Shown in pieces: positions 1 to 49,206 of a stretch of DNA of 49,206 bases. Positions within the stretch are counted from its first letter, which is position 1. Each line of letters opens with the position of its first letter. Origin of the DNA: Campylobacterota bacterium (GTDB lineage: Bacteria; Campylobacterota; Campylobacteria; Campylobacterales; Sulfurimonadaceae); the NCBI GenBank assembly GCA_040752835.1, contig JBFMGG010000011.1, forward strand, positions 1 through 49,206, read 5' to 3'. A program made the translations under genes and the position numbers. Under the pieces are notes generated by a model, which had not been told where the DNA came from, ran no database searches, and saw only the letters and a program-made list of their open reading frames with translations.

Positions 1-2
1 AT

Positions 3-80
3 GAGGTTATCAATTATGGTGTGTCAATCGATAAGCTGGCTCAGATGCTAGAGTCTGGACAGATGAGATTTGACGTTTAA
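3..80 (+). CDS. C-terminal fragment of an unidentified protein
   Basis: An open frame enters from the left edge and stops with TAA at 78-80. It gives 25 residues ending in SGQMRFDV. The stop is followed directly by a terminator-like hairpin and the convergent end of dnaN, which fits the end of a real plus-strand gene. The tail does not match the C-terminus expected for GyrB or another usual origin neighbour, and the fragment is too short to assign to a family. It is cut by the window edge, so its start and function are unknown. Confidence 0.5.
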   Translation, partial: EVINYGVSIDKLAQMLESGQMRFDV

Positions 81-86
81 GTTTCA

Positions 87-137
87 GAGGGTCAAAAATG
101 GAAATCAACCACTTTTTAAAGAGACCCAAGATTTTTT
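87..137. terminator. Bidirectional terminator between convergent genes
   Basis: GGGTC at 89-93 pairs with GACCC at 123-127, and inside it A-rich and TGG segments pair with CCA and T-rich segments, giving a long interrupted stem. A T run follows on the plus strand at 132-137. It lies between the left-edge gene and the end of dnaN, so it could stop transcription from both sides. Confidence 0.5.
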
Positions 138-1203
138 AGATGACGATCGGCATCACGATCGTTTTGAAGTTGTTTTCGCGCAAAACGAAAGGCTGGTTCG
201 ATTCGTTGGCTTCGAGGATAAAATCGGGGGTATTGATCTGCCCAAGGAAATCGAGGATGTAGCGGCTGTTGATCGCAAGGATGAAGGGGACGTCGAAGCC
301 GTTCTCAATCTCGACGGCGGTTTTGGCCTCGATGTTGTCGTCGCTGAGACTTTCGAACAAAATGGCGTCTTTCTGGAAAGTCAGTTTCAAGTCGTTCGAA
401 ATGGTCGTGATCTGCTTGATCGCGGTAACGATGGCGCTTTTGGGCAACGTAATGGTCCGCTGGCACTCTTTGGGGATGATACGGGTGTAATCGGGGAATT
501 TGCCGTTGATCAGTTTGGTAAAGAACAGCGAGTCTTCGGATTTGATGATGAGATGGGTATTGTCGTAGTAGATCTCGATGTTTTCGGAAAAGAGTTTCTG
601 GATTTCGATGATCGCTTTTTTCGGGACGATGATCGAGAGTTCGTGATCGCTCTGACCGTCGATGTGAACGAGGGCCAACCGACGGGTATCGGTCGAGACG
701 AAATTGATCTGGTTGGAGCGGATGTCGATCAGGGCTCCGTTGAGTTCGAATTTCGGATTGTTGGTGTCGGCTGCGGGGGTGATTTTTTTGAGCGATTCGA
801 TCAGGAGTTGGGAATTAATCGCGATGTTGGGTTTGTTCTCCGTCGAGGGGAAGGAGGGAAACTCACTGCTTTTGTATGTCGGGAGTTTGAAGTTGGAACG
901 TTTCTGACGGATGTGAAGCGTTTCACGTTCCAGTTCCAGTTCGATCTCCTCGTCTTTGAGGATCCGGACGATGTCGAGGAGTTTTTTACCGTTGGCGGTT
1001 ACGGAGCCGGGTTCTTCGACGGTGAGTGAATTGGTCTGCATGGAGAGTCCGATCTCGTAATCGGTCGCTTTGGCAAACAGGGTCCGTCCGTCCGTGCTCA
1101 GCAGGATATGGGAGGTGATTTGGGAAGTGTCTTTCTTTTCGAGAAAGGGCTGCAAGTGCAGCAATATGTTTTCGAGCACCGGTTTGTCAACGGTAATTTT
1201 CAT
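136..1203 (-). CDS. dnaN: DNA polymerase III subunit beta (sliding clamp)
   Basis: The 355-residue product is a full-length beta clamp. It begins MKITVDKPVLENILLHL and ends with the family tail IVMPIVI. Two clamps form a ring around DNA, hold the replicative polymerase on the template, and dock MutS, ligase and other partners. The length is normal for the family, which has three repeated domains of about 120 residues. The ATG at 1201-1203 has a GGAG ribosome site about six bases upstream. The gene lies downstream of dnaA on the same strand, separated by a 189-base gap that carries origin elements. The AT-rich tract and DnaA-trio-like motif lie just upstream of the dnaN ribosome site, so initiation and dnaN transcription may interfere. 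Identification is secure. Confidence 0.97.
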   Translation of the reverse strand: MKITVDKPVLENILLHLQPFLEKKDTSQITSHILLSTDGRTLFAKATDYEIGLSMQTNSLTVEEPGSVTANGKKLLDIVRILKDEEIELELERETLHIRQKRSNFKLPTYKSSEFPSFPSTENKPNIAINSQLLIESLKKITPAADTNNPKFELNGALIDIRSNQINFVSTDTRRLALVHIDGQSDHELSIIVPKKAIIEIQKLFSENIEIYYDNTHLIIKSEDSLFFTKLINGKFPDYTRIIPKECQRTITLPKSAIVTAIKQITTISNDLKLTFQKDAILFESLSDDNIEAKTAVEIENGFDVPFILAINSRYILDFLGQINTPDFILEANESNQPFVLRENNFKTIVMPIVI

Positions 1204-1392
1204 CCAAAGCTCCTTTTTTATATTTATAACATCAGTATCTAGTAGTTAGTAATAAGGGGGTGTGAATGTGTGAAAACGCTCCACAAACTCCTGTTTTCGG
1301 GAATGAACCGATGTGATCAAAAGGATCGCTTTCATTCACATCGATTCACATCTTGAATTATATCTTTTTTAAAACGGGTTGACAAACACAAA
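1204..1392. other. Origin segment between dnaA and dnaN (oriC2-like)
   Basis: This gap holds four copies of TTCAC, the core of epsilonproteobacterial DnaA boxes. Two are tandem and plus-oriented, ten bases apart (1335-1339 and 1345-1349, each within ATTCACAT). Two are minus-oriented, eight bases apart (1262-1266 and 1270-1274). Next to the minus pair come a run of G/C (1256-1260), trinucleotide repeats (1240-1255) and an AT-rich tract (about 1208-1238). Box, GC cluster, trinucleotides and AT tract in that order is the known layout of a bacterial unwinding element. I infer this is where strands open. No coding potential was seen. Confidence 0.75.
1240..1260 (-). other. DnaA-trio-like element with adjacent GC cluster
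   Basis: The plus strand reads TAG TAG T TAG TAA TAA from 1240 to 1255, then five G. Reading away from the nearest DnaA box (1262-1266), the plus strand is 3'-to-5' AAT AAT GAT T GAT GAT. This matches the 3'-(G/A)AT-5' trio that DnaA binds as single-stranded DNA in other bacteria. One extra T breaks the phase between the second and third repeats. The element sits between DnaA boxes and an AT-rich stretch, as expected. The function is inferred from layout only. Confidence 0.65.
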
Positions 1393-2721
1393 TTATTCGT
1401 CGGTTACGGTCGAGACTTTGTTCGAGAGTTCTTCGATCTTGATGCGGAAATCCTCGTCGTTTTTCATCAGCTCCTGGATTTTTTTCATCGTATGGCTGAC
1501 GGCGGTGTGATCTTTCATCCCGAAGTACTGTGCCAGCTGCGGCATTGAGTTGGGGGTGAGGGAACGGGAGAGATAGATGGCGATACGGCGCGCATAGACG
1601 ATGTTGCTGTTACGGCTTTTCGAGCGTATTTCGCTGGGTTTGACGTTGAGTTCTTTGGCCACCGTGTCCATGATGAGATCGATCGTAATGTTGCTCCGCT
1701 TTTCGGCCATTTGTTCTTTGAGGACGTTTCGTGCAAATTCGATGGTGATGTCTACCCCCATCAGCTGTGAATAGGCATTGAGTTTCGAGAGGATCCCCTC
1801 GATTTCACGGGTATTGTTTTCGATGATCGTGGCGACATAGTTGATAACGTCGCGGTCGAGTTTGACCCGGTTGATTTCACATTTTTTCTTGATGATCTCG
1901 ATTTTCGTCTCCAGTTCGGGAGGCTGGATATCGGCCACGAGGCCCCATTCGAAACGGCTGATGAGCCGTTCTTCGATCCCGCCGATCTTTTTGGGGTGTT
2001 TGTCCGAGGTGATGATGATCTGCTTGTTCTCGTTGCGAAGGGCTTCAAACGTATGGAAAAACTCTTCCTGAAGCTGGTTTTTGCCGCTCAGGAACTGGAT
2101 GTCGTCGATGAGAAGAAGGTCGCATTTACGGTATTTGTCCTTGAAACGGTCCATTGTTTTGTTGTTTAGGTGGCGGAGAAAATCGTTGAGAAACTGTTCG
2201 ACCGAGGTGTAGATGACGGTTTTGCCCTGGGAGAGCATGACGTTTCCGACCGATTGCATCAGGTGGGTTTTTCCCAGCCCGACGCCGCCGTAGATGAAAA
2301 GGGGGTTGTAGACGATGCCCGGTTTTTCGCTGACCGCCTTGGCCGAGATGTAGGCAAACTGGTTCGATCCCCCGATGACGAAGTTTTGAAACGTATAGGA
2401 GGGATTGAGGAGCGATCCGCCGCTGGGACGTTCCGCCGGGGCGGCTACGACGGGATTGTGGGCGGTTGCGGGAGTTGAGGTTTTGACGACGATCGAGACG
2501 GAGGGTCTGACGCCGGTTTTGATTTCAAACAGATGGGAAATTTTATCGGCAAATTTCGTGCGGATCCAGTTGGCGATCAGCGGATTGGGGGCGTGAAAAA
2601 CGGCCAGATTGCTTTTCGAATCGTTTTCGTTGAATTCAAGCTGCCGGATGTAACGCTGATAATCGATTTCGCTGATTTCATTTTTCAACGCGTTCAATAC
2701 TTGTTTGCCGATAGAGTTCAT
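1393..2721 (-). CDS. dnaA: Chromosomal replication initiator protein DnaA
   Basis: The 442-residue product has the DnaA layout: an N-terminal oligomerisation domain (1-75), a short linker, an AAA+ ATPase with Walker A at 145-152 (GGVGLGKT) and Walker B at 202-210 (LLLIDDIQF), and a C-terminal helix-turn-helix domain with the signature DHTAVSHTMKKI. It binds DnaA boxes, forms a filament on the trio strand and opens the origin. The start is the ATG at 2719-2721, preceded by AGGGA. A longer frame begins at 2784, but it would run through DnaA boxes in the upstream gap and its extra residues do not look like DnaA. DnaA-box cores flank the gene on both sides, so autoregulation is likely. ruvC diverges from it across a 108-base gap. 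Confidence 0.97.
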   Translation of the reverse strand: MNSIGKQVLNALKNEISEIDYQRYIRQLEFNENDSKSNLAVFHAPNPLIANWIRTKFADKISHLFEIKTGVRPSVSIVVKTSTPATAHNPVVAAPAERPSGGSLLNPSYTFQNFVIGGSNQFAYISAKAVSEKPGIVYNPLFIYGGVGLGKTHLMQSVGNVMLSQGKTVIYTSVEQFLNDFLRHLNNKTMDRFKDKYRKCDLLLIDDIQFLSGKNQLQEEFFHTFEALRNENKQIIITSDKHPKKIGGIEERLISRFEWGLVADIQPPELETKIEIIKKKCEINRVKLDRDVINYVATIIENNTREIEGILSKLNAYSQLMGVDITIEFARNVLKEQMAEKRSNITIDLIMDTVAKELNVKPSEIRSKSRNSNIVYARRIAIYLSRSLTPNSMPQLAQYFGMKDHTAVSHTMKKIQELMKNDEDFRIKIEELSNKVSTVTDE

Positions 2722-2829
2722 CGTTTTCCCTGAATGTGAATAGAGATGTGAATAATATCTTTTTTTCCCTATAATTAGGCTCAAAGAAAGGGTGAATATC
2801 TTTTATTCACCCCTGTGAACGGAGAAAAT
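2722..2829. other. Origin segment between dnaA and ruvC (oriC1-like) with divergent promoters
   Basis: Five TTCAC cores lie in 108 bases: 2736-2740, 2748-2752, 2792-2796 and 2815-2819 (minus), and 2806-2810 (plus). Two of them form the arms of a perfect 9-base inverted repeat, GGGTGAATA at 2790-2798 and TATTCACCC at 2804-2812. A TATAAT at 2770-2775 could be a -10 box for ruvC. The gap must also contain the dnaA promoter. Boxes in and around the promoters suggest that DnaA regulates both genes. The arrangement resembles oriC1 of the bipartite Helicobacter origin, which lies upstream of dnaA. Confidence 0.7.
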
Positions 2830-3318
2830 ATGACGATTTTGGGAATCGATCCGGGAACGCGCAACTGCGGATACGCGATCGTAAGAATCGAGGGGCAGAA
2901 AATACGTCTGGTCGAAGCGGGTCTCATCAAAATGAAAAGCGAAGCGCTGCAATATCAGATACCGCAAGTATGCGAAGCGATCGAGCAGATTTTCGCTTCC
3001 CACACGATCGACGAAGTGGCGATGGAGGATATTTTTTACGCCCACAATCCCAAAACCGTTCTCAAACTGGCCCAATTTCGTGGGGCGGTCACTCTCAAAC
3101 TGTTGCAGGAATACGGAATGTTTGCCGAATATACGCCGTTGCAGGTCAAAAAATCGCTGACGGGGAAAGCCAAAGCGGCCAAAGAACAGGTAGCATTCAT
3201 GGTGAAACAGATACTGGGGATTACCAAAGAGATCAAGCCGCTCGATATTACCGATGCGATGGCGGTGGCGATTACGCACGCGCAGAGAGTCAAGCTCGAA
3301 AAAAACAAGCAGAAATAA
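2830..3318 (+). CDS. ruvC: Holliday junction resolvase RuvC
   Basis: The 162-residue RuvC endonuclease makes symmetrical cuts in four-way junctions together with RuvAB. The RNase-H-like fold carries the four expected acidic residues: D7 (in GIDPG), E66 (in AMEDIF), D139 and D142 (in LDITDAM). The start is the ATG at 2830, with GGAGA directly upstream. An in-frame GTG at 2815 would add five residues and lies inside a DnaA box, so it was not chosen. ruvC next to dnaA is a known arrangement in this phylum. A hairpin follows about 15 bases after the stop. Confidence 0.96.
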
Positions 3319-3333
3319 AATCGGGATCGGAAA

Positions 3334-3360
3334 GGCGACCGACACACCAGGAAGGTCGCC
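3334..3360 (+). terminator. Hairpin downstream of ruvC
   Basis: GGCGACC at 3334-3340 and GGTCGCC at 3354-3360 form a perfect 7-base GC-rich stem with a 13-base loop. There is no T run after it, so it is either a weak or factor-assisted terminator or another structured site. It starts 15 bases past the ruvC stop. Confidence 0.4.
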
Positions 3361-3851
3361 GATCCAGAAGTGTATCCAAAGAGTCTTAGAGATCGTTAAT
3401 AATTTTTGAACGGGCCGGCGGTATCACAAAACGATTAAGTATCGTCGGGTGTGTTTTTCCCTGTTATGCACCTGAGACAATTCTGAAAACTTTTCAAAAA
3501 CGTTAAAATTTTTCAAAATGTGTAATATTCACACTGTGACATTCTTGTGAATAACTCATCGTTTTTTCTTCCGCAAATCGATACAAAAACTCTCTTGTTT
3601 CAGAAAAAATTTATCTGAAAAAGATCTGAAACGGGCAACCTTTCAAACGCCTGAAACTCCATATTTTAGGGGCCTGAAAGAAATTTTCCTATTTTCAAAA
3701 ATTATTAAGGCGCTGTTAGTAAAAGTTATTCACATCACATCTTGCGCTTTGGACCCTAACGGGGCGTAATCATCGGGTAATCAAAACGTAATCAATCCGA
3801 AATTAACACGATCTAGCATTGTACAAACCTACCATATTATAGAGGGACGAC
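3361..3851. other. Long non-coding AT-rich gap with DnaA boxes and short repeats
   Basis: I see no gene in these 491 bases. There are three TTCAC cores (3528-3532, 3547-3551 on minus, 3729-3733). The latter two extend to TTATTCACA, the form closest to the Helicobacter consensus. The gap also has three exact copies of TTTTCAAAA (3491-3499, 3510-3518, 3692-3700) and five of CTGAAA (3483, 3615, 3626, 3651, 3674). ACGAT at 3431-3435 and ATCGT at 3441-3445 form a small hairpin. This may be a third origin or replication-control segment. The promoter of the downstream acyltransferase gene must lie near its right end. Confidence 0.5.
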
Positions 3852-5576
3852 ATGGTCAATGCAGAAATGATGTTACGAAAAACGCACCCGCGTTTGTTTG
3901 AAAATCCGGGAATCGTTACGAAAAGTTTGATCGGAGTTTTGCGATTGCTCCTGCACGAAAAATCGATCAACCGTTTTATGGTCAAACACGACGACAAAAA
4001 AGGGATCGAGTTCATCGCGGCGGCTTTGGAACACCTGAACGTTTCGTACAAAACCATCCATCGCCAAATCGAACATATTCCCTCGATGGGGAAAGTGGTG
4101 ATCGTGGCCAACCATCCTCTGGGCGCATTGGACGCATTGTGCCTCATTCAAATGGTGTGTTCGGTTCGGCAGGACAAAAAAGTCAAAATCGTCGCCAATA
4201 AAATGCTCGGGGCGATTCCCCAGCTTAAAGAGTTTTTGATCGGGGTGGACAACGTCAACGAGAAAGTCTCCAAACACGCGCTGCGTCAGATCGATCATGC
4301 ACTTCAGGCCGAAGAAGCGGTGATTTTTTTCCCTTCGGGCGAAGTATCGCGTGCCGGTTTGTTCGGAATCACGGAAGGGGCGTGGAAAGGGGGATTCGTG
4401 AAATTCGCCAAACGCAACGCCGCGCCGATCCTCCCCGTTTACATCAAAGCCCGCAACACTCCGCTGTTTTATGCCGCGTCGTGGATCTACAAGCCGTTGG
4501 GCGCGTTACTGCTCAGTCATGAAATGTTTGCGGCGCGTAACCGCGTATTCGAATTTACGATCGGGGAAGTCGTCAGCCACAAAGCACTGAACGATTTGCA
4601 CGTCAGCGAAAAACGGCATGCACGTTTGTTTCGTAAACATCTCCTGCGTCTTTCCAAAGGGAAAAAAGGGATCTACCCGACCGAATGTTCCATCGCCCAT
4701 CCCGTATCGCGGCAGGAGATTCGCAGCGAATTGCGCCGCGGAGAAATGCTGGGAATGACCAGCGACGGAAAACAGATCGTACTCATCGAGCAGGAAAACG
4801 CTCCGAACATCGTCAATGAAATCGGACGTCTTCGCGAGTATTCGTTTCGCAAGGTGGGCGAAGGGAGCGGAAAAGCACGCGATGTGGACGAATTCGACCG
4901 TTATTACCACCACCTGATTTTGTGGGACGACGAAGCGCTGGAGATTGCCGGAGCTTATCGGATCGGCGAATCCGGATGGATCCTTTCATGGCTCGGAAAA
5001 GAAGGACTGTACATGAACGATCTGTGCGAAATCGACGATGCGATGGATCCGATCCTCGAAGACGCCATCGAGCTGGGACGCAGTTTTGTCCAGCCGAAAT
5101 ACTGGGGAAGCCGCGCGCTCGATTATTTGTGGCAGGGGATCGGGGCGTATCTGAGTCATAATCCCCACATCAAATACATGTATGGGCCGGTGAGCATTTC
5201 GGGGAGTTTTCCCAAACACGCCCAGGAGGCGCTCGTCTATTTTTACACCCTTTATTTCGGTTCGTTCCACAATCGCGTCAGGGCCCGTTCTCCTTACCGC
5301 CTCTCCGATTACGTCCGTCAGGAGTTTGCCGATTTCTTCGTCGGAAACGATTACGCCGAGGACTTCAAACGTCTCAAAGATTATCTCAAGTCATTTGACG
5401 TGTCGGTTCCGACTCTCTACAAACAATACAGCGAATTGTGCGAAGAGGGAGGGGTAGAGTTTATGGATTTCGGCATCGATACCGATTTCAACAATTGCAT
5501 CGACGGTTACATCCTCGTTGACGTTTCAAAAATAAAAGAGGCAAAGCGTCAGCGTTACATCAGAGGGGGCGAGTAA
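3852..5576 (+). CDS. olsF: Two-domain acyltransferase (lysophospholipid acyltransferase plus GNAT), OlsF-like
   Basis: The 574-residue protein joins two acyltransferase modules. Residues 60-250 form a PlsC-type glycerolipid acyltransferase with NHPLGALD (H88, D94) and a second block FFPSGEVS (159-166). Residues about 295-520 resemble the GNAT-like OlsB N-acyltransferase, with REYSFRKVG and the block HHLILWDDEALEIAGAYRIG. In OlsF proteins such as that of Serratia, one chain makes the phosphate-free ornithine lipid by N-acylating ornithine with a 3-hydroxy fatty acid and then O-acylating the product. The same role is inferred here at the inner membrane face, though other amino acids could be the substrate. 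A GAGGG site precedes the ATG. The gene is alone between the origin gap and a convergent gene that it overlaps by 17 bases. Confidence 0.75.
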   Translation: MVNAEMMLRKTHPRLFENPGIVTKSLIGVLRLLLHEKSINRFMVKHDDKKGIEFIAAALEHLNVSYKTIHRQIEHIPSMGKVVIVANHPLGALDALCLIQMVCSVRQDKKVKIVANKMLGAIPQLKEFLIGVDNVNEKVSKHALRQIDHALQAEEAVIFFPSGEVSRAGLFGITEGAWKGGFVKFAKRNAAPILPVYIKARNTPLFYAASWIYKPLGALLLSHEMFAARNRVFEFTIGEVVSHKALNDLHVSEKRHARLFRKHLLRLSKGKKGIYPTECSIAHPVSRQEIRSELRRGEMLGMTSDGKQIVLIEQENAPNIVNEIGRLREYSFRKVGEGSGKARDVDEFDRYYHHLILWDDEALEIAGAYRIGESGWILSWLGKEGLYMNDLCEIDDAMDPILEDAIELGRSFVQPKYWGSRALDYLWQGIGAYLSHNPHIKYMYGPVSISGSFPKHAQEALVYFYTLYFGSFHNRVRARSPYRLSDYVRQEFADFFVGNDYAEDFKRLKDYLKSFDVSVPTLYKQYSELCEEGGVEFMDFGIDTDFNNCIDGYILVDVSKIKEAKRQRYIRGGE

Positions 5577-6483
5577 CTTTCATCGCTTCGAAACACTCTC
5601 TGACGAAATCTTCACGCGATACGATATGATAGGGGTTGGCACCGTATTCGAATTCGAGCGAATGCGCATGCAACAGTAGCCGGGTTGCCCCGGTATTCCC
5701 AAATCGCTCTTCCTCGCTCATCTCCTTGTCCAGAAACCGCACCGCATCGTTTTCGTCCTGTCCGTAAATGGGATCGCCGATGATCGGATGTTTCACGTGA
5801 AACAAATGAACCCGTATCTGATGCTGACGGCCGGTAAGCGGCGAAGCTTCGACGAGGGTCGCATCGATATCGGGAAAATACTCCAACGGAGTGATAAAGG
5901 TACGCGAGGGTTTTCCTTCGGGATGGACACGAACGATCATCCGCACGATGCTGCTTTGATCTTCTTTTCGTAACAACGGTTCGCGTATGTCCAAAGGGTG
6001 CTCCAGCTTTCCGCGTACTAACGCAAGATAGCGTTTCGTTATCTCACGCTCCTCGAACATCATCTTCAAAACACGTTCGCTGGTTTTGTTACGGGCGGCC
6101 AAAACAAGCCCGCTCGTTTCCTGGTCGATACGGTGGGTAATGTTAGCGTCCTGGCCGAAACGGTGTTTGATTTCGTCATTGAGCGAATAAGGGGTATGAC
6201 GGTTCTGGGGATGGACGATGAGACCGCTGGGTTTGTCGTAGACCGCGAAATCGTTAGCGACAAACGTCGGGGTGAGTCCTTTGGATAACGGTTCAAAACA
6301 GACGAACTCGAAATCCCCCTCCACGAACCCCGCCTGATTGTCCATCACCTCACCGTTGACAAACAGTCTTCCTTTGGCGATCAGACGCTGCGCCTCTTTT
6401 TGGGTGTATCCCAGTTCTTTCATCAGAAAGAGAAACGCTTTTTGTTTGACGGGGGCATGGAGCTTTTTAACGACGAAAGGCAA
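5560..6483 (-). CDS. RluA-family pseudouridine synthase with S4 domain
   Basis: The 307-residue enzyme converts uridine to pseudouridine in structured RNA, most likely 23S rRNA. An N-terminal S4 RNA-binding domain (15-62) precedes the catalytic domain, whose motif II is HRIDQETSGLVLAAR with the catalytic aspartate at D120. The block GRQHQIRVHLFHVKHPIIGDPIYG is also typical of the family in content (GRQHQIRVH, then PIIGDPIYG). The architecture fits RluD or RluC types, but the target uridine cannot be told from sequence. The last 17 bases overlap the end of the acyltransferase gene convergently. The gene starts just left of a promoter region that reads the other way. Confidence 0.9.
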   Translation of the reverse strand: MPFVVKKLHAPVKQKAFLFLMKELGYTQKEAQRLIAKGRLFVNGEVMDNQAGFVEGDFEFVCFEPLSKGLTPTFVANDFAVYDKPSGLIVHPQNRHTPYSLNDEIKHRFGQDANITHRIDQETSGLVLAARNKTSERVLKMMFEEREITKRYLALVRGKLEHPLDIREPLLRKEDQSSIVRMIVRVHPEGKPSRTFITPLEYFPDIDATLVEASPLTGRQHQIRVHLFHVKHPIIGDPIYGQDENDAVRFLDKEMSEEERFGNTGATRLLLHAHSLEFEYGANPYHIVSREDFVRECFEAMKVTRPL

Positions 6484-6520
6484 AATATATTCCTTTATAA
6501 GGGAGGGTTGGGTAGACTAA

Positions 6521-6526
6521 TATAAT
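6521..6526 (+). promoter_or_regulatory. -10 box for the purB leader
   Basis: A perfect TATAAT stands at 6521-6526 in an AT-rich context, with no clear -35 box. Weak or absent -35 boxes are common in Campylobacterota housekeeping promoters. Transcription would begin near 6532 and run through a structured leader into purB. Confidence 0.55.
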
Positions 6527-6531
6527 AAAGA

Positions 6532-6645
6532 TTAGAGTACCGGAAGAGATGAAAAACTCTTCGGCGACGCCAGCCTCAACGGCGCTGAAGCTCACCTCGA
6601 AAAGAGGGAGGCATTGCATGGCTGACCACAATCTAAATACGTAAT
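6532..6645 (+). ncRNA. Structured leader or small RNA upstream of purB
   Basis: GAAGAG at 6543-6548 pairs with CTCTTC at 6557-6562 as the first hairpin. CAGCC at 6571-6575 can pair with GGCTG at 6620-6624, but GCCTC at 6573-6577 can instead pair with GAGGC at 6608-6612, and the two pairings exclude each other. CCTC at 6595-6598 with GAGG at 6604-6607 makes a small internal hairpin. The RNA sits between a strong -10 box and the purB ribosome site, so it is either a leader with two alternative folds or a separate small RNA. I compared it by eye with purine, ZTP, TPP, SAM/SAH, c-di-GMP and SRP RNA patterns and did not recognise it. Confidence 0.35.
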
Positions 6646-6667
6646 TTTAACACAGTAAGGAACACTC

Positions 6668-7996
6668 ATGGTAGAACGTTACGCCCGTGAAGAGATGAAA
6701 AGCAAATGGACGATGCAGGCCAAATACCAGGCATGGCTCGATGTCGAAAAAGCGGTAGTCAAGGCTTGGAACCGTTTGGGGCTGATCCCCGACGAAGATG
6801 CCGAAAAGATCGTCAAAAATGCCGGATTCAGTGTTGAGCGGATCGACGAGATCGAAGCGGTGACCAAACACGATCTGATCGCATTTACGACATCGGTTTC
6901 CGAAACGCTCGGCGATGAGAGCCGCTGGTTCCATTACGGGATGACCTCTTCGGATACGGTCGACACCGCCGTCGCATTGCAGATGAAAGATTCGCTTGCC
7001 CTGATTATCGAAGACGTCAAAATGGTGATGGAGTCGATTAAAAAACGGGCATTCGAACACAAGACGACTTTAATGGTCGGACGCAGCCACGGCATCCACG
7101 GTGAGCCCATCACGTTCGGTCTCGTTCTTGCGGTCTGGTATGACGAAATGGCCCGCCATCTCAAAAACCTCGAAGAGACGATGGAAGTGATCGCCGTCGG
7201 ACAGGTCTCGGGAGCCATGGGGAACTTTGCCCACGCTCCGCTCGAACTCGAAGAGTACGCGTGCGAGGAACTGGGACTCAAACCGGCACCCGCATCCAAC
7301 CAGGTGATCCAGCGCGACCGTTACGCCCGTCTGGCGACGTCACTGGCGCTTGTAGCCAGTTCGATTGAAAAATTTGCCGTGCAAGTTCGTCACTGGCAGC
7401 GTACCGAAGTGTACGAGTGCGAAGAGTTTTTCTCCAAAGGGCAGAAAGGCTCTTCCGCGATGCCCCACAAACGCAACCCGATCCTGACCGAAAACATTAC
7501 GGGGCTTGCGCGGATGATCCGTGCGTATGCCGTTCCGGCGATGGAGAACGTCGCCCTGTGGCACGAGCGCGACATTTCGCACAGTTCGACCGAGCGTTTC
7601 TGGCTCCCCGATGCGTTCATCACATCCGATTTCATGCTCCACCGTTTTAACGGCGTGATTGCCAATCTGGTCGTTTATCCCGAAAACATGATGAAAAACC
7701 TCAACCTCACCGGCGGGTTGGTTTTCTCTCAGCGGGTGCTGCTCGAACTTCCACTCAAAGGTGTGAGCCGCGAAGACGCCTACCGGATCGTTCAGCGCAA
7801 CGCGATGAAAGTATGGGAAGGGTTGCAGCAAGGTAAAAGCGCGATCAACGAGAAAGGGGAGAGCCTCTATCTGCAGTATCTCCTCGATGACGAAGAGCTG
7901 CGCCAGAGTTTGAGCGAAGAGGCGATCCGCGATTGTTTCGACTACGGTTATTACACCAAAAATGTCGACAAAATTTTCGCCCGGGTGTTCAAATAA
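6668..7996 (+). CDS. purB: Adenylosuccinate lyase
   Basis: The 442-residue enzyme of the fumarase/aspartase superfamily releases fumarate from SAICAR and from adenylosuccinate, so it acts twice on the way to AMP. The family signature GSSAMPHKRNP lies at 261-271 on the flexible loop with the catalytic serine, and the catalytic histidine is H141 in GRSHGIHGEP. The length is normal. The ATG at 6668 has AAGGAA upstream. The gene stands behind its own promoter and a structured leader. nrdA follows 88 bases later with a promoter of its own, so the two nucleotide genes are neighbours but probably not strictly co-transcribed. Confidence 0.96.
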   Translation: MVERYAREEMKSKWTMQAKYQAWLDVEKAVVKAWNRLGLIPDEDAEKIVKNAGFSVERIDEIEAVTKHDLIAFTTSVSETLGDESRWFHYGMTSSDTVDTAVALQMKDSLALIIEDVKMVMESIKKRAFEHKTTLMVGRSHGIHGEPITFGLVLAVWYDEMARHLKNLEETMEVIAVGQVSGAMGNFAHAPLELEEYACEELGLKPAPASNQVIQRDRYARLATSLALVASSIEKFAVQVRHWQRTEVYECEEFFSKGQKGSSAMPHKRNPILTENITGLARMIRAYAVPAMENVALWHERDISHSSTERFWLPDAFITSDFMLHRFNGVIANLVVYPENMMKNLNLTGGLVFSQRVLLELPLKGVSREDAYRIVQRNAMKVWEGLQQGKSAINEKGESLYLQYLLDDEELRQSLSEEAIRDCFDYGYYTKNVDKIFARVFK

Positions 7997-8049
7997 AGCA
8001 CAAAAAAAAACGTAGAATCGGTATAAGAAATTATAAAATTTAGAGTGAC

Positions 8050-8055
8050 TATAAT
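8050..8055 (+). promoter_or_regulatory. -10 box for nrdA
   Basis: TATAAT at 8050-8055 is preceded directly by TGAC and lies 30 bases before the nrdA ATG. No good -35 box is present. I saw no clear NrdR box pair in the gap. Confidence 0.5.
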
Positions 8056-8084
8056 ACAGCCACTTATGAGTCTGAGGGAGCAAG

Positions 8085-10451
8085 ATGCTAACGATTATTA
8101 AACGCAACGGCCGTCGCGAGCCGCTCGATATTACCAAAATTCAAAAATACACCTCCGCGGCCGTGAAAGGGCTGACGAACGTTTCGCAGAGCGAACTGGA
8201 AGTCGACGCGCAGATCCAGTTCCGTGACGGGATTACGAGCAACGAGATCCAGCAGACCCTGATCAAAACGGCCGTTGACAAGATCGATATCGATACGCCC
8301 AATTGGACGTTCGTCGCCGCACGTCTATTCTTGTACGACCTCTACCACCGCGTCAACGGTTTTACGGGATACGGAAGCCTCGAGAGCTATTTTGAGCGGG
8401 GAGAAGGCGAAGGGCGGATTTTGCTCGGCCTCAAAGAAAAATACGACCTGGCCGATCTGGACGCCTACATCGTTCCCGAACGGGACCTCGAATTCAATTA
8501 TCTCGGGATTAAAACGCTTTACGACCGCTACCTGATCAAAGACCGCAAGGGTGACCCGATCGAGCTTCCTCAGCACATGTTTATGGCAGTAGCGATGTTC
8601 CTGGCGCAAAATGAGCAAGACCGCCAGGGATGGGCGAAAAAATTCTACGACATGATTTCGAAATTCGAAGTAATGATGGCGACACCTACCCTCTCGAATG
8701 CGAGAACGACGCGTCACCAGCTCAGTTCGTGCTACATCGGCTCCTCTCCCGACAACATCGAAGGGATTTTTGACGCGTACAAAGAGATGGCCCTCCTCTC
8801 CAAATTCGGCGGCGGGATCGGTTGGGACTGGACGCAGGTGCGTGCGATGGGATCGTTTATCGACGGTCACAAAAACGCGGCAGGCGGTACGGTTCCTTTC
8901 CTCAAAATCACGAACGACATCGCGATTGCCGTCGATCAGCTCGGCACGCGCAAAGGGGCGATAGCGGTCTATCTCGAACCGTGGCATATGGACGTGAAAG
9001 ATTTCCTCGACGTCAAGAAAAACTCGGGTGAAGAACGTCGCCGCGCCCACGATCTCTTCCCCGCCCTGTGGATCAACGACATGTTCATGAAGCGGGTCGT
9101 CGAAGACGGGATCTGGACGATGTTCGATCCCTTCGACGTGAAAGAGCTGACCGAACTCCACGGCGCCGAATTCGAAAAACGCTATCTCGAACTCGAACAG
9201 GATCCCGCCGTCATCAAAGAGCATACCAAAGCCAAAGACCTGTGGAAAAAGATCCTCACGAGCTATTTCGAAACCGGAAGCCCCTTCTTGTGCTTCAAAG
9301 ACAGCGCCAACCGTGCCAATCCGAACGACCACTACGGGATCATCCGCAGTTCAAACCTCTGCACCGAGATTTTCCAGAACACGCAGCCCAACCATTACCT
9401 GGTGAAGCTCAAATTCGAAGATGGGACGTTCATCACGTTTGAAGAAGAGGAGATGGTGAAGGTCGACAGCGGAATCACGAAACCGGCGAAAAAAATCACC
9501 GCCCTCGATTCGCTGGACGGCAAAGCGATCTACATCGTCGAAAAGGAAAAAGTTGACGGTGCGACCGCGGTGTGCAACCTCGCCTCCGTCAACCTTTCGC
9601 GCGTCCACACAAAAGAGGACATCGACCGTATCGTTCCCGTAGCGATCCGTGCGCTGGACAATGTCATCGATCTGAACTTCTACCCGCTGGAGAAAGTCAA
9701 ACGGACCAACATGCGCAGCCGTGCGATCGGTCTTGGGGTCATGGGTGAAGCTCAGATGCTGGCCGAACAGAAGATCGTGTGGGGGTCTCAGGAACATTTT
9801 GACAAGATCGATGAAGTGATGGAAGCGGTCAGCTACAACGCGATCAAGGCATCCAGCGACCTCGCCGTCGAAAAAGGCTCCTATCCCGAGTTCGAAGGGT
9901 CTAAATGGAGCCGGGGAATTCTACCGATGGATCACGCATCGGCGGAAGTGCAGAACCTGATCGACCGCGGAGGCCTTTTTGCCCCCAACTACGAGTGGGA
10001 TGCATTGCGCGAAACGATCAAAAAACAGGGGATGCGCAACGGCTATTTGATGGCGATCGCGCCGACGTCGTCGATCTCGATCCTCACCGGAACCACCCAG
10101 ACGATCGAACCGATCTACAAACGCAAATGGTTCGAAGAGAACCTTTCGGGGCTTATCCCCGTCGTGGCCCCCAAACTCAACCCCGATACGTGGGGGTACT
10201 ACACCCCGGCGTACGATCTGGATCAGACGATCCTCGTCAAAGCGGCCGCCATCCGCCAGAAATGGATCGATCAGGGGCAAAGCCTCAATATCTTTATCAC
10301 CCTCGACAAGGCAAGCGGCAAGTACCTCAACGATATTTACATGCTTGCCTGGAAACTGGGGCTCAAATCGACTTACTACCTCCGTTCCCAGTCGCCCGAA
10401 GCGAAACAGGATACGGCGGACCGCTCAATGGAGTGTGAAGGGTGCCAGTAA
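8085..10451 (+). CDS. nrdA: Class Ia ribonucleoside-diphosphate reductase, alpha subunit
   Basis: The 788-residue catalytic subunit reduces NDPs to dNDPs using a radical delivered by NrdB. An ATP-cone (1-90) for allosteric control is followed by the barrel with redox cysteine C216 (QLSSC), the NLCTE active-site block (N424, C426, E428) and the partner cysteine C497. The C-terminal CEGC tail (C784, C787) relays electrons. Compared with E. coli NrdA, where the radical cysteine and partner cysteine are 23 residues apart (C439, C462), here they are 71 apart, so about 48 extra residues are inserted (roughly 436-490). A GAGGGAG site precedes the ATG. nrdB is not adjacent; it lies 4.3 kb away on the other strand. 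The last ten bases overlap the next gene. Confidence 0.96.
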   Translation: MLTIIKRNGRREPLDITKIQKYTSAAVKGLTNVSQSELEVDAQIQFRDGITSNEIQQTLIKTAVDKIDIDTPNWTFVAARLFLYDLYHRVNGFTGYGSLESYFERGEGEGRILLGLKEKYDLADLDAYIVPERDLEFNYLGIKTLYDRYLIKDRKGDPIELPQHMFMAVAMFLAQNEQDRQGWAKKFYDMISKFEVMMATPTLSNARTTRHQLSSCYIGSSPDNIEGIFDAYKEMALLSKFGGGIGWDWTQVRAMGSFIDGHKNAAGGTVPFLKITNDIAIAVDQLGTRKGAIAVYLEPWHMDVKDFLDVKKNSGEERRRAHDLFPALWINDMFMKRVVEDGIWTMFDPFDVKELTELHGAEFEKRYLELEQDPAVIKEHTKAKDLWKKILTSYFETGSPFLCFKDSANRANPNDHYGIIRSSNLCTEIFQNTQPNHYLVKLKFEDGTFITFEEEEMVKVDSGITKPAKKITALDSLDGKAIYIVEKEKVDGATAVCNLASVNLSRVHTKEDIDRIVPVAIRALDNVIDLNFYPLEKVKRTNMRSRAIGLGVMGEAQMLAEQKIVWGSQEHFDKIDEVMEAVSYNAIKASSDLAVEKGSYPEFEGSKWSRGILPMDHASAEVQNLIDRGGLFAPNYEWDALRETIKKQGMRNGYLMAIAPTSSISILTGTTQTIEPIYKRKWFEENLSGLIPVVAPKLNPDTWGYYTPAYDLDQTILVKAAAIRQKWIDQGQSLNIFITLDKASGKYLNDIYMLAWKLGLKSTYYLRSQSPEAKQDTADRSMECEGCQ

Positions 10452-10813
10452 AGCCCCTTAACGCCTCCTCCCTCTCTTTGTTACTGGAACGGATCGAATA
10501 CGCCCGCCACGGCGAGGTCCGCTCCATCACCCCATTCTCCCCTACTTCCATTGAAATCCGTTTCAGCGTTCAGGACAAAGCCCGAGGTTACGACTGGATC
10601 GACGTAGCGTTCCGGATCGACGGGGTCACCGACGCAAAGCTGGTCGGTGACAACCTCTTCCCCTCCCTCGATATGAGCGAGGGGATTACGGCCGAAATAA
10701 CGCCGCACACCGCCGCCTTGGCGATCGGGCGCTATGAGGGGCGGGCCGAGGAGGCTCCCCTTTACATCGCCGGATCGTCGATGGGTTACGAGGAACTCCC
10801 CTTTAGCGGGTAG
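10442..10813 (+). CDS. Hypothetical protein downstream of nrdA
   Basis: A 123-residue acidic soluble protein without recognised motifs. It has no signal peptide, membrane segment or conserved cysteines. It starts with GTG at 10442, inside the last codons of nrdA, and ends four bases before the next gene, so the three are probably one transcript. The body, with strand-like blocks such as SIEIRFSVQD and WIDVAFRIDG, looks like an alpha/beta protein. Nothing in it points to a role in nucleotide reduction beyond position. Confidence 0.7.
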   Translation: MPVKPLNASSLSLLLERIEYARHGEVRSITPFSPTSIEIRFSVQDKARGYDWIDVAFRIDGVTDAKLVGDNLFPSLDMSEGITAEITPHTAALAIGRYEGRAEEAPLYIAGSSMGYEELPFSG

Positions 10814-10817
10814 AGCG

Positions 10818-11435
10818 ATGAACAAGGCGGTATGGACCTCTCTTCTGGCCCTCGTACTGGGTGCCGGCACCCTCTGCGCGGCGGAGCCTTATTCGCTGCG
10901 GCTGGGATGGGGAAAGGCCGACAAAAACGATTTCGGCGAGATCCTCAGCGGCGAGGGGGAGTTCGATACCGCCAAAACGCACGTCCTGGGGATCGATGCG
11001 GGGTACCTGCTGGCCGAAAACCTGTGGGACAGACCGATCGACCTGTACCTCAAAGGGGCGCTCTACCGTTTCTACGAAAACGGCTATCAGAAGGATTTCT
11101 GGGAAGGGGTCCTTTACCTCAAAGCCTATTACAATCTGAACGGGTGGAACAACCGGATGCGCATCGGTGCGGGAGAGGGGTTCTCCTATTCCAACCGCGT
11201 GCCTACCGTCGAGCAGAACGAGGCGCTGCACAAAGGGAGCGCGACGTCGCGGTTTCTGAATTACCTCGACGTCAGCATCGATATCGACGTGGGGCGGATG
11301 GTCGGCGGCGAGAGATACAAGGATATCTATCTGGGATACGCCCTCAAACACCGCTCCGGTATTTTTGGACTTGTCAACAACGTCCGAAAAGGGGGGTCGA
11401 ATTACGATATGATCTACCTCGAAATGAGGTTTTAG
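10818..11435 (+). CDS. Outer-membrane beta-barrel protein, PagL-like
   Basis: The 205-residue protein starts with a clear signal peptide (1-22, cleavage after CAA) and ends in phenylalanine, as exported barrels do. The body alternates polar and aromatic residues (DLYLKGALYRFYENG, YLKAYYNL), typical of amphipathic strands. Near the end is KHRSG with H178 and S180, the spacing of the catalytic His-x-Ser pair of PagL lipid A 3-O-deacylases, but the rest of the PagL site is not obvious. It could be a lipid A deacylase or a barrel of unknown function. The ATG at 10818 follows the previous stop by four bases; a longer in-frame start at 10734 would destroy the signal peptide. It converges with the phosphatase gene, leaving three bases. 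Confidence 0.7.
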   Translation: MNKAVWTSLLALVLGAGTLCAAEPYSLRLGWGKADKNDFGEILSGEGEFDTAKTHVLGIDAGYLLAENLWDRPIDLYLKGALYRFYENGYQKDFWEGVLYLKAYYNLNGWNNRMRIGAGEGFSYSNRVPTVEQNEALHKGSATSRFLNYLDVSIDIDVGRMVGGERYKDIYLGYALKHRSGIFGLVNNVRKGGSNYDMIYLEMRF

Positions 11436-11438
11436 TCT

Positions 11439-11879
11439 TCAGAAGTGTTTGGCGAGGAGCTCCGAGACGCATTCGCGAATCATCGCATAGACGTTTTCGA
11501 ACCCCTCGAAGCCGTCAAAAAAATACGGATCCGGGACATCCGCCCCACCGTATCCGTAATCCCCGAGTTTCACGAGATTTTGGCATCCCATCGCTTTTAG
11601 ATCCCGGTAATTGCTCGCATCGAGCGCGACGATCAGGTCGAACGTTTTGAAATCGTGTTTTGTCACCTGACGGGCGCGGAGGCGGGAAATATCGACGCCG
11701 TTGTTGCGGGCGACGGTGACGGAATGTGCGCACGGCGCTTCGCCGACGTGCCAGCTTCCCGTCCCGGCCGAATCGACGGTGATCCCGTGACCCCCCTGCT
11801 CTATCAGCATGCGCGCGACCCCCTCGGCGATGGGAGAGCGGCAGATGTTCCCCAGACAGACAAATAAAATGGACTTCAC
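11439..11879 (-). CDS. Low-molecular-weight protein-tyrosine phosphatase
   Basis: The 146-residue enzyme has the P-loop CLGNICRS at the N-terminus (nucleophile C8, R14 of CX5R) and the general acid D117 in VPDPYF. Such phosphatases act on tyrosine phosphoproteins, often regulators of polysaccharide export, and some related proteins act as arsenate reductases; the DPYF loop favours the phosphatase. No cognate tyrosine kinase or capsule gene is nearby. It is the last gene of the nrdB-led minus-strand operon and overlaps the preceding gene by four bases. Confidence 0.92.
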   Translation of the reverse strand: MKSILFVCLGNICRSPIAEGVARMLIEQGGHGITVDSAGTGSWHVGEAPCAHSVTVARNNGVDISRLRARQVTKHDFKTFDLIVALDASNYRDLKAMGCQNLVKLGDYGYGGADVPDPYFFDGFEGFENVYAMIRECVSELLAKHF

Positions 11880-12814
11880 GATGATTTTTCCAGCAGGCAG
11901 ATAAAAAACCCGTCGACGGTATCGGTGGGGAGAATCCGCACGGCGTTTTGGATACGCTCGTCATACACCTCTTTCCCCCACCGTTCCAGAGGCTTTTGGA
12001 CGTTGTCGAAGGGTAACGTGAGGGGTATGGTCTTTAAATGCGCTCCATGGCGCTCTAAAAGGTGCTGAAGGGGGCTTTCGTTCTCTTCGGGGGAGAAGGA
12101 GCAGGTGCTGTAGAGGAGCTTCCCTCCGGGTTTGAGGGCATCGAAGGCCGAGAGGAGCAACCGGCGCTGGAGCTTGGAAGTCTCCTTGACCTTGTGGAGG
12201 CTCCAGAAAGCGGTCGATTTATCGTCAAACGTCTTGAACCGCGCTTCGGAGGAACATGGGGCATCGAGAAGAATGCGGTCGAACATTTCGGGGCATTTTT
12301 TCCCGACGCTGCGGCCGTCGGTCATGTAGGTGTGGGCATTGGTGACCCCCTGCTGCTTCAGGTTGTCGCAGAGTCGGAAGAACCGTTCGCGGGAGGGTTC
12401 GACAGCCGAGAGCCACCCCGTGTTTTGCATCATCCCCGCCAGCAGGAGCGTTTTGCCCCCGGGGGCGGCGGCGAGGTCAAGGACCGTCTCTTCGGGCTGC
12501 GGTGCGAGCAATACGGGGGCGATCATCGAGGAGAGGTTCTGGATGTAGAGGCGGCCGCCGTAAAAGGCCTCCGTTTGGGTCAGGCGCAGTTTGTCCTCGG
12601 GGGCAATGCGGTATACCCCCTCCAGCCATTCGACGCGCTCAAAGGCGATACCTGCTTGCGAGAGTTCCGCTTCGAGCTCGGCAGGGGTTGATTTGAGGGT
12701 GTTGACCCGAAACGTCACCTGTTTGGGGGCGTCGAAGGTTTTGAGGATCGCGGCGAACCGGTCACGTGGAACGATCTTTTCCAGCCGCTCTTTAAATGCT
12801 TCGGGGAGGCTCAT
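11876..12814 (-). CDS. RNA (cytosine-5-)-methyltransferase, NOL1/NOP2/Sun (RsmB/RsmF-like)
   Basis: The 312-residue enzyme has the SAM-binding block VLDLAAAPGGKT (111-122), the motif DAPCSS with catalytic cysteine C187, and STCSF with the second cysteine C238, as in m5C RNA methyltransferases that form a covalent cytosine adduct. It lacks the extra C-terminal domain of E. coli RsmF and the N-terminal NusB-like domain of RsmB, so the target (rRNA or tRNA) is open. The start is the ATG at 12814, which overlaps the previous stop as ATGA. A much longer frame begins at 13108 but its added residues are arginine-rich shadow sequence from the neighbouring gene. Confidence 0.9.
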   Translation of the reverse strand: MSLPEAFKERLEKIVPRDRFAAILKTFDAPKQVTFRVNTLKSTPAELEAELSQAGIAFERVEWLEGVYRIAPEDKLRLTQTEAFYGGRLYIQNLSSMIAPVLLAPQPEETVLDLAAAPGGKTLLLAGMMQNTGWLSAVEPSRERFFRLCDNLKQQGVTNAHTYMTDGRSVGKKCPEMFDRILLDAPCSSEARFKTFDDKSTAFWSLHKVKETSKLQRRLLLSAFDALKPGGKLLYSTCSFSPEENESPLQHLLERHGAHLKTIPLTLPFDNVQKPLERWGKEVYDERIQNAVRILPTDTVDGFFICLLEKSS

Positions 12815-13422
12815 GATTTTCGTACCGCCATCCGTACTACCGAGGCGATACCGACGTGCCCTCTTCCCTCGCTGAGGTCGGTGTCGCATTCGATCAGCTC
12901 CAGAATGTCGCAAGGGTGGTTTGCGAGGATGGAGCGCAGAGCATCGGCAGTGTAGAGGAGCGTTTCGTCTTTGGGCCCTCCCGTCGTACGGGGCATCTGA
13001 GCGATCGAGAAGAACTCTCCGGCAAAAAGACCGCCGCTTTTGAGAATGCCGAGCACTTTCGTGTAGACGTCGCTGCGGAGCGGTTCGGGAAGATGGAGGA
13101 ACGAGCACATTACGGCATCGTACGTTTCAGCCGGTTCCCATACCTCCAGATCGGTATGGATCAGTTCGAGAGTAAGGTTGGCGGATTTGGCCCGTTCGGC
13201 ACATTTGGCCAGCCCTACGTCGCTTGCGTCCAGCGCGGTGACGTTATGGCCGCGCTGCGCGGCGTAAATCGCATTGCGCCCTTCCCCTTCTCCCAGGAAA
13301 AGGATTTTGGCAGGTGCGGTGAAGGCGTCGATATGGGAAGCGACGTAGCGGTTGGGCTCAAGGCCGTAAAAGTACCCCTCCTTGGAAAACCGTTCGTTCC
13401 AGAATTCGCGCTGATCGTTCAT
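12811..13422 (-). CDS. Class I SAM-dependent methyltransferase, TehB-like
   Basis: The 203-residue protein opens with [18 protein letters not shown], a pattern seen in TehB- and thiopurine-methyltransferase-like proteins. The SAM motif I reads [11 protein letters not shown], with the usual cysteine replaced by glutamate, followed by [10 protein letters not shown]. It likely methylates a small molecule, possibly a chalcogen oxyanion or thiol, but the substrate cannot be read from sequence. It overlaps pcm upstream and the RNA methyltransferase downstream by four bases each, so the three methyltransferases are translated together. Confidence 0.82.
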
Positions 13423-14066
13423 TTGCGCACCACCCCATCGAGTACGGGGACGAAATCGCAGATTTCGAGGGCGTCCTCGTGGATTTTACCCCCCTGCTTC
13501 GTAAAGCGGGTGATGACCTGTTCTCGTCCTTTTTCGACCGGGGCGATCAGGATTCCCCCCTCCCGGAGCTGGTCGAAGAGCTTTTGGGGGACCGTTTTGG
13601 CCGAAGCCGAAAATAAAATCCGATCATACGGGGCGTACTGCTCCCATCCGTTTTGCCCGTCGTCGGTACGGGTGTGGATGTTTCCCAGCTTCAGATGGCG
13701 GAACCGTTCTTTGGCTTCGAGCAGCAGCGATTCGATCCGCTCGATCGTAAAGACGCGGCGGAAGATTTTGGAGAGGACCGCCGCCTGATAGCCGCTGCCG
13801 CATCCGATTTCAAGGACACTGTCGCACCCTTCGGGACTGAGGTACTGCGTCATTTTGGCAACGGTGAGCGGCGAGGAGATGTATTGCTGCGCACCGATGG
13901 GCAGTGCATCGAGGCGGTAGGCATTGTGACGCATCGCCAGCGGGACGAACGCTTCGCGGTTGGTGTGGATGATCGCGTCGCGTACGACGGGGCGCAGAGG
14001 GAATTTTTTCGAAATTTCCTCGGCCATGCGCGTTGTTTTGATGGCGGTGATGCGGTCGATGTTCAT
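13419..14066 (-). CDS. pcm: Protein-L-isoaspartate O-methyltransferase
   Basis: The 215-residue enzyme methylates isoaspartyl residues that arise by protein ageing, allowing repair to aspartate. The diagnostic segments are [16 protein letters not shown] (substrate side), [14 protein letters not shown] (SAM site) and the C-terminal GGILIAPVE. Length is normal for bacterial Pcm. It overlaps the amidohydrolase before it and the methyltransferase after it by four bases (ATGA junctions), in an operon that starts with nrdB. Confidence 0.94.
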
Positions 14067-14797
14067 GCTATTCCTACGTCGAGGTATCGGCGCATCGAAG
14101 CGACCGTACGGGCTTCATAGCGCGAAGCCAGCAGTTGGGAGCCGTTGTTGCGGATCTCTCCGCCAAAAGGGGTGATGATGCCGCTCATGCCGCTGGTATC
14201 TTCGTTGGCCGCGTCCGAAGCGACCACGTAGCACTGGTTCATCACGGCCAGCGCGTTGGTGAGGGTAAGGAAGTGTTCGCTGCGCAGTTTTCCCCACTGT
14301 GCGCACACGGCGATAAGATCGCACCCTTCGAGCCGTTGCCACAGGGTTTTGAAGCGGAGCTCGAAACAGATCAGGAGACCGATACGGATCCCCTCGAACT
14401 CGAAGGGGACGATGTCGCGGTCGTTTCCCGGGAGAAAATATTTCTCTTCGCCCCCGAGGGCAAACAGTTTGGCTTTGGCCTGCGTATGGACGATACGCCC
14501 CGCGTGGAGGGCGTAGGCGACGTTGAACATCCCCTTGTCGGTGCGGGTGATGGCGGTAAAGATCACAAGACGCTCTCCCGCGCATCCCAAGAGGGCATCG
14601 AGCGCCTGGACCGTAAAATCGGCCGCTTCGTCGAAACGGTCGTATGCGAAGCCGCTGAGGCACACTTCGGGGGCGACCACGATCGCGTCTTCGGGGGCTT
14701 GGGTAATGAGGGAGCGAAGCCGCTCAAGGTTGGTATCGAAATCGGGATCGGTCGGAAAGCAGAGCGAGACGACGCTGCGGGAATTAGAAGTCGTCAA
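14063..14797 (-). CDS. Carbon-nitrogen hydrolase (nitrilase superfamily)
   Basis: The 244-residue protein has the nitrilase triad: E44 (APEVCLSGF), K108 (KAKL ahead of EEKYFLPG) and C144 (LLICFELRF). Such enzymes hydrolyse amides; relatives include omega-amidases and Nit proteins that clear deaminated glutathione. The start is best placed at the TTG at 14795-14797, after an AGGAAG site that lies inside the end of nrdB. This gives a 14-base overlap with nrdB. The longer in-frame start at 14881 would add 28 residues of low-complexity shadow sequence. Being followed by pcm, it may belong with metabolite and protein repair, but that is inference. Confidence 0.85.
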
Positions 14798-15803
14798 AAC
14801 TGAGGCTTCCTTTGGAGTAGTTGGTGACCGTCCCTTCGAAGAAGTTGGTTTTCTGGTCGTTGAATTTGGAGAAGTCATCAACCCATTTGATCGGATGGGA
14901 GACGCCGTAGAGGGGCTTGAGTCCGACGGCGCTCAGGCGCTGGTCGGCGAGGTACTGGATGTACTGCTCGACGATCTCGTTGGTCAGACCGAGGATTTGC
15001 CCCTGCGTGATGTATTTCCCCCAGGCGGTTTCGAGTTCGACAGCCTTGCGGAACATGTCGTAGACCTCTTCGATCAGTTTTTCGGTGAAGAGGTCGCTCC
15101 GTTCGCGGCGCAGGGTGTTGATGATGTTCTGGAACAGCACCAGGTGCGTCACCTCGTCGCGCTGGATGAAGCGGATCATTTGTGCCGATCCCAGCATTTT
15201 TCCCGAACGGGCGAGGGTGTAGATGTAGGTGAATCCGCTGTAAAAGTAGATCCCTTCCAGGATCTGGTTCGCAAAACACGCTTTTAGAAAGGCGCTCTCG
15301 CTGGGATCGCTGGCGAGTTCTTCGTAACGGGCCGCGATGGAGTCGTTTTTGGTTTTGAGCATCATGTCCTTGCGCCACAGATCGTAGATCTCTTCGCTGT
15401 TCTGGCTGATCGAGTCGACCATGACGGCGTAGCTTTGGGAGTGGAGCGCCTCTTCGAAAGACTGGCGTACGAGGATGAGGTTGATTTCGGGGGCCGTCAC
15501 GTAGGGGTTGACGTTGTCGATGAGGTTGTTCGTTTGCAGCGAGTCCATGAAGATGAGCTGAGAGAGAGCTTTATCGTACGCCGTTTTTTCCATTTCGGTG
15601 AGGTATTTGTAGTCGACCGCATCGCGGGTCATGTCGACCTCTTTGGGGAACCACGTGTTGTTGAGCATCATCTCCCACAGGTTGTAGGCCCATTGGTACT
15701 TGATGTTGTTGAGCTCGAAAATCCCCGTCGGGTTCCCTCCGAAAATACGCCGGTCGTTGACGTGTTCGCTGGAAGTCGGGTTGTAGATTTTCTTGCGGTT
15801 CAT
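14784..15803 (-). CDS. nrdB: Class Ia ribonucleoside-diphosphate reductase, beta subunit
   Basis: The 339-residue radical-generating subunit has the diiron ligands D87, E118 and H121 (EEALHSQSY), a later glutamate in [13 protein letters not shown], and E/H in [10 protein letters not shown]. The radical tyrosine Y125 lies four residues after H121, as in E. coli (H118, Y122). The C-terminal acidic-aromatic tail (SLSFDDF) is the part that docks on NrdA. The start is the ATG at 15803, with GGGAG upstream; a longer frame from 15920 runs through the promoter gap. It is the first gene of a six-gene minus-strand operon, although its partner nrdA is on the other strand 4.3 kb away. Confidence 0.96.
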
Positions 15804-15897
15804 GGTTGCTCCCGTGATAAACGAATATAGGGATCGATTATCTCCTAAAAGAGTTTTAACTATGCTAAAATGAAAGGAAATATTAAAAGGGGAAACG
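15804..15897. promoter_or_regulatory. Divergent promoter region of nrdB and the DUF748 gene
   Basis: This 94-base gap must hold promoters for both directions. On the plus strand TATGCT at 15861-15866 or TAAAAT at 15866-15871 could be the -10 box of the DUF748 gene. On the minus strand a TATATT-like box lies about 25 bases before nrdB. Neither has a clear -35 box, and I saw no NrdR box. Confidence 0.35.
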
Positions 15898-18800
15898 ATG
15901 AAAAAATTGCTCATTTTCAAGTCACTGTCGGCGGGGCTCCTCCTTTACGGCGTCGTGGGCTTTTTCGCCGTTCCCTACGCTATCAAAAACGTCGTTCCCC
16001 AAAAAGTTTCCGAAGCGACGAAGGGGGGGCAGTTGTCGGTTCGCTCCGCCGCGTTCAATCCGTTTACGTTTCATCTGAAACTCGAGGGGGTGGTATTTAA
16101 AACTCCCCGGGGCGGAGACCTTTTTGCCATGAAACAAATGGCTCTCAACGCCGATCCGCTCGATTATCTCTGGAGAGGGGGATGGGTAGTCAAGCACGTC
16201 GTCTTGAACGAACCCGAAATCGCGATTCACCGTGGGAAAGACGGTGCGTTCAATTTTGCCTTCCTGACCGAGCCCGGATCGTCGCAGGAGAGCGAGAAGG
16301 GCCCTTCCGAACCGCCGAAACTCCTGATCAAACGATTCGTTCTCAAAGACGGTGCGCTCGATTACCGCGATTATGCAAAGGGAAAAGCCTACACCCTGGG
16401 GGTCGGGCCGATCGGATTTTCGCTCGATAACATCGATTTGCGCGATCTTTCGGCCGCCGAAGGGAAGCTCCGCCTTTACGCCTCGATTAATGATGGGGGT
16501 TTTGTCGATCTCAAAGGGAAACTTGACGCGCTTTCGCCGTTGAAAATCGGGGGCAGCGTCGCGTTCGATTCGGGGAAACTCTATACCCCCTGGCGCTATT
16601 TTCGGGATCAATTTCCGATCGAGGTTGCCGACGGCAGTGCCGCGTTCGGATTCGATTACCGCTTTGACGGCAGCGACGTCAACGCCACCGAAATCTCGCG
16701 GCTCCGTTTCGACGTCAACCGGCTGCGGATCATCCCCAAGGGGGAAAACCGTAACCTGCTGACCCTGGGGTCACTCCGTTTGAGCGACGGAAAGCTCCTT
16801 CCGATGCGTCGGCATTTCGAGGCGGGGTCGCTGGCGCTGGAAGGGTTGAACGTGAGTGCGACCCGCGGGGCCGACGGAGAGATCGACTGGCTCCGATACG
16901 CGGGCAAAATTCAAAAGGCGTTTCCGGCCGATCCGGCGAAGAAAACCGCCCCCTCCGTCCCGTGGGATTTCCGGATCGGGAGCGTTTCGCTGGCGGGAAC
17001 CGGTCTGGTGTGGAACGACAACGCCCCGCAGCACCCTTACACCCTGAGCCTTTCGAACGGCCGGCTGCGTACGGGGGCAGTCACCGCCGATCCCAAAAAG
17101 CCGCTGGAGCTTTCGCTCGCAACCGACGCGATCCGGATGGTTCGCAGCGCTGATGGGGCAAGCGTCGCCGGGATCGATGCGATTGCGGTCGACGGGGTGA
17201 GTATCCGTCGCGAAGGACGGTTTGCGGAGGTGGGGAAAGTGAGCCTTTCGGCTCCCGAAATTTCGCTCAAACGGCTCAGGGACGGATCGATCGATCTGAT
17301 GGGGTATCTTTACCGCCCTGCGCACCCCGCCGCCGTATCGCCGCGAGAGACGAACGACGCAGGGGGCTGGGGTTACCGGGTCGGAGAGATTTCCCTGAGC
17401 GATGCCCGGGCATCGCTCGTCGACGAAGTTCCCGCCCGAAAAGTCGTGCTCGGGATCGATCGGCTCAACGCCACGCTCAGAGGATTCGAGAGCAACCCCG
17501 ATACGCCCAACGATTTCGCGCTGAACGGACGGCTCAACGCCCTGAGCACCCTGGAATTCAACGGGAAGTTCGTCCGCTCGTCGCTCAACAGCAGCGGTAT
17601 GTTCGACGTCCGCCATCTCAATCTTGCATGGTTCGATCCCTATCTTGAACCTTCCACGTACGCATCGCTGCGGCGCGGCGATCTCTCCGTTAGCGGAAAC
17701 TACGGCTACACGGGATCACGTGCGACGGTAAAAGGGAAACTTGCGCTCAACGACTGGGTACTCAACGATACGCGCGACGATTCGGTGTTGCTGGGATGGA
17801 ATACGATCGGCGTCACCCCTTTTGCCTACGCCTATCCCGACAACCGGCTCAAAATCAACCATCTTGCCATCGACGGCCTCTACGTCAATGCTCTCATCGA
17901 CGAGAAAAAGGTGCTCAATTTCTCGACATTGGCCAAAGCGCAGCGCAAAGAGGGCGGCAAAGCTTCAGGCGGATCGTCGGGCAACCCGTTCGGTCTGGAT
18001 GTGGTCAAACTCCTCGTGCGCGACAGCAGCGCCACCTTCAGCGACCGTTCGCTCCCGCTGCCGTTCAAGACGTACATCCACGATCTCGAAGGCTCGGTGA
18101 TGGGGATTTCGACGACGAAAAACGTTACCACCTTCGTCAAGCTCCGAGGGGGTGTCGACCAATACGGCCTGGCCAAAATCGACGGGCAGCTCAACACGAA
18201 GGCGCCGAAACGCTTTACCGACCTCAAGGTGGCGTTCGACAACCTCGATCTTCCCCGTTATACCCCCTACTCCCTCCAGTTCCTGGGATACAGGATCGAC
18301 GGCGGGAAGCTTTTCCTGAACCTGGGGTACAAGATCGATGAAGGGCAGCTCAAGGGGGAGAACAAAGTGGTCATCCGCCAGATCGAGCTGGGAGAGGAAA
18401 AAGAGGGGGGCAGCCCGTGGCCGATGCGGCTGGTGGTTGCCCTGCTCGAAGATTCCGACGGGGTCATCGACATCGATTTGCCGGTGGTGGGGGACGTCAA
18501 CAAACCCGATTTCAAATACGGTCAGGTGGTGTGGCAGGTGATCACGAACCTCTTTACCAAGGCGGTGACCTCGCCGTTCAGGCTCCTGGGATCGTTGCTC
18601 GGGATCGAGGACGATTCGCTCGCTTCGATCGATTTCGAAGGGGGATCGGCTCTGCTGCAGCCGCCGCAGCGCGAAAAGCTCGACAAGCTCGTGACGGTAC
18701 TCCAAAAACGGCCCAAGCTGAATCTCGAAGTCTACGGCGGATGGAACGACGAGGCCGACGGTTACGCCCTGCGCGGGGAAAAACTGCTCAGCCAGGCGCT

Positions 18801-19170
18801 CAAAACCGATAAAACCCTCAAAGCCGATTCGCCCAATGCGCTTCCGCTGGATGTTTTGGAGGAGATGGCCGAAGATGCGCTCGAGCGCAAAGAGCTCAGG
18901 GCGCTACGCGGTGAGTTGGAGAAAAAGTATCCCGAAGAGGCGGCTTACGTCCGCCACTACAGCGCGGCGTTGATCGAGCGGCTTATTCCCCTGCAGCCGT
19001 TGCAGCCTCAGGAACTCGAGGCACTTGCGCAGCGACGTTCCGAGGCGATTCACGCGCATCTGGCCAAAACGGCGGGGATGGAGAAGCGGATCGTTCTCAA
19101 AGGCAGCGAGAAAGCAGCCCTTGGACAGACCAAAGAGGTCCCCGTGCGGATGAACGTCATCGTTCCGTAA
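15898..19170 (+). CDS. DUF748 / AsmA-like envelope protein
   Basis: The 1090-residue protein has an N-terminal membrane anchor (about 7-27) followed by a very long beta-rich region with repeated blocks such as [12 protein letters not shown] and [16 protein letters not shown], typical of DUF748. These belong to the AsmA/TamB group of rod-like periplasmic proteins thought to carry lipids between membranes. Residues about 915-965 ([18 protein letters not shown], then a [18 protein letters not shown]-like block) resemble a weak OmpA-type domain. An AAAAGGGG site precedes the ATG. The gene is monocistronic, with a hairpin after the stop. Function in this organism is inferred from the family only. 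Confidence 0.8.
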
Positions 19171-19190
19171 AAATGAATATGTTGTTCAAT

Positions 19191-19214
19191 CGGGCTGATT
19201 TTTAAAATCGCCCG
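19191..19214 (+). terminator. Hairpin after the DUF748 gene
   Basis: CGGGC at 19191-19195 pairs with GCCCG at 19210-19214, and inside it GATT pairs with AATC, leaving one bulged T. This long, almost perfect hairpin starts 20 bases past the stop. It is not followed by a T run, so termination is probable but not certain. Confidence 0.5.
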
Positions 19215-19222
19215 AATCTCCC

Positions 19223-19228
19223 TATAAT
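19223..19228 (+). promoter_or_regulatory. -10 box for the YeiH-type gene
   Basis: TATAAT at 19223-19228 lies 27 bases before the ATG at 19256 and directly after the DUF748 hairpin. No good -35 box is visible. Confidence 0.45.
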
Positions 19229-19255
19229 TGCGTAATTTTTTTCAAGGAGTCCTGC

Positions 19256-20335
19256 ATGCCGTTTTCACCCGCAAAACGCAAAGACACCCTCAGCGGCATC
19301 CTTTTCGTGGCGATTTTCGCTGCGGCCGCCACGATGATCGCCGAGACGAGTCTCATCAAAAATCTCGGGATATCGCCGCTGGTCGTGGGGATCGTGATCG
19401 GTATCTTTTACGCGAATACCCTGCATAACCGCATCCCCTCCGCCTGGGAGGGGGGGATCACCTTTTCGGGGAAAAAGATCCTCCGTTTTGCGATCGTCTT
19501 TTACGGTTTCAGGATCACGTTCCAGGAGATCGCCGAGGTGGGGATGGAAGGATTTATGGTGTCGCTCATCATGCTTGCTTCGACGTTCGTTCTGGGGACC
19601 TGGCTGGGACAGAAGCTCTTTAAAATGGACCGCGACACGTCGATGCTGACAGCATCGGGAGCCTCCGTTTGCGGCGCGGCGGCGGTATTGGCGACCGAGC
19701 CCGTCCTCAAGGCCGAAGAGCACAAGGCGGCGATCGCCGTCTCGATGGTCGTACTGTTCGGAACGATCGCAATGTTCTTGTATCCGGCTCTTTACAGCGC
19801 GGGGGTATTCGCCGGGATGGATGACCGCACATTCGGTATTTTCGTCGGAGGGACAATCCACGAAGTGGCGCAGGTCGTCGCCGTCGGCGGTGCGTACGGA
19901 AAAGAGGCATCCGACGCGGCGGTGATCGTCAAAATGACCCGGGTCATCATGATTGCGCCGATGTTGATTCTGCTGGGGATGTATCTCTCCTACACGGCCC
20001 GCAAAAGCGGTGCGGCAGGGGGCGGAGTCAAGCTCGTGATCCCGTGGTTCGCGGTCTACTTTGTCGGGATGGCCGGTGTCAATTCCCTGCTGTCGCAGTA
20101 CGGGTCGGCCCACGCGGGCGAAGCGATCGCGACGACGATTCAAAATGCCGTTTCGGCGATCAACATCATCGATACGTTTTTGCTGACCATGGCGATGACG
20201 GCGCTGGGGATGGGGACCCGCTTTGCGAAGTTCAAAGGGCTTGGGCTTGCCCCCCTCTACACCGCGGGAGCGATGTTCGCATGGCTTCTCATCGGCGGAT
20301 ATTTCATCACGATGTGGGTTGTAGCCACATTCTGA
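19256..20335 (+). CDS. YeiH-family (UPF0324) putative sulfate exporter
   Basis: The 359-residue integral membrane protein has about ten hydrophobic segments and the family blocks GISPLVVGIVIGIFYAN, GKKILRFAIVFYGFRIT and SGASVCGAAAVLATEPV. YeiH-family proteins are annotated as putative sulfate exporters from limited evidence. Export of sulfate or a related anion would suit a sulfur-oxidising lifestyle, but substrate is inference. The ATG follows AGGAG. The gene is monocistronic and converges with a hydrolase gene across a terminator hairpin. Confidence 0.87.
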   Translation: MPFSPAKRKDTLSGILFVAIFAAAATMIAETSLIKNLGISPLVVGIVIGIFYANTLHNRIPSAWEGGITFSGKKILRFAIVFYGFRITFQEIAEVGMEGFMVSLIMLASTFVLGTWLGQKLFKMDRDTSMLTASGASVCGAAAVLATEPVLKAEEHKAAIAVSMVVLFGTIAMFLYPALYSAGVFAGMDDRTFGIFVGGTIHEVAQVVAVGGAYGKEASDAAVIVKMTRVIMIAPMLILLGMYLSYTARKSGAAGGGVKLVIPWFAVYFVGMAGVNSLLSQYGSAHAGEAIATTIQNAVSAINIIDTFLLTMAMTALGMGTRFAKFKGLGLAPLYTAGAMFAWLLIGGYFITMWVVATF

Positions 20336-20375
20336 TAGCGCGAGCGAGCATATTCCGCCCTGCTCGTTGCAAGCT

Positions 20376-20406
20376 TTTCCAAGGTTGAAATTTTCGGCCT
20401 TGGAAA
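20376..20406. terminator. Bidirectional terminator between convergent genes
   Basis: TTTCCAAGG at 20376-20384 and CCTTGGAAA at 20398-20406 form a perfect 9-base stem with a 13-base loop. It lies between the ends of the YeiH-type gene and the GDSL hydrolase gene. A smaller hairpin, CGAGCA with TGCTCG, lies at about 20344-20366. Confidence 0.6.
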
Positions 20407-20466
20407 CTTCCCTCCGGTTGTGCTGCATACCGACATCAAATCTTCATCTCTTTTCCCAGCCAACAT

Positions 20467-21093
20467 TCACTCTACCCGATAGTGTTCCCGCAACACCTTC
20501 TCGACCGCTTCGGCGATTTGTGCATATCCCGCCGCATTGGGGTGGACGTAGTCGCTTTTGGTCCGATTGTCGCCCAGTACCTCCGAGAGGCGCTCTTTTT
20601 CGATCGGGACGGCGAAGCGTTCGGCGATCTCTTCGTATGCCGGATGAGCGTCCAGGCCGATCAGGGAGAATTGCGGGACGGCGATCAGCACCACGCCGAT
20701 ACCCCGACCCTGCAAGATCCGGATCATCGATTCGAGGTTACGGCGCATTTGTTTTTCGTCTTGTTTTTTCAGGATGTCATTTCCACCGTGGCAGAGCAGC
20801 ACGAGCCCCGGACGGTGCCGATCGAGGAGCGTCTTTAGCCGCTTGAGCCCCTCTTTGGAACCTTCTCCGGGAAGGCCCGCATTGATGACGTTTTTTCCGA
20901 TCCGCTGTGCGAGCCGGTCGGGATAGCTTTCTCCTTTGGCGGCGCCCGTACCGTAGGTGAGCGAATCGCCGAAGGCCAGGATCACGTTCGGAAGCGGGGG
21001 GAGAGGAGCGGCGGGAGAGGCCGCTTGTTTAATCGCGAAGGCAATCGTCAGCGCGGCGAGAACGAGCGCGAAGAGGAGCGGCGTGCGGCTCAT
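20467..21093 (-). CDS. GDSL/SGNH hydrolase (TesA-like esterase)
   Basis: The 208-residue protein has an N-terminal hydrophobic segment (5-23), so it is exported or anchored. The catalytic blocks are FGDSLTYG (S44), the block I glycine in NAGLPGEGS, HGGND (N105) and DYVHPN (D181, H184). It resembles TesA, a periplasmic lysophospholipase and thioesterase. The start is the ATG at 21093, which overlaps the comM stop as ATGA. A longer frame from 21270 lacks family similarity. It is the last gene of the tig operon run. Confidence 0.9.
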   Translation of the reverse strand: MSRTPLLFALVLAALTIAFAIKQAASPAAPLPPLPNVILAFGDSLTYGTGAAKGESYPDRLAQRIGKNVINAGLPGEGSKEGLKRLKTLLDRHRPGLVLLCHGGNDILKKQDEKQMRRNLESMIRILQGRGIGVVLIAVPQFSLIGLDAHPAYEEIAERFAVPIEKERLSEVLGDNRTKSDYVHPNAAGYAQIAEAVEKVLREHYRVE

Positions 21094-22598
21094 GAGCGTC
21101 GCCGGAAGCTCAGCGCTTCGAGAAGGTGGCTTTTTCGGATATCGTCGCTCGCTTCGAGATCGGCAATTGTGCGGGCGACTTTGAGCAGTCGCGTGACCGC
21201 CCGGAATGAGAGTCCGAAGCGTCCTATCGCCTGATCGACCACCTGATGGCCTTCGGGGTCGAGGGTGCAATGCCGGGCCACTTCTTCGTCGCTCAAGGCA
21301 CCGTTTAGGCGGTGCTGCCCCCGGTGTTTTTGACGCAGGAACGCTTCGCGCACGCGGGCATGGAATTCCCGGGAGGGGAGGCCGGGTTTGTCCTCGGCGC
21401 TGATCGGATGCATCTGAACGTACAGGTCGATCCGATCCAGAAACGGATCGGAGAGGCGTGCGCGGTAACGGGCGATTTCGGTGTCGGAACAGCGGCAGGG
21501 AGTCGTCGTGCTGAACAGATTGCCGCAGGGGCAGGGATTCATCGCCGCGACGAACAAAAAATCGGCTTCGTAGGTGACTTTGGCGTTGACGCGGGATATG
21601 CGGATACGACGGTCTTCGAGGGGTTCACGGAGCGCTTCAAGCACCGTTTTCGAAAAATGGGGGAGTTCGTCGAAAAACAATATGCCGTTGTGTGCCAATC
21701 CCACCTCGCCGATTTGGGCTTTGTGGGTTCCGCCTCCGAAGATGCTGGCCCCGGTACTCGTGTGGTGGGGTGATCGAAACGGTCGCAGAGGGGTGAAAGA
21801 GGGTTCTTTTCCCTCCAGGATTTCGAGTTTGGCACAATCGAGCATTTCGTGGTTGTGCAGCGGGGGGAGAATGTGGCGGAGGCGTTTGGCAATCATCGAT
21901 TTCCCGCTTCCGGGAGAGCCTTCGAGCAACAGATTGTGCATCCCCGCCGCGGCGATGAGGGCAGAGCGTTTGGCGTGCTCCTGTCCCCGGATATCGCGAA
22001 AATCGAGAGGATACTCTTCGTGATAGAAATAGGGTTCTCCTTCGTGATCGAGGCGTTCGAAATCAAACGAGGAACATTCTGCGGGTTCGGGTGCGGCGAC
22101 GCCGCGAAGGAGCTCGAGGGTTTGGGTAAGACTCGAAACGCCGTAAAAAGAGATCCCCGGGATTTTGGAGAGTTTCGCAATACTGACCTCGGGGACGATC
22201 GCGCGGCGTATCGAGCCTTGATTGGCCAGCGAGAGTATGATCGGATAGAGGAGGGCGTTTTCGGTTACGCTGCCGTCCAGCCCGAGCTCCCCGAACACAT
22301 ACCATCCTTCGGTCGATTCTTCACCGCTTCCCAGGGCGATCAGCGCCGCGATGGCCAGATCGAAATGGGACCCCTCCTTGCGCAGGTCGCTGGGTGCGAG
22401 ATTGACGGTGAGGCGTTTGGGGGGAAAGGTGAAGCCGTTTCCCAGCAGGGCCGATTTCACCCGCTCTTTGGATTCGTTGATGGCGGTATTGGCCATTCCG
22501 ACGATGGTAAAGGCGGGGAGCCCTTTGGTCGCGGTGAACTGGACTTCGACGGGTTTGGCGTCGATCCCCTCGAATGTGGCGCACAGTAGCTGTTTCAT
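21090..22598 (-). CDS. comM: YifB/ComM-family AAA+ helicase (Mg chelatase-like)
   Basis: The 502-residue protein has an N-terminal Lon-like fold (1-170), an AAA+ Mg-chelatase-like ATPase with Walker A GSPGSGKS (227-234) and Walker B ILFFDELP, and a C-terminal Mg-chelatase subdomain. ComM is a hexameric helicase that helps branch migration when naturally taken-up DNA recombines. Its presence suggests competence for transformation, which is common in the phylum. It lies after def in the same order I recall from Helicobacter. A 100-base gap separates it from def, with an AT-rich stretch that may hold its own promoter. Confidence 0.93.
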   Translation of the reverse strand: MKQLLCATFEGIDAKPVEVQFTATKGLPAFTIVGMANTAINESKERVKSALLGNGFTFPPKRLTVNLAPSDLRKEGSHFDLAIAALIALGSGEESTEGWYVFGELGLDGSVTENALLYPIILSLANQGSIRRAIVPEVSIAKLSKIPGISFYGVSSLTQTLELLRGVAAPEPAECSSFDFERLDHEGEPYFYHEEYPLDFRDIRGQEHAKRSALIAAAGMHNLLLEGSPGSGKSMIAKRLRHILPPLHNHEMLDCAKLEILEGKEPSFTPLRPFRSPHHTSTGASIFGGGTHKAQIGEVGLAHNGILFFDELPHFSKTVLEALREPLEDRRIRISRVNAKVTYEADFLFVAAMNPCPCGNLFSTTTPCRCSDTEIARYRARLSDPFLDRIDLYVQMHPISAEDKPGLPSREFHARVREAFLRQKHRGQHRLNGALSDEEVARHCTLDPEGHQVVDQAIGRFGLSFRAVTRLLKVARTIADLEASDDIRKSHLLEALSFRRRS

Positions 22599-22698
22599 CG
22601 CAAAGTACCGTTATGGGATTTGAGGGATATTGTAACCGGAAAATGTTATTTTTGGGTAAATATTGCAAAATGCAAACAGGAAAGGGAGGGGCAAGAGG

Positions 22699-23214
22699 CT
22701 ATTTTTTCTCTTTTTGGGCCCGTTTATACTCTTTTTCAAATTTTTTTCGGCGGTTGTAGGAGAGTTTTTCGATAAACAGTTTGCCGTCGAGATGGTCGAT
22801 TTCATGCTGAATCGCGATGCAGAGCAGTTCGTCCGCTTCGAGTACGCACGCTTCGCCGAAACGGTTCTGGTAATGAAGCGTCAGCGTCTCGTAGCGTTCG
22901 ACGTCCTCGTAAAACCCCGGAACACTCAGACACCCTTCCTGGTAGAGCGTGGTGCCGCGCGGATTGTGGATAACCGGGTTGATGATCTCGATCAGACGCT
23001 CGCGCGGCTGGTTCCCTTCTTCGTCGGGTATGCACAGTATCAGCGCGCGGATCGGATTGGCGACCTGGATGGCGGCGAGGCCGATGCCGTTGGAGAGCAT
23101 CATCGTGTCAAACATGTCGTCGAGGAAGCGGTGCAGCGTTTCGTCGAACTCGGTGACGGGGGAAGATACGGTTTTGAGAATCTTATTGGGGTAGGTGATG
23201 ATCGGGAGAATCAT
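22699..23214 (-). CDS. def: Peptide deformylase
   Basis: The 171-residue metalloenzyme removes the formyl group from nascent proteins. All three motifs are present: NGIGLAAIQ (42-50), EGCLS (C95) and QHEIDH (H137, E138, H141). The lysine-rich tail is usual for the phylum. The start is the ATG at 23214, after GGGAG; a frame from 23268 overruns the preceding gene. Seven bases separate it from the GGDEF gene upstream. Confidence 0.96.
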   Translation of the reverse strand: MILPIITYPNKILKTVSSPVTEFDETLHRFLDDMFDTMMLSNGIGLAAIQVANPIRALILCIPDEEGNQPRERLIEIINPVIHNPRGTTLYQEGCLSVPGFYEDVERYETLTLHYQNRFGEACVLEADELLCIAIQHEIDHLDGKLFIEKLSYNRRKKFEKEYKRAQKEKK

Positions 23215-23221
23215 GAAAGCC

Positions 23222-24286
23222 TTATTCGTTGCCGGTTGCGACCATGTAGCGCAGTTTCGGATTCTCATCGGCCAGATTCATCGCATCGAGGGTATTGACG
23301 AGAGTCTGCTCAACCCCTTCGGCCGCCGTCATTTCGGCGATCCCGATCGCGATGCGCAGCTGAATCTCTTTTTCGGCCAGAAAGAAATTGCTCGAAGCGA
23401 CCAGGTCGTACAGACGCTCGGACGCGCGTTTGGCGCTTTCGATGTCGGTATGTTTGAGGACCATCGCGAACACCCCTTCACCGTAATGGGCGACGATATC
23501 GCTGCGGCGGGAGGTTTTGAGCAGCAGCCGCGCGACGGTGCGGATCATCAGCTGCTGTGCTTTCTCGCTTTGGATAATCGAGCTGGTCTCTTTGGAAAGG
23601 CGTACGGTGATGAGAGAGCTTTTGTGTTTGAATTCGTCGATGAGATTGCGCTCCTGCTCGAGTTTGGTGAGAAGATAGCGTTTGTTGTAGACGCCGTACT
23701 GGTTGTCGAAAATCGTTTCGTTCTCGACCTGTCGGACGATCCCCGCGGTCTCGTCGTACACGGTTTTCATGTGCGTGACCTGTTTTTTGAGGATTGCGCT
23801 GAGCTTGTTGACGTCGTTGCTCAGCGAGGAGAGCAGATCACTGGCCCCCGCTACGGTCGGGACGCTTTTCATCTCTTCTTTGCGTTTGTCGAGGATTTTT
23901 TCCATCAACGCGATGTTTTTGTAGAGGGTGGCACTGAGCTGCAGGATGTTTTTGATCGAGAGAAAACCCTGCTTCAGGTTTTTTTCGAGTTCGACACTTT
24001 TGTCGTCATGGTTATCCTCTTCAAGTTCCAGGATCGAACCGATCTGGCGGCGGAGGCTTTCGCTTTTGTCTTCGAGGATGCGGTCGAAGTAGAGGGCAAA
24101 ATTATTGGGGGTCGGGGGGAGGTTGTCTGAGATCAGTGCGCTCAGAACCTCTTTCGCAAAAATTTCCAGATCGCTGGTTGGGTCACTTAAAGAACCGGTA
24201 CTGATACTCATAAAACTGTTGCTCCCGTCAGGATTGGTTTGGGCGGCAGGCCGCGGTGAGCGTTTGAGATCACTGAGACTCGCCAT
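23222..24286 (-). CDS. Degenerate GGDEF-domain protein
   Basis: The 354-residue soluble protein has an N-terminal helical region (about 40-190) and a C-terminal diguanylate-cyclase fold (about 190-345). The nucleotide-binding part is recognisable (NQYGVYNKRYL, RRSDIVAHYGEG), but the GGDEF signature is replaced by GEGVF at 269-273. The metal- and base-binding residues are therefore missing and it is probably not a cyclase. It may bind nucleotides or act as a scaffold. The ATG follows AGGGATG. It lies between clpP and def, which are adjacent in the gene order I recall from Campylobacter and Helicobacter. A small role in linking c-di-GMP to protein quality control is only a guess. Confidence 0.85.
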   Translation of the reverse strand: MASLSDLKRSPRPAAQTNPDGSNSFMSISTGSLSDPTSDLEIFAKEVLSALISDNLPPTPNNFALYFDRILEDKSESLRRQIGSILELEEDNHDDKSVELEKNLKQGFLSIKNILQLSATLYKNIALMEKILDKRKEEMKSVPTVAGASDLLSSLSNDVNKLSAILKKQVTHMKTVYDETAGIVRQVENETIFDNQYGVYNKRYLLTKLEQERNLIDEFKHKSSLITVRLSKETSSIIQSEKAQQLMIRTVARLLLKTSRRSDIVAHYGEGVFAMVLKHTDIESAKRASERLYDLVASSNFFLAEKEIQLRIAIGIAEMTAAEGVEQTLVNTLDAMNLADENPKLRYMVATGNE

Positions 24287-24299
24287 GAAACATCCCTAA

Positions 24300-24896
24300 T
24301 TATTTGTCGTCTTTTTCTTTTTGGACAAGCACTTCGTCAATGATACCATAACTTACCGCTTCTTCGGCGGACATGAAATTGTCACGGTCGGTATCTTTTT
24401 CGAGTTTTTTGACGCTTTGTCCGCAGTTGCGGGCCAAAATTTCATTCAGTTCGGCTTTCATCCGAAGAATCTCTTTGGCCTGAATTTCGATATCGGTGGC
24501 CTGGCCCTGCGCTCCGCCGAGGGGTTGGTGGATCATGATCCGCGCGTGGGGAAGGGCGTAACGTTTGCCCTTCGTCCCCGAACTGAGCAAAAAGGCGCCC
24601 ATCGACGCCGCCTGGCCGATACAGATCGTGCAGACGTCGGGACGGATATAGTTCATCGTGTCGTAGATCGCCATCCCCGAAGTGATGACGCCTCCGGGCG
24701 AGTTGATGTAGAAGTAGATGTCCTTGGTCGGATCTTCCGCTTCCAGGAAAAGCAGCTGCGCGACGATGGAAGAGGATACGGCATCGTTGACTTCGCCGCT
24801 GAGCATGACGATACGGTCTTTAAGCAGACGCGAATAGATATCATAGGAGCGCTCTCCGCGCCCCGTCTTTTCGATGACGTAAGGGATGTAGCTCAT
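24300..24896 (-). CDS. clpP: ATP-dependent Clp protease, proteolytic subunit
   Basis: The 198-residue serine peptidase forms the double-ring chamber fed by ClpX or ClpA. The catalytic triad is S98 (GQAASMGAF), H123 ([11 protein letters not shown]) and D172 (DTDRDNF). Length and start are typical. The start codon overlaps the tig stop by one base (TAATG), so the two are translationally coupled. The GGDEF gene follows after 13 bases. Confidence 0.97.
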
Positions 24897-26197
24897 TAGG
24901 CCTCTTTGATTTTGTCGTTGAGCAGTTTGCTAAGGACGCGATCTTCGATCATCGCCATCTGGATCGCCGGAAGGTATCCCGATTCCTGGTAGTGTTTGTA
25001 GATCGCAGAGGGATCTTGGCCCATCTGCATCGCTTCGAAATAGATCGTCTGCATCAGTTCCTGCTCGCTGACGGCAACGTTTTCGGCGCGGGCGAGGGCA
25101 TCGACGATGAAGGTCGCTTTGACGGCGCGGCACGCGTCATCGCGGAATGTTTCACGCAGCGCTTTGACTTTTTCCGCGTCGTTGCGGAGCTCTTCGAGTT
25201 CCGCTTCGGCCATTTCACGCGCTTTTTTGTTCAGCGCCATGTCCATCTCCTGCTCGACGATGAATTCGGGAAGATCGATCGTAAACGCGTTGACGAACGT
25301 TTCCATCAGTTTCGGTTTGAGCTCGTCGTTGTAGATTTTGCTCATCTCTTCGCTCTCGAGCTGCTCTTTGACTTTTTCTTTGAGCATGTCGAGGTTGGCG
25401 TCGTCATATCCGGGGAGCATTTTTTTGGCGAGTTCGTCGTCGATGCTGACCGCTTCTTTGGCCTGGATCGCATTGACTTTGACTTTGAACTGGGCCGGTT
25501 TGCCCGCGAGTTTGCTTCCGCCGTAGTTTTCGGGGAACGTCACGTCGATCGTTTTTTCTTCCCCTTTTTTCATACCGATCACCTGGTCTTCAAAACCGGG
25601 GATGAACTGGCCGCTTCCGAGGCGGAGGCTGAACCCTTCGGCTTTTCCTCCCTCGAACGCTTCACCGTCGACGAATCCTTCGAAATCGATCAGGGCCGCG
25701 TCACCGCTGATCAGCGCTCTGTCTTCTTCGACGTTGACGAAGGGGGCCTGTGCGGTTGCGAGCTCTTCGATGCGCTGCATGACGGCTTCGTCGCTGATTG
25801 CGGGCTTGGCGACTTCGGGAACCATGGCGGCGTAATCGCCCAGTTCGATCGCCGGGCGGATCGCCAGGGTCACTTCGACGTCGATGCCGTTGTCGTTTTT
25901 ATCGAATTTGGTGATCTGGGGTTCGCCGATCAGGGCGCTTGCCGCGATCTCCATCGCTTTGAGCCCTTCGTCGAGCAGGTCGCGGAGCGCTTGCGCTTCG
26001 GCGTCTTGTACCAGGCGGTCACCGTATTGTTTTTTGACGGCGCTGACGGGCACTTTTCCTTTGCGGAAACCGGCGATTTTGGCCTCTTTGCTGAGCTGGT
26101 TGGCGATTTTTTCGATGTTGGCATCGATGGTATTGCGGGTGATGGCTGCGTTGATTTTGGCGTTCGCAGAGTCGATTTTATTCGTTGTGATTTGCAT
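24896..26197 (-). CDS. tig: Trigger factor
   Basis: The 433-residue ribosome-bound chaperone folds nascent chains. It has the N-terminal ribosome-binding domain (GFRKGKVP signature), the FKBP-type prolyl isomerase domain (about 150-245, with [18 protein letters not shown]) and the long helical C-terminal domain. The start is the ATG at 26197, with AAGGGA upstream; a frame from 26242 runs into the promoter. tig-clpP is a classic pair, and folE diverges across a 150-base gap, the same arrangement I recall from Campylobacter jejuni. Confidence 0.96.
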
Positions 26198-26241
26198 TGA
26201 ATCCCTTTGTTGTCGTTGTCTTGACAGACTAAATGGGGGCA

Positions 26242-26270
26242 ATAATACCCAAAATGCTCTGATAAGTCCA
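26242..26270 (-). promoter_or_regulatory. Promoter of the tig operon
   Basis: On the minus strand TGGACT (26265-26270) and TATTAT (26242-26247) are separated by 17 bases, and the -10 box lies 45 bases upstream of the tig start. No heat-shock operator was recognised. The folE promoter must lie to its right, with only a weak TAAAGT-like box seen. Confidence 0.45.
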
Positions 26271-26347
26271 TGAAGGATCCGTTTTGCTCATCTGCTCCTC
26301 AGCAAAAACGTGATAAAGTAAGACCATCAAGATTGGACGAGAGAACG

Positions 26348-26935
26348 ATGTCAAAAACAACTACCCAGCAAGCATTCGAAGACGCGGTTAAGACGATGAT
26401 CCGCTACGTCGGCGAAGACGAAACCCGCGAAGGGCTCCTCAAAACCCCCGAGCGGGTGATGAAAGCCTACGAATTCATGTTCGGAGGGTACAATGAAGAT
26501 CCGCAGGCGATTTTGAATTCGGCGATGTTCGAAACTTCCAACGACGAGATGGTGCTGATCAAAGACATCGAATTTTATTCGACATGCGAACACCATCTCC
26601 TTCCGATTATCGGACGGGCCCATGTCGCCTATATCCCCGACGGAAAAGTGGTCGGCCTCTCCAAGATCCCGCGCGTCGTCGACGTCTTCGCGCGCCGGAT
26701 GCAGATCCAGGAGCAGCTGACCGAACAGATCGCCGACGCGCTGATGCACGCGATCAGCCCCAAGGGGGTCGCGGTGGTCGTGCAGGCGCGTCACATGTGC
26801 ATGGAGATGCGCGGAGTCGAGAAAATCAGTTCCACGACCACCTCGAGCGCGCTGCGGGGATTGTTCAAACGGGACGAAAAAACGCGGATGGAGTTTTTCA
26901 ACCTGATCAACTCTCCGGCCGGAACCCGATACTAA
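26348..26935 (+). CDS. folE: GTP cyclohydrolase I
   Basis: The 195-residue enzyme converts GTP to dihydroneopterin triphosphate, the first step of folate synthesis. The zinc ligands are in place: C80 and H83 (STCEHHLLP) and C151 ([10 protein letters not shown]). The start is the ATG at 26348, preceded by GAGAG; the longer frame from 26270 has no family similarity in its extra residues. fliI starts three bases after the stop, so the two are an operon, as in Campylobacter jejuni. Confidence 0.96.
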
Positions 26936-26938
26936 ACG

Positions 26939-28246
26939 ATGCCGCTCAAAACCCTCCGAAGCCGTCTGGGAATCGAAAAGCTCACCACCCTGTTCGGGAC
27001 GATTACCAAAATCAGTCCGACGGTCATCGTCGCCGAAGGACTCCATGTCAGCATCGGAGATACCGTACTGATCGTTTCGGAGGTGAACGGCGCCCAGGCG
27101 ATGGGGATGGTGAGCGAGGTGGAGAGGAACCGTTTTTTTATCACCCCGTTTCGTTTTGTCGAGGGATTCCGGACGGGAGACAAGATCTATCCGAACCAGA
27201 CGGGGATGATGATCGAGGTCGGGGATGCGTTGCTGGGGCGGGTCGTCGATCCGTTCATGAACCCGGTCGACGGGAAGGGGCCGATCGGTTCGACCCATCT
27301 TGAACCGATCATCAAAGCTCCGATTGCGGCGATGAAGCGCGGAATGATCAACGAGCCCTTTCGCGTCGGGGTCAAAACGATCGACGGACTCCTCACCTGC
27401 GGAAAAGGGCAGAAGCTGGGGATATTCGCCGGAAGCGGCGTCGGCAAATCAACCCTGATGGGGATGATCGTCCGCGGCGCCCAGGCCCCGATCAAGGTGG
27501 TCGCCCTGATCGGGGAGCGGGGGCGCGAGGTCCCCGAATTTATCGAAAAAAATCTGGGCGGCAATCTCGAAAACACGGTCATTGTCGTCGCCACCAGCGA
27601 CGATTCGCCGCTGATGCGCAAATACGGGGCGTTCAGCGCCATGAGTGTGGCGGAGTATTTTAAAGGCAAGGGGCTGGACGTTCTGTTTATGATGGATTCG
27701 GTGACCCGTTTTGCCATGGCGCAGCGCGAGATCGGCCTCGCCCTCGGAGAACCCCCGACCTCAAAGGGGTATCCCCCCTCGTCGCTGACGTTGTTGCCGC
27801 AGTTGATGGAGCGGGCCGGCAAAGAGGAAGGCAACGGCTCCATCACCGCTTTTTTTACGGTTCTGGTCGAAGGGGACGACCTGAGCGACCCGATCGCCGA
27901 CCAGTCGCGTTCGATCCTCGACGGTCACATCGTCCTCTCGCGGGAACTGACCGATTTCGGGATCTATCCGCCCATCCATATTCTCAATTCGGCATCGCGG
28001 GTGATGAACGATATCATCTCCCCCGAACATTTTGCCGCCGCCCGGCGGTTCCGCCGTCTCTATACTTTACTTAAAGAGAACGAGATGCTGATCCGCATCG
28101 GCGCCTACGTCAAGGGGACCGATCGGGAACTGGACGAAGCGATCGGGAAACGGGAGCAGATGGAGAAATTCCTTTCGCAGGGGGAAAAATTCCAGACCGA
28201 TTTTCAGGAAACGGTCGATCAGCTGATCGCGATGATGGCCAACTGA
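26939..28246 (+). CDS. fliI: Flagellum-specific ATP synthase FliI
   Basis: The 435-residue ATPase of the flagellar type III export apparatus resembles the F1 beta subunit. It has Walker A GSGVGKST (165-172), Walker B (LDVLFMMDSVTRFA) and the block IGERGREVPEFIE. With FliH and FliJ it prepares export substrates at the base of the flagellum. It stands alone among housekeeping genes rather than in a flagellar cluster, which is normal in this phylum. Only a weak ribosome site precedes the ATG, so coupling to folE translation is likely. Confidence 0.95.
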   Translation: MPLKTLRSRLGIEKLTTLFGTITKISPTVIVAEGLHVSIGDTVLIVSEVNGAQAMGMVSEVERNRFFITPFRFVEGFRTGDKIYPNQTGMMIEVGDALLGRVVDPFMNPVDGKGPIGSTHLEPIIKAPIAAMKRGMINEPFRVGVKTIDGLLTCGKGQKLGIFAGSGVGKSTLMGMIVRGAQAPIKVVALIGERGREVPEFIEKNLGGNLENTVIVVATSDDSPLMRKYGAFSAMSVAEYFKGKGLDVLFMMDSVTRFAMAQREIGLALGEPPTSKGYPPSSLTLLPQLMERAGKEEGNGSITAFFTVLVEGDDLSDPIADQSRSILDGHIVLSRELTDFGIYPPIHILNSASRVMNDIISPEHFAAARRFRRLYTLLKENEMLIRIGAYVKGTDRELDEAIGKREQMEKFLSQGEKFQTDFQETVDQLIAMMAN

Positions 28247-28310
28247 GGCGGAATCCTTAAAGCACGTTAAACATAAAAAACCCTTAAGGTTAGTATAACG
28301 AGCTTTGCTC

Positions 28311-28316
28311 TATTAT
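28311..28316 (+). promoter_or_regulatory. Possible -10 box for nifSU
   Basis: TATTAT at 28311-28316 lies 62 bases before the nifS start. No -35 box or known Fe-S regulator site was recognised. CCTTAA (28255-28260) and TTAAGG (28284-28289) upstream could be a weak fliI terminator. Confidence 0.3.
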
Positions 28317-28354
28317 CCCGAAAGTTAAACAAGAGAGAATTTGTCTTTTATTGA

Positions 28355-29593
<1,239 letters not shown>

Positions 29594-29606
29594 GAAGGAA
29601 ACAATT

Positions 29607-30581
29607 ATGGCAAAAAATGATCTTTTGGGCGGGTCTCTCTGGGACCAGTATTCGAACAAAGTTACGACGCTGATGAACAACCCCCAGCATCAGGGGGAGA
29701 TTACGCAAGAGGAGTGCGACGCGGCCGGACATAAGCTCATCGTTGCCGATTTCGGGGCGGAGAGCTGCGGCGACGCGGTTCGCCTGTACTGGGAAGTCGA
29801 TCCCGCGACCGACACCATCGTCAACTCGAAGTTCAAAAGCTTCGGGTGCGGTACGGCGATTGCGAGTTCGGACATGATGACCCAGCTGTGTATCGGTAAA
29901 ACGGTTCAGGAAGCGGTCAAGATCACCAACATCGACGTCGAGTTCGCCCTGCGCGATACCCCCGACGTTCCGGCCGTTCCACCGCAGAAAATGCACTGTT
30001 CGGTCATGGCTTACGACGTCATCAAAAAAGCGGCGGGGCTTTACCTCGGCGTCGACGCCGCGAGCTTCGAAGACGAGATCATCGTCTGTGAATGTGCGCG
30101 CGTCAGTCTCGGAACACTGCGCGAAGTGATCCGCCTCAACGACCTCAAAACCGTTGAACAGATTACCGACTACACCAAAGCGGGCGGTTTTTGTAAATCG
30201 TGCATCAAGCCGGGCGGACACGAAGCGCGCGAGTATTATCTGGTCGATATTCTCGCCGACGTCCGTCGCGAGATGGATGAAGAGAAGATGCGTGCGGCCG
30301 CGGACGCGGGAACGCACGGCGATTTCGAAACGATGACCCTCGTGCAGAAGATCAAGGCGATCGACAGCGTCATCGATGAGAGCGTGCGTCAGTTCCTCGT
30401 CATGGACGGCGGGAACATGGAAGTCATCGACATCAAAGATTCCCCCGACTACATCGACGTCTACATCCGCTACCTCGGGGCCTGTTCGGGATGCGCGAGC
30501 TCCACGACGGGAACGTTGTACGCCATCGAGGCGACCCTCAAAGAGAAACTTTCTCAGAAGATCCGCGTACTGCCGATCTGA
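29607..30581 (+). CDS. nifU: Fe-S cluster assembly scaffold NifU
   Basis: The 324-residue modular scaffold has three parts. The IscU-like domain carries C54, C81 and C131. A central domain holds a permanent [2Fe-2S] cluster on C161, C163, C196 and C199 (CECARVSL, CKSCI). The C-terminal Nfu domain has C293 and C296 (CSGC). All ligands are intact. The start is the ATG at 29607 after GAAGGAA; a frame from 29535 overlaps nifS and has no family similarity there. Two hairpins follow the stop. Confidence 0.95.
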   Translation: MAKNDLLGGSLWDQYSNKVTTLMNNPQHQGEITQEECDAAGHKLIVADFGAESCGDAVRLYWEVDPATDTIVNSKFKSFGCGTAIASSDMMTQLCIGKTVQEAVKITNIDVEFALRDTPDVPAVPPQKMHCSVMAYDVIKKAAGLYLGVDAASFEDEIIVCECARVSLGTLREVIRLNDLKTVEQITDYTKAGGFCKSCIKPGGHEAREYYLVDILADVRREMDEEKMRAAADAGTHGDFETMTLVQKIKAIDSVIDESVRQFLVMDGGNMEVIDIKDSPDYIDVYIRYLGACSGCASSTTGTLYAIEATLKEKLSQKIRVLPI

Positions 30582-30590
30582 TTTTATACG

Positions 30591-30670
30591 CCGTTGGAGC
30601 AAAGCTCCCACGGCTACGCTCACGCTTAGTTTTCCTCGGCGGAAAGCCCGCGCACGTTTGCGTGCTTTTT
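30591..30670 (+). terminator. Tandem terminator after nifSU
   Basis: GGAGC at 30596-30600 pairs with GCTCC at 30604-30608, extended by CCG and CGG outside. Then GCACG at 30652-30656 pairs with CGTGC at 30661-30665 across TTTG, followed by TTTTT (30666-30670). The second is a good intrinsic terminator. It stops nifSU transcripts before the convergent phoH gene. Confidence 0.65.
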
Positions 30671-30686
30671 ACTCCCCCCAGAATGA

Positions 30687-32147
30687 TCAAAAATTCTTAT
30701 CAAACCAGTCGGCTACCTGGCTGCGGATCGTGTGGCGCAACTGGATTCCCGCGATAAAGTCGTTGTGTTGCGCTTTGTTGAGCAGGGTCACGAGGGCGTT
30801 GCGCCGTTTGGAGAGGAACGGATGGTCGATCTGACCGGGGTCTCCCATCACGACGAGCCGCGTCTCGTCTCCCATCCGCGTTCCGATCAGTTTGAGGGTG
30901 GCGTTGGTCATGTTCTGTGCCTCGTCGATGATGACGAATTTGCGGGAGATGGTCGTTCCCCGCATGTGGGCGATGTCCATCGCTTCGATGTTGTATTTTT
31001 TCATAAAGATTTCGGTCGCATTTTCCCGTTTGATCGAATTGGTGTTCCCCGTGTATTCGACCCGTGCGTCGATGGAGTATTTGCTCTGGTGCTCGATCGT
31101 AAAATTGATGGCGGCATAGAGGGGATACATGAAATACCCCAGTTTCTGCTCTTCGTCCCCTTTACGAAATCCCAGTTCGGACTGCGGATCGTTCGAAGTG
31201 ACGGTGTTTCGGGCATAGACGATCCCCTCGACGATCCCCTCTTCGACCAGTTCCAGCCCCGCCTGCAGCGCGACGAGGGTTTTTCCCGAACCGGTCGAGC
31301 CCGAGACGACGGTGACGTAGTTTTGGGGATGGGTCATCATCGCGTAATAGAATTTTTGCTCGAGGTTGAGGGGGCGTACGAGGCTTTCGTCGAAGTGTTC
31401 TCCGAAACGGCGGTCGAAATCGCACCATTCGATCTGGCCGTTGATGCTCAGGGCATGGCGCTGGATTCCCGTTTCGTACATTTCCGAAGCGGCGCTGAGC
31501 GCCTTTTGGACGAAGGTGATCTGGTCGAAGTTGTGATGGGTTTTATCGGCGGGGAGAGCTGGGGTCTCCTCGTACTCGTAGGTGTAGGAAAAATCGATTT
31601 TCTCGGGGGCTTCGACGCTGCTGTTACGGATGCTCTGCGACTGTATGCCGCGGATTTCTGCGGCGATCCGAAACGACATGTCGTTGGTGAGGAGCGTAAG
31701 ATCGTAGTCGTCGGCTATTTCGGCGATTTTAGCGTCATTAAGCCCTTTCGGTTCGGAAAAATGGGCCGATACGCGGTAGTGTTCCCGATGAACGATGTAG
31801 AGGTCGATCAGGTTTGCTTCGCCTCCGTGTAAGGAACGGTCGAAGTTGAGCGAGAGCCGATAGTAGCGGTCGTTTTGACACAGGTTATGGTCGATGCGGC
31901 TTCGGACGCATTCGGGGAGTTCGACGGAGCTGATCGGCTCCCCCCAGGCAATGTCGGCGAGGCGGAAAAATTCCCGCGCCTGAAAGCCCGCTTCGGAGCG
32001 CATGTCGTCTTTTTTGCTGTTAAGCTCGGACAGAACGACGTTGGTAATGACGACGCCGTTGAGGTTCTCTTCGCTGATTCGGAGGATATTGGTCGGATCG
32101 TCGAGGATAACGGAAGTATCAAGGAGATAGCAGTTTTGTGTGCCCAC
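30687..32147 (-). CDS. PhoH2-type protein (PIN nuclease fused to PhoH ATPase)
   Basis: The 486-residue protein has an N-terminal PIN domain (1-165) with acidic residues D10, E41, D138 and D156, and a C-terminal PhoH-like ATPase with Walker A GSTGSGKT (283-290) and Walker B (VIIDEAQN). PhoH2 proteins of mycobacteria unwind and cut RNA, and the same activity is inferred. In mycobacteria the gene is often paired with an antitoxin-like partner; no such partner is seen here. It is the last gene of the pyrG-led minus run, 50 bases after aroC. Confidence 0.9.
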   Translation of the reverse strand: MGTQNCYLLDTSVILDDPTNILRISEENLNGVVITNVVLSELNSKKDDMRSEAGFQAREFFRLADIAWGEPISSVELPECVRSRIDHNLCQNDRYYRLSLNFDRSLHGGEANLIDLYIVHREHYRVSAHFSEPKGLNDAKIAEIADDYDLTLLTNDMSFRIAAEIRGIQSQSIRNSSVEAPEKIDFSYTYEYEETPALPADKTHHNFDQITFVQKALSAASEMYETGIQRHALSINGQIEWCDFDRRFGEHFDESLVRPLNLEQKFYYAMMTHPQNYVTVVSGSTGSGKTLVALQAGLELVEEGIVEGIVYARNTVTSNDPQSELGFRKGDEEQKLGYFMYPLYAAINFTIEHQSKYSIDARVEYTGNTNSIKRENATEIFMKKYNIEAMDIAHMRGTTISRKFVIIDEAQNMTNATLKLIGTRMGDETRLVVMGDPGQIDHPFLSKRRNALVTLLNKAQHNDFIAGIQLRHTIRSQVADWFDKNF

Positions 32148-32197
32148 GCGGAAACCTTATGATAAAGATTTCCTATGGTAGGGTATTTTTTCTTAAA

Positions 32198-33271
32198 TTA
32201 GCCGTAATACCCTTTGAGACCCTGCATCGTCCGCCCCATGTTGAGCAGTACCATGTCTGCGCATACGAGGGCTGCCATCGATTCGGCCACCACCGATCCA
32301 CGGACGGCGACGCAGGGGTCGTGACGACCTTTGAGGGAAACGTGGACGCTGTGCCCCTGCGTATCGACGCTCTCCTGGTCGATGAAAATCGAGGGGGTCG
32401 GTTTGAAATGGACGCGCACGAGGACGTCGTCGCCGTTGCTCATCCCGCCCAGGATTCCCCCCGCGTGGTTGGTTTTGAACCCCTCGGGAGTGATGGGGTC
32501 GTTGTTTTCGCTCGCTTTGAGGCGCGCGCTTCGGACCCCTTCACCGATTTCGACCGCTTTGACGGCGTTGATCCCCATCATCGCTTCGGCCAGCACCGCG
32601 TCGAGTTTGTAATAGAGCCCTTCTCCCAGTCCTACGGGCAGGCCGCTGATTTTGACGGTTGCCACGCCGCCGACGGAATCGTGGGCATTTTTGGCGCTCA
32701 GGATCGCTTCTTTCTGCGCCTCTTCGACGGCGGGATCGAGGGCGTAGATGGGGCTGTTCGCGACGCGGCTGAAATCGAGCGCATCCGCTTCGATCCCGTC
32801 AATCGCGCTGATCCCGCTTGCAAAGTCGATCCCCAGTTCCCGGAGCATCAGCTTCGCCACGGCTCCGCCGGCCACCCGCGCGGCCGTTTCGCGTGCCGAT
32901 GAGCGGCCGCCGCCGCGGTAGTCGCGGATGCCGTATTTATGAAAATAGGTGAAATCGGCGTGTCCGGGACGGAAAATGTCTTTGACGTTCGAATAGTCGC
33001 CGCTTTTTTGGTCGGTATTGTAGATCATCATCATGATCGGCGTTCCGGTGCTTTTACCTTCGAAAACGCCGCTGAGGATTTCGACCTTGTCGGCTTCTTT
33101 GCGAGCGGTGGCAAACTCGTTTTGTCCCGGACGGCGGCGGTCGAGCTCGCTCTGGATGTAGGTTTCGTCGATGACGAGACCGGCGGGAACGCCGTCAAGA
33201 ACGCATCCGATCGCCTTGCCGTGCGATTCTCCAAAGGTGGTGATCGTAAAACGTTCCCCGAACCGGTTCAT
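32198..33271 (-). CDS. aroC: Chorismate synthase
   Basis: The 357-residue FMN enzyme makes chorismate from EPSP, the branch point to aromatic amino acids and folate precursors. The N-terminal [18 protein letters not shown] signature, the [14 protein letters not shown] block and GGRSSARET are present. The start overlaps the rnc stop by four bases (ATGA). The order rnhA-rnc-aroC matches what I recall from Helicobacter pylori. Confidence 0.96.
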
Positions 33272-33948
33272 TTGAGCTCCTTGTTCAGCATCTCCAGGGC
33301 GATTTTGGCCGCCTCCTGCTGGGCTTGTTTTTTGCTTTTGCCGCAGGCTGCGGCGTACCGTTTTCCGTCGATGCTCACGGCCACTTCGAACTCTTTTTTA
33401 TGATCGGGGCCGTGGGCGGCGATAAGGTCGTATTCGGGAGTGATCCCGAAATGGGCCTGCGTCAGCTCCTGCAACGAGGTTTTGTAGTCTTTGAACAGCG
33501 AATCCAAAGAGATGTCGTCGTGGACGTTTTCGAGGAGATGGATCGTGATCTCCCGGACTTTTTCCAGCCCCGTTTCGAGATAGAGCGCCCCCATGACCGC
33601 CTCGAACGCGTTGGAGAGCAGTGAGCTCTTGGTCCGCCCGCTGTTGTTTTCCTCCGCGTTGGAGAGGTAGATGTATTCTCCGAGATTCAGATGGTTCGCA
33701 AGGCGGGTAAAGCCCCCTTCGTTAACGAGGGAGGCACGCATTTTGGAGAGTTTTCCCTCGTCGAAATCGGCGAATTTTTTGTAGAGGTATTCCCCGACGA
33801 TCAAGTCGAGGACGGCATCGCCCAAAAATTCGAGGCGCTCATTATTGTAGGGCTGTTTGTAGCTTTTGTGCGTCAGCGCTTCAATAAGGAGCTCTTGATT
33901 TTGAAAGTGGTACCCGAGCTGTTGCTGCAGGGCTTTTAAATCGTTCAT
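33268..33948 (-). CDS. rnc: Ribonuclease III
   Basis: The 226-residue double-strand-specific endonuclease matures rRNA and processes structured RNAs. The nuclease signature [16 protein letters not shown] holds E40 and D44, and a double-stranded RNA-binding domain occupies about 153-222. The start is the ATG at 33948, sharing one base with the rnhA stop. A frame from 34005 lies within rnhA and is not used. Confidence 0.96.
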
Positions 33949-34382
33949 TATGTGTTCAATCCTTCTTTGTATTTTCCCGCTTCTTCGCGGGCGATCCGGT
34001 CGCACTCTTCGTTCTCGGCATGCCCGTCATGGCCGCGAACCCACTCCCCCCGTATGACGTGAGGGGCCGATACGGCGAGGTATTCGCGCCACAGATCGGG
34101 GTTTTTGACCTTCGCGAAATTGCGTTTCACCCACCCCTCGAGCCATTCGTTGATCCCTTTGATCACGTAGCTCGAATCGGAGACGATCGTCACCTCGCAG
34201 GGCTCTTTGAGGGCTTTGAGCCCTTCGATCACCGCGCGCAGCTCCATTCGGTTGTTCGTCGTGTGGGGTTCGCCTCCGCGGACGACTTTTTCGTTCGTTC
34301 CGTAGCGCAAAATCGCACCGAATCCTCCCGGTCCGGGATTGCCCAGCGCGGAGCCGTCACTGAAGAGAGTTATTTTCTTCAT
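33948..34382 (-). CDS. rnhA: Ribonuclease HI
   Basis: The 144-residue enzyme cuts RNA in RNA-DNA hybrids, such as primers and R-loops. The catalytic residues D9 (FSDGS), E47 (NRMELRAV), D69 (VSDSSYV) and D128 are present, with the loop histidine in RGHDGH. Its first 26 bases overlap the end of the TPR gene, and it runs directly into rnc. Confidence 0.95.
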
Positions 34383-35400
34383 ACCGCTCCCGTGAAAGGT
34401 TCATCATCACTTCCACCGTATCGATCGCATGGCAATGGGGACAGCGGTGGAACGGCAGAAACGATATCTGCTTGCACTCGCCGCACGCGTACTCGAACTG
34501 CAGGGTCGCTTTTCCGATACCGCATCTGCGCAGGGCGATCAGCACGTCGAGTTCGAAGACGCCGCTTCCCTCCGCGAGGGAGACGGAGCCTTTGGCGCTG
34601 AAAAGCTCGCGTAGATACGTATTGCTTGCAATTATATCCAAATCGAGATTATCGTCTCTAAGGCGCCACAACACGTCGCTCAGCCGGGGTGCGAGCGACT
34701 GGTCGAAGCGGCTCCATGCGAGCGCCGGGCGGTTGGCGAAAAGCCATTCGAAAACGAGATACCCCAACTGGCGGTGACGCTCGTACAGCTCGATCAGGCG
34801 CTCCCCCTTTTCATCGGTTCCGACCGTATGGTCTCCCAACAGCAGCCGGCATTCGAGATAGAGCTTTTCGTGCAGGGAATCGGGGGAGATCTCCTGCAGC
34901 GATTCCATCACTTCGAGCGCCTTGTCGTACTGGCGCAGCTGCTCATAGATCAGGATCAGGTAATGGAGCGCCTGCGGAGAGCGGGGATGGTTTTGGAGAA
35001 TCTGTAAAAAACTCTGGCGCGAACGTTCGAGGAAACCTGCTTTGAAATAATTTTTTCCCAGCAGCAGCAACACCTCTTTTTGGAACGTCGTTTCCCGGTT
35101 TTTGGAAAGGAGGGCGTGATAGATTTCGACGCTTTTTTCGAAATTTCCCTGCATTTCGTAGCTGTGGGCGAGCATGAGCCACGATTCGTTGGGGAGGGAG
35201 TTGGTCTGCACCTGATCGCGTAGCCGGTTCTCGTCTTCGAGCGATTCGAATTTTCCGAGGAACGATTCAAGATCGCGGTGCCCCCTGGCCGTTTTGTGCC
35301 GCCCCCACCAGTAGCTCAGAAACGAAAGGACGAAGAGGAGGAAGAAAAAGACGATGACGCCGAAAAGAGGGTCTCGGAATTCGATGAAAAATGTATCCAT
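34357..35400 (-). CDS. Membrane-anchored TPR protein with C-terminal zinc ribbon (LapB/YciM-like)
   Basis: The 347-residue protein has one N-terminal membrane helix (about 11-31), TPR-like helical repeats (about 70-185) and a C-terminal rubredoxin-like zinc ribbon with C306, C309, C320 and C323 (CGEC, CPHC). This three-part order is that of LapB, which in enterobacteria controls LPS synthesis with FtsH through LpxC turnover. The overall similarity cannot be judged here and the repeats are diverged, so LapB function is only a hypothesis. It overlaps rnhA by 26 bases and follows a lipoprotein gene by six. Confidence 0.75.
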   Translation of the reverse strand: MDTFFIEFRDPLFGVIVFFFLLFVLSFLSYWWGRHKTARGHRDLESFLGKFESLEDENRLRDQVQTNSLPNESWLMLAHSYEMQGNFEKSVEIYHALLSKNRETTFQKEVLLLLGKNYFKAGFLERSRQSFLQILQNHPRSPQALHYLILIYEQLRQYDKALEVMESLQEISPDSLHEKLYLECRLLLGDHTVGTDEKGERLIELYERHRQLGYLVFEWLFANRPALAWSRFDQSLAPRLSDVLWRLRDDNLDLDIIASNTYLRELFSAKGSVSLAEGSGVFELDVLIALRRCGIGKATLQFEYACGECKQISFLPFHRCPHCHAIDTVEVMMNLSRERYEENNSLQ

Positions 35401-35406
35401 GCCGTA

Positions 35407-35871
35407 TTATAGCTTTTGCAGCGTGATTTCGCGAATGATGCGGCTGGCAGGATCGATCCGGTAGCGCAGTGGGGAATGCTCAAGGGTACATTCCTCCCCG
35501 CTGCACCGTATATTGGGCAGAGCCGGGAGAACCTCGCCCGTTTTTCGCCCGGTTTCGTCGGGGATGAGGGGAGAGATGACGGTGATTTTGGCAACGGCTT
35601 CGCCGCTCTTGTCGGGAAAAACGTAGCCCAGTGCGGTCTCGTGGCGTTTGAGGATGAAGAGGGTTTGGGCACCCTGCGGAACGATCTGGGAGAGTTTTTC
35701 GACGCCAAGCCCCGGGAATCGCCCCTGAATGAGGGATGCTTCGAACCGTTCGCCCGCCCGTAGCGTTCCGAGCCCTTCGGAGGTGAGGGTCATGGGATAG
35801 GGGAGCGAGGGGTCGTGCGGCGTATCGCATCCCCAGAAGAGGAGCCCCAGCAGAAGGATCATCCCGCGCAT
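35407..35871 (-). CDS. Small predicted lipoprotein
   Basis: The 154-residue protein starts with a short signal peptide and a lipobox-like LLFWGC ending at C15, so it is probably a lipoprotein. The mature part has blocks such as LTSEGLGTLRAGERF and a possible disulfide pair in IRCSGEECTL. It may resemble DUF1131 proteins, but I am not sure. The ATG at 35871 shares one base with the recJ stop (TGATG). It lies between recJ and the membrane TPR protein. Confidence 0.65.
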   Translation of the reverse strand: MRGMILLLGLLFWGCDTPHDPSLPYPMTLTSEGLGTLRAGERFEASLIQGRFPGLGVEKLSQIVPQGAQTLFILKRHETALGYVFPDKSGEAVAKITVISPLIPDETGRKTGEVLPALPNIRCSGEECTLEHSPLRYRIDPASRIIREITLQKL

Positions 35872-37466
35872 CAAAAGATCCTCTCAAGCATCAGCTGCAG
35901 CGAAACCCGCCCGTTCCACTCGTTTTTGTTCACGGTGTAGCTGCAGCTCATTGTCCGGCTTTCGGGACATTCGAGGACCTGGCGGAACGCGACCAGCTCG
36001 ATCGTCTTGGGATGGGTTTTGGAGGGGCGCAGTTCCAGGCGGCTGTGGGATTGGTCGCTCCCGAAAAGTTTGACATTGACCACTTCGGCGTCCCGCAGCA
36101 AGAAACGGGGGCGCGGATTCCCCTCCCCGTAAGGTTCGAACCGTTCGAGCAATTCGAGCAGCTCGAAATTGATCATGTGGTGTTCGAGTTCGCCGACGAT
36201 GTCGCTGTGGGGAATGAAGTCGTTCGGATCGACCGATTCCGCGGCGTGGTTGATATCGCGCCGGAACCGCTCGACGCGGTCGCTTTGCATCGAAAGCCCC
36301 GCCGCCATTTTATGCCCGCCGAATTTGTCGAGCAGCGCTTCTTGGGATTTGATGAGCGCGTAGAGGTCGACGTTTCCGATGCTGCGTCCCGACCCTTTGG
36401 CGATTCCGTCGTGGACGCTAAGGACGATTGCGGGTTTTTGGAACCGGCTTACCAGCCGCGAGGCGACGATCCCGACGACTCCTTCGTTCCAGTGCTCCCC
36501 CGCTACGACGATCACCCGGTCTTCGGGCCGGACCTGAAGCATCGCTTCTTCCGTCGTCTGGGCTTCGGTCTCTTTGCGCAGCGTGTTAAGGGAACTGAGC
36601 AGCTCAAATTGTTCAAACGCTTTTTCAGTCGTATCGGCAAGTAGAAAATCGAGGGCGATTTTGGCGTCTTCGAGCCGTCCGGCGGAATTGATCCGGGGGG
36701 CGATCTGGAATGCGATGTCTTCGGAGGTGATCGCGGAACGGTTGAGGTAGTCGCGGATCATGACAAACGCCGGAAGCGGGGAACGCTGCATCATTTCCAG
36801 CCCGGTTTTGACGATCGAGCGGTTGAACCCGACCAGCGGCATCACGTCGGCGATGACCGCCAGCGCCAGGAACGGGAAAAACTGGCGCATGTCGATCGAG
36901 AGCTCCAGCTCCTGCTTGAGCAGCCCCATCAGCAACCAGGCTACCTGCGCGCCGCAGATCTCTTTGTAAGGGTAGGGGCATTCACGCTGTTTGGGGTTGA
37001 TGATGGCAAAAGCATCCGGGAGGGCATCCGAGGGGGTATGGTGGTCGGTGATGATGAGATCGATTCCGCGCTCGCGGCACACCTCCGCGGCGGCAAAAGC
37101 GTTGATTCCGTTGTCGACGGTGAAAACGACATCGGCGCGAATCCGGTCGAGAATCCCGGGAGAGACTCCGTAGCCGTCGCTGAACCGGTTGGGAATCGCG
37201 GTTTCGAGGGGATAGCCGATCAGATTGAAAAAGCGTTTGACGATGGCGGTCGAGGTGACTCCGTCGACGTCGTAATCGCCCACGACGGCAATGCGCTCAT
37301 TTGACCGGATCGCTCGTGCGAGACGTTCGGCCCCCTTGCGGGCGTCTTTGAGCTCTTGCGGATGGGGGATGTCGGAGAGTTTTTCGGATGCGCCGCCGAA
37401 TCGGCGTGCGAGAAAATCACTCAGTGCGGTATGATCAAGAAGGGGAACCTCAGGCAAGGTTCGCAT
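35871..37466 (-). CDS. recJ: Single-stranded-DNA-specific exonuclease RecJ
   Basis: The 531-residue 5'-to-3' exonuclease works in recombination and mismatch repair. The DHH-family motifs are intact: GDYDVDG (D64, D66, D68), VDNGI (D118), TDHHTP (D141, H142, H143), and the DHHA1 GGHKMAAGL. The start is the ATG at 37466, which overlaps the end of pyrG by 17 bases; a frame from 37553 is pyrG shadow. It is shorter than E. coli RecJ (577 residues), mainly by lacking part of the C-terminal region. Confidence 0.95.
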
Positions 37467-39078
37467 GCTCAAAAGTCGCTTTGACGAACGCGAGAATCGA
37501 TGCGTTCGGGCTTTGGAGGCGTGAAGTGAATTCGGGGTGGAACTGAACCCCAAGGAACCACGGATGCTCAGGTATTTCGACCGCTTCGATCAGGCCGTTT
37601 GATTCGCCCGTGACGATCATCCCCGCTTTTTCCAGTGCTTCGCGGTAGGTCGGATTGGCTTCGTAGCGGTGGCGGTGCCGCTCATAAATGACCGCTTCAC
37701 CGTTATAGGCTTCGCGCAGATTCGACCCGGGTTTCGTTTCGCAGGGGTATTCGCCCAGGCGAAGTGTTCCCCCCATCGGGGAGGTGTGGGTGCGCAGCTG
37801 TTTTTGGCCCGACTGGTCGATGAAGTTGTCGATGAGGTAGATCATCGGATGAGACGTATGGGCGTTGAATTCGATCGAATTGGCATCTTCGTACCCCAGA
37901 ACGTTGCGGGCGTATTCGACGATGGAGAGCTGCATTCCCAGACAGATCCCCAGATAGGGGATTTTGTTTTCGCGCGCATAACGGATCGCCTCGATTTTTC
38001 CTTCGACGCCGCGGTTTCCGAAGCCGCCGGCGACCAGGACCGAATCACAGTCGCGCAGGAGCGCTTCGGCTCCCTGGGTTTCGATTTTTTCCGAATCGAC
38101 CCAGTTGATCGCGACGCGGGTATCCAGGTGGGCGCCCGAGTGGATCAGCGCTTCGATGAGCGATTTGTACGACTCTTTGAGCTCGAGGTATTTCCCGACA
38201 AACCCGATCGTGATGCGATGTTTCGGGGAGACGATTTTTTTGACGAGCGAGTCCCACTGTTCCATATCGGGTTTGAGTTCCCCCAGTCCCAGTTCCTTGG
38301 CGATCGGGGCGAGGATGTTTTGCTGCAGGAAGCTCAGCGGCACGGCATAAATCGTCTGCTCGTCGGTTGCTTCGATAATGCTGTCGGAGCTGACGTCACA
38401 CGAAAGGGCCAGTTTTTTCTTGAAAGTTTTGGGAAGCGGCTCTTCGCTTCGGGCGATGATCATCTGCGGGGTAATCCCGATACGGCGAAGTTCCTGGACC
38501 GAATGCTGGGTCGGTTTGCTTTTGTGCTCGCCTGCGGCTTTGATGAACGGAATGAGGGTGACGTGGATAAAGAACGTCCCTTCCACCTCTTCGTCGTGTT
38601 TCATCATCCGGATCGCTTCCATGTACGGCAACCCTTCGATGTCTCCGACGGTTCCCCCCAGCTCTACGACGAGAATGTCATGCCCCTCGCCCGCTTTTTT
38701 GATCCGGTCCACGATTTCGCCGACAATGTGGGGGACGACCTGGATGGTCTGACCCAGATACCCGCCGCTGCGCTCGCGCTCGATGACGCTGCTGTAAACC
38801 TGACCCGTGGTGAAGTTGCTGGTGCGCAGATAGGAGGTGTTGAGGAAACGTTCGTAGTTTCCGATGTCGAGGTCGGTTTCGGCGCCGTCTTTGGTGACGA
38901 AGACTTCCCCGTGCTCGAGGGGACTCATCGTACCGGGGTCGACGTTGATATAGGGATCGATCTTGAGCATACCGACATTTTTGCCGGAGTGTTTGAGAAG
39001 GGCGCCGATGCTGGCCGCCGTGATCCCTTTACCGAGTGAACTGAGCACACCGCCGGTTACAAAAATATACTTGGTCAT
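37450..39078 (-). CDS. pyrG: CTP synthase
   Basis: The 542-residue enzyme makes CTP from UTP using glutamine. The N-terminal synthetase domain starts [17 protein letters not shown] and holds the [10 protein letters not shown] block. The C-terminal glutaminase has its cysteine in GICLGMQ and the His-Glu pair in GVQFHPEF. The start is the ATG at 39078, after GAAGGAA. It is the first gene of an eight-gene run down to phoH. A -10 box and a small T-tailed hairpin lie in its leader. Confidence 0.97.
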
Positions 39079-39114
39079 GGGTTGTTCCTTCGAGTTATGG
39101 GTCTGATTTGCTGG

Positions 39115-39133
39115 AAAAAGGCCGGATAAGGCC
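39115..39133 (-). promoter_or_regulatory. Possible attenuator hairpin in the pyrG leader
   Basis: On the minus strand GGCC (39130-39133) pairs with GGCC (39120-39123) across TTATCC, followed by five T (39119-39115). It lies between the presumed transcription start (about 39165) and the pyrG start. Position and T tail suggest an attenuator, as known for pyrG in Gram-positives, but the stem is only four base pairs. Confidence 0.3.
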
Positions 39134-39171
39134 ATTACGGCGACGTCTAGGAGCCGAAATTTAAGTCAGCC

Positions 39172-39177
39172 ATTATA
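39172..39177 (-). promoter_or_regulatory. -10 box for pyrG
   Basis: A TATAAT on the minus strand (plus-strand ATTATA at 39172-39177) is followed by GGC at the likely start site, giving a leader of about 87 bases. It lies 30 bases from the divergent antiporter start. Confidence 0.45.
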
Positions 39178-39206
39178 TACTTTTATCGCTTATAAAAAGG
39201 ATAATT

Positions 39207-40823
39207 ATGGAATCAGCCCTCTATTACGTCACGATAGCGCTCGGTATCTCCATCGTCGTCAACCTCATATTGAAACGGCTCGGAGTATCGCAGATCATCG
39301 GGTACATCATGACGGGGGTGACGGTGGCGTACGTGTTCGACCTGCGCCACATGGCCGATTCGCATACGCTGGAGATGATCGCCGAGTTCGGGGTTGTATT
39401 CCTGATGTTTACGATCGGGCTGGAGGTGTCGCTGCAGCGGCTGGCGACGATGAAAACCGACGTTTTTTTCAACGGTACGCTGCAGGTCGTCGTATCGGCA
39501 CTGATTTTTTTTGCCCTTTCGTTCTGGGTGCTCCATATCCCTTTCGCCGCCGCACTGATCACTGCGATGGCGCTGTCGCTTTCCTCTACTGCGGTCGTGC
39601 TCAGTTACCTCAAGACGACCAAAGAGATCGTCCGTCCCTACGGCCAAAAAGCGACGGGGATTCTGATTTTTCAGGACATTGCGGTGATTCCGATCCTTCT
39701 TTTGATCGGATTCCTGAGTTCGGACGGCGGCAGCATCGGCGACGTTTTGCTTCAAACCACGATAAGTGCCGTCCTGATCGTCGGGCTACTTTTTATCGTC
39801 GGTAAACGGGTCATGACGTGGCTGCTCCATTTCGCTTCTTCGAGCGAGGTGGACGAGTTTTTCATGGGTTCGGTCCTTGTGATCGTCGTCGGGGCCTCGT
39901 TGCTCGCCCACGCGTTCGGCTTCACTTATTCACTGGGGGCGTTCGTCGCCGGGATGATCATCGCCGAAACCCGCTATCACCATAAAGTCGAATCGGACAT
40001 CGCCCCTTTCAAAGATCTTCTGCTGGGGACCTTTTTCGTCACCGTCGGGATGAAAATCGATCTGGCCCTCTTCCTGAGCCATTTCGGTCAGATCGTCGCG
40101 ATTCTCGTCGCGATTCTGGCCATTAAAGCCATCGTCATCTTCGGGGTCGTCCGGATCTACTCGAAAGCCAAGATCGCTTTTAAAACCGCCGTCGCGTTGG
40201 CACAGGTGGGGGAATTTTCATTTGCGATTTTTGCGCTGGCAGGGAACTACAAGCTCATTCCGCAGGAGCTTTCCCAGATTCTGGTCCTTGCCGTCGTCAT
40301 GTCGATCATCGTTACCCCTTTTATCCTCTCCAACCTCTCGCGCATCAGCGACTATTTTTTCAAAGGGGTAAGTCTGACCGAGAGTTTCAGCATGCTGCCC
40401 GGGCGTCGATATCACGTCATCGTCTGCGGATACGGGGTCGTGGGGAAATTCGTAGCCAAAGAATTGCGCGCGGGCGGGGTCGATTACGTCGTCGTCGACA
40501 ACAGCTATAAACACGTCGAAGAAGCGCTGCGTGACGGTGAAGAGGTCTATTTCGGCGATATGTCGAAAACGGCGATCCTCGACAAGCTCTTTATCAAAGA
40601 CGCCTCCAGCGTTATCGTCACCCTGGATAACATGGAAAAAAAGCGTCTGATCTGCGAAGCCGTGATCGCCCACGCGCCAAACGTCAAACTGGTGGTCAAA
40701 GTGGTCAACCTCGAAGAGAAGCGTTCGTTGCGGGGATTGCCGATCTCGATTACGATCGACGGGAAAAAAGAGGTGGCCGCACGCCTCGTTTCCGAAGCGA
40801 TGCGGTGCGAACTGGAGAAATAA
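39207..40823 (+). CDS. Kef-type monovalent cation:proton antiporter (CPA2) with RCK_N domain
   Basis: The 538-residue protein has about 12 membrane helices (1-385) with the CPA2 blocks LEMIAEFGVVFLMFTIGLE and GILIFQDIAVIPIL, where F-Q-D marks the ion site, and a cytoplasmic TrkA-N/RCK domain (about 395-520) starting VIVCGYGVVGKF with a GxGxxG nucleotide site. It probably exchanges K+ or Na+ for protons and is gated by NAD(H) or a similar ligand. It lacks a clear C-terminal RCK_C part. AGGAT precedes the ATG. It stands alone, convergent with the next gene. Confidence 0.9.
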   Translation: MESALYYVTIALGISIVVNLILKRLGVSQIIGYIMTGVTVAYVFDLRHMADSHTLEMIAEFGVVFLMFTIGLEVSLQRLATMKTDVFFNGTLQVVVSALIFFALSFWVLHIPFAAALITAMALSLSSTAVVLSYLKTTKEIVRPYGQKATGILIFQDIAVIPILLLIGFLSSDGGSIGDVLLQTTISAVLIVGLLFIVGKRVMTWLLHFASSSEVDEFFMGSVLVIVVGASLLAHAFGFTYSLGAFVAGMIIAETRYHHKVESDIAPFKDLLLGTFFVTVGMKIDLALFLSHFGQIVAILVAILAIKAIVIFGVVRIYSKAKIAFKTAVALAQVGEFSFAIFALAGNYKLIPQELSQILVLAVVMSIIVTPFILSNLSRISDYFFKGVSLTESFSMLPGRRYHVIVCGYGVVGKFVAKELRAGGVDYVVVDNSYKHVEEALRDGEEVYFGDMSKTAILDKLFIKDASSVIVTLDNMEKKRLICEAVIAHAPNVKLVVKVVNLEEKRSLRGLPISITIDGKKEVAARLVSEAMRCELEK

Positions 40824-40836
40824 AGGATCGAGCTTT

Positions 40837-41151
40837 TCAGCTCTCCTTCTGTTCGGCCACGAGCCACTGCAGGTAGCGGATTGACCAGTCGAGGTCTTCG
40901 AGGGCCGTATCGACCGCTTCAAGAGGCTGGTCGAGATGCTGCTTAAGCTCTTTGAGCCGCTGTTTGAGATACTGCGCCATGCTGTAATAGGCATTGAGCG
41001 ACGTATCGTCCTGCGCTTTGATGATGAGATCTTCGAGGGTGTTGACGAGCTGCTGTTCGTTGGGGAAAATGTTCCCCGCTTTACGAATCGTACGCTGCAC
41101 CTTTTGCAGATGCGCCATGTCGACTTTAAAGTTTTCGGGATTGGCCGACAT
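40837..41151 (-). CDS. Small helical hypothetical protein after pyrE
   Basis: The 104-residue acidic protein is almost wholly helical, with leucine-rich heptad-like blocks (MAQYLKQRLKELKQHL) suggesting a coiled coil. No signal peptide, metal site or family was recognised. The ATG at 41151 shares one base with the pyrE stop (TGATG), so it is the last member of secG-frr-pyrE. A frame extending to 41319 is pyrE shadow. Confidence 0.7.
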   Translation of the reverse strand: MSANPENFKVDMAHLQKVQRTIRKAGNIFPNEQQLVNTLEDLIIKAQDDTSLNAYYSMAQYLKQRLKELKQHLDQPLEAVDTALEDLDWSIRYLQWLVAEQKES

Positions 41152-41765
41152 CAGTTCCCCCGAGAACCCGGTTTGATGGCTTCCGAACCGTCCGCACACA
41201 GCGGACAGTTCTCCGGCGCGTACATCTCGAAATCGAAATCGGCCAGTGCGAAAAGGGGCTTGTTTTCGGGAAGTGAACAGTTGCTCTTGCGCTCCAGTGC
41301 AGAGCCGCTGCGTTTGCAAAAACCGCGGTTGGCGAGTGCGGCGAATCCGACGACCTCTCCGCCGAGCGCTTCGATCGCTTTCGCCGCTTCCATGGCCGAA
41401 CCGCCGGTCGTGATGATGTCTTCGCAGATGAGGACTTTTTCACCCGGAGTGATTTCAAACCCGCGGCGGATCTGCATCTCGCCGTTTACCCGCTCGGCGA
41501 AAATCGAACGTTTGTCCAGCGCCGTTGCGAGGGCGAATCCCGCGATCAGCCCGCCGAGCGCGGGGGCGCAGACGGTGTCGATCGCGATGCCGTCGTTACG
41601 GATGATTTCCGCGAGGGCATCGGCGAGGAGCTTGGCGGTTTTGGGATCTTCGAGCACTTTGGCCGATTGGAGATAATACTGCGAATGGTTGCCGGAACTG
41701 AGCTTGAAATGCCCTTCGAGCATCGCGTCGGCATCGAGATAGATCTGTTTGACGTTCATGGTCAT
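41151..41765 (-). CDS. pyrE: Orotate phosphoribosyltransferase
   Basis: The 204-residue enzyme joins orotate to PRPP to give OMP in pyrimidine synthesis. The PRPP-binding motif [13 protein letters not shown] lies at 111-123, and FSLSSG-type substrate contacts appear as [12 protein letters not shown]. The C-terminal CPLC pair may bind metal, seen in some bacterial PyrE. The ATG at 41765 overlaps the frr stop as ATGA; an ATG two codons later is possible. The longer frame to 42113 is frr shadow. Confidence 0.94.
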
Positions 41766-42319
41766 ACCGTCAACAGTTCCTGCTCTTTGTTTTTGAGCAG
41801 TTCGTCGATTTTCGCGGTGAATTTGTCGGTGATTTTCTGAACTTTTTCCTGGGCGACTTTCGATTCGTCCTGGGTGATCAGTTTGTCTTTTTCGAGCGCT
41901 TTGATTTTGTCGTTCGCTTTTTTGCGGTCGTTGCGGACGGCAACTTTGGCCTCTTCGGCCATCCCCTTGGCTTTTTTCGCCGATTCCTGGCGCTGTTCGA
42001 CGGTCATCGGAGGGAAGAAAAGTTTGACGTCGGTTCCGTTGTTGTTCGGATTGACGCCGATGTCGGCTTTCTGGATCGCTTTTTCGATCACGCTGAGCAT
42101 CGATTTGTCCCACGGAGAGATCGTGATGGTCGTTGCATCGGTGGCGAGGACGCTGGCCGCCTGTTCGAGCGGTACCATTGAACCGTAACTTTCGACGCGG
42201 ATGTTGTCGAGGATCTTGGTCGTCACTTTTCCGGTACGCAGCGTACGGAAGTCGCTGAGCATGTGGTCGACCCCTTTTTGCATCTGTTCTTCACAAAATT
42301 GATACACTTCGTTCAGCAT
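41762..42319 (-). CDS. frr: Ribosome recycling factor
   Basis: The 185-residue protein splits post-termination ribosomes with EF-G. It has the canonical length, and the conserved blocks [24 protein letters not shown] and [10 protein letters not shown] are present. AAGGAG precedes the ATG. It lies 24 bases after secG and overlaps pyrE by four, an order I recall from Campylobacter jejuni. Confidence 0.97.
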
Positions 42320-42343
42320 AAAATCTCCTTGGCTAATGGTTTG

Positions 42344-42661
42344 TTACTTGCTGACGTTCGCGTCGTTGGCGATGTTGATCGCCGGCGCCGCGACGTCGGT
42401 TTTTTCCACCGAAGCGTCGATAACCGACGCATTTTTCTGCTGTGCGTAGAAATAGCCCAGCGCGATGGTGTTGACGACGAAAACGAATCCTAGGAAAAAC
42501 GTCACTTTCGCCAGAAAACTGCCGGGACCTTTGGCTCCGAAAACCGATTCGTTCGAGCCGCTGTATGCTCCCAGCCCAATGCTGGAGCTCTTTTGCAGAA
42601 GTACCGCGATCGTGATCATGACGACCAAAACGATCTGTACGATGAGCAGAATACCTGTCAT
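42344..42661 (-). CDS. secG: Preprotein translocase subunit SecG
   Basis: The 105-residue protein has two membrane helices (about 3-22 and 52-70) linked by the family segment LLQKSSSIGLGAYSGS. It stabilises the SecYE channel. The C-terminal 35 residues are an extended polar tail of variable type. AAGGAC precedes the ATG. It is the first gene of secG-frr-pyrE-small gene. Confidence 0.95.
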   Translation of the reverse strand: MTGILLIVQIVLVVMITIAVLLQKSSSIGLGAYSGSNESVFGAKGPGSFLAKVTFFLGFVFVVNTIALGYFYAQQKNASVIDASVEKTDVAAPAINIANDANVSK

Positions 42662-42693
42662 AAATTGTCCTTGTGGTTAAGAAAAAGTTCGCG

Positions 42694-42699
42694 ATTATA
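42694..42699 (-). promoter_or_regulatory. -10 box for secG
   Basis: A minus-strand TATAAT (plus ATTATA at 42694-42699), with a weak TGGAAG 17 bases upstream, lies 33 bases before the secG start. Confidence 0.5.
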
Positions 42700-42754
42700 A
42701 CACAGTGTCGATGAAGCTTCCATGAAACGGGTCTTGGATTAACCGTCTTTGAAC

Positions 42755-42760
42755 TACAAT
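42755..42760 (+). promoter_or_regulatory. Possible -10 box for the znu operon
   Basis: TACAAT at 42755-42760 lies 36 bases before the znuA start, with TCTTGG 17 bases upstream. I did not see a Zur-like palindrome in the gap. Confidence 0.35.
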
Positions 42761-42795
42761 AGCGTTTACAAATTCATCGGTGCAAAGGTTGTGAA

Positions 42796-43758
42796 ATGGA
42801 TCTCAAAAAAGAGACGGTATTCGGGGCCGTCATTGCCGCCGCGGTAGCGGGAGTCGTATTTTTCGCACCTTCGGGTGCTCCGAAAGCCGAATCTTCTTCA
42901 AGCCTTCCGAGCGTTTCGGTCAGCACGTTTTCGCTCTACGAATCGGCTCGGGCGGTTGCAGGGGAAGGGCTGGAAATTCGTACGATCATCCCGCTGGGAA
43001 GTGACGCGCACATGTTTTCACCCACCCCAAAAGAGGTCGCGCGCATCGGTAATTCTTCCCTTTTCGTTTACAGCGGGGCCGGATTCGAAAGCTGGGCGGA
43101 GCCGCTCCGCGCATCTTTGCCTCAGAACGTCGAGGTTCTGGACATGAGTAAACACGTGAAACTGATCCGAAGCGAAGAGACCCATGCCGCCCATCATGAA
43201 GAGTCACACGAAGACGAACACGATCGCGGGGCTTATGATCCCCATTACTGGCTCGACATCGACAACATGATTCTTATGACCCGAAAACTGGAAGCGGAGT
43301 TTTCGAAACTTTCCCCCGCAAATGCCGACCTTTTCCATAAAAACGCCGCGGCCTATGTCGCCGAACTGCAAAAACTCAAAAGCGAGTACGCAAACGGCCT
43401 GAAAGAGTGCCGCAGCCGACTTCTCGTCTCGAATCACGATGCGTTCGGCTATCTTGCCCGTTCCAACAGCCTCGAAAGCGTATCGGTCATCGGCCTCTCC
43501 AGCGACGAACAGCCCAGCGCGAAAAATATCGCCGACATCGTTGCGCTCGTCAAAGAGCACGGGGTCAAGACCGTCTTTTTCGAAGCGCTGATCAACGACA
43601 ACGTCGCACAGACCATTTCGCGTGAGACGGGAGCACGGGCGGTCAGCCTGCAGCCGTTGGAGAATATCAGCGAAGATGAGTTAAAATCCCGTGAAACTTA
43701 CCTCTCGGTCATGCGCCAAAATCTGCACAAATTGAGAGAAGCGATGGAGTGTCGTTGA
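42796..43758 (+). CDS. Metal ABC transporter substrate-binding protein (ZnuA-like)
   Basis: The 320-residue protein of the cluster A-I family has an N-terminal hydrophobic export or anchor segment (about 8-25). Likely metal ligands are H72 (SDAHMFSPTP), H150 (DPHYWLD) and H214 (SNHDAFGYL). Three histidines and a His/Glu-rich loop at 130-142 (HAAHHEESHEDEH) favour zinc over manganese. It delivers metal to the ZnuBC-like transporter encoded next. The following gene starts inside its last codons. Confidence 0.87.
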   Translation: MDLKKETVFGAVIAAAVAGVVFFAPSGAPKAESSSSLPSVSVSTFSLYESARAVAGEGLEIRTIIPLGSDAHMFSPTPKEVARIGNSSLFVYSGAGFESWAEPLRASLPQNVEVLDMSKHVKLIRSEETHAAHHEESHEDEHDRGAYDPHYWLDIDNMILMTRKLEAEFSKLSPANADLFHKNAAAYVAELQKLKSEYANGLKECRSRLLVSNHDAFGYLARSNSLESVSVIGLSSDEQPSAKNIADIVALVKEHGVKTVFFEALINDNVAQTISRETGARAVSLQPLENISEDELKSRETYLSVMRQNLHKLREAMECR

Positions 43759-44510
43759 AATTTTCCCCTCCCTTATTCGAGGTCGAAAACCTTTGTTTCG
43801 AACGGCAGGGCCTCTTGGTCCTGAACAAGCTCTCGTTCGCGGTTCTGCCGGGGGAATATTGCGCCATTATCGGCCCGAACGGAGGGGGAAAAACGACCCT
43901 GGTACGTCTTCTCCTCGGGCTTGAGAAGCCGACTTCCGGCACCATTCGCCTCTTCGGCACCGAACAAAAGCGATTCAAAGCGTGGAGCCGTATCGGCTAT
44001 GTGCCGCAGCGTTCGGCCCTGATCGACGGCACTTTTCCGGCAACCGTGCGGGAAGTCGTCGGAATGGGGCGTTACGCCCAGCGGGGGATTTTCGGTTTCG
44101 AATCGGTCGAAGACAAGCGGGCGATCGAAGAAGCGATGGAGCTGATGGGGGTTGGTGATCTGCAAGATCGCCTGATCGGCAACCTCTCCGGGGGGCAGCG
44201 TCAGCGGGTCATGATCGCCCGGGCGCTTGCGTCGAATCCCGAAGTGCTGATCGTCGATGAGCCCAACACGGGCGTCGATGTCGAATCGCAGCACCGTTTT
44301 TACGAACTGCTGCGCCAGCTGAACCGTACGAAAAAAGTGAGTATCCTGTTCATCACGCACGATGTCGGCGTAATCGCCGAAGACATAACGAAACTGTTGT
44401 TCGTGAACCAGACCCTGCTGATGGCGCAGAACCCCGCGGAGATGTTGCGCTGCGATGAAATCAGCCGTCTCTACGGAACGCCGGCTCATCTGGTCTGCCA
44501 CAACCACTAG
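43749..44510 (+). CDS. Metal ABC transporter ATP-binding protein (ZnuC-like)
   Basis: The 253-residue ATPase has Walker A GPNGGGKTT, signature LSGGQRQRV, Walker B VLIVDEP and the switch histidine in FITHD. The start is either the GTG at 43749 (used here) or, perhaps better, the TTG at 43755, which has GGAG five bases upstream; both overlap the znuA stop. It powers the import of zinc or manganese. Confidence 0.9.
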   Translation: MSLKFSPPLFEVENLCFERQGLLVLNKLSFAVLPGEYCAIIGPNGGGKTTLVRLLLGLEKPTSGTIRLFGTEQKRFKAWSRIGYVPQRSALIDGTFPATVREVVGMGRYAQRGIFGFESVEDKRAIEEAMELMGVGDLQDRLIGNLSGGQRQRVMIARALASNPEVLIVDEPNTGVDVESQHRFYELLRQLNRTKKVSILFITHDVGVIAEDITKLLFVNQTLLMAQNPAEMLRCDEISRLYGTPAHLVCHNH

Positions 44511-44518
44511 GGGGGACA

Positions 44519-45316
44519 ATGCTCGAAATGTTCGATTATCCGTTTATGCAGCGTGCGTTGATCGCGGGGACGATCATCGCCCTGCTCGCATCGCTGAGCG
44601 GATCGTTCATCGTTTTGCGCCGTTATTCGCTCCTCAGCGAGACCTTGGCGCATGTCTCCCTTGTCGGGGTAGCGGTGGGAATCCTTTTGGGGACGGCGCC
44701 CTTATGGATGGCGGTGGCGGCGGCGCTGGCCGCTTCGTGGATGATCGAATACCTCCGAAGCGCCCACGGCCTTTATTCCGACTCAATCCTTTCCATCTTC
44801 CTGTCGGGTTCACTGGCCCTTTCCGTCGTCATCATTTCGCTCGCGGGATCGTTCAATGCGTCGCTGTTCAGTTACCTGTTCGGTTCGATTCTCTCGGTAA
44901 GCAACCAGGATTTATGGATTATGGGGGGATTCGGAGCCGTCGGGGCCGCGTTGTTGCTCGTTTTTTTCAAGGAACTCTATTTTATTGCGTTTGACGAAGA
45001 GGTCGCCCGCGCCAGCGGAATCCGTGTCGCTTTGCTGAATTTCATGCTGGTGAGCGTGATCGCGATCATTATCGCCCTCTCCATCCGGGTGGTGGGGACG
45101 TTGCTGATCGGTGCGCTGATGGTGATTCCTCCCGTAGCGGCGATCCGTTTCGGAATGGGATTTTACCCCACGACGCTGCTGTCGCTTGTGATCGCCCTCG
45201 TGTCGGTCGTCGTTGGGCTGGGGGCATCGTACCTCTACTCCCTCCCCAGCGGCGCGGCGATTGTTCTGTGTCTGCTGGCGTTTTTCGTCGCCGCGCTGGC
45301 GATCAACCGCCGATGA
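44519..45316 (+). CDS. Metal ABC transporter permease (ZnuB-like)
   Basis: The 265-residue membrane protein of the ABC-3 family has about eight helices and conserved blocks LSGSFIVLRRYSLLSETLAH and VVGTLLIGALMVIPP. It forms the channel of the uptake system. It starts eight bases after the ATPase gene and overlaps the next gene by four bases. Confidence 0.92.
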   Translation: MLEMFDYPFMQRALIAGTIIALLASLSGSFIVLRRYSLLSETLAHVSLVGVAVGILLGTAPLWMAVAAALAASWMIEYLRSAHGLYSDSILSIFLSGSLALSVVIISLAGSFNASLFSYLFGSILSVSNQDLWIMGGFGAVGAALLLVFFKELYFIAFDEEVARASGIRVALLNFMLVSVIAIIIALSIRVVGTLLIGALMVIPPVAAIRFGMGFYPTTLLSLVIALVSVVVGLGASYLYSLPSGAAIVLCLLAFFVAALAINRR

Positions 45317-45996
45317 GGGTGCGCGAGGAGTTCTCCCGGTTCGCCGCGGAATACGGGAAATACAACGTGATTCAGGCCGAAGCGGCGCGAAAGCTTTTGG
45401 CCGATACTTCCGGTATCCCGCGGCGCATTCTGGATCTGGGATGCGGGAACGGGACCCTTTTTGGAGCGCTCTCTTATGTACCCGAACGGTTCGTCGGCGT
45501 CGATTTCTCCGCATCGATGCTTTCGCACCACCCTTTGGCTTCGTGCGTTGAACTAATTTGCGGCGATTTCAACGATGCCGCTTTGTTTGAGCGGCTTTCG
45601 ACGGAGCGGTTTGATCGGATTTATTCGGCTTCGGCCCTTCAGTGGGCACATGACCTGGACCGCGTATTTGCCTCCATCGTCGCGCTGGAGGCTCCCGTAT
45701 CGCTGGCGATTTTCACCTCCGGCACTTTTCGGAGTCTTTACGAGACGGCCGGGTTGGAGCCGATCCTCAAATCCGCCGACGAGGTGATGGCCACCGCCCG
45801 GTACCGCTTTGACGCACGCTTCGAGATCGTCCGATACGAGATGGAGTTCGAGACGGTGCGGGATATGCTCCGCTACATCAAGCGCAGCGGGGTGAGCGGC
45901 GGGCGAAGAGTCCTGGATGTTGCGCAGACCAAAGCGCTGATGCGGGATTATCCGCTGAACTACCTCGAATTCGAAGTGGTGTTTATTACGTCATAA
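45313..45996 (+). CDS. BioC-like SAM-dependent methyltransferase
   Basis: The 227-residue protein begins with FSRFAAEYGKYNVIQ, the N-terminal pattern of BioC (malonyl-ACP O-methyltransferase, which starts biotin synthesis), followed by SAM motif I (ILDLGCGNGT, 39-48). The block SASALQWAHD also fits BioC. No other biotin gene is in the window. The ATG at 45313 overlaps the znuB stop (ATGA), so it is co-translated with a metal transporter for no evident reason. A frame from 45268 is not supported. Its end overlaps the LRR-kinase gene convergently by 11 bases. Confidence 0.75.
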   Translation: MRVREEFSRFAAEYGKYNVIQAEAARKLLADTSGIPRRILDLGCGNGTLFGALSYVPERFVGVDFSASMLSHHPLASCVELICGDFNDAALFERLSTERFDRIYSASALQWAHDLDRVFASIVALEAPVSLAIFTSGTFRSLYETAGLEPILKSADEVMATARYRFDARFEIVRYEMEFETVRDMLRYIKRSGVSGGRRVLDVAQTKALMRDYPLNYLEFEVVFITS

Positions 45997-47254
45997 GCAT
46001 CGGGAATGTGATTTCCGAAAACAGCGGCCTCTCCTCCACCGTTTCATTCATGCATCGTTCCCTTAAGCGTTCCAGCTTTTCGTAGATTTCCCCTTCTTTG
46101 ATGGGACACAGTGAGAGCATATCCTCCAGCAGGCACCCGAACGCGCGCACTTCGATTCTCTCGAACTCTTTGCGGTGCGGTTCGTAGAAGCTCGCCGCCC
46201 CGAAGTCCCCCAGATAGCAGTGATTTTCGTCGTTGATCAGAATATTGTGGGCGTAGAGGTCGCCGTGCATGAGTCCGCGCGCGTGCAGGTGTGCGGCGGC
46301 GGAGGCGATCGCACGGGCTACTTCGAGGATGCTTTCGGCGGTGAAGGTGGCTCCCGGTTCGAAGGTATCTCGGGTGCAGGTCTCGAAATCGGGCGGCAGC
46401 CCCAGATTGCGGTAAACGCTCGGGATATACTCCAGTACCAGTCCCAGACGCTCGTCCCCTCCGAGCTTCGAGAGGACTTTGATGAGGTGGGGATGTTCCC
46501 CGACGCTCATGTAGGCGTTCATCTCATCGTGGGCGTACCCGTCGCTTGTGATGGCGCCTTTGAAGAGTTTCAATGCTACCTCTGCTTCGTGCGGCGTCGA
46601 ATAGGCTTTGAAAATATCCCCCGACGCGCCGGAGCCCAATTTTTCTTTAACTTCCAGTTCGTCATACCCGATTTCCTGAAATTCGAATCGCGGGTTCGTG
46701 CTGCACGGATTTCCCGAAAAAGCCAGCCATGAGAGTTTCGGCAGATTCCACAGCCACGAGGGGATCGTTTCGAGGCGGTTGGCCGAGAGGCGGAGGAGTT
46801 CGAGATTGCGACATGAGGCCATCTCATCGGGAAGCTTTTCGAGTCGGTTTCCCGCCAGGGCGCATTTTTGCAGTTGTGCGAGCTTTCCGATCGAGCGGGG
46901 GAGATGGGTGAGGCGGTTATCGGTCAGGATCAGCCAGCTGATCCCGTCAGGAAGCACGTCTTCGTCAAATTGTTCGATGAGGTTGCTTTTGAACCCCAGC
47001 ATATAAAGATTCTCGCACCCCCTGAAGGAGGGGACCGCGCGAAAACGGTTGTTTGAAAAAAAGGCGATTTTCAGGTGGTGCAGACGATGCATGTCGTCGG
47101 GGAGGGAGGAGAGGGCGTTATCACTGAGATCGAGGATTTCGAGCGTATCGGCAAGATCGAAAATCTCTTCGGGAAACGTCGTGAGACGGTCGCGCAGATT
47201 CAGCCGTCTTATCCCTTTGAGGCTGCCCGAGCGCAATTGTGCGAGTGTATGCAT
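45986..47254 (-). CDS. Leucine-rich-repeat protein kinase
   Basis: The 422-residue protein fuses about seven leucine-rich repeats (15-190, LxxLxLSxNxLxxLP) to a eukaryotic-type protein kinase (about 200-420). The kinase has a glycine loop LGSGASGDIF (206-215), lysine K229 (VALKLF), the catalytic loop HGDLYAHN (H330, D332, N337) and DFG (350-352). The HGD form is found in atypical kinases. There is no membrane segment or signal peptide, so it is cytoplasmic. The residues needed for phosphotransfer are present. The target is unknown; neighbours give no hint. Such fusions are uncommon in the phylum and may have come by transfer, but composition looks like its neighbours. Confidence 0.88.
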   Translation of the reverse strand: MHTLAQLRSGSLKGIRRLNLRDRLTTFPEEIFDLADTLEILDLSDNALSSLPDDMHRLHHLKIAFFSNNRFRAVPSFRGCENLYMLGFKSNLIEQFDEDVLPDGISWLILTDNRLTHLPRSIGKLAQLQKCALAGNRLEKLPDEMASCRNLELLRLSANRLETIPSWLWNLPKLSWLAFSGNPCSTNPRFEFQEIGYDELEVKEKLGSGASGDIFKAYSTPHEAEVALKLFKGAITSDGYAHDEMNAYMSVGEHPHLIKVLSKLGGDERLGLVLEYIPSVYRNLGLPPDFETCTRDTFEPGATFTAESILEVARAIASAAAHLHARGLMHGDLYAHNILINDENHCYLGDFGAASFYEPHRKEFERIEVRAFGCLLEDMLSLCPIKEGEIYEKLERLRERCMNETVEERPLFSEITFPMLMT

Positions 47255-47297
47255 ATTTGCCTTTACTGTATAGGAATGGGCGGATTCTAGCGAAAAG

Positions 47298-47317
47298 CGC
47301 CTTGAGCCGCCAAGGCG
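47298..47317. repeat. Perfect inverted repeat between divergent genes
   Basis: CGCCTTG at 47298-47304 and CAAGGCG at 47311-47317 are perfectly complementary with a six-base loop. The site lies 43 bases upstream of the LRR-kinase start and 110 bases before the small gene on the other side. It may be an operator or part of a leader; its position argues against a terminator. Confidence 0.45.
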
Positions 47318-47427
47318 TATTTGAAATCTTATTTACGATCAGGGATTAATTCAAAATCGCGCGCGTTGTTTGATAAAAAGGGTTATATTCTATGACAATT
47401 TCTATTGATTTGTGCAAGGAGAATATG

Positions 47428-47802
47428 ATGAAAGGGATCGAAAAATACGACAATCTACACGAGGTGATCCCCAAGCTTTTCCCGGTACTCGTCGAAGCGA
47501 TCCAATCCGAATTTTTGGAGATTAAAGAGATTAACCGCGAATGCGAAAAATTCATTGCGACGTGTGAGCGTTTTCCGGAGCTCAAAAAAGCCAAATACGT
47601 CATTTTTTCCCAGCACATCAAAAAGAACGAGCACAAAAACGAACTGTTCGCCTTTATCGATGCCGAAGGAAATATTCTCCGCCATATTACCGGAAGGGAA
47701 ATGGAACTGTACGGTTTGCTTGGGTCGTGTTCGAACCTGCACGTTTCCGAAGAGTTCGAAGAACAGCGTCGCCATTGCAGCGGCGACGAATGCCGTCATT
47801 GA
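47428..47802 (+). CDS. Hypothetical protein with Cys/His-rich tail
   Basis: The 124-residue protein has a helical N-terminal half (KLFPVLVEAIQSEFLEIKEI), a strand-like middle and a C-terminal Cys/His tail (HCSGDECRH after LGSCSNLH) that could bind a metal. It is not a family I recognise. The ATG at 47428 has AGGAG six bases upstream; ATGs at 47425 and 47392 are possible. The last seven bases overlap the end of the next, convergent gene. Confidence 0.65.
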   Translation: MKGIEKYDNLHEVIPKLFPVLVEAIQSEFLEIKEINRECEKFIATCERFPELKKAKYVIFSQHIKKNEHKNELFAFIDAEGNILRHITGREMELYGLLGSCSNLHVSEEFEEQRRHCSGDECRH

Positions 47803-48203
47803 GATAACAGGTTTTTCTTTTCCAGTACGTAGAGTTCGTAGCGGATATGCTTGAAACGCTCGCTCGATGCGGGGTCTGCGATTTTATACAGCTCTTCCAA
47901 AACCCGGGACGACTCCTGTGCCCGTTTGTAATTCGCAATTAATATGGAACGCAGGTCGGTCCGATTCATCTCACTGGGCATTGTGGGACGCAGTACATCG
48001 TTCTCGCTGTCGCGCGAAGCGAGCAGCTCTTCGAGCGGTTCGATCCGGCATAGATGACGCAGATTCTTCAAAGCCGTGGAGAGTTCCTTGTCATTGTGAA
48101 CATAGCGCGCTATGTCCTCAATCACACGGATCCCTTCTTTGAGACGGTTCAGGTTGGCGTCCGCCACCCGAAGGAGTTCGGGGGGGAGGGAGTTATTCGT
48201 CAT
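47796..48203 (-). CDS. ThiD2-like protein (thiamine pathway)
   Basis: The 135-residue protein contains the pattern RVADANLNRLKEGIRVIEDIARYV, typical of the ThiD2 domain found alone or fused to ThiE in several phyla. ThiD2 phosphorylates the pyrimidine intermediate HMP-P in thiamine synthesis. The remaining helical part (KNLRHLCRIEPLEELL) agrees with the family. It is often annotated as thiamine-phosphate pyrophosphorylase because of fusion proteins; that activity is unlikely in this short form. It overlaps the upstream BI-1 gene by 11 bases. Confidence 0.75.
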   Translation of the reverse strand: MTNNSLPPELLRVADANLNRLKEGIRVIEDIARYVHNDKELSTALKNLRHLCRIEPLEELLASRDSENDVLRPTMPSEMNRTDLRSILIANYKRAQESSRVLEELYKIADPASSERFKHIRYELYVLEKKNLLSQ

Positions 48204-48900
48204 TGTTTCCGAAAATGCCGAACAGCTGGAGCAGCGTCACGAAGAGGTTGAAGAAGTCGAGGTAGAGCGCAACGGCTCCGTCCATCGGCGTCTCATACGC
48301 TCCGCGAATCACGTTTTGGGTATCGATGAGAACCATCACGCTGATCACGAGGAGAAAAATCGCCTGAATCGCCACGTACAGGATCGGGCTTTTCAGGAAA
48401 AAGACGTTGATCAGTGAAACCGCCAATATAATAAAGAAAGCGATCATGATCGGTTTGGACCAGCTGGTAAAGTCTTTCGTGCTTTTAATCGCAAAGAAAC
48501 TGAGTCCGCCGAACAGTGCCGCCGTCATGAAAAACGCGTTTCCGACGATCGTCGCCCCGCCGGCCATTCCGAGGATATGGCTGAGGAGAGGCGTGATGAT
48601 GACGCCGCTGGCAAAGGTAAAGGCAAACAGCCCGACCATGTTTACTCCGGGTTTGTTCTTGATGAACTGCAGTCCGAACATCCCAAAGAGCATCCAGGGG
48701 ATAGCGATCCACCAGTAGTTGGCCGCGACGATTCCCGCATACGGGATACCGACGTAGGCACCTACGCCTCCCGCCAGCATCGAAGCGGCGAAAAGTTTGT
48801 AGGTATCTTTTACAAACGAAACGATCTGCGCTTCACTGCGGTGAGCGCTCTCGTAGCCAAAAGCACCTTCACGTGCGTATTCGCGATCATATAAAGCCAT
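48193..48900 (-). CDS. Bax inhibitor-1/YccA-family membrane protein
   Basis: The 235-residue protein has seven membrane helices and the family's C-terminal LIDTQNVIRGAYETPMDGAVALYLDFFNLF block. Relatives are calcium-leak channels and modulators of FtsH proteolysis. The charged first 30 residues are cytoplasmic. A -10 box lies 35 bases upstream. It is the first gene of a two-gene unit with the ThiD2-like gene. Confidence 0.92.
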   Translation of the reverse strand: MALYDREYAREGAFGYESAHRSEAQIVSFVKDTYKLFAASMLAGGVGAYVGIPYAGIVAANYWWIAIPWMLFGMFGLQFIKNKPGVNMVGLFAFTFASGVIITPLLSHILGMAGGATIVGNAFFMTAALFGGLSFFAIKSTKDFTSWSKPIMIAFFIILAVSLINVFFLKSPILYVAIQAIFLLVISVMVLIDTQNVIRGAYETPMDGAVALYLDFFNLFVTLLQLFGIFGNNDE

Positions 48901-48934
48901 TGCTTTTTCCTTTATAAGGTATTTTATAAAAGGG

Positions 48935-48940
48935 ATTATA
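48935..48940 (-). promoter_or_regulatory. -10 box for the BI-1 gene
   Basis: A minus-strand TATAAT (plus ATTATA at 48935-48940), preceded directly by TG, lies 35 bases upstream of the start. A TTGACA on the same strand at 48965-48970 is 24 bases away, which is too far for a normal -35 box. The rest of 48941-49087 is AT-rich and holds no gene. Confidence 0.45.
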
Positions 48941-49087
48941 CAGAATTTTGATTAACCGTTCGTTTGTCAAAGAAAAGAGAAGAAGAAGGATTCGGGGTGA
49001 AAATGGGTAAAATGGTTACAAAAAATGGGACGTGAAGCGGAAAATAAATTTTTTTTGCCATATTTCGGATGTTTGCGCAAAAACCTC

Positions 49088-49116
49088 TTGACATTCGTCG
49101 GTATTTTTCCTATAAT
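49088..49116 (+). promoter_or_regulatory. Consensus sigma-70 promoter, probably ribosomal RNA
   Basis: TTGACA at 49088-49093 and TATAAT at 49111-49116 are both perfect, with the ideal 17-base spacer. An A/T tract upstream (about 49040-49060) could act as an UP element. It is by far the strongest promoter in the window, and no protein start follows before the edge. Confidence 0.75.
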
Positions 49117-49122
49117 TCCCGT

Positions 49123-49206
49123 CCACAAACGCTGAGAGGCCTTGAGTTAAGGCTTTGAGTTTTGGGTTTGAGATCATTGAAAACTAAGCAGGGATGGCGG
49201 TTGAGC
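49123..49206 (+). other. Probable leader of a ribosomal RNA operon (16S beyond the edge)
   Basis: The segment has a small hairpin (GCCTT 49139-49143 with AAGGC 49149-49153) and then GATCATTGAAAACTAAGCAG, a type of sequence often seen just before 16S rRNA genes. Together with the promoter this suggests a rrn leader with antitermination and RNase III processing signals. The 16S gene itself is not in the window, so this is inference. Confidence 0.55.

Follow-up and report, generated by a model that had tools for sequence, protein, structure and literature searches.

How strict is the three-base step of DnaA along its origin strand? The question is raised by the dnaA-dnaN intergenic region of a Campylobacterota draft genome (11 contigs, 2.13 Mb), where one additional base breaks the phase of a run of DnaA-trios. 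The stretch of DNA analysed here (49,206 nucleotides, hereafter the window) is contig 11 of this genome, whose nearest named relatives are Sulfuricurvum (Sulfurimonadaceae, Campylobacterota). In the window, dnaA (1393-2721, minus strand, 442 aa) was recognised by a phmmer match to the B. subtilis DnaA of the BUS cryo-EM entry 8btg (E 8e-102), and dnaN (136-1203, minus strand) by its ORF and by gene order in relatives. The intergenic region between them, oriC2, spans 1204-1392 (minus strand), as assigned from the ORFs and the dnaA-dnaN order in relatives. At the contig edge, the 3' end of a plus-strand reading frame (positions 1-80) converges on dnaN. In relatives of the class gyrB usually follows dnaN; a contig break or a local rearrangement may account for the difference.

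Read 5' to 3' on the minus strand, the elements of oriC2 are GTTTTCACA, ACATTCACA, CCCCC, TTA TTA CTA, A, CTA CTA, GATACTGATGTTATAAATATAAAAAAGGAG and the dnaN start. The first two are tandem DnaA boxes that are conserved in the family, the outer one at 1269-1277 and the DUE-proximal one at 1261-1269, and they share one base (1269). The first-pass annotation had recognised this pair, but the positions it gave, 1262 and 1270, fall one base inside the boxes. The 5-bp spacer, or 'GC-rich' module (1256-1260), leads to trios 1-3 (1247-1255), which are in register with the boxes. The extra base at 1246 (A on the minus strand, T on the plus strand) moves the register by +1, and trios 4-5 (1240-1245) follow in the shifted register. 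The AT-rich rest of the DUE (1215-1239) was delimited on the same strand by a duplex stability scan; no other 40-bp duplex in the 49-kb window is as unstable as 1215-1254. The plus-strand reading 3'-AAT-AAT-GAT-T-GAT-GAT-5' (1255-1240) is thus letter for letter as first described, and the boxes, CCCCC, trios and AT-rich tract (to about 1215) do follow one another in the order claimed from Bacillus. Chance does not explain the trio motif, which was matched once in the window versus not at all in 100 shuffles. A search of the full 2.13-Mb genome that tolerated two mismatches also gave a single match, as did the reversed control pattern.

Further boxes were predicted by sequence scan. Two DUE-distal boxes of opposite orientation, TCATTCACA (1332-1340, plus strand) and CGATTCACA (1342-1350, plus strand), lie in the same gap. 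An oriC1 candidate upstream of dnaA (2735-2822) has boxes at 2735-2743, 2747-2755, 2791-2799 and 2814-2822 on the minus strand and at about 2803-2811 on the plus strand. By these matches, predicted box clusters flank dnaA (2735-2822 and 1261-1350) with the DUE downstream, in keeping with the bipartite oriC1-dnaA-oriC2 layout known from the class (PMC5043019).

The region carries the marks of a BUS. The published definition of DnaA-trios asks for at least three consecutive 3'-NAN-5' trios (PMC8287927), and three are found in 3'-AAT-AAT-GAT at 1255-1247. The boxes point at the trios from a distance of 5 bp to trio 1, where up to 16 bp is expected, an easily melted AT-rich tract (1215-1254) lies behind the trios, and DnaA has the trio-capturing ISM residues when aligned to B. 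subtilis. What departs from the model origins is the register: these have all trios in a single one, a property outside the published search criterion (which requires three trios only), whereas trios 4-5 are offset by +1 both in the window and in 79 of 122 family origins.

The incC (oriC2) BUS of B. subtilis likewise has tandem boxes facing the trios, a short spacer, trios on one strand and an AT-rich DUE behind them, and there a DnaA oligomer is loaded from the boxes (PMC6669920, PMC10721633). However, B. subtilis keeps six trios in a single register, compared to five with +1 in slot 4 in the window, where the boxes follow the Campylobacterota consensus (core TTCAC). The oriC2 of H. pylori (ts1/ts2 boxes, GC-rich spacer, DnaA-trio, AT-rich tract) shares module order and phylum with the window; its opening needs the trio and not the GC sequence, and the spacer seems to set the distance (PMC8235120). 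H. pylori-type trios, CTA-CTA-CTG-TTA-CTA, are in phase, unlike those of the window. Those of locus L231, which we take to be Sulfurimonas denitrificans DSM 1251, differ from the window in the same way (CTA-CTA-CTA-ATA-CTA, in phase). The oriC2 of S. denitrificans is from the same family and lies in the same gap, and its DUE was mapped by P1 and the trio noted (PMC5043019). The eTrio of Thermotoga maritima oriC is similar in that three tandem TAG repeats are required for ssDUE binding (PMC10316083), but it lies away from the box-proximal end, acts by ssDUE recruitment and has no register slip described.

In most relatives the tract is found about 40-50 bp upstream of dnaN, as would suit a promoter or leader that serves dnaN expression and not origin opening. 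We consider this very improbable. In four Campylobacterota (S. denitrificans, A. butzleri, W. succinogenes and H. pylori) the DUE has been mapped, each time to the gap that follows dnaA on its downstream side (PMC5043019, PMC8235120), H. pylori retains the tract though the next gene there is not dnaN, and trio mutations abolish opening in H. pylori (PMC8235120).

To see how the register varies, we compared the dnaA-dnaN gaps of 41 Sulfuricurvum genomes, other Sulfurimonadaceae and the rest of the phylum. Boxes, a mostly 5-bp spacer and trios were found throughout the Sulfurimonadaceae sample. None of the 41 congeners lacks the trio, and 121 of the 122 family origins have it, which upholds the DnaA-trio reading against the condition, no trio conservation in relatives, that was to refute it. 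The 122 distinct origins comprise 79 with four bases in the fourth slot, 42 in phase and one unreadable, L134, the sole origin that matches neither pattern; five of the 122 were classed by eye (one trio degenerate or a first trio starting with A). Within Sulfuricurvum, 26 origins are shifted and 15 are in phase. A separate pattern scan of 147 genomes that are at least 90% complete gave 79 shifted and 34 in-phase matches, two of the latter away from dnaA, leaving 32 at the dnaA-dnaN gap. The alignment of relatives that had been proposed as a check therefore shows the extra base to be real. Its identity varies: the plus strand has T there in 24 of the 26 shifted Sulfuricurvum, and other bases are found elsewhere. 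What is conserved is thus the length and not the T first noted. The same holds for the GC run, which is true of Sulfuricurvum; among relatives the family alignment shows a conserved length of 5 bp and a variable composition.

As the window comes from a draft genome in 11 contigs, a sequencing or assembly error had to be considered. The relatives already refute it, and its probability is negligible: 79 of the 122 family origins, which are independent of one another, carry the +1, some of them in single-contig genomes. Among those that carry it is a 2,574,824-bp chromosome contig (L016), presumably that of S. kujiense DSM 16994.

The Sulfurimonadaceae were monophyletic in a DnaA+DnaN tree, on which the register state requires 11 parsimony changes, compared to about 35 (minimum 28) with shuffled labels. 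Collapsing nodes with support below 0.95 leaves 10 changes, and below 0.99 leaves 7. The register has switched at least 10 times within Sulfurimonadaceae, and all classified shifts fall between trio 3 and trio 5. This means that the phase shift, although present as the first-pass annotation had it, is not the unusual one-off that it seemed; it is a recurrent register switch in slot 4. Outside the family, readable trio tracts are in phase nearly throughout (e.g., CTA-CTA-CTA-ATA-CTA). The only clear exception is L192 (family f2), whose dnaA-dnaN gap reads CTA-CTA-TTT-a-CTA-CTA with +1 after trio 3, apparently an independent slip. Shifts in L155, L168 and L200, from other families, were ambiguous and not counted as clear +1; L155 and L168 also fit an in-phase reading if the spacer is 5 bp and the first trios are degenerate. 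Trio tracts in Campylobacteraceae are degenerate, and the trio of C. jejuni has been termed so (PMC6052347). Seven Campylobacteraceae-like loci of family f3 (L170, L171, L176, L177 and L188-L190) have one to three recognisable trios left, with TTA-TTA-TTA alone in one subgroup.

Next, we asked whether the slip is compensated elsewhere in the origin or in DnaA. Of the 116 family origins scored, 104 have 5 bp between box and trio 1, namely 73 of the 78 shifted and 31 of the 38 in-phase ones. As this spacing is equal in both classes, the register slip is uncompensated, and a +1 offset by a shorter box-trio spacer is ruled out. The DnaA protein is also much the same on both sides of a switch. Sulfuricurvum sister species that differ in register have DnaAs that are 96-98% identical, and most of the differences lie in domains I-II, not in the AAA+ ssDNA-binding region. 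Their trio tracts are one base apart, with no more than a single additional substitution within a trio. Eight ISM positions were compared. E175, N179, L182 and L185 of the window DnaA align with E183, N187, I190 and I193 of B. subtilis, and N187, K194, K214 and E220 with N196, R202, K222 and E228. E183, N187, N196, K222 and E228 (B. subtilis numbering) are conserved in shifted and in-phase classes, while the equivalents of I190, I193 and R202 are conservative replacements in the window and more variable in relatives. Trio-contacting residues are thus conserved, or vary alike, in both classes, and no covariation of register with DnaA ssDNA-binding residues was visible at the eight residues checked. 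Second dnaA copies occur in two genomes. Sulfuricurvum G001 has a second full-length DnaA (443 aa, 65% identical; L254:3019-4350, contig C4 at about 1,737,500), which adjoins a serine-recombinase-like gene and a WYL-like regulator and apparently sits on a mobile island; no trio tract was found around it. The second copy in G040 (C9) is broken.

The reading that we think probable is that the region is the BUS of a bipartite Sulfuricurvum oriC, in which trios 1-3 are in register, an extra linker base is tolerated and trios 4-5 are captured nonetheless. The cryo-EM structure from B. subtilis shows two bases per trio captured between adjacent DnaA protomers and the third pointing away; trios 1-3 are essential there (PMC10721633). 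By analogy, two DnaA molecules on the box pair would load a DnaA oligomer onto the plus strand at 3'-AAT-AAT-GAT, each pocket between adjacent protomers capturing two trio bases and leaving the third free. Trios 1-3 would be required in register with the boxes, but the free linker after trio 3 could be two bases instead of one, so that the oligomer would step 3-3-4-3 nucleotides with trios 4 and 5 still captured. The extra base would lie in this uncaptured linker, and DnaA itself probably reads trios 4-5 in shifted origins. Two observations count against this reading. With B. subtilis trios in vitro, unwinding is slowed when one base is deleted and recovers when three are (PMC6669920), an argument that register matters, and S. 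denitrificans, the sole family member with a P1-mapped DUE, is in phase as read from L231.

If DnaA read trios 1-3 alone, the shift could be neutral drift, with trios 4-5 retained through inertia or merely as an AT-leaning start of the DUE. Such drift would account for every switch lying behind trio 3, for a register that toggles at least 10 times, and for trios 1-3 being the essential set in B. subtilis (PMC10721633). Column counts from 78 shifted origins argue otherwise. The T and A columns of trios 1-3 show 0 changes each and those of trios 4-5 show 0, 0, 0 and 1, compared to 8 and 12 changes in the two slot-4 linker columns, up to 21 in spacer columns and up to 28 in upstream columns; as the shifted class is defined by T-A after the shift, these counts are partly circular. 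The conservation of T-A in trios 4-5 is nevertheless real, since the classification rule leaves out only one of the 122 origins. As the T-A pairs of trios 4-5 have stayed as invariant as those of trios 1-3 while adjacent bases changed often, we regard drift as unlikely.

The linker itself is not free of pattern. In all 78 shifted origins the two bases at the start of slot 4 include a C (G on the trio strand), being AC in 28 origins, CA in 20, CT in 11, TC in 6, CG in 6, CC in 5 and GC in 2; slot 4 opens with a base other than C in 14 of 38 in-phase origins. This rule may partly be due to descent by insertion into an ancestral CTA. It is also compatible with a more specific proposal, which we put forward tentatively: a modular DnaA oligomer with a rigid three-trio core, a hinge of 3-4 nt and a second captured trio pair, whose fourth pocket would need a reachable G without a fixed position. 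If so, the trinucleotide step would be strict over the first three trios only.

Register would be irrelevant if trios 4-5 were read by something other than the DnaA oligomer anchored at the boxes, such as a second DnaA unit, a helicase loader or an HP1021-type response regulator. There are precedents: B. subtilis DnaD is reported to recognise one specific origin strand (PMC10201434), and the C. jejuni regulator Cj1509 binds oriC (PMC6052347). We consider a separate reader improbable, and somewhat more so than drift. No HP1021-like box (TGTTWCW) was found in the dnaA-dnaN gap, trios 4-5 keep the DnaA-trio consensus itself, and in almost every readable tract outside the family they share the phase of trios 1-3. 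Capture of trios 4-5 by the same DnaA oligomer, across a tolerated extra base, thus remains our preferred reading.

DnaA-trios have been published before in Campylobacterota, including S. denitrificans (PMC5043019) and H. pylori (PMC8235120). By sequence comparison, the slipped register described here is a real, conserved variant of the element. No report of a conserved slip was found in the literature searched, whose scope did not extend to supplementary alignments or to the original 2016 trio paper (by Richardson et al., reportedly the first on trios). Origin-finding rules that count contiguous trios only would undercount the trios in shifted origins. Tests of the three-base step of DnaA have so far used artificial mutants of Bacillus and H. 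pylori origins. Sulfurimonadaceae offer a natural experiment, with repeated switching at one place and pairs of species whose DnaA is nearly identical and whose tracts are one base apart. The pattern in the family distinguishes trios 1-3, for which register is required, from the later trios, for which it is not, and the strictness of the DnaA three-base step thereby becomes directly testable.
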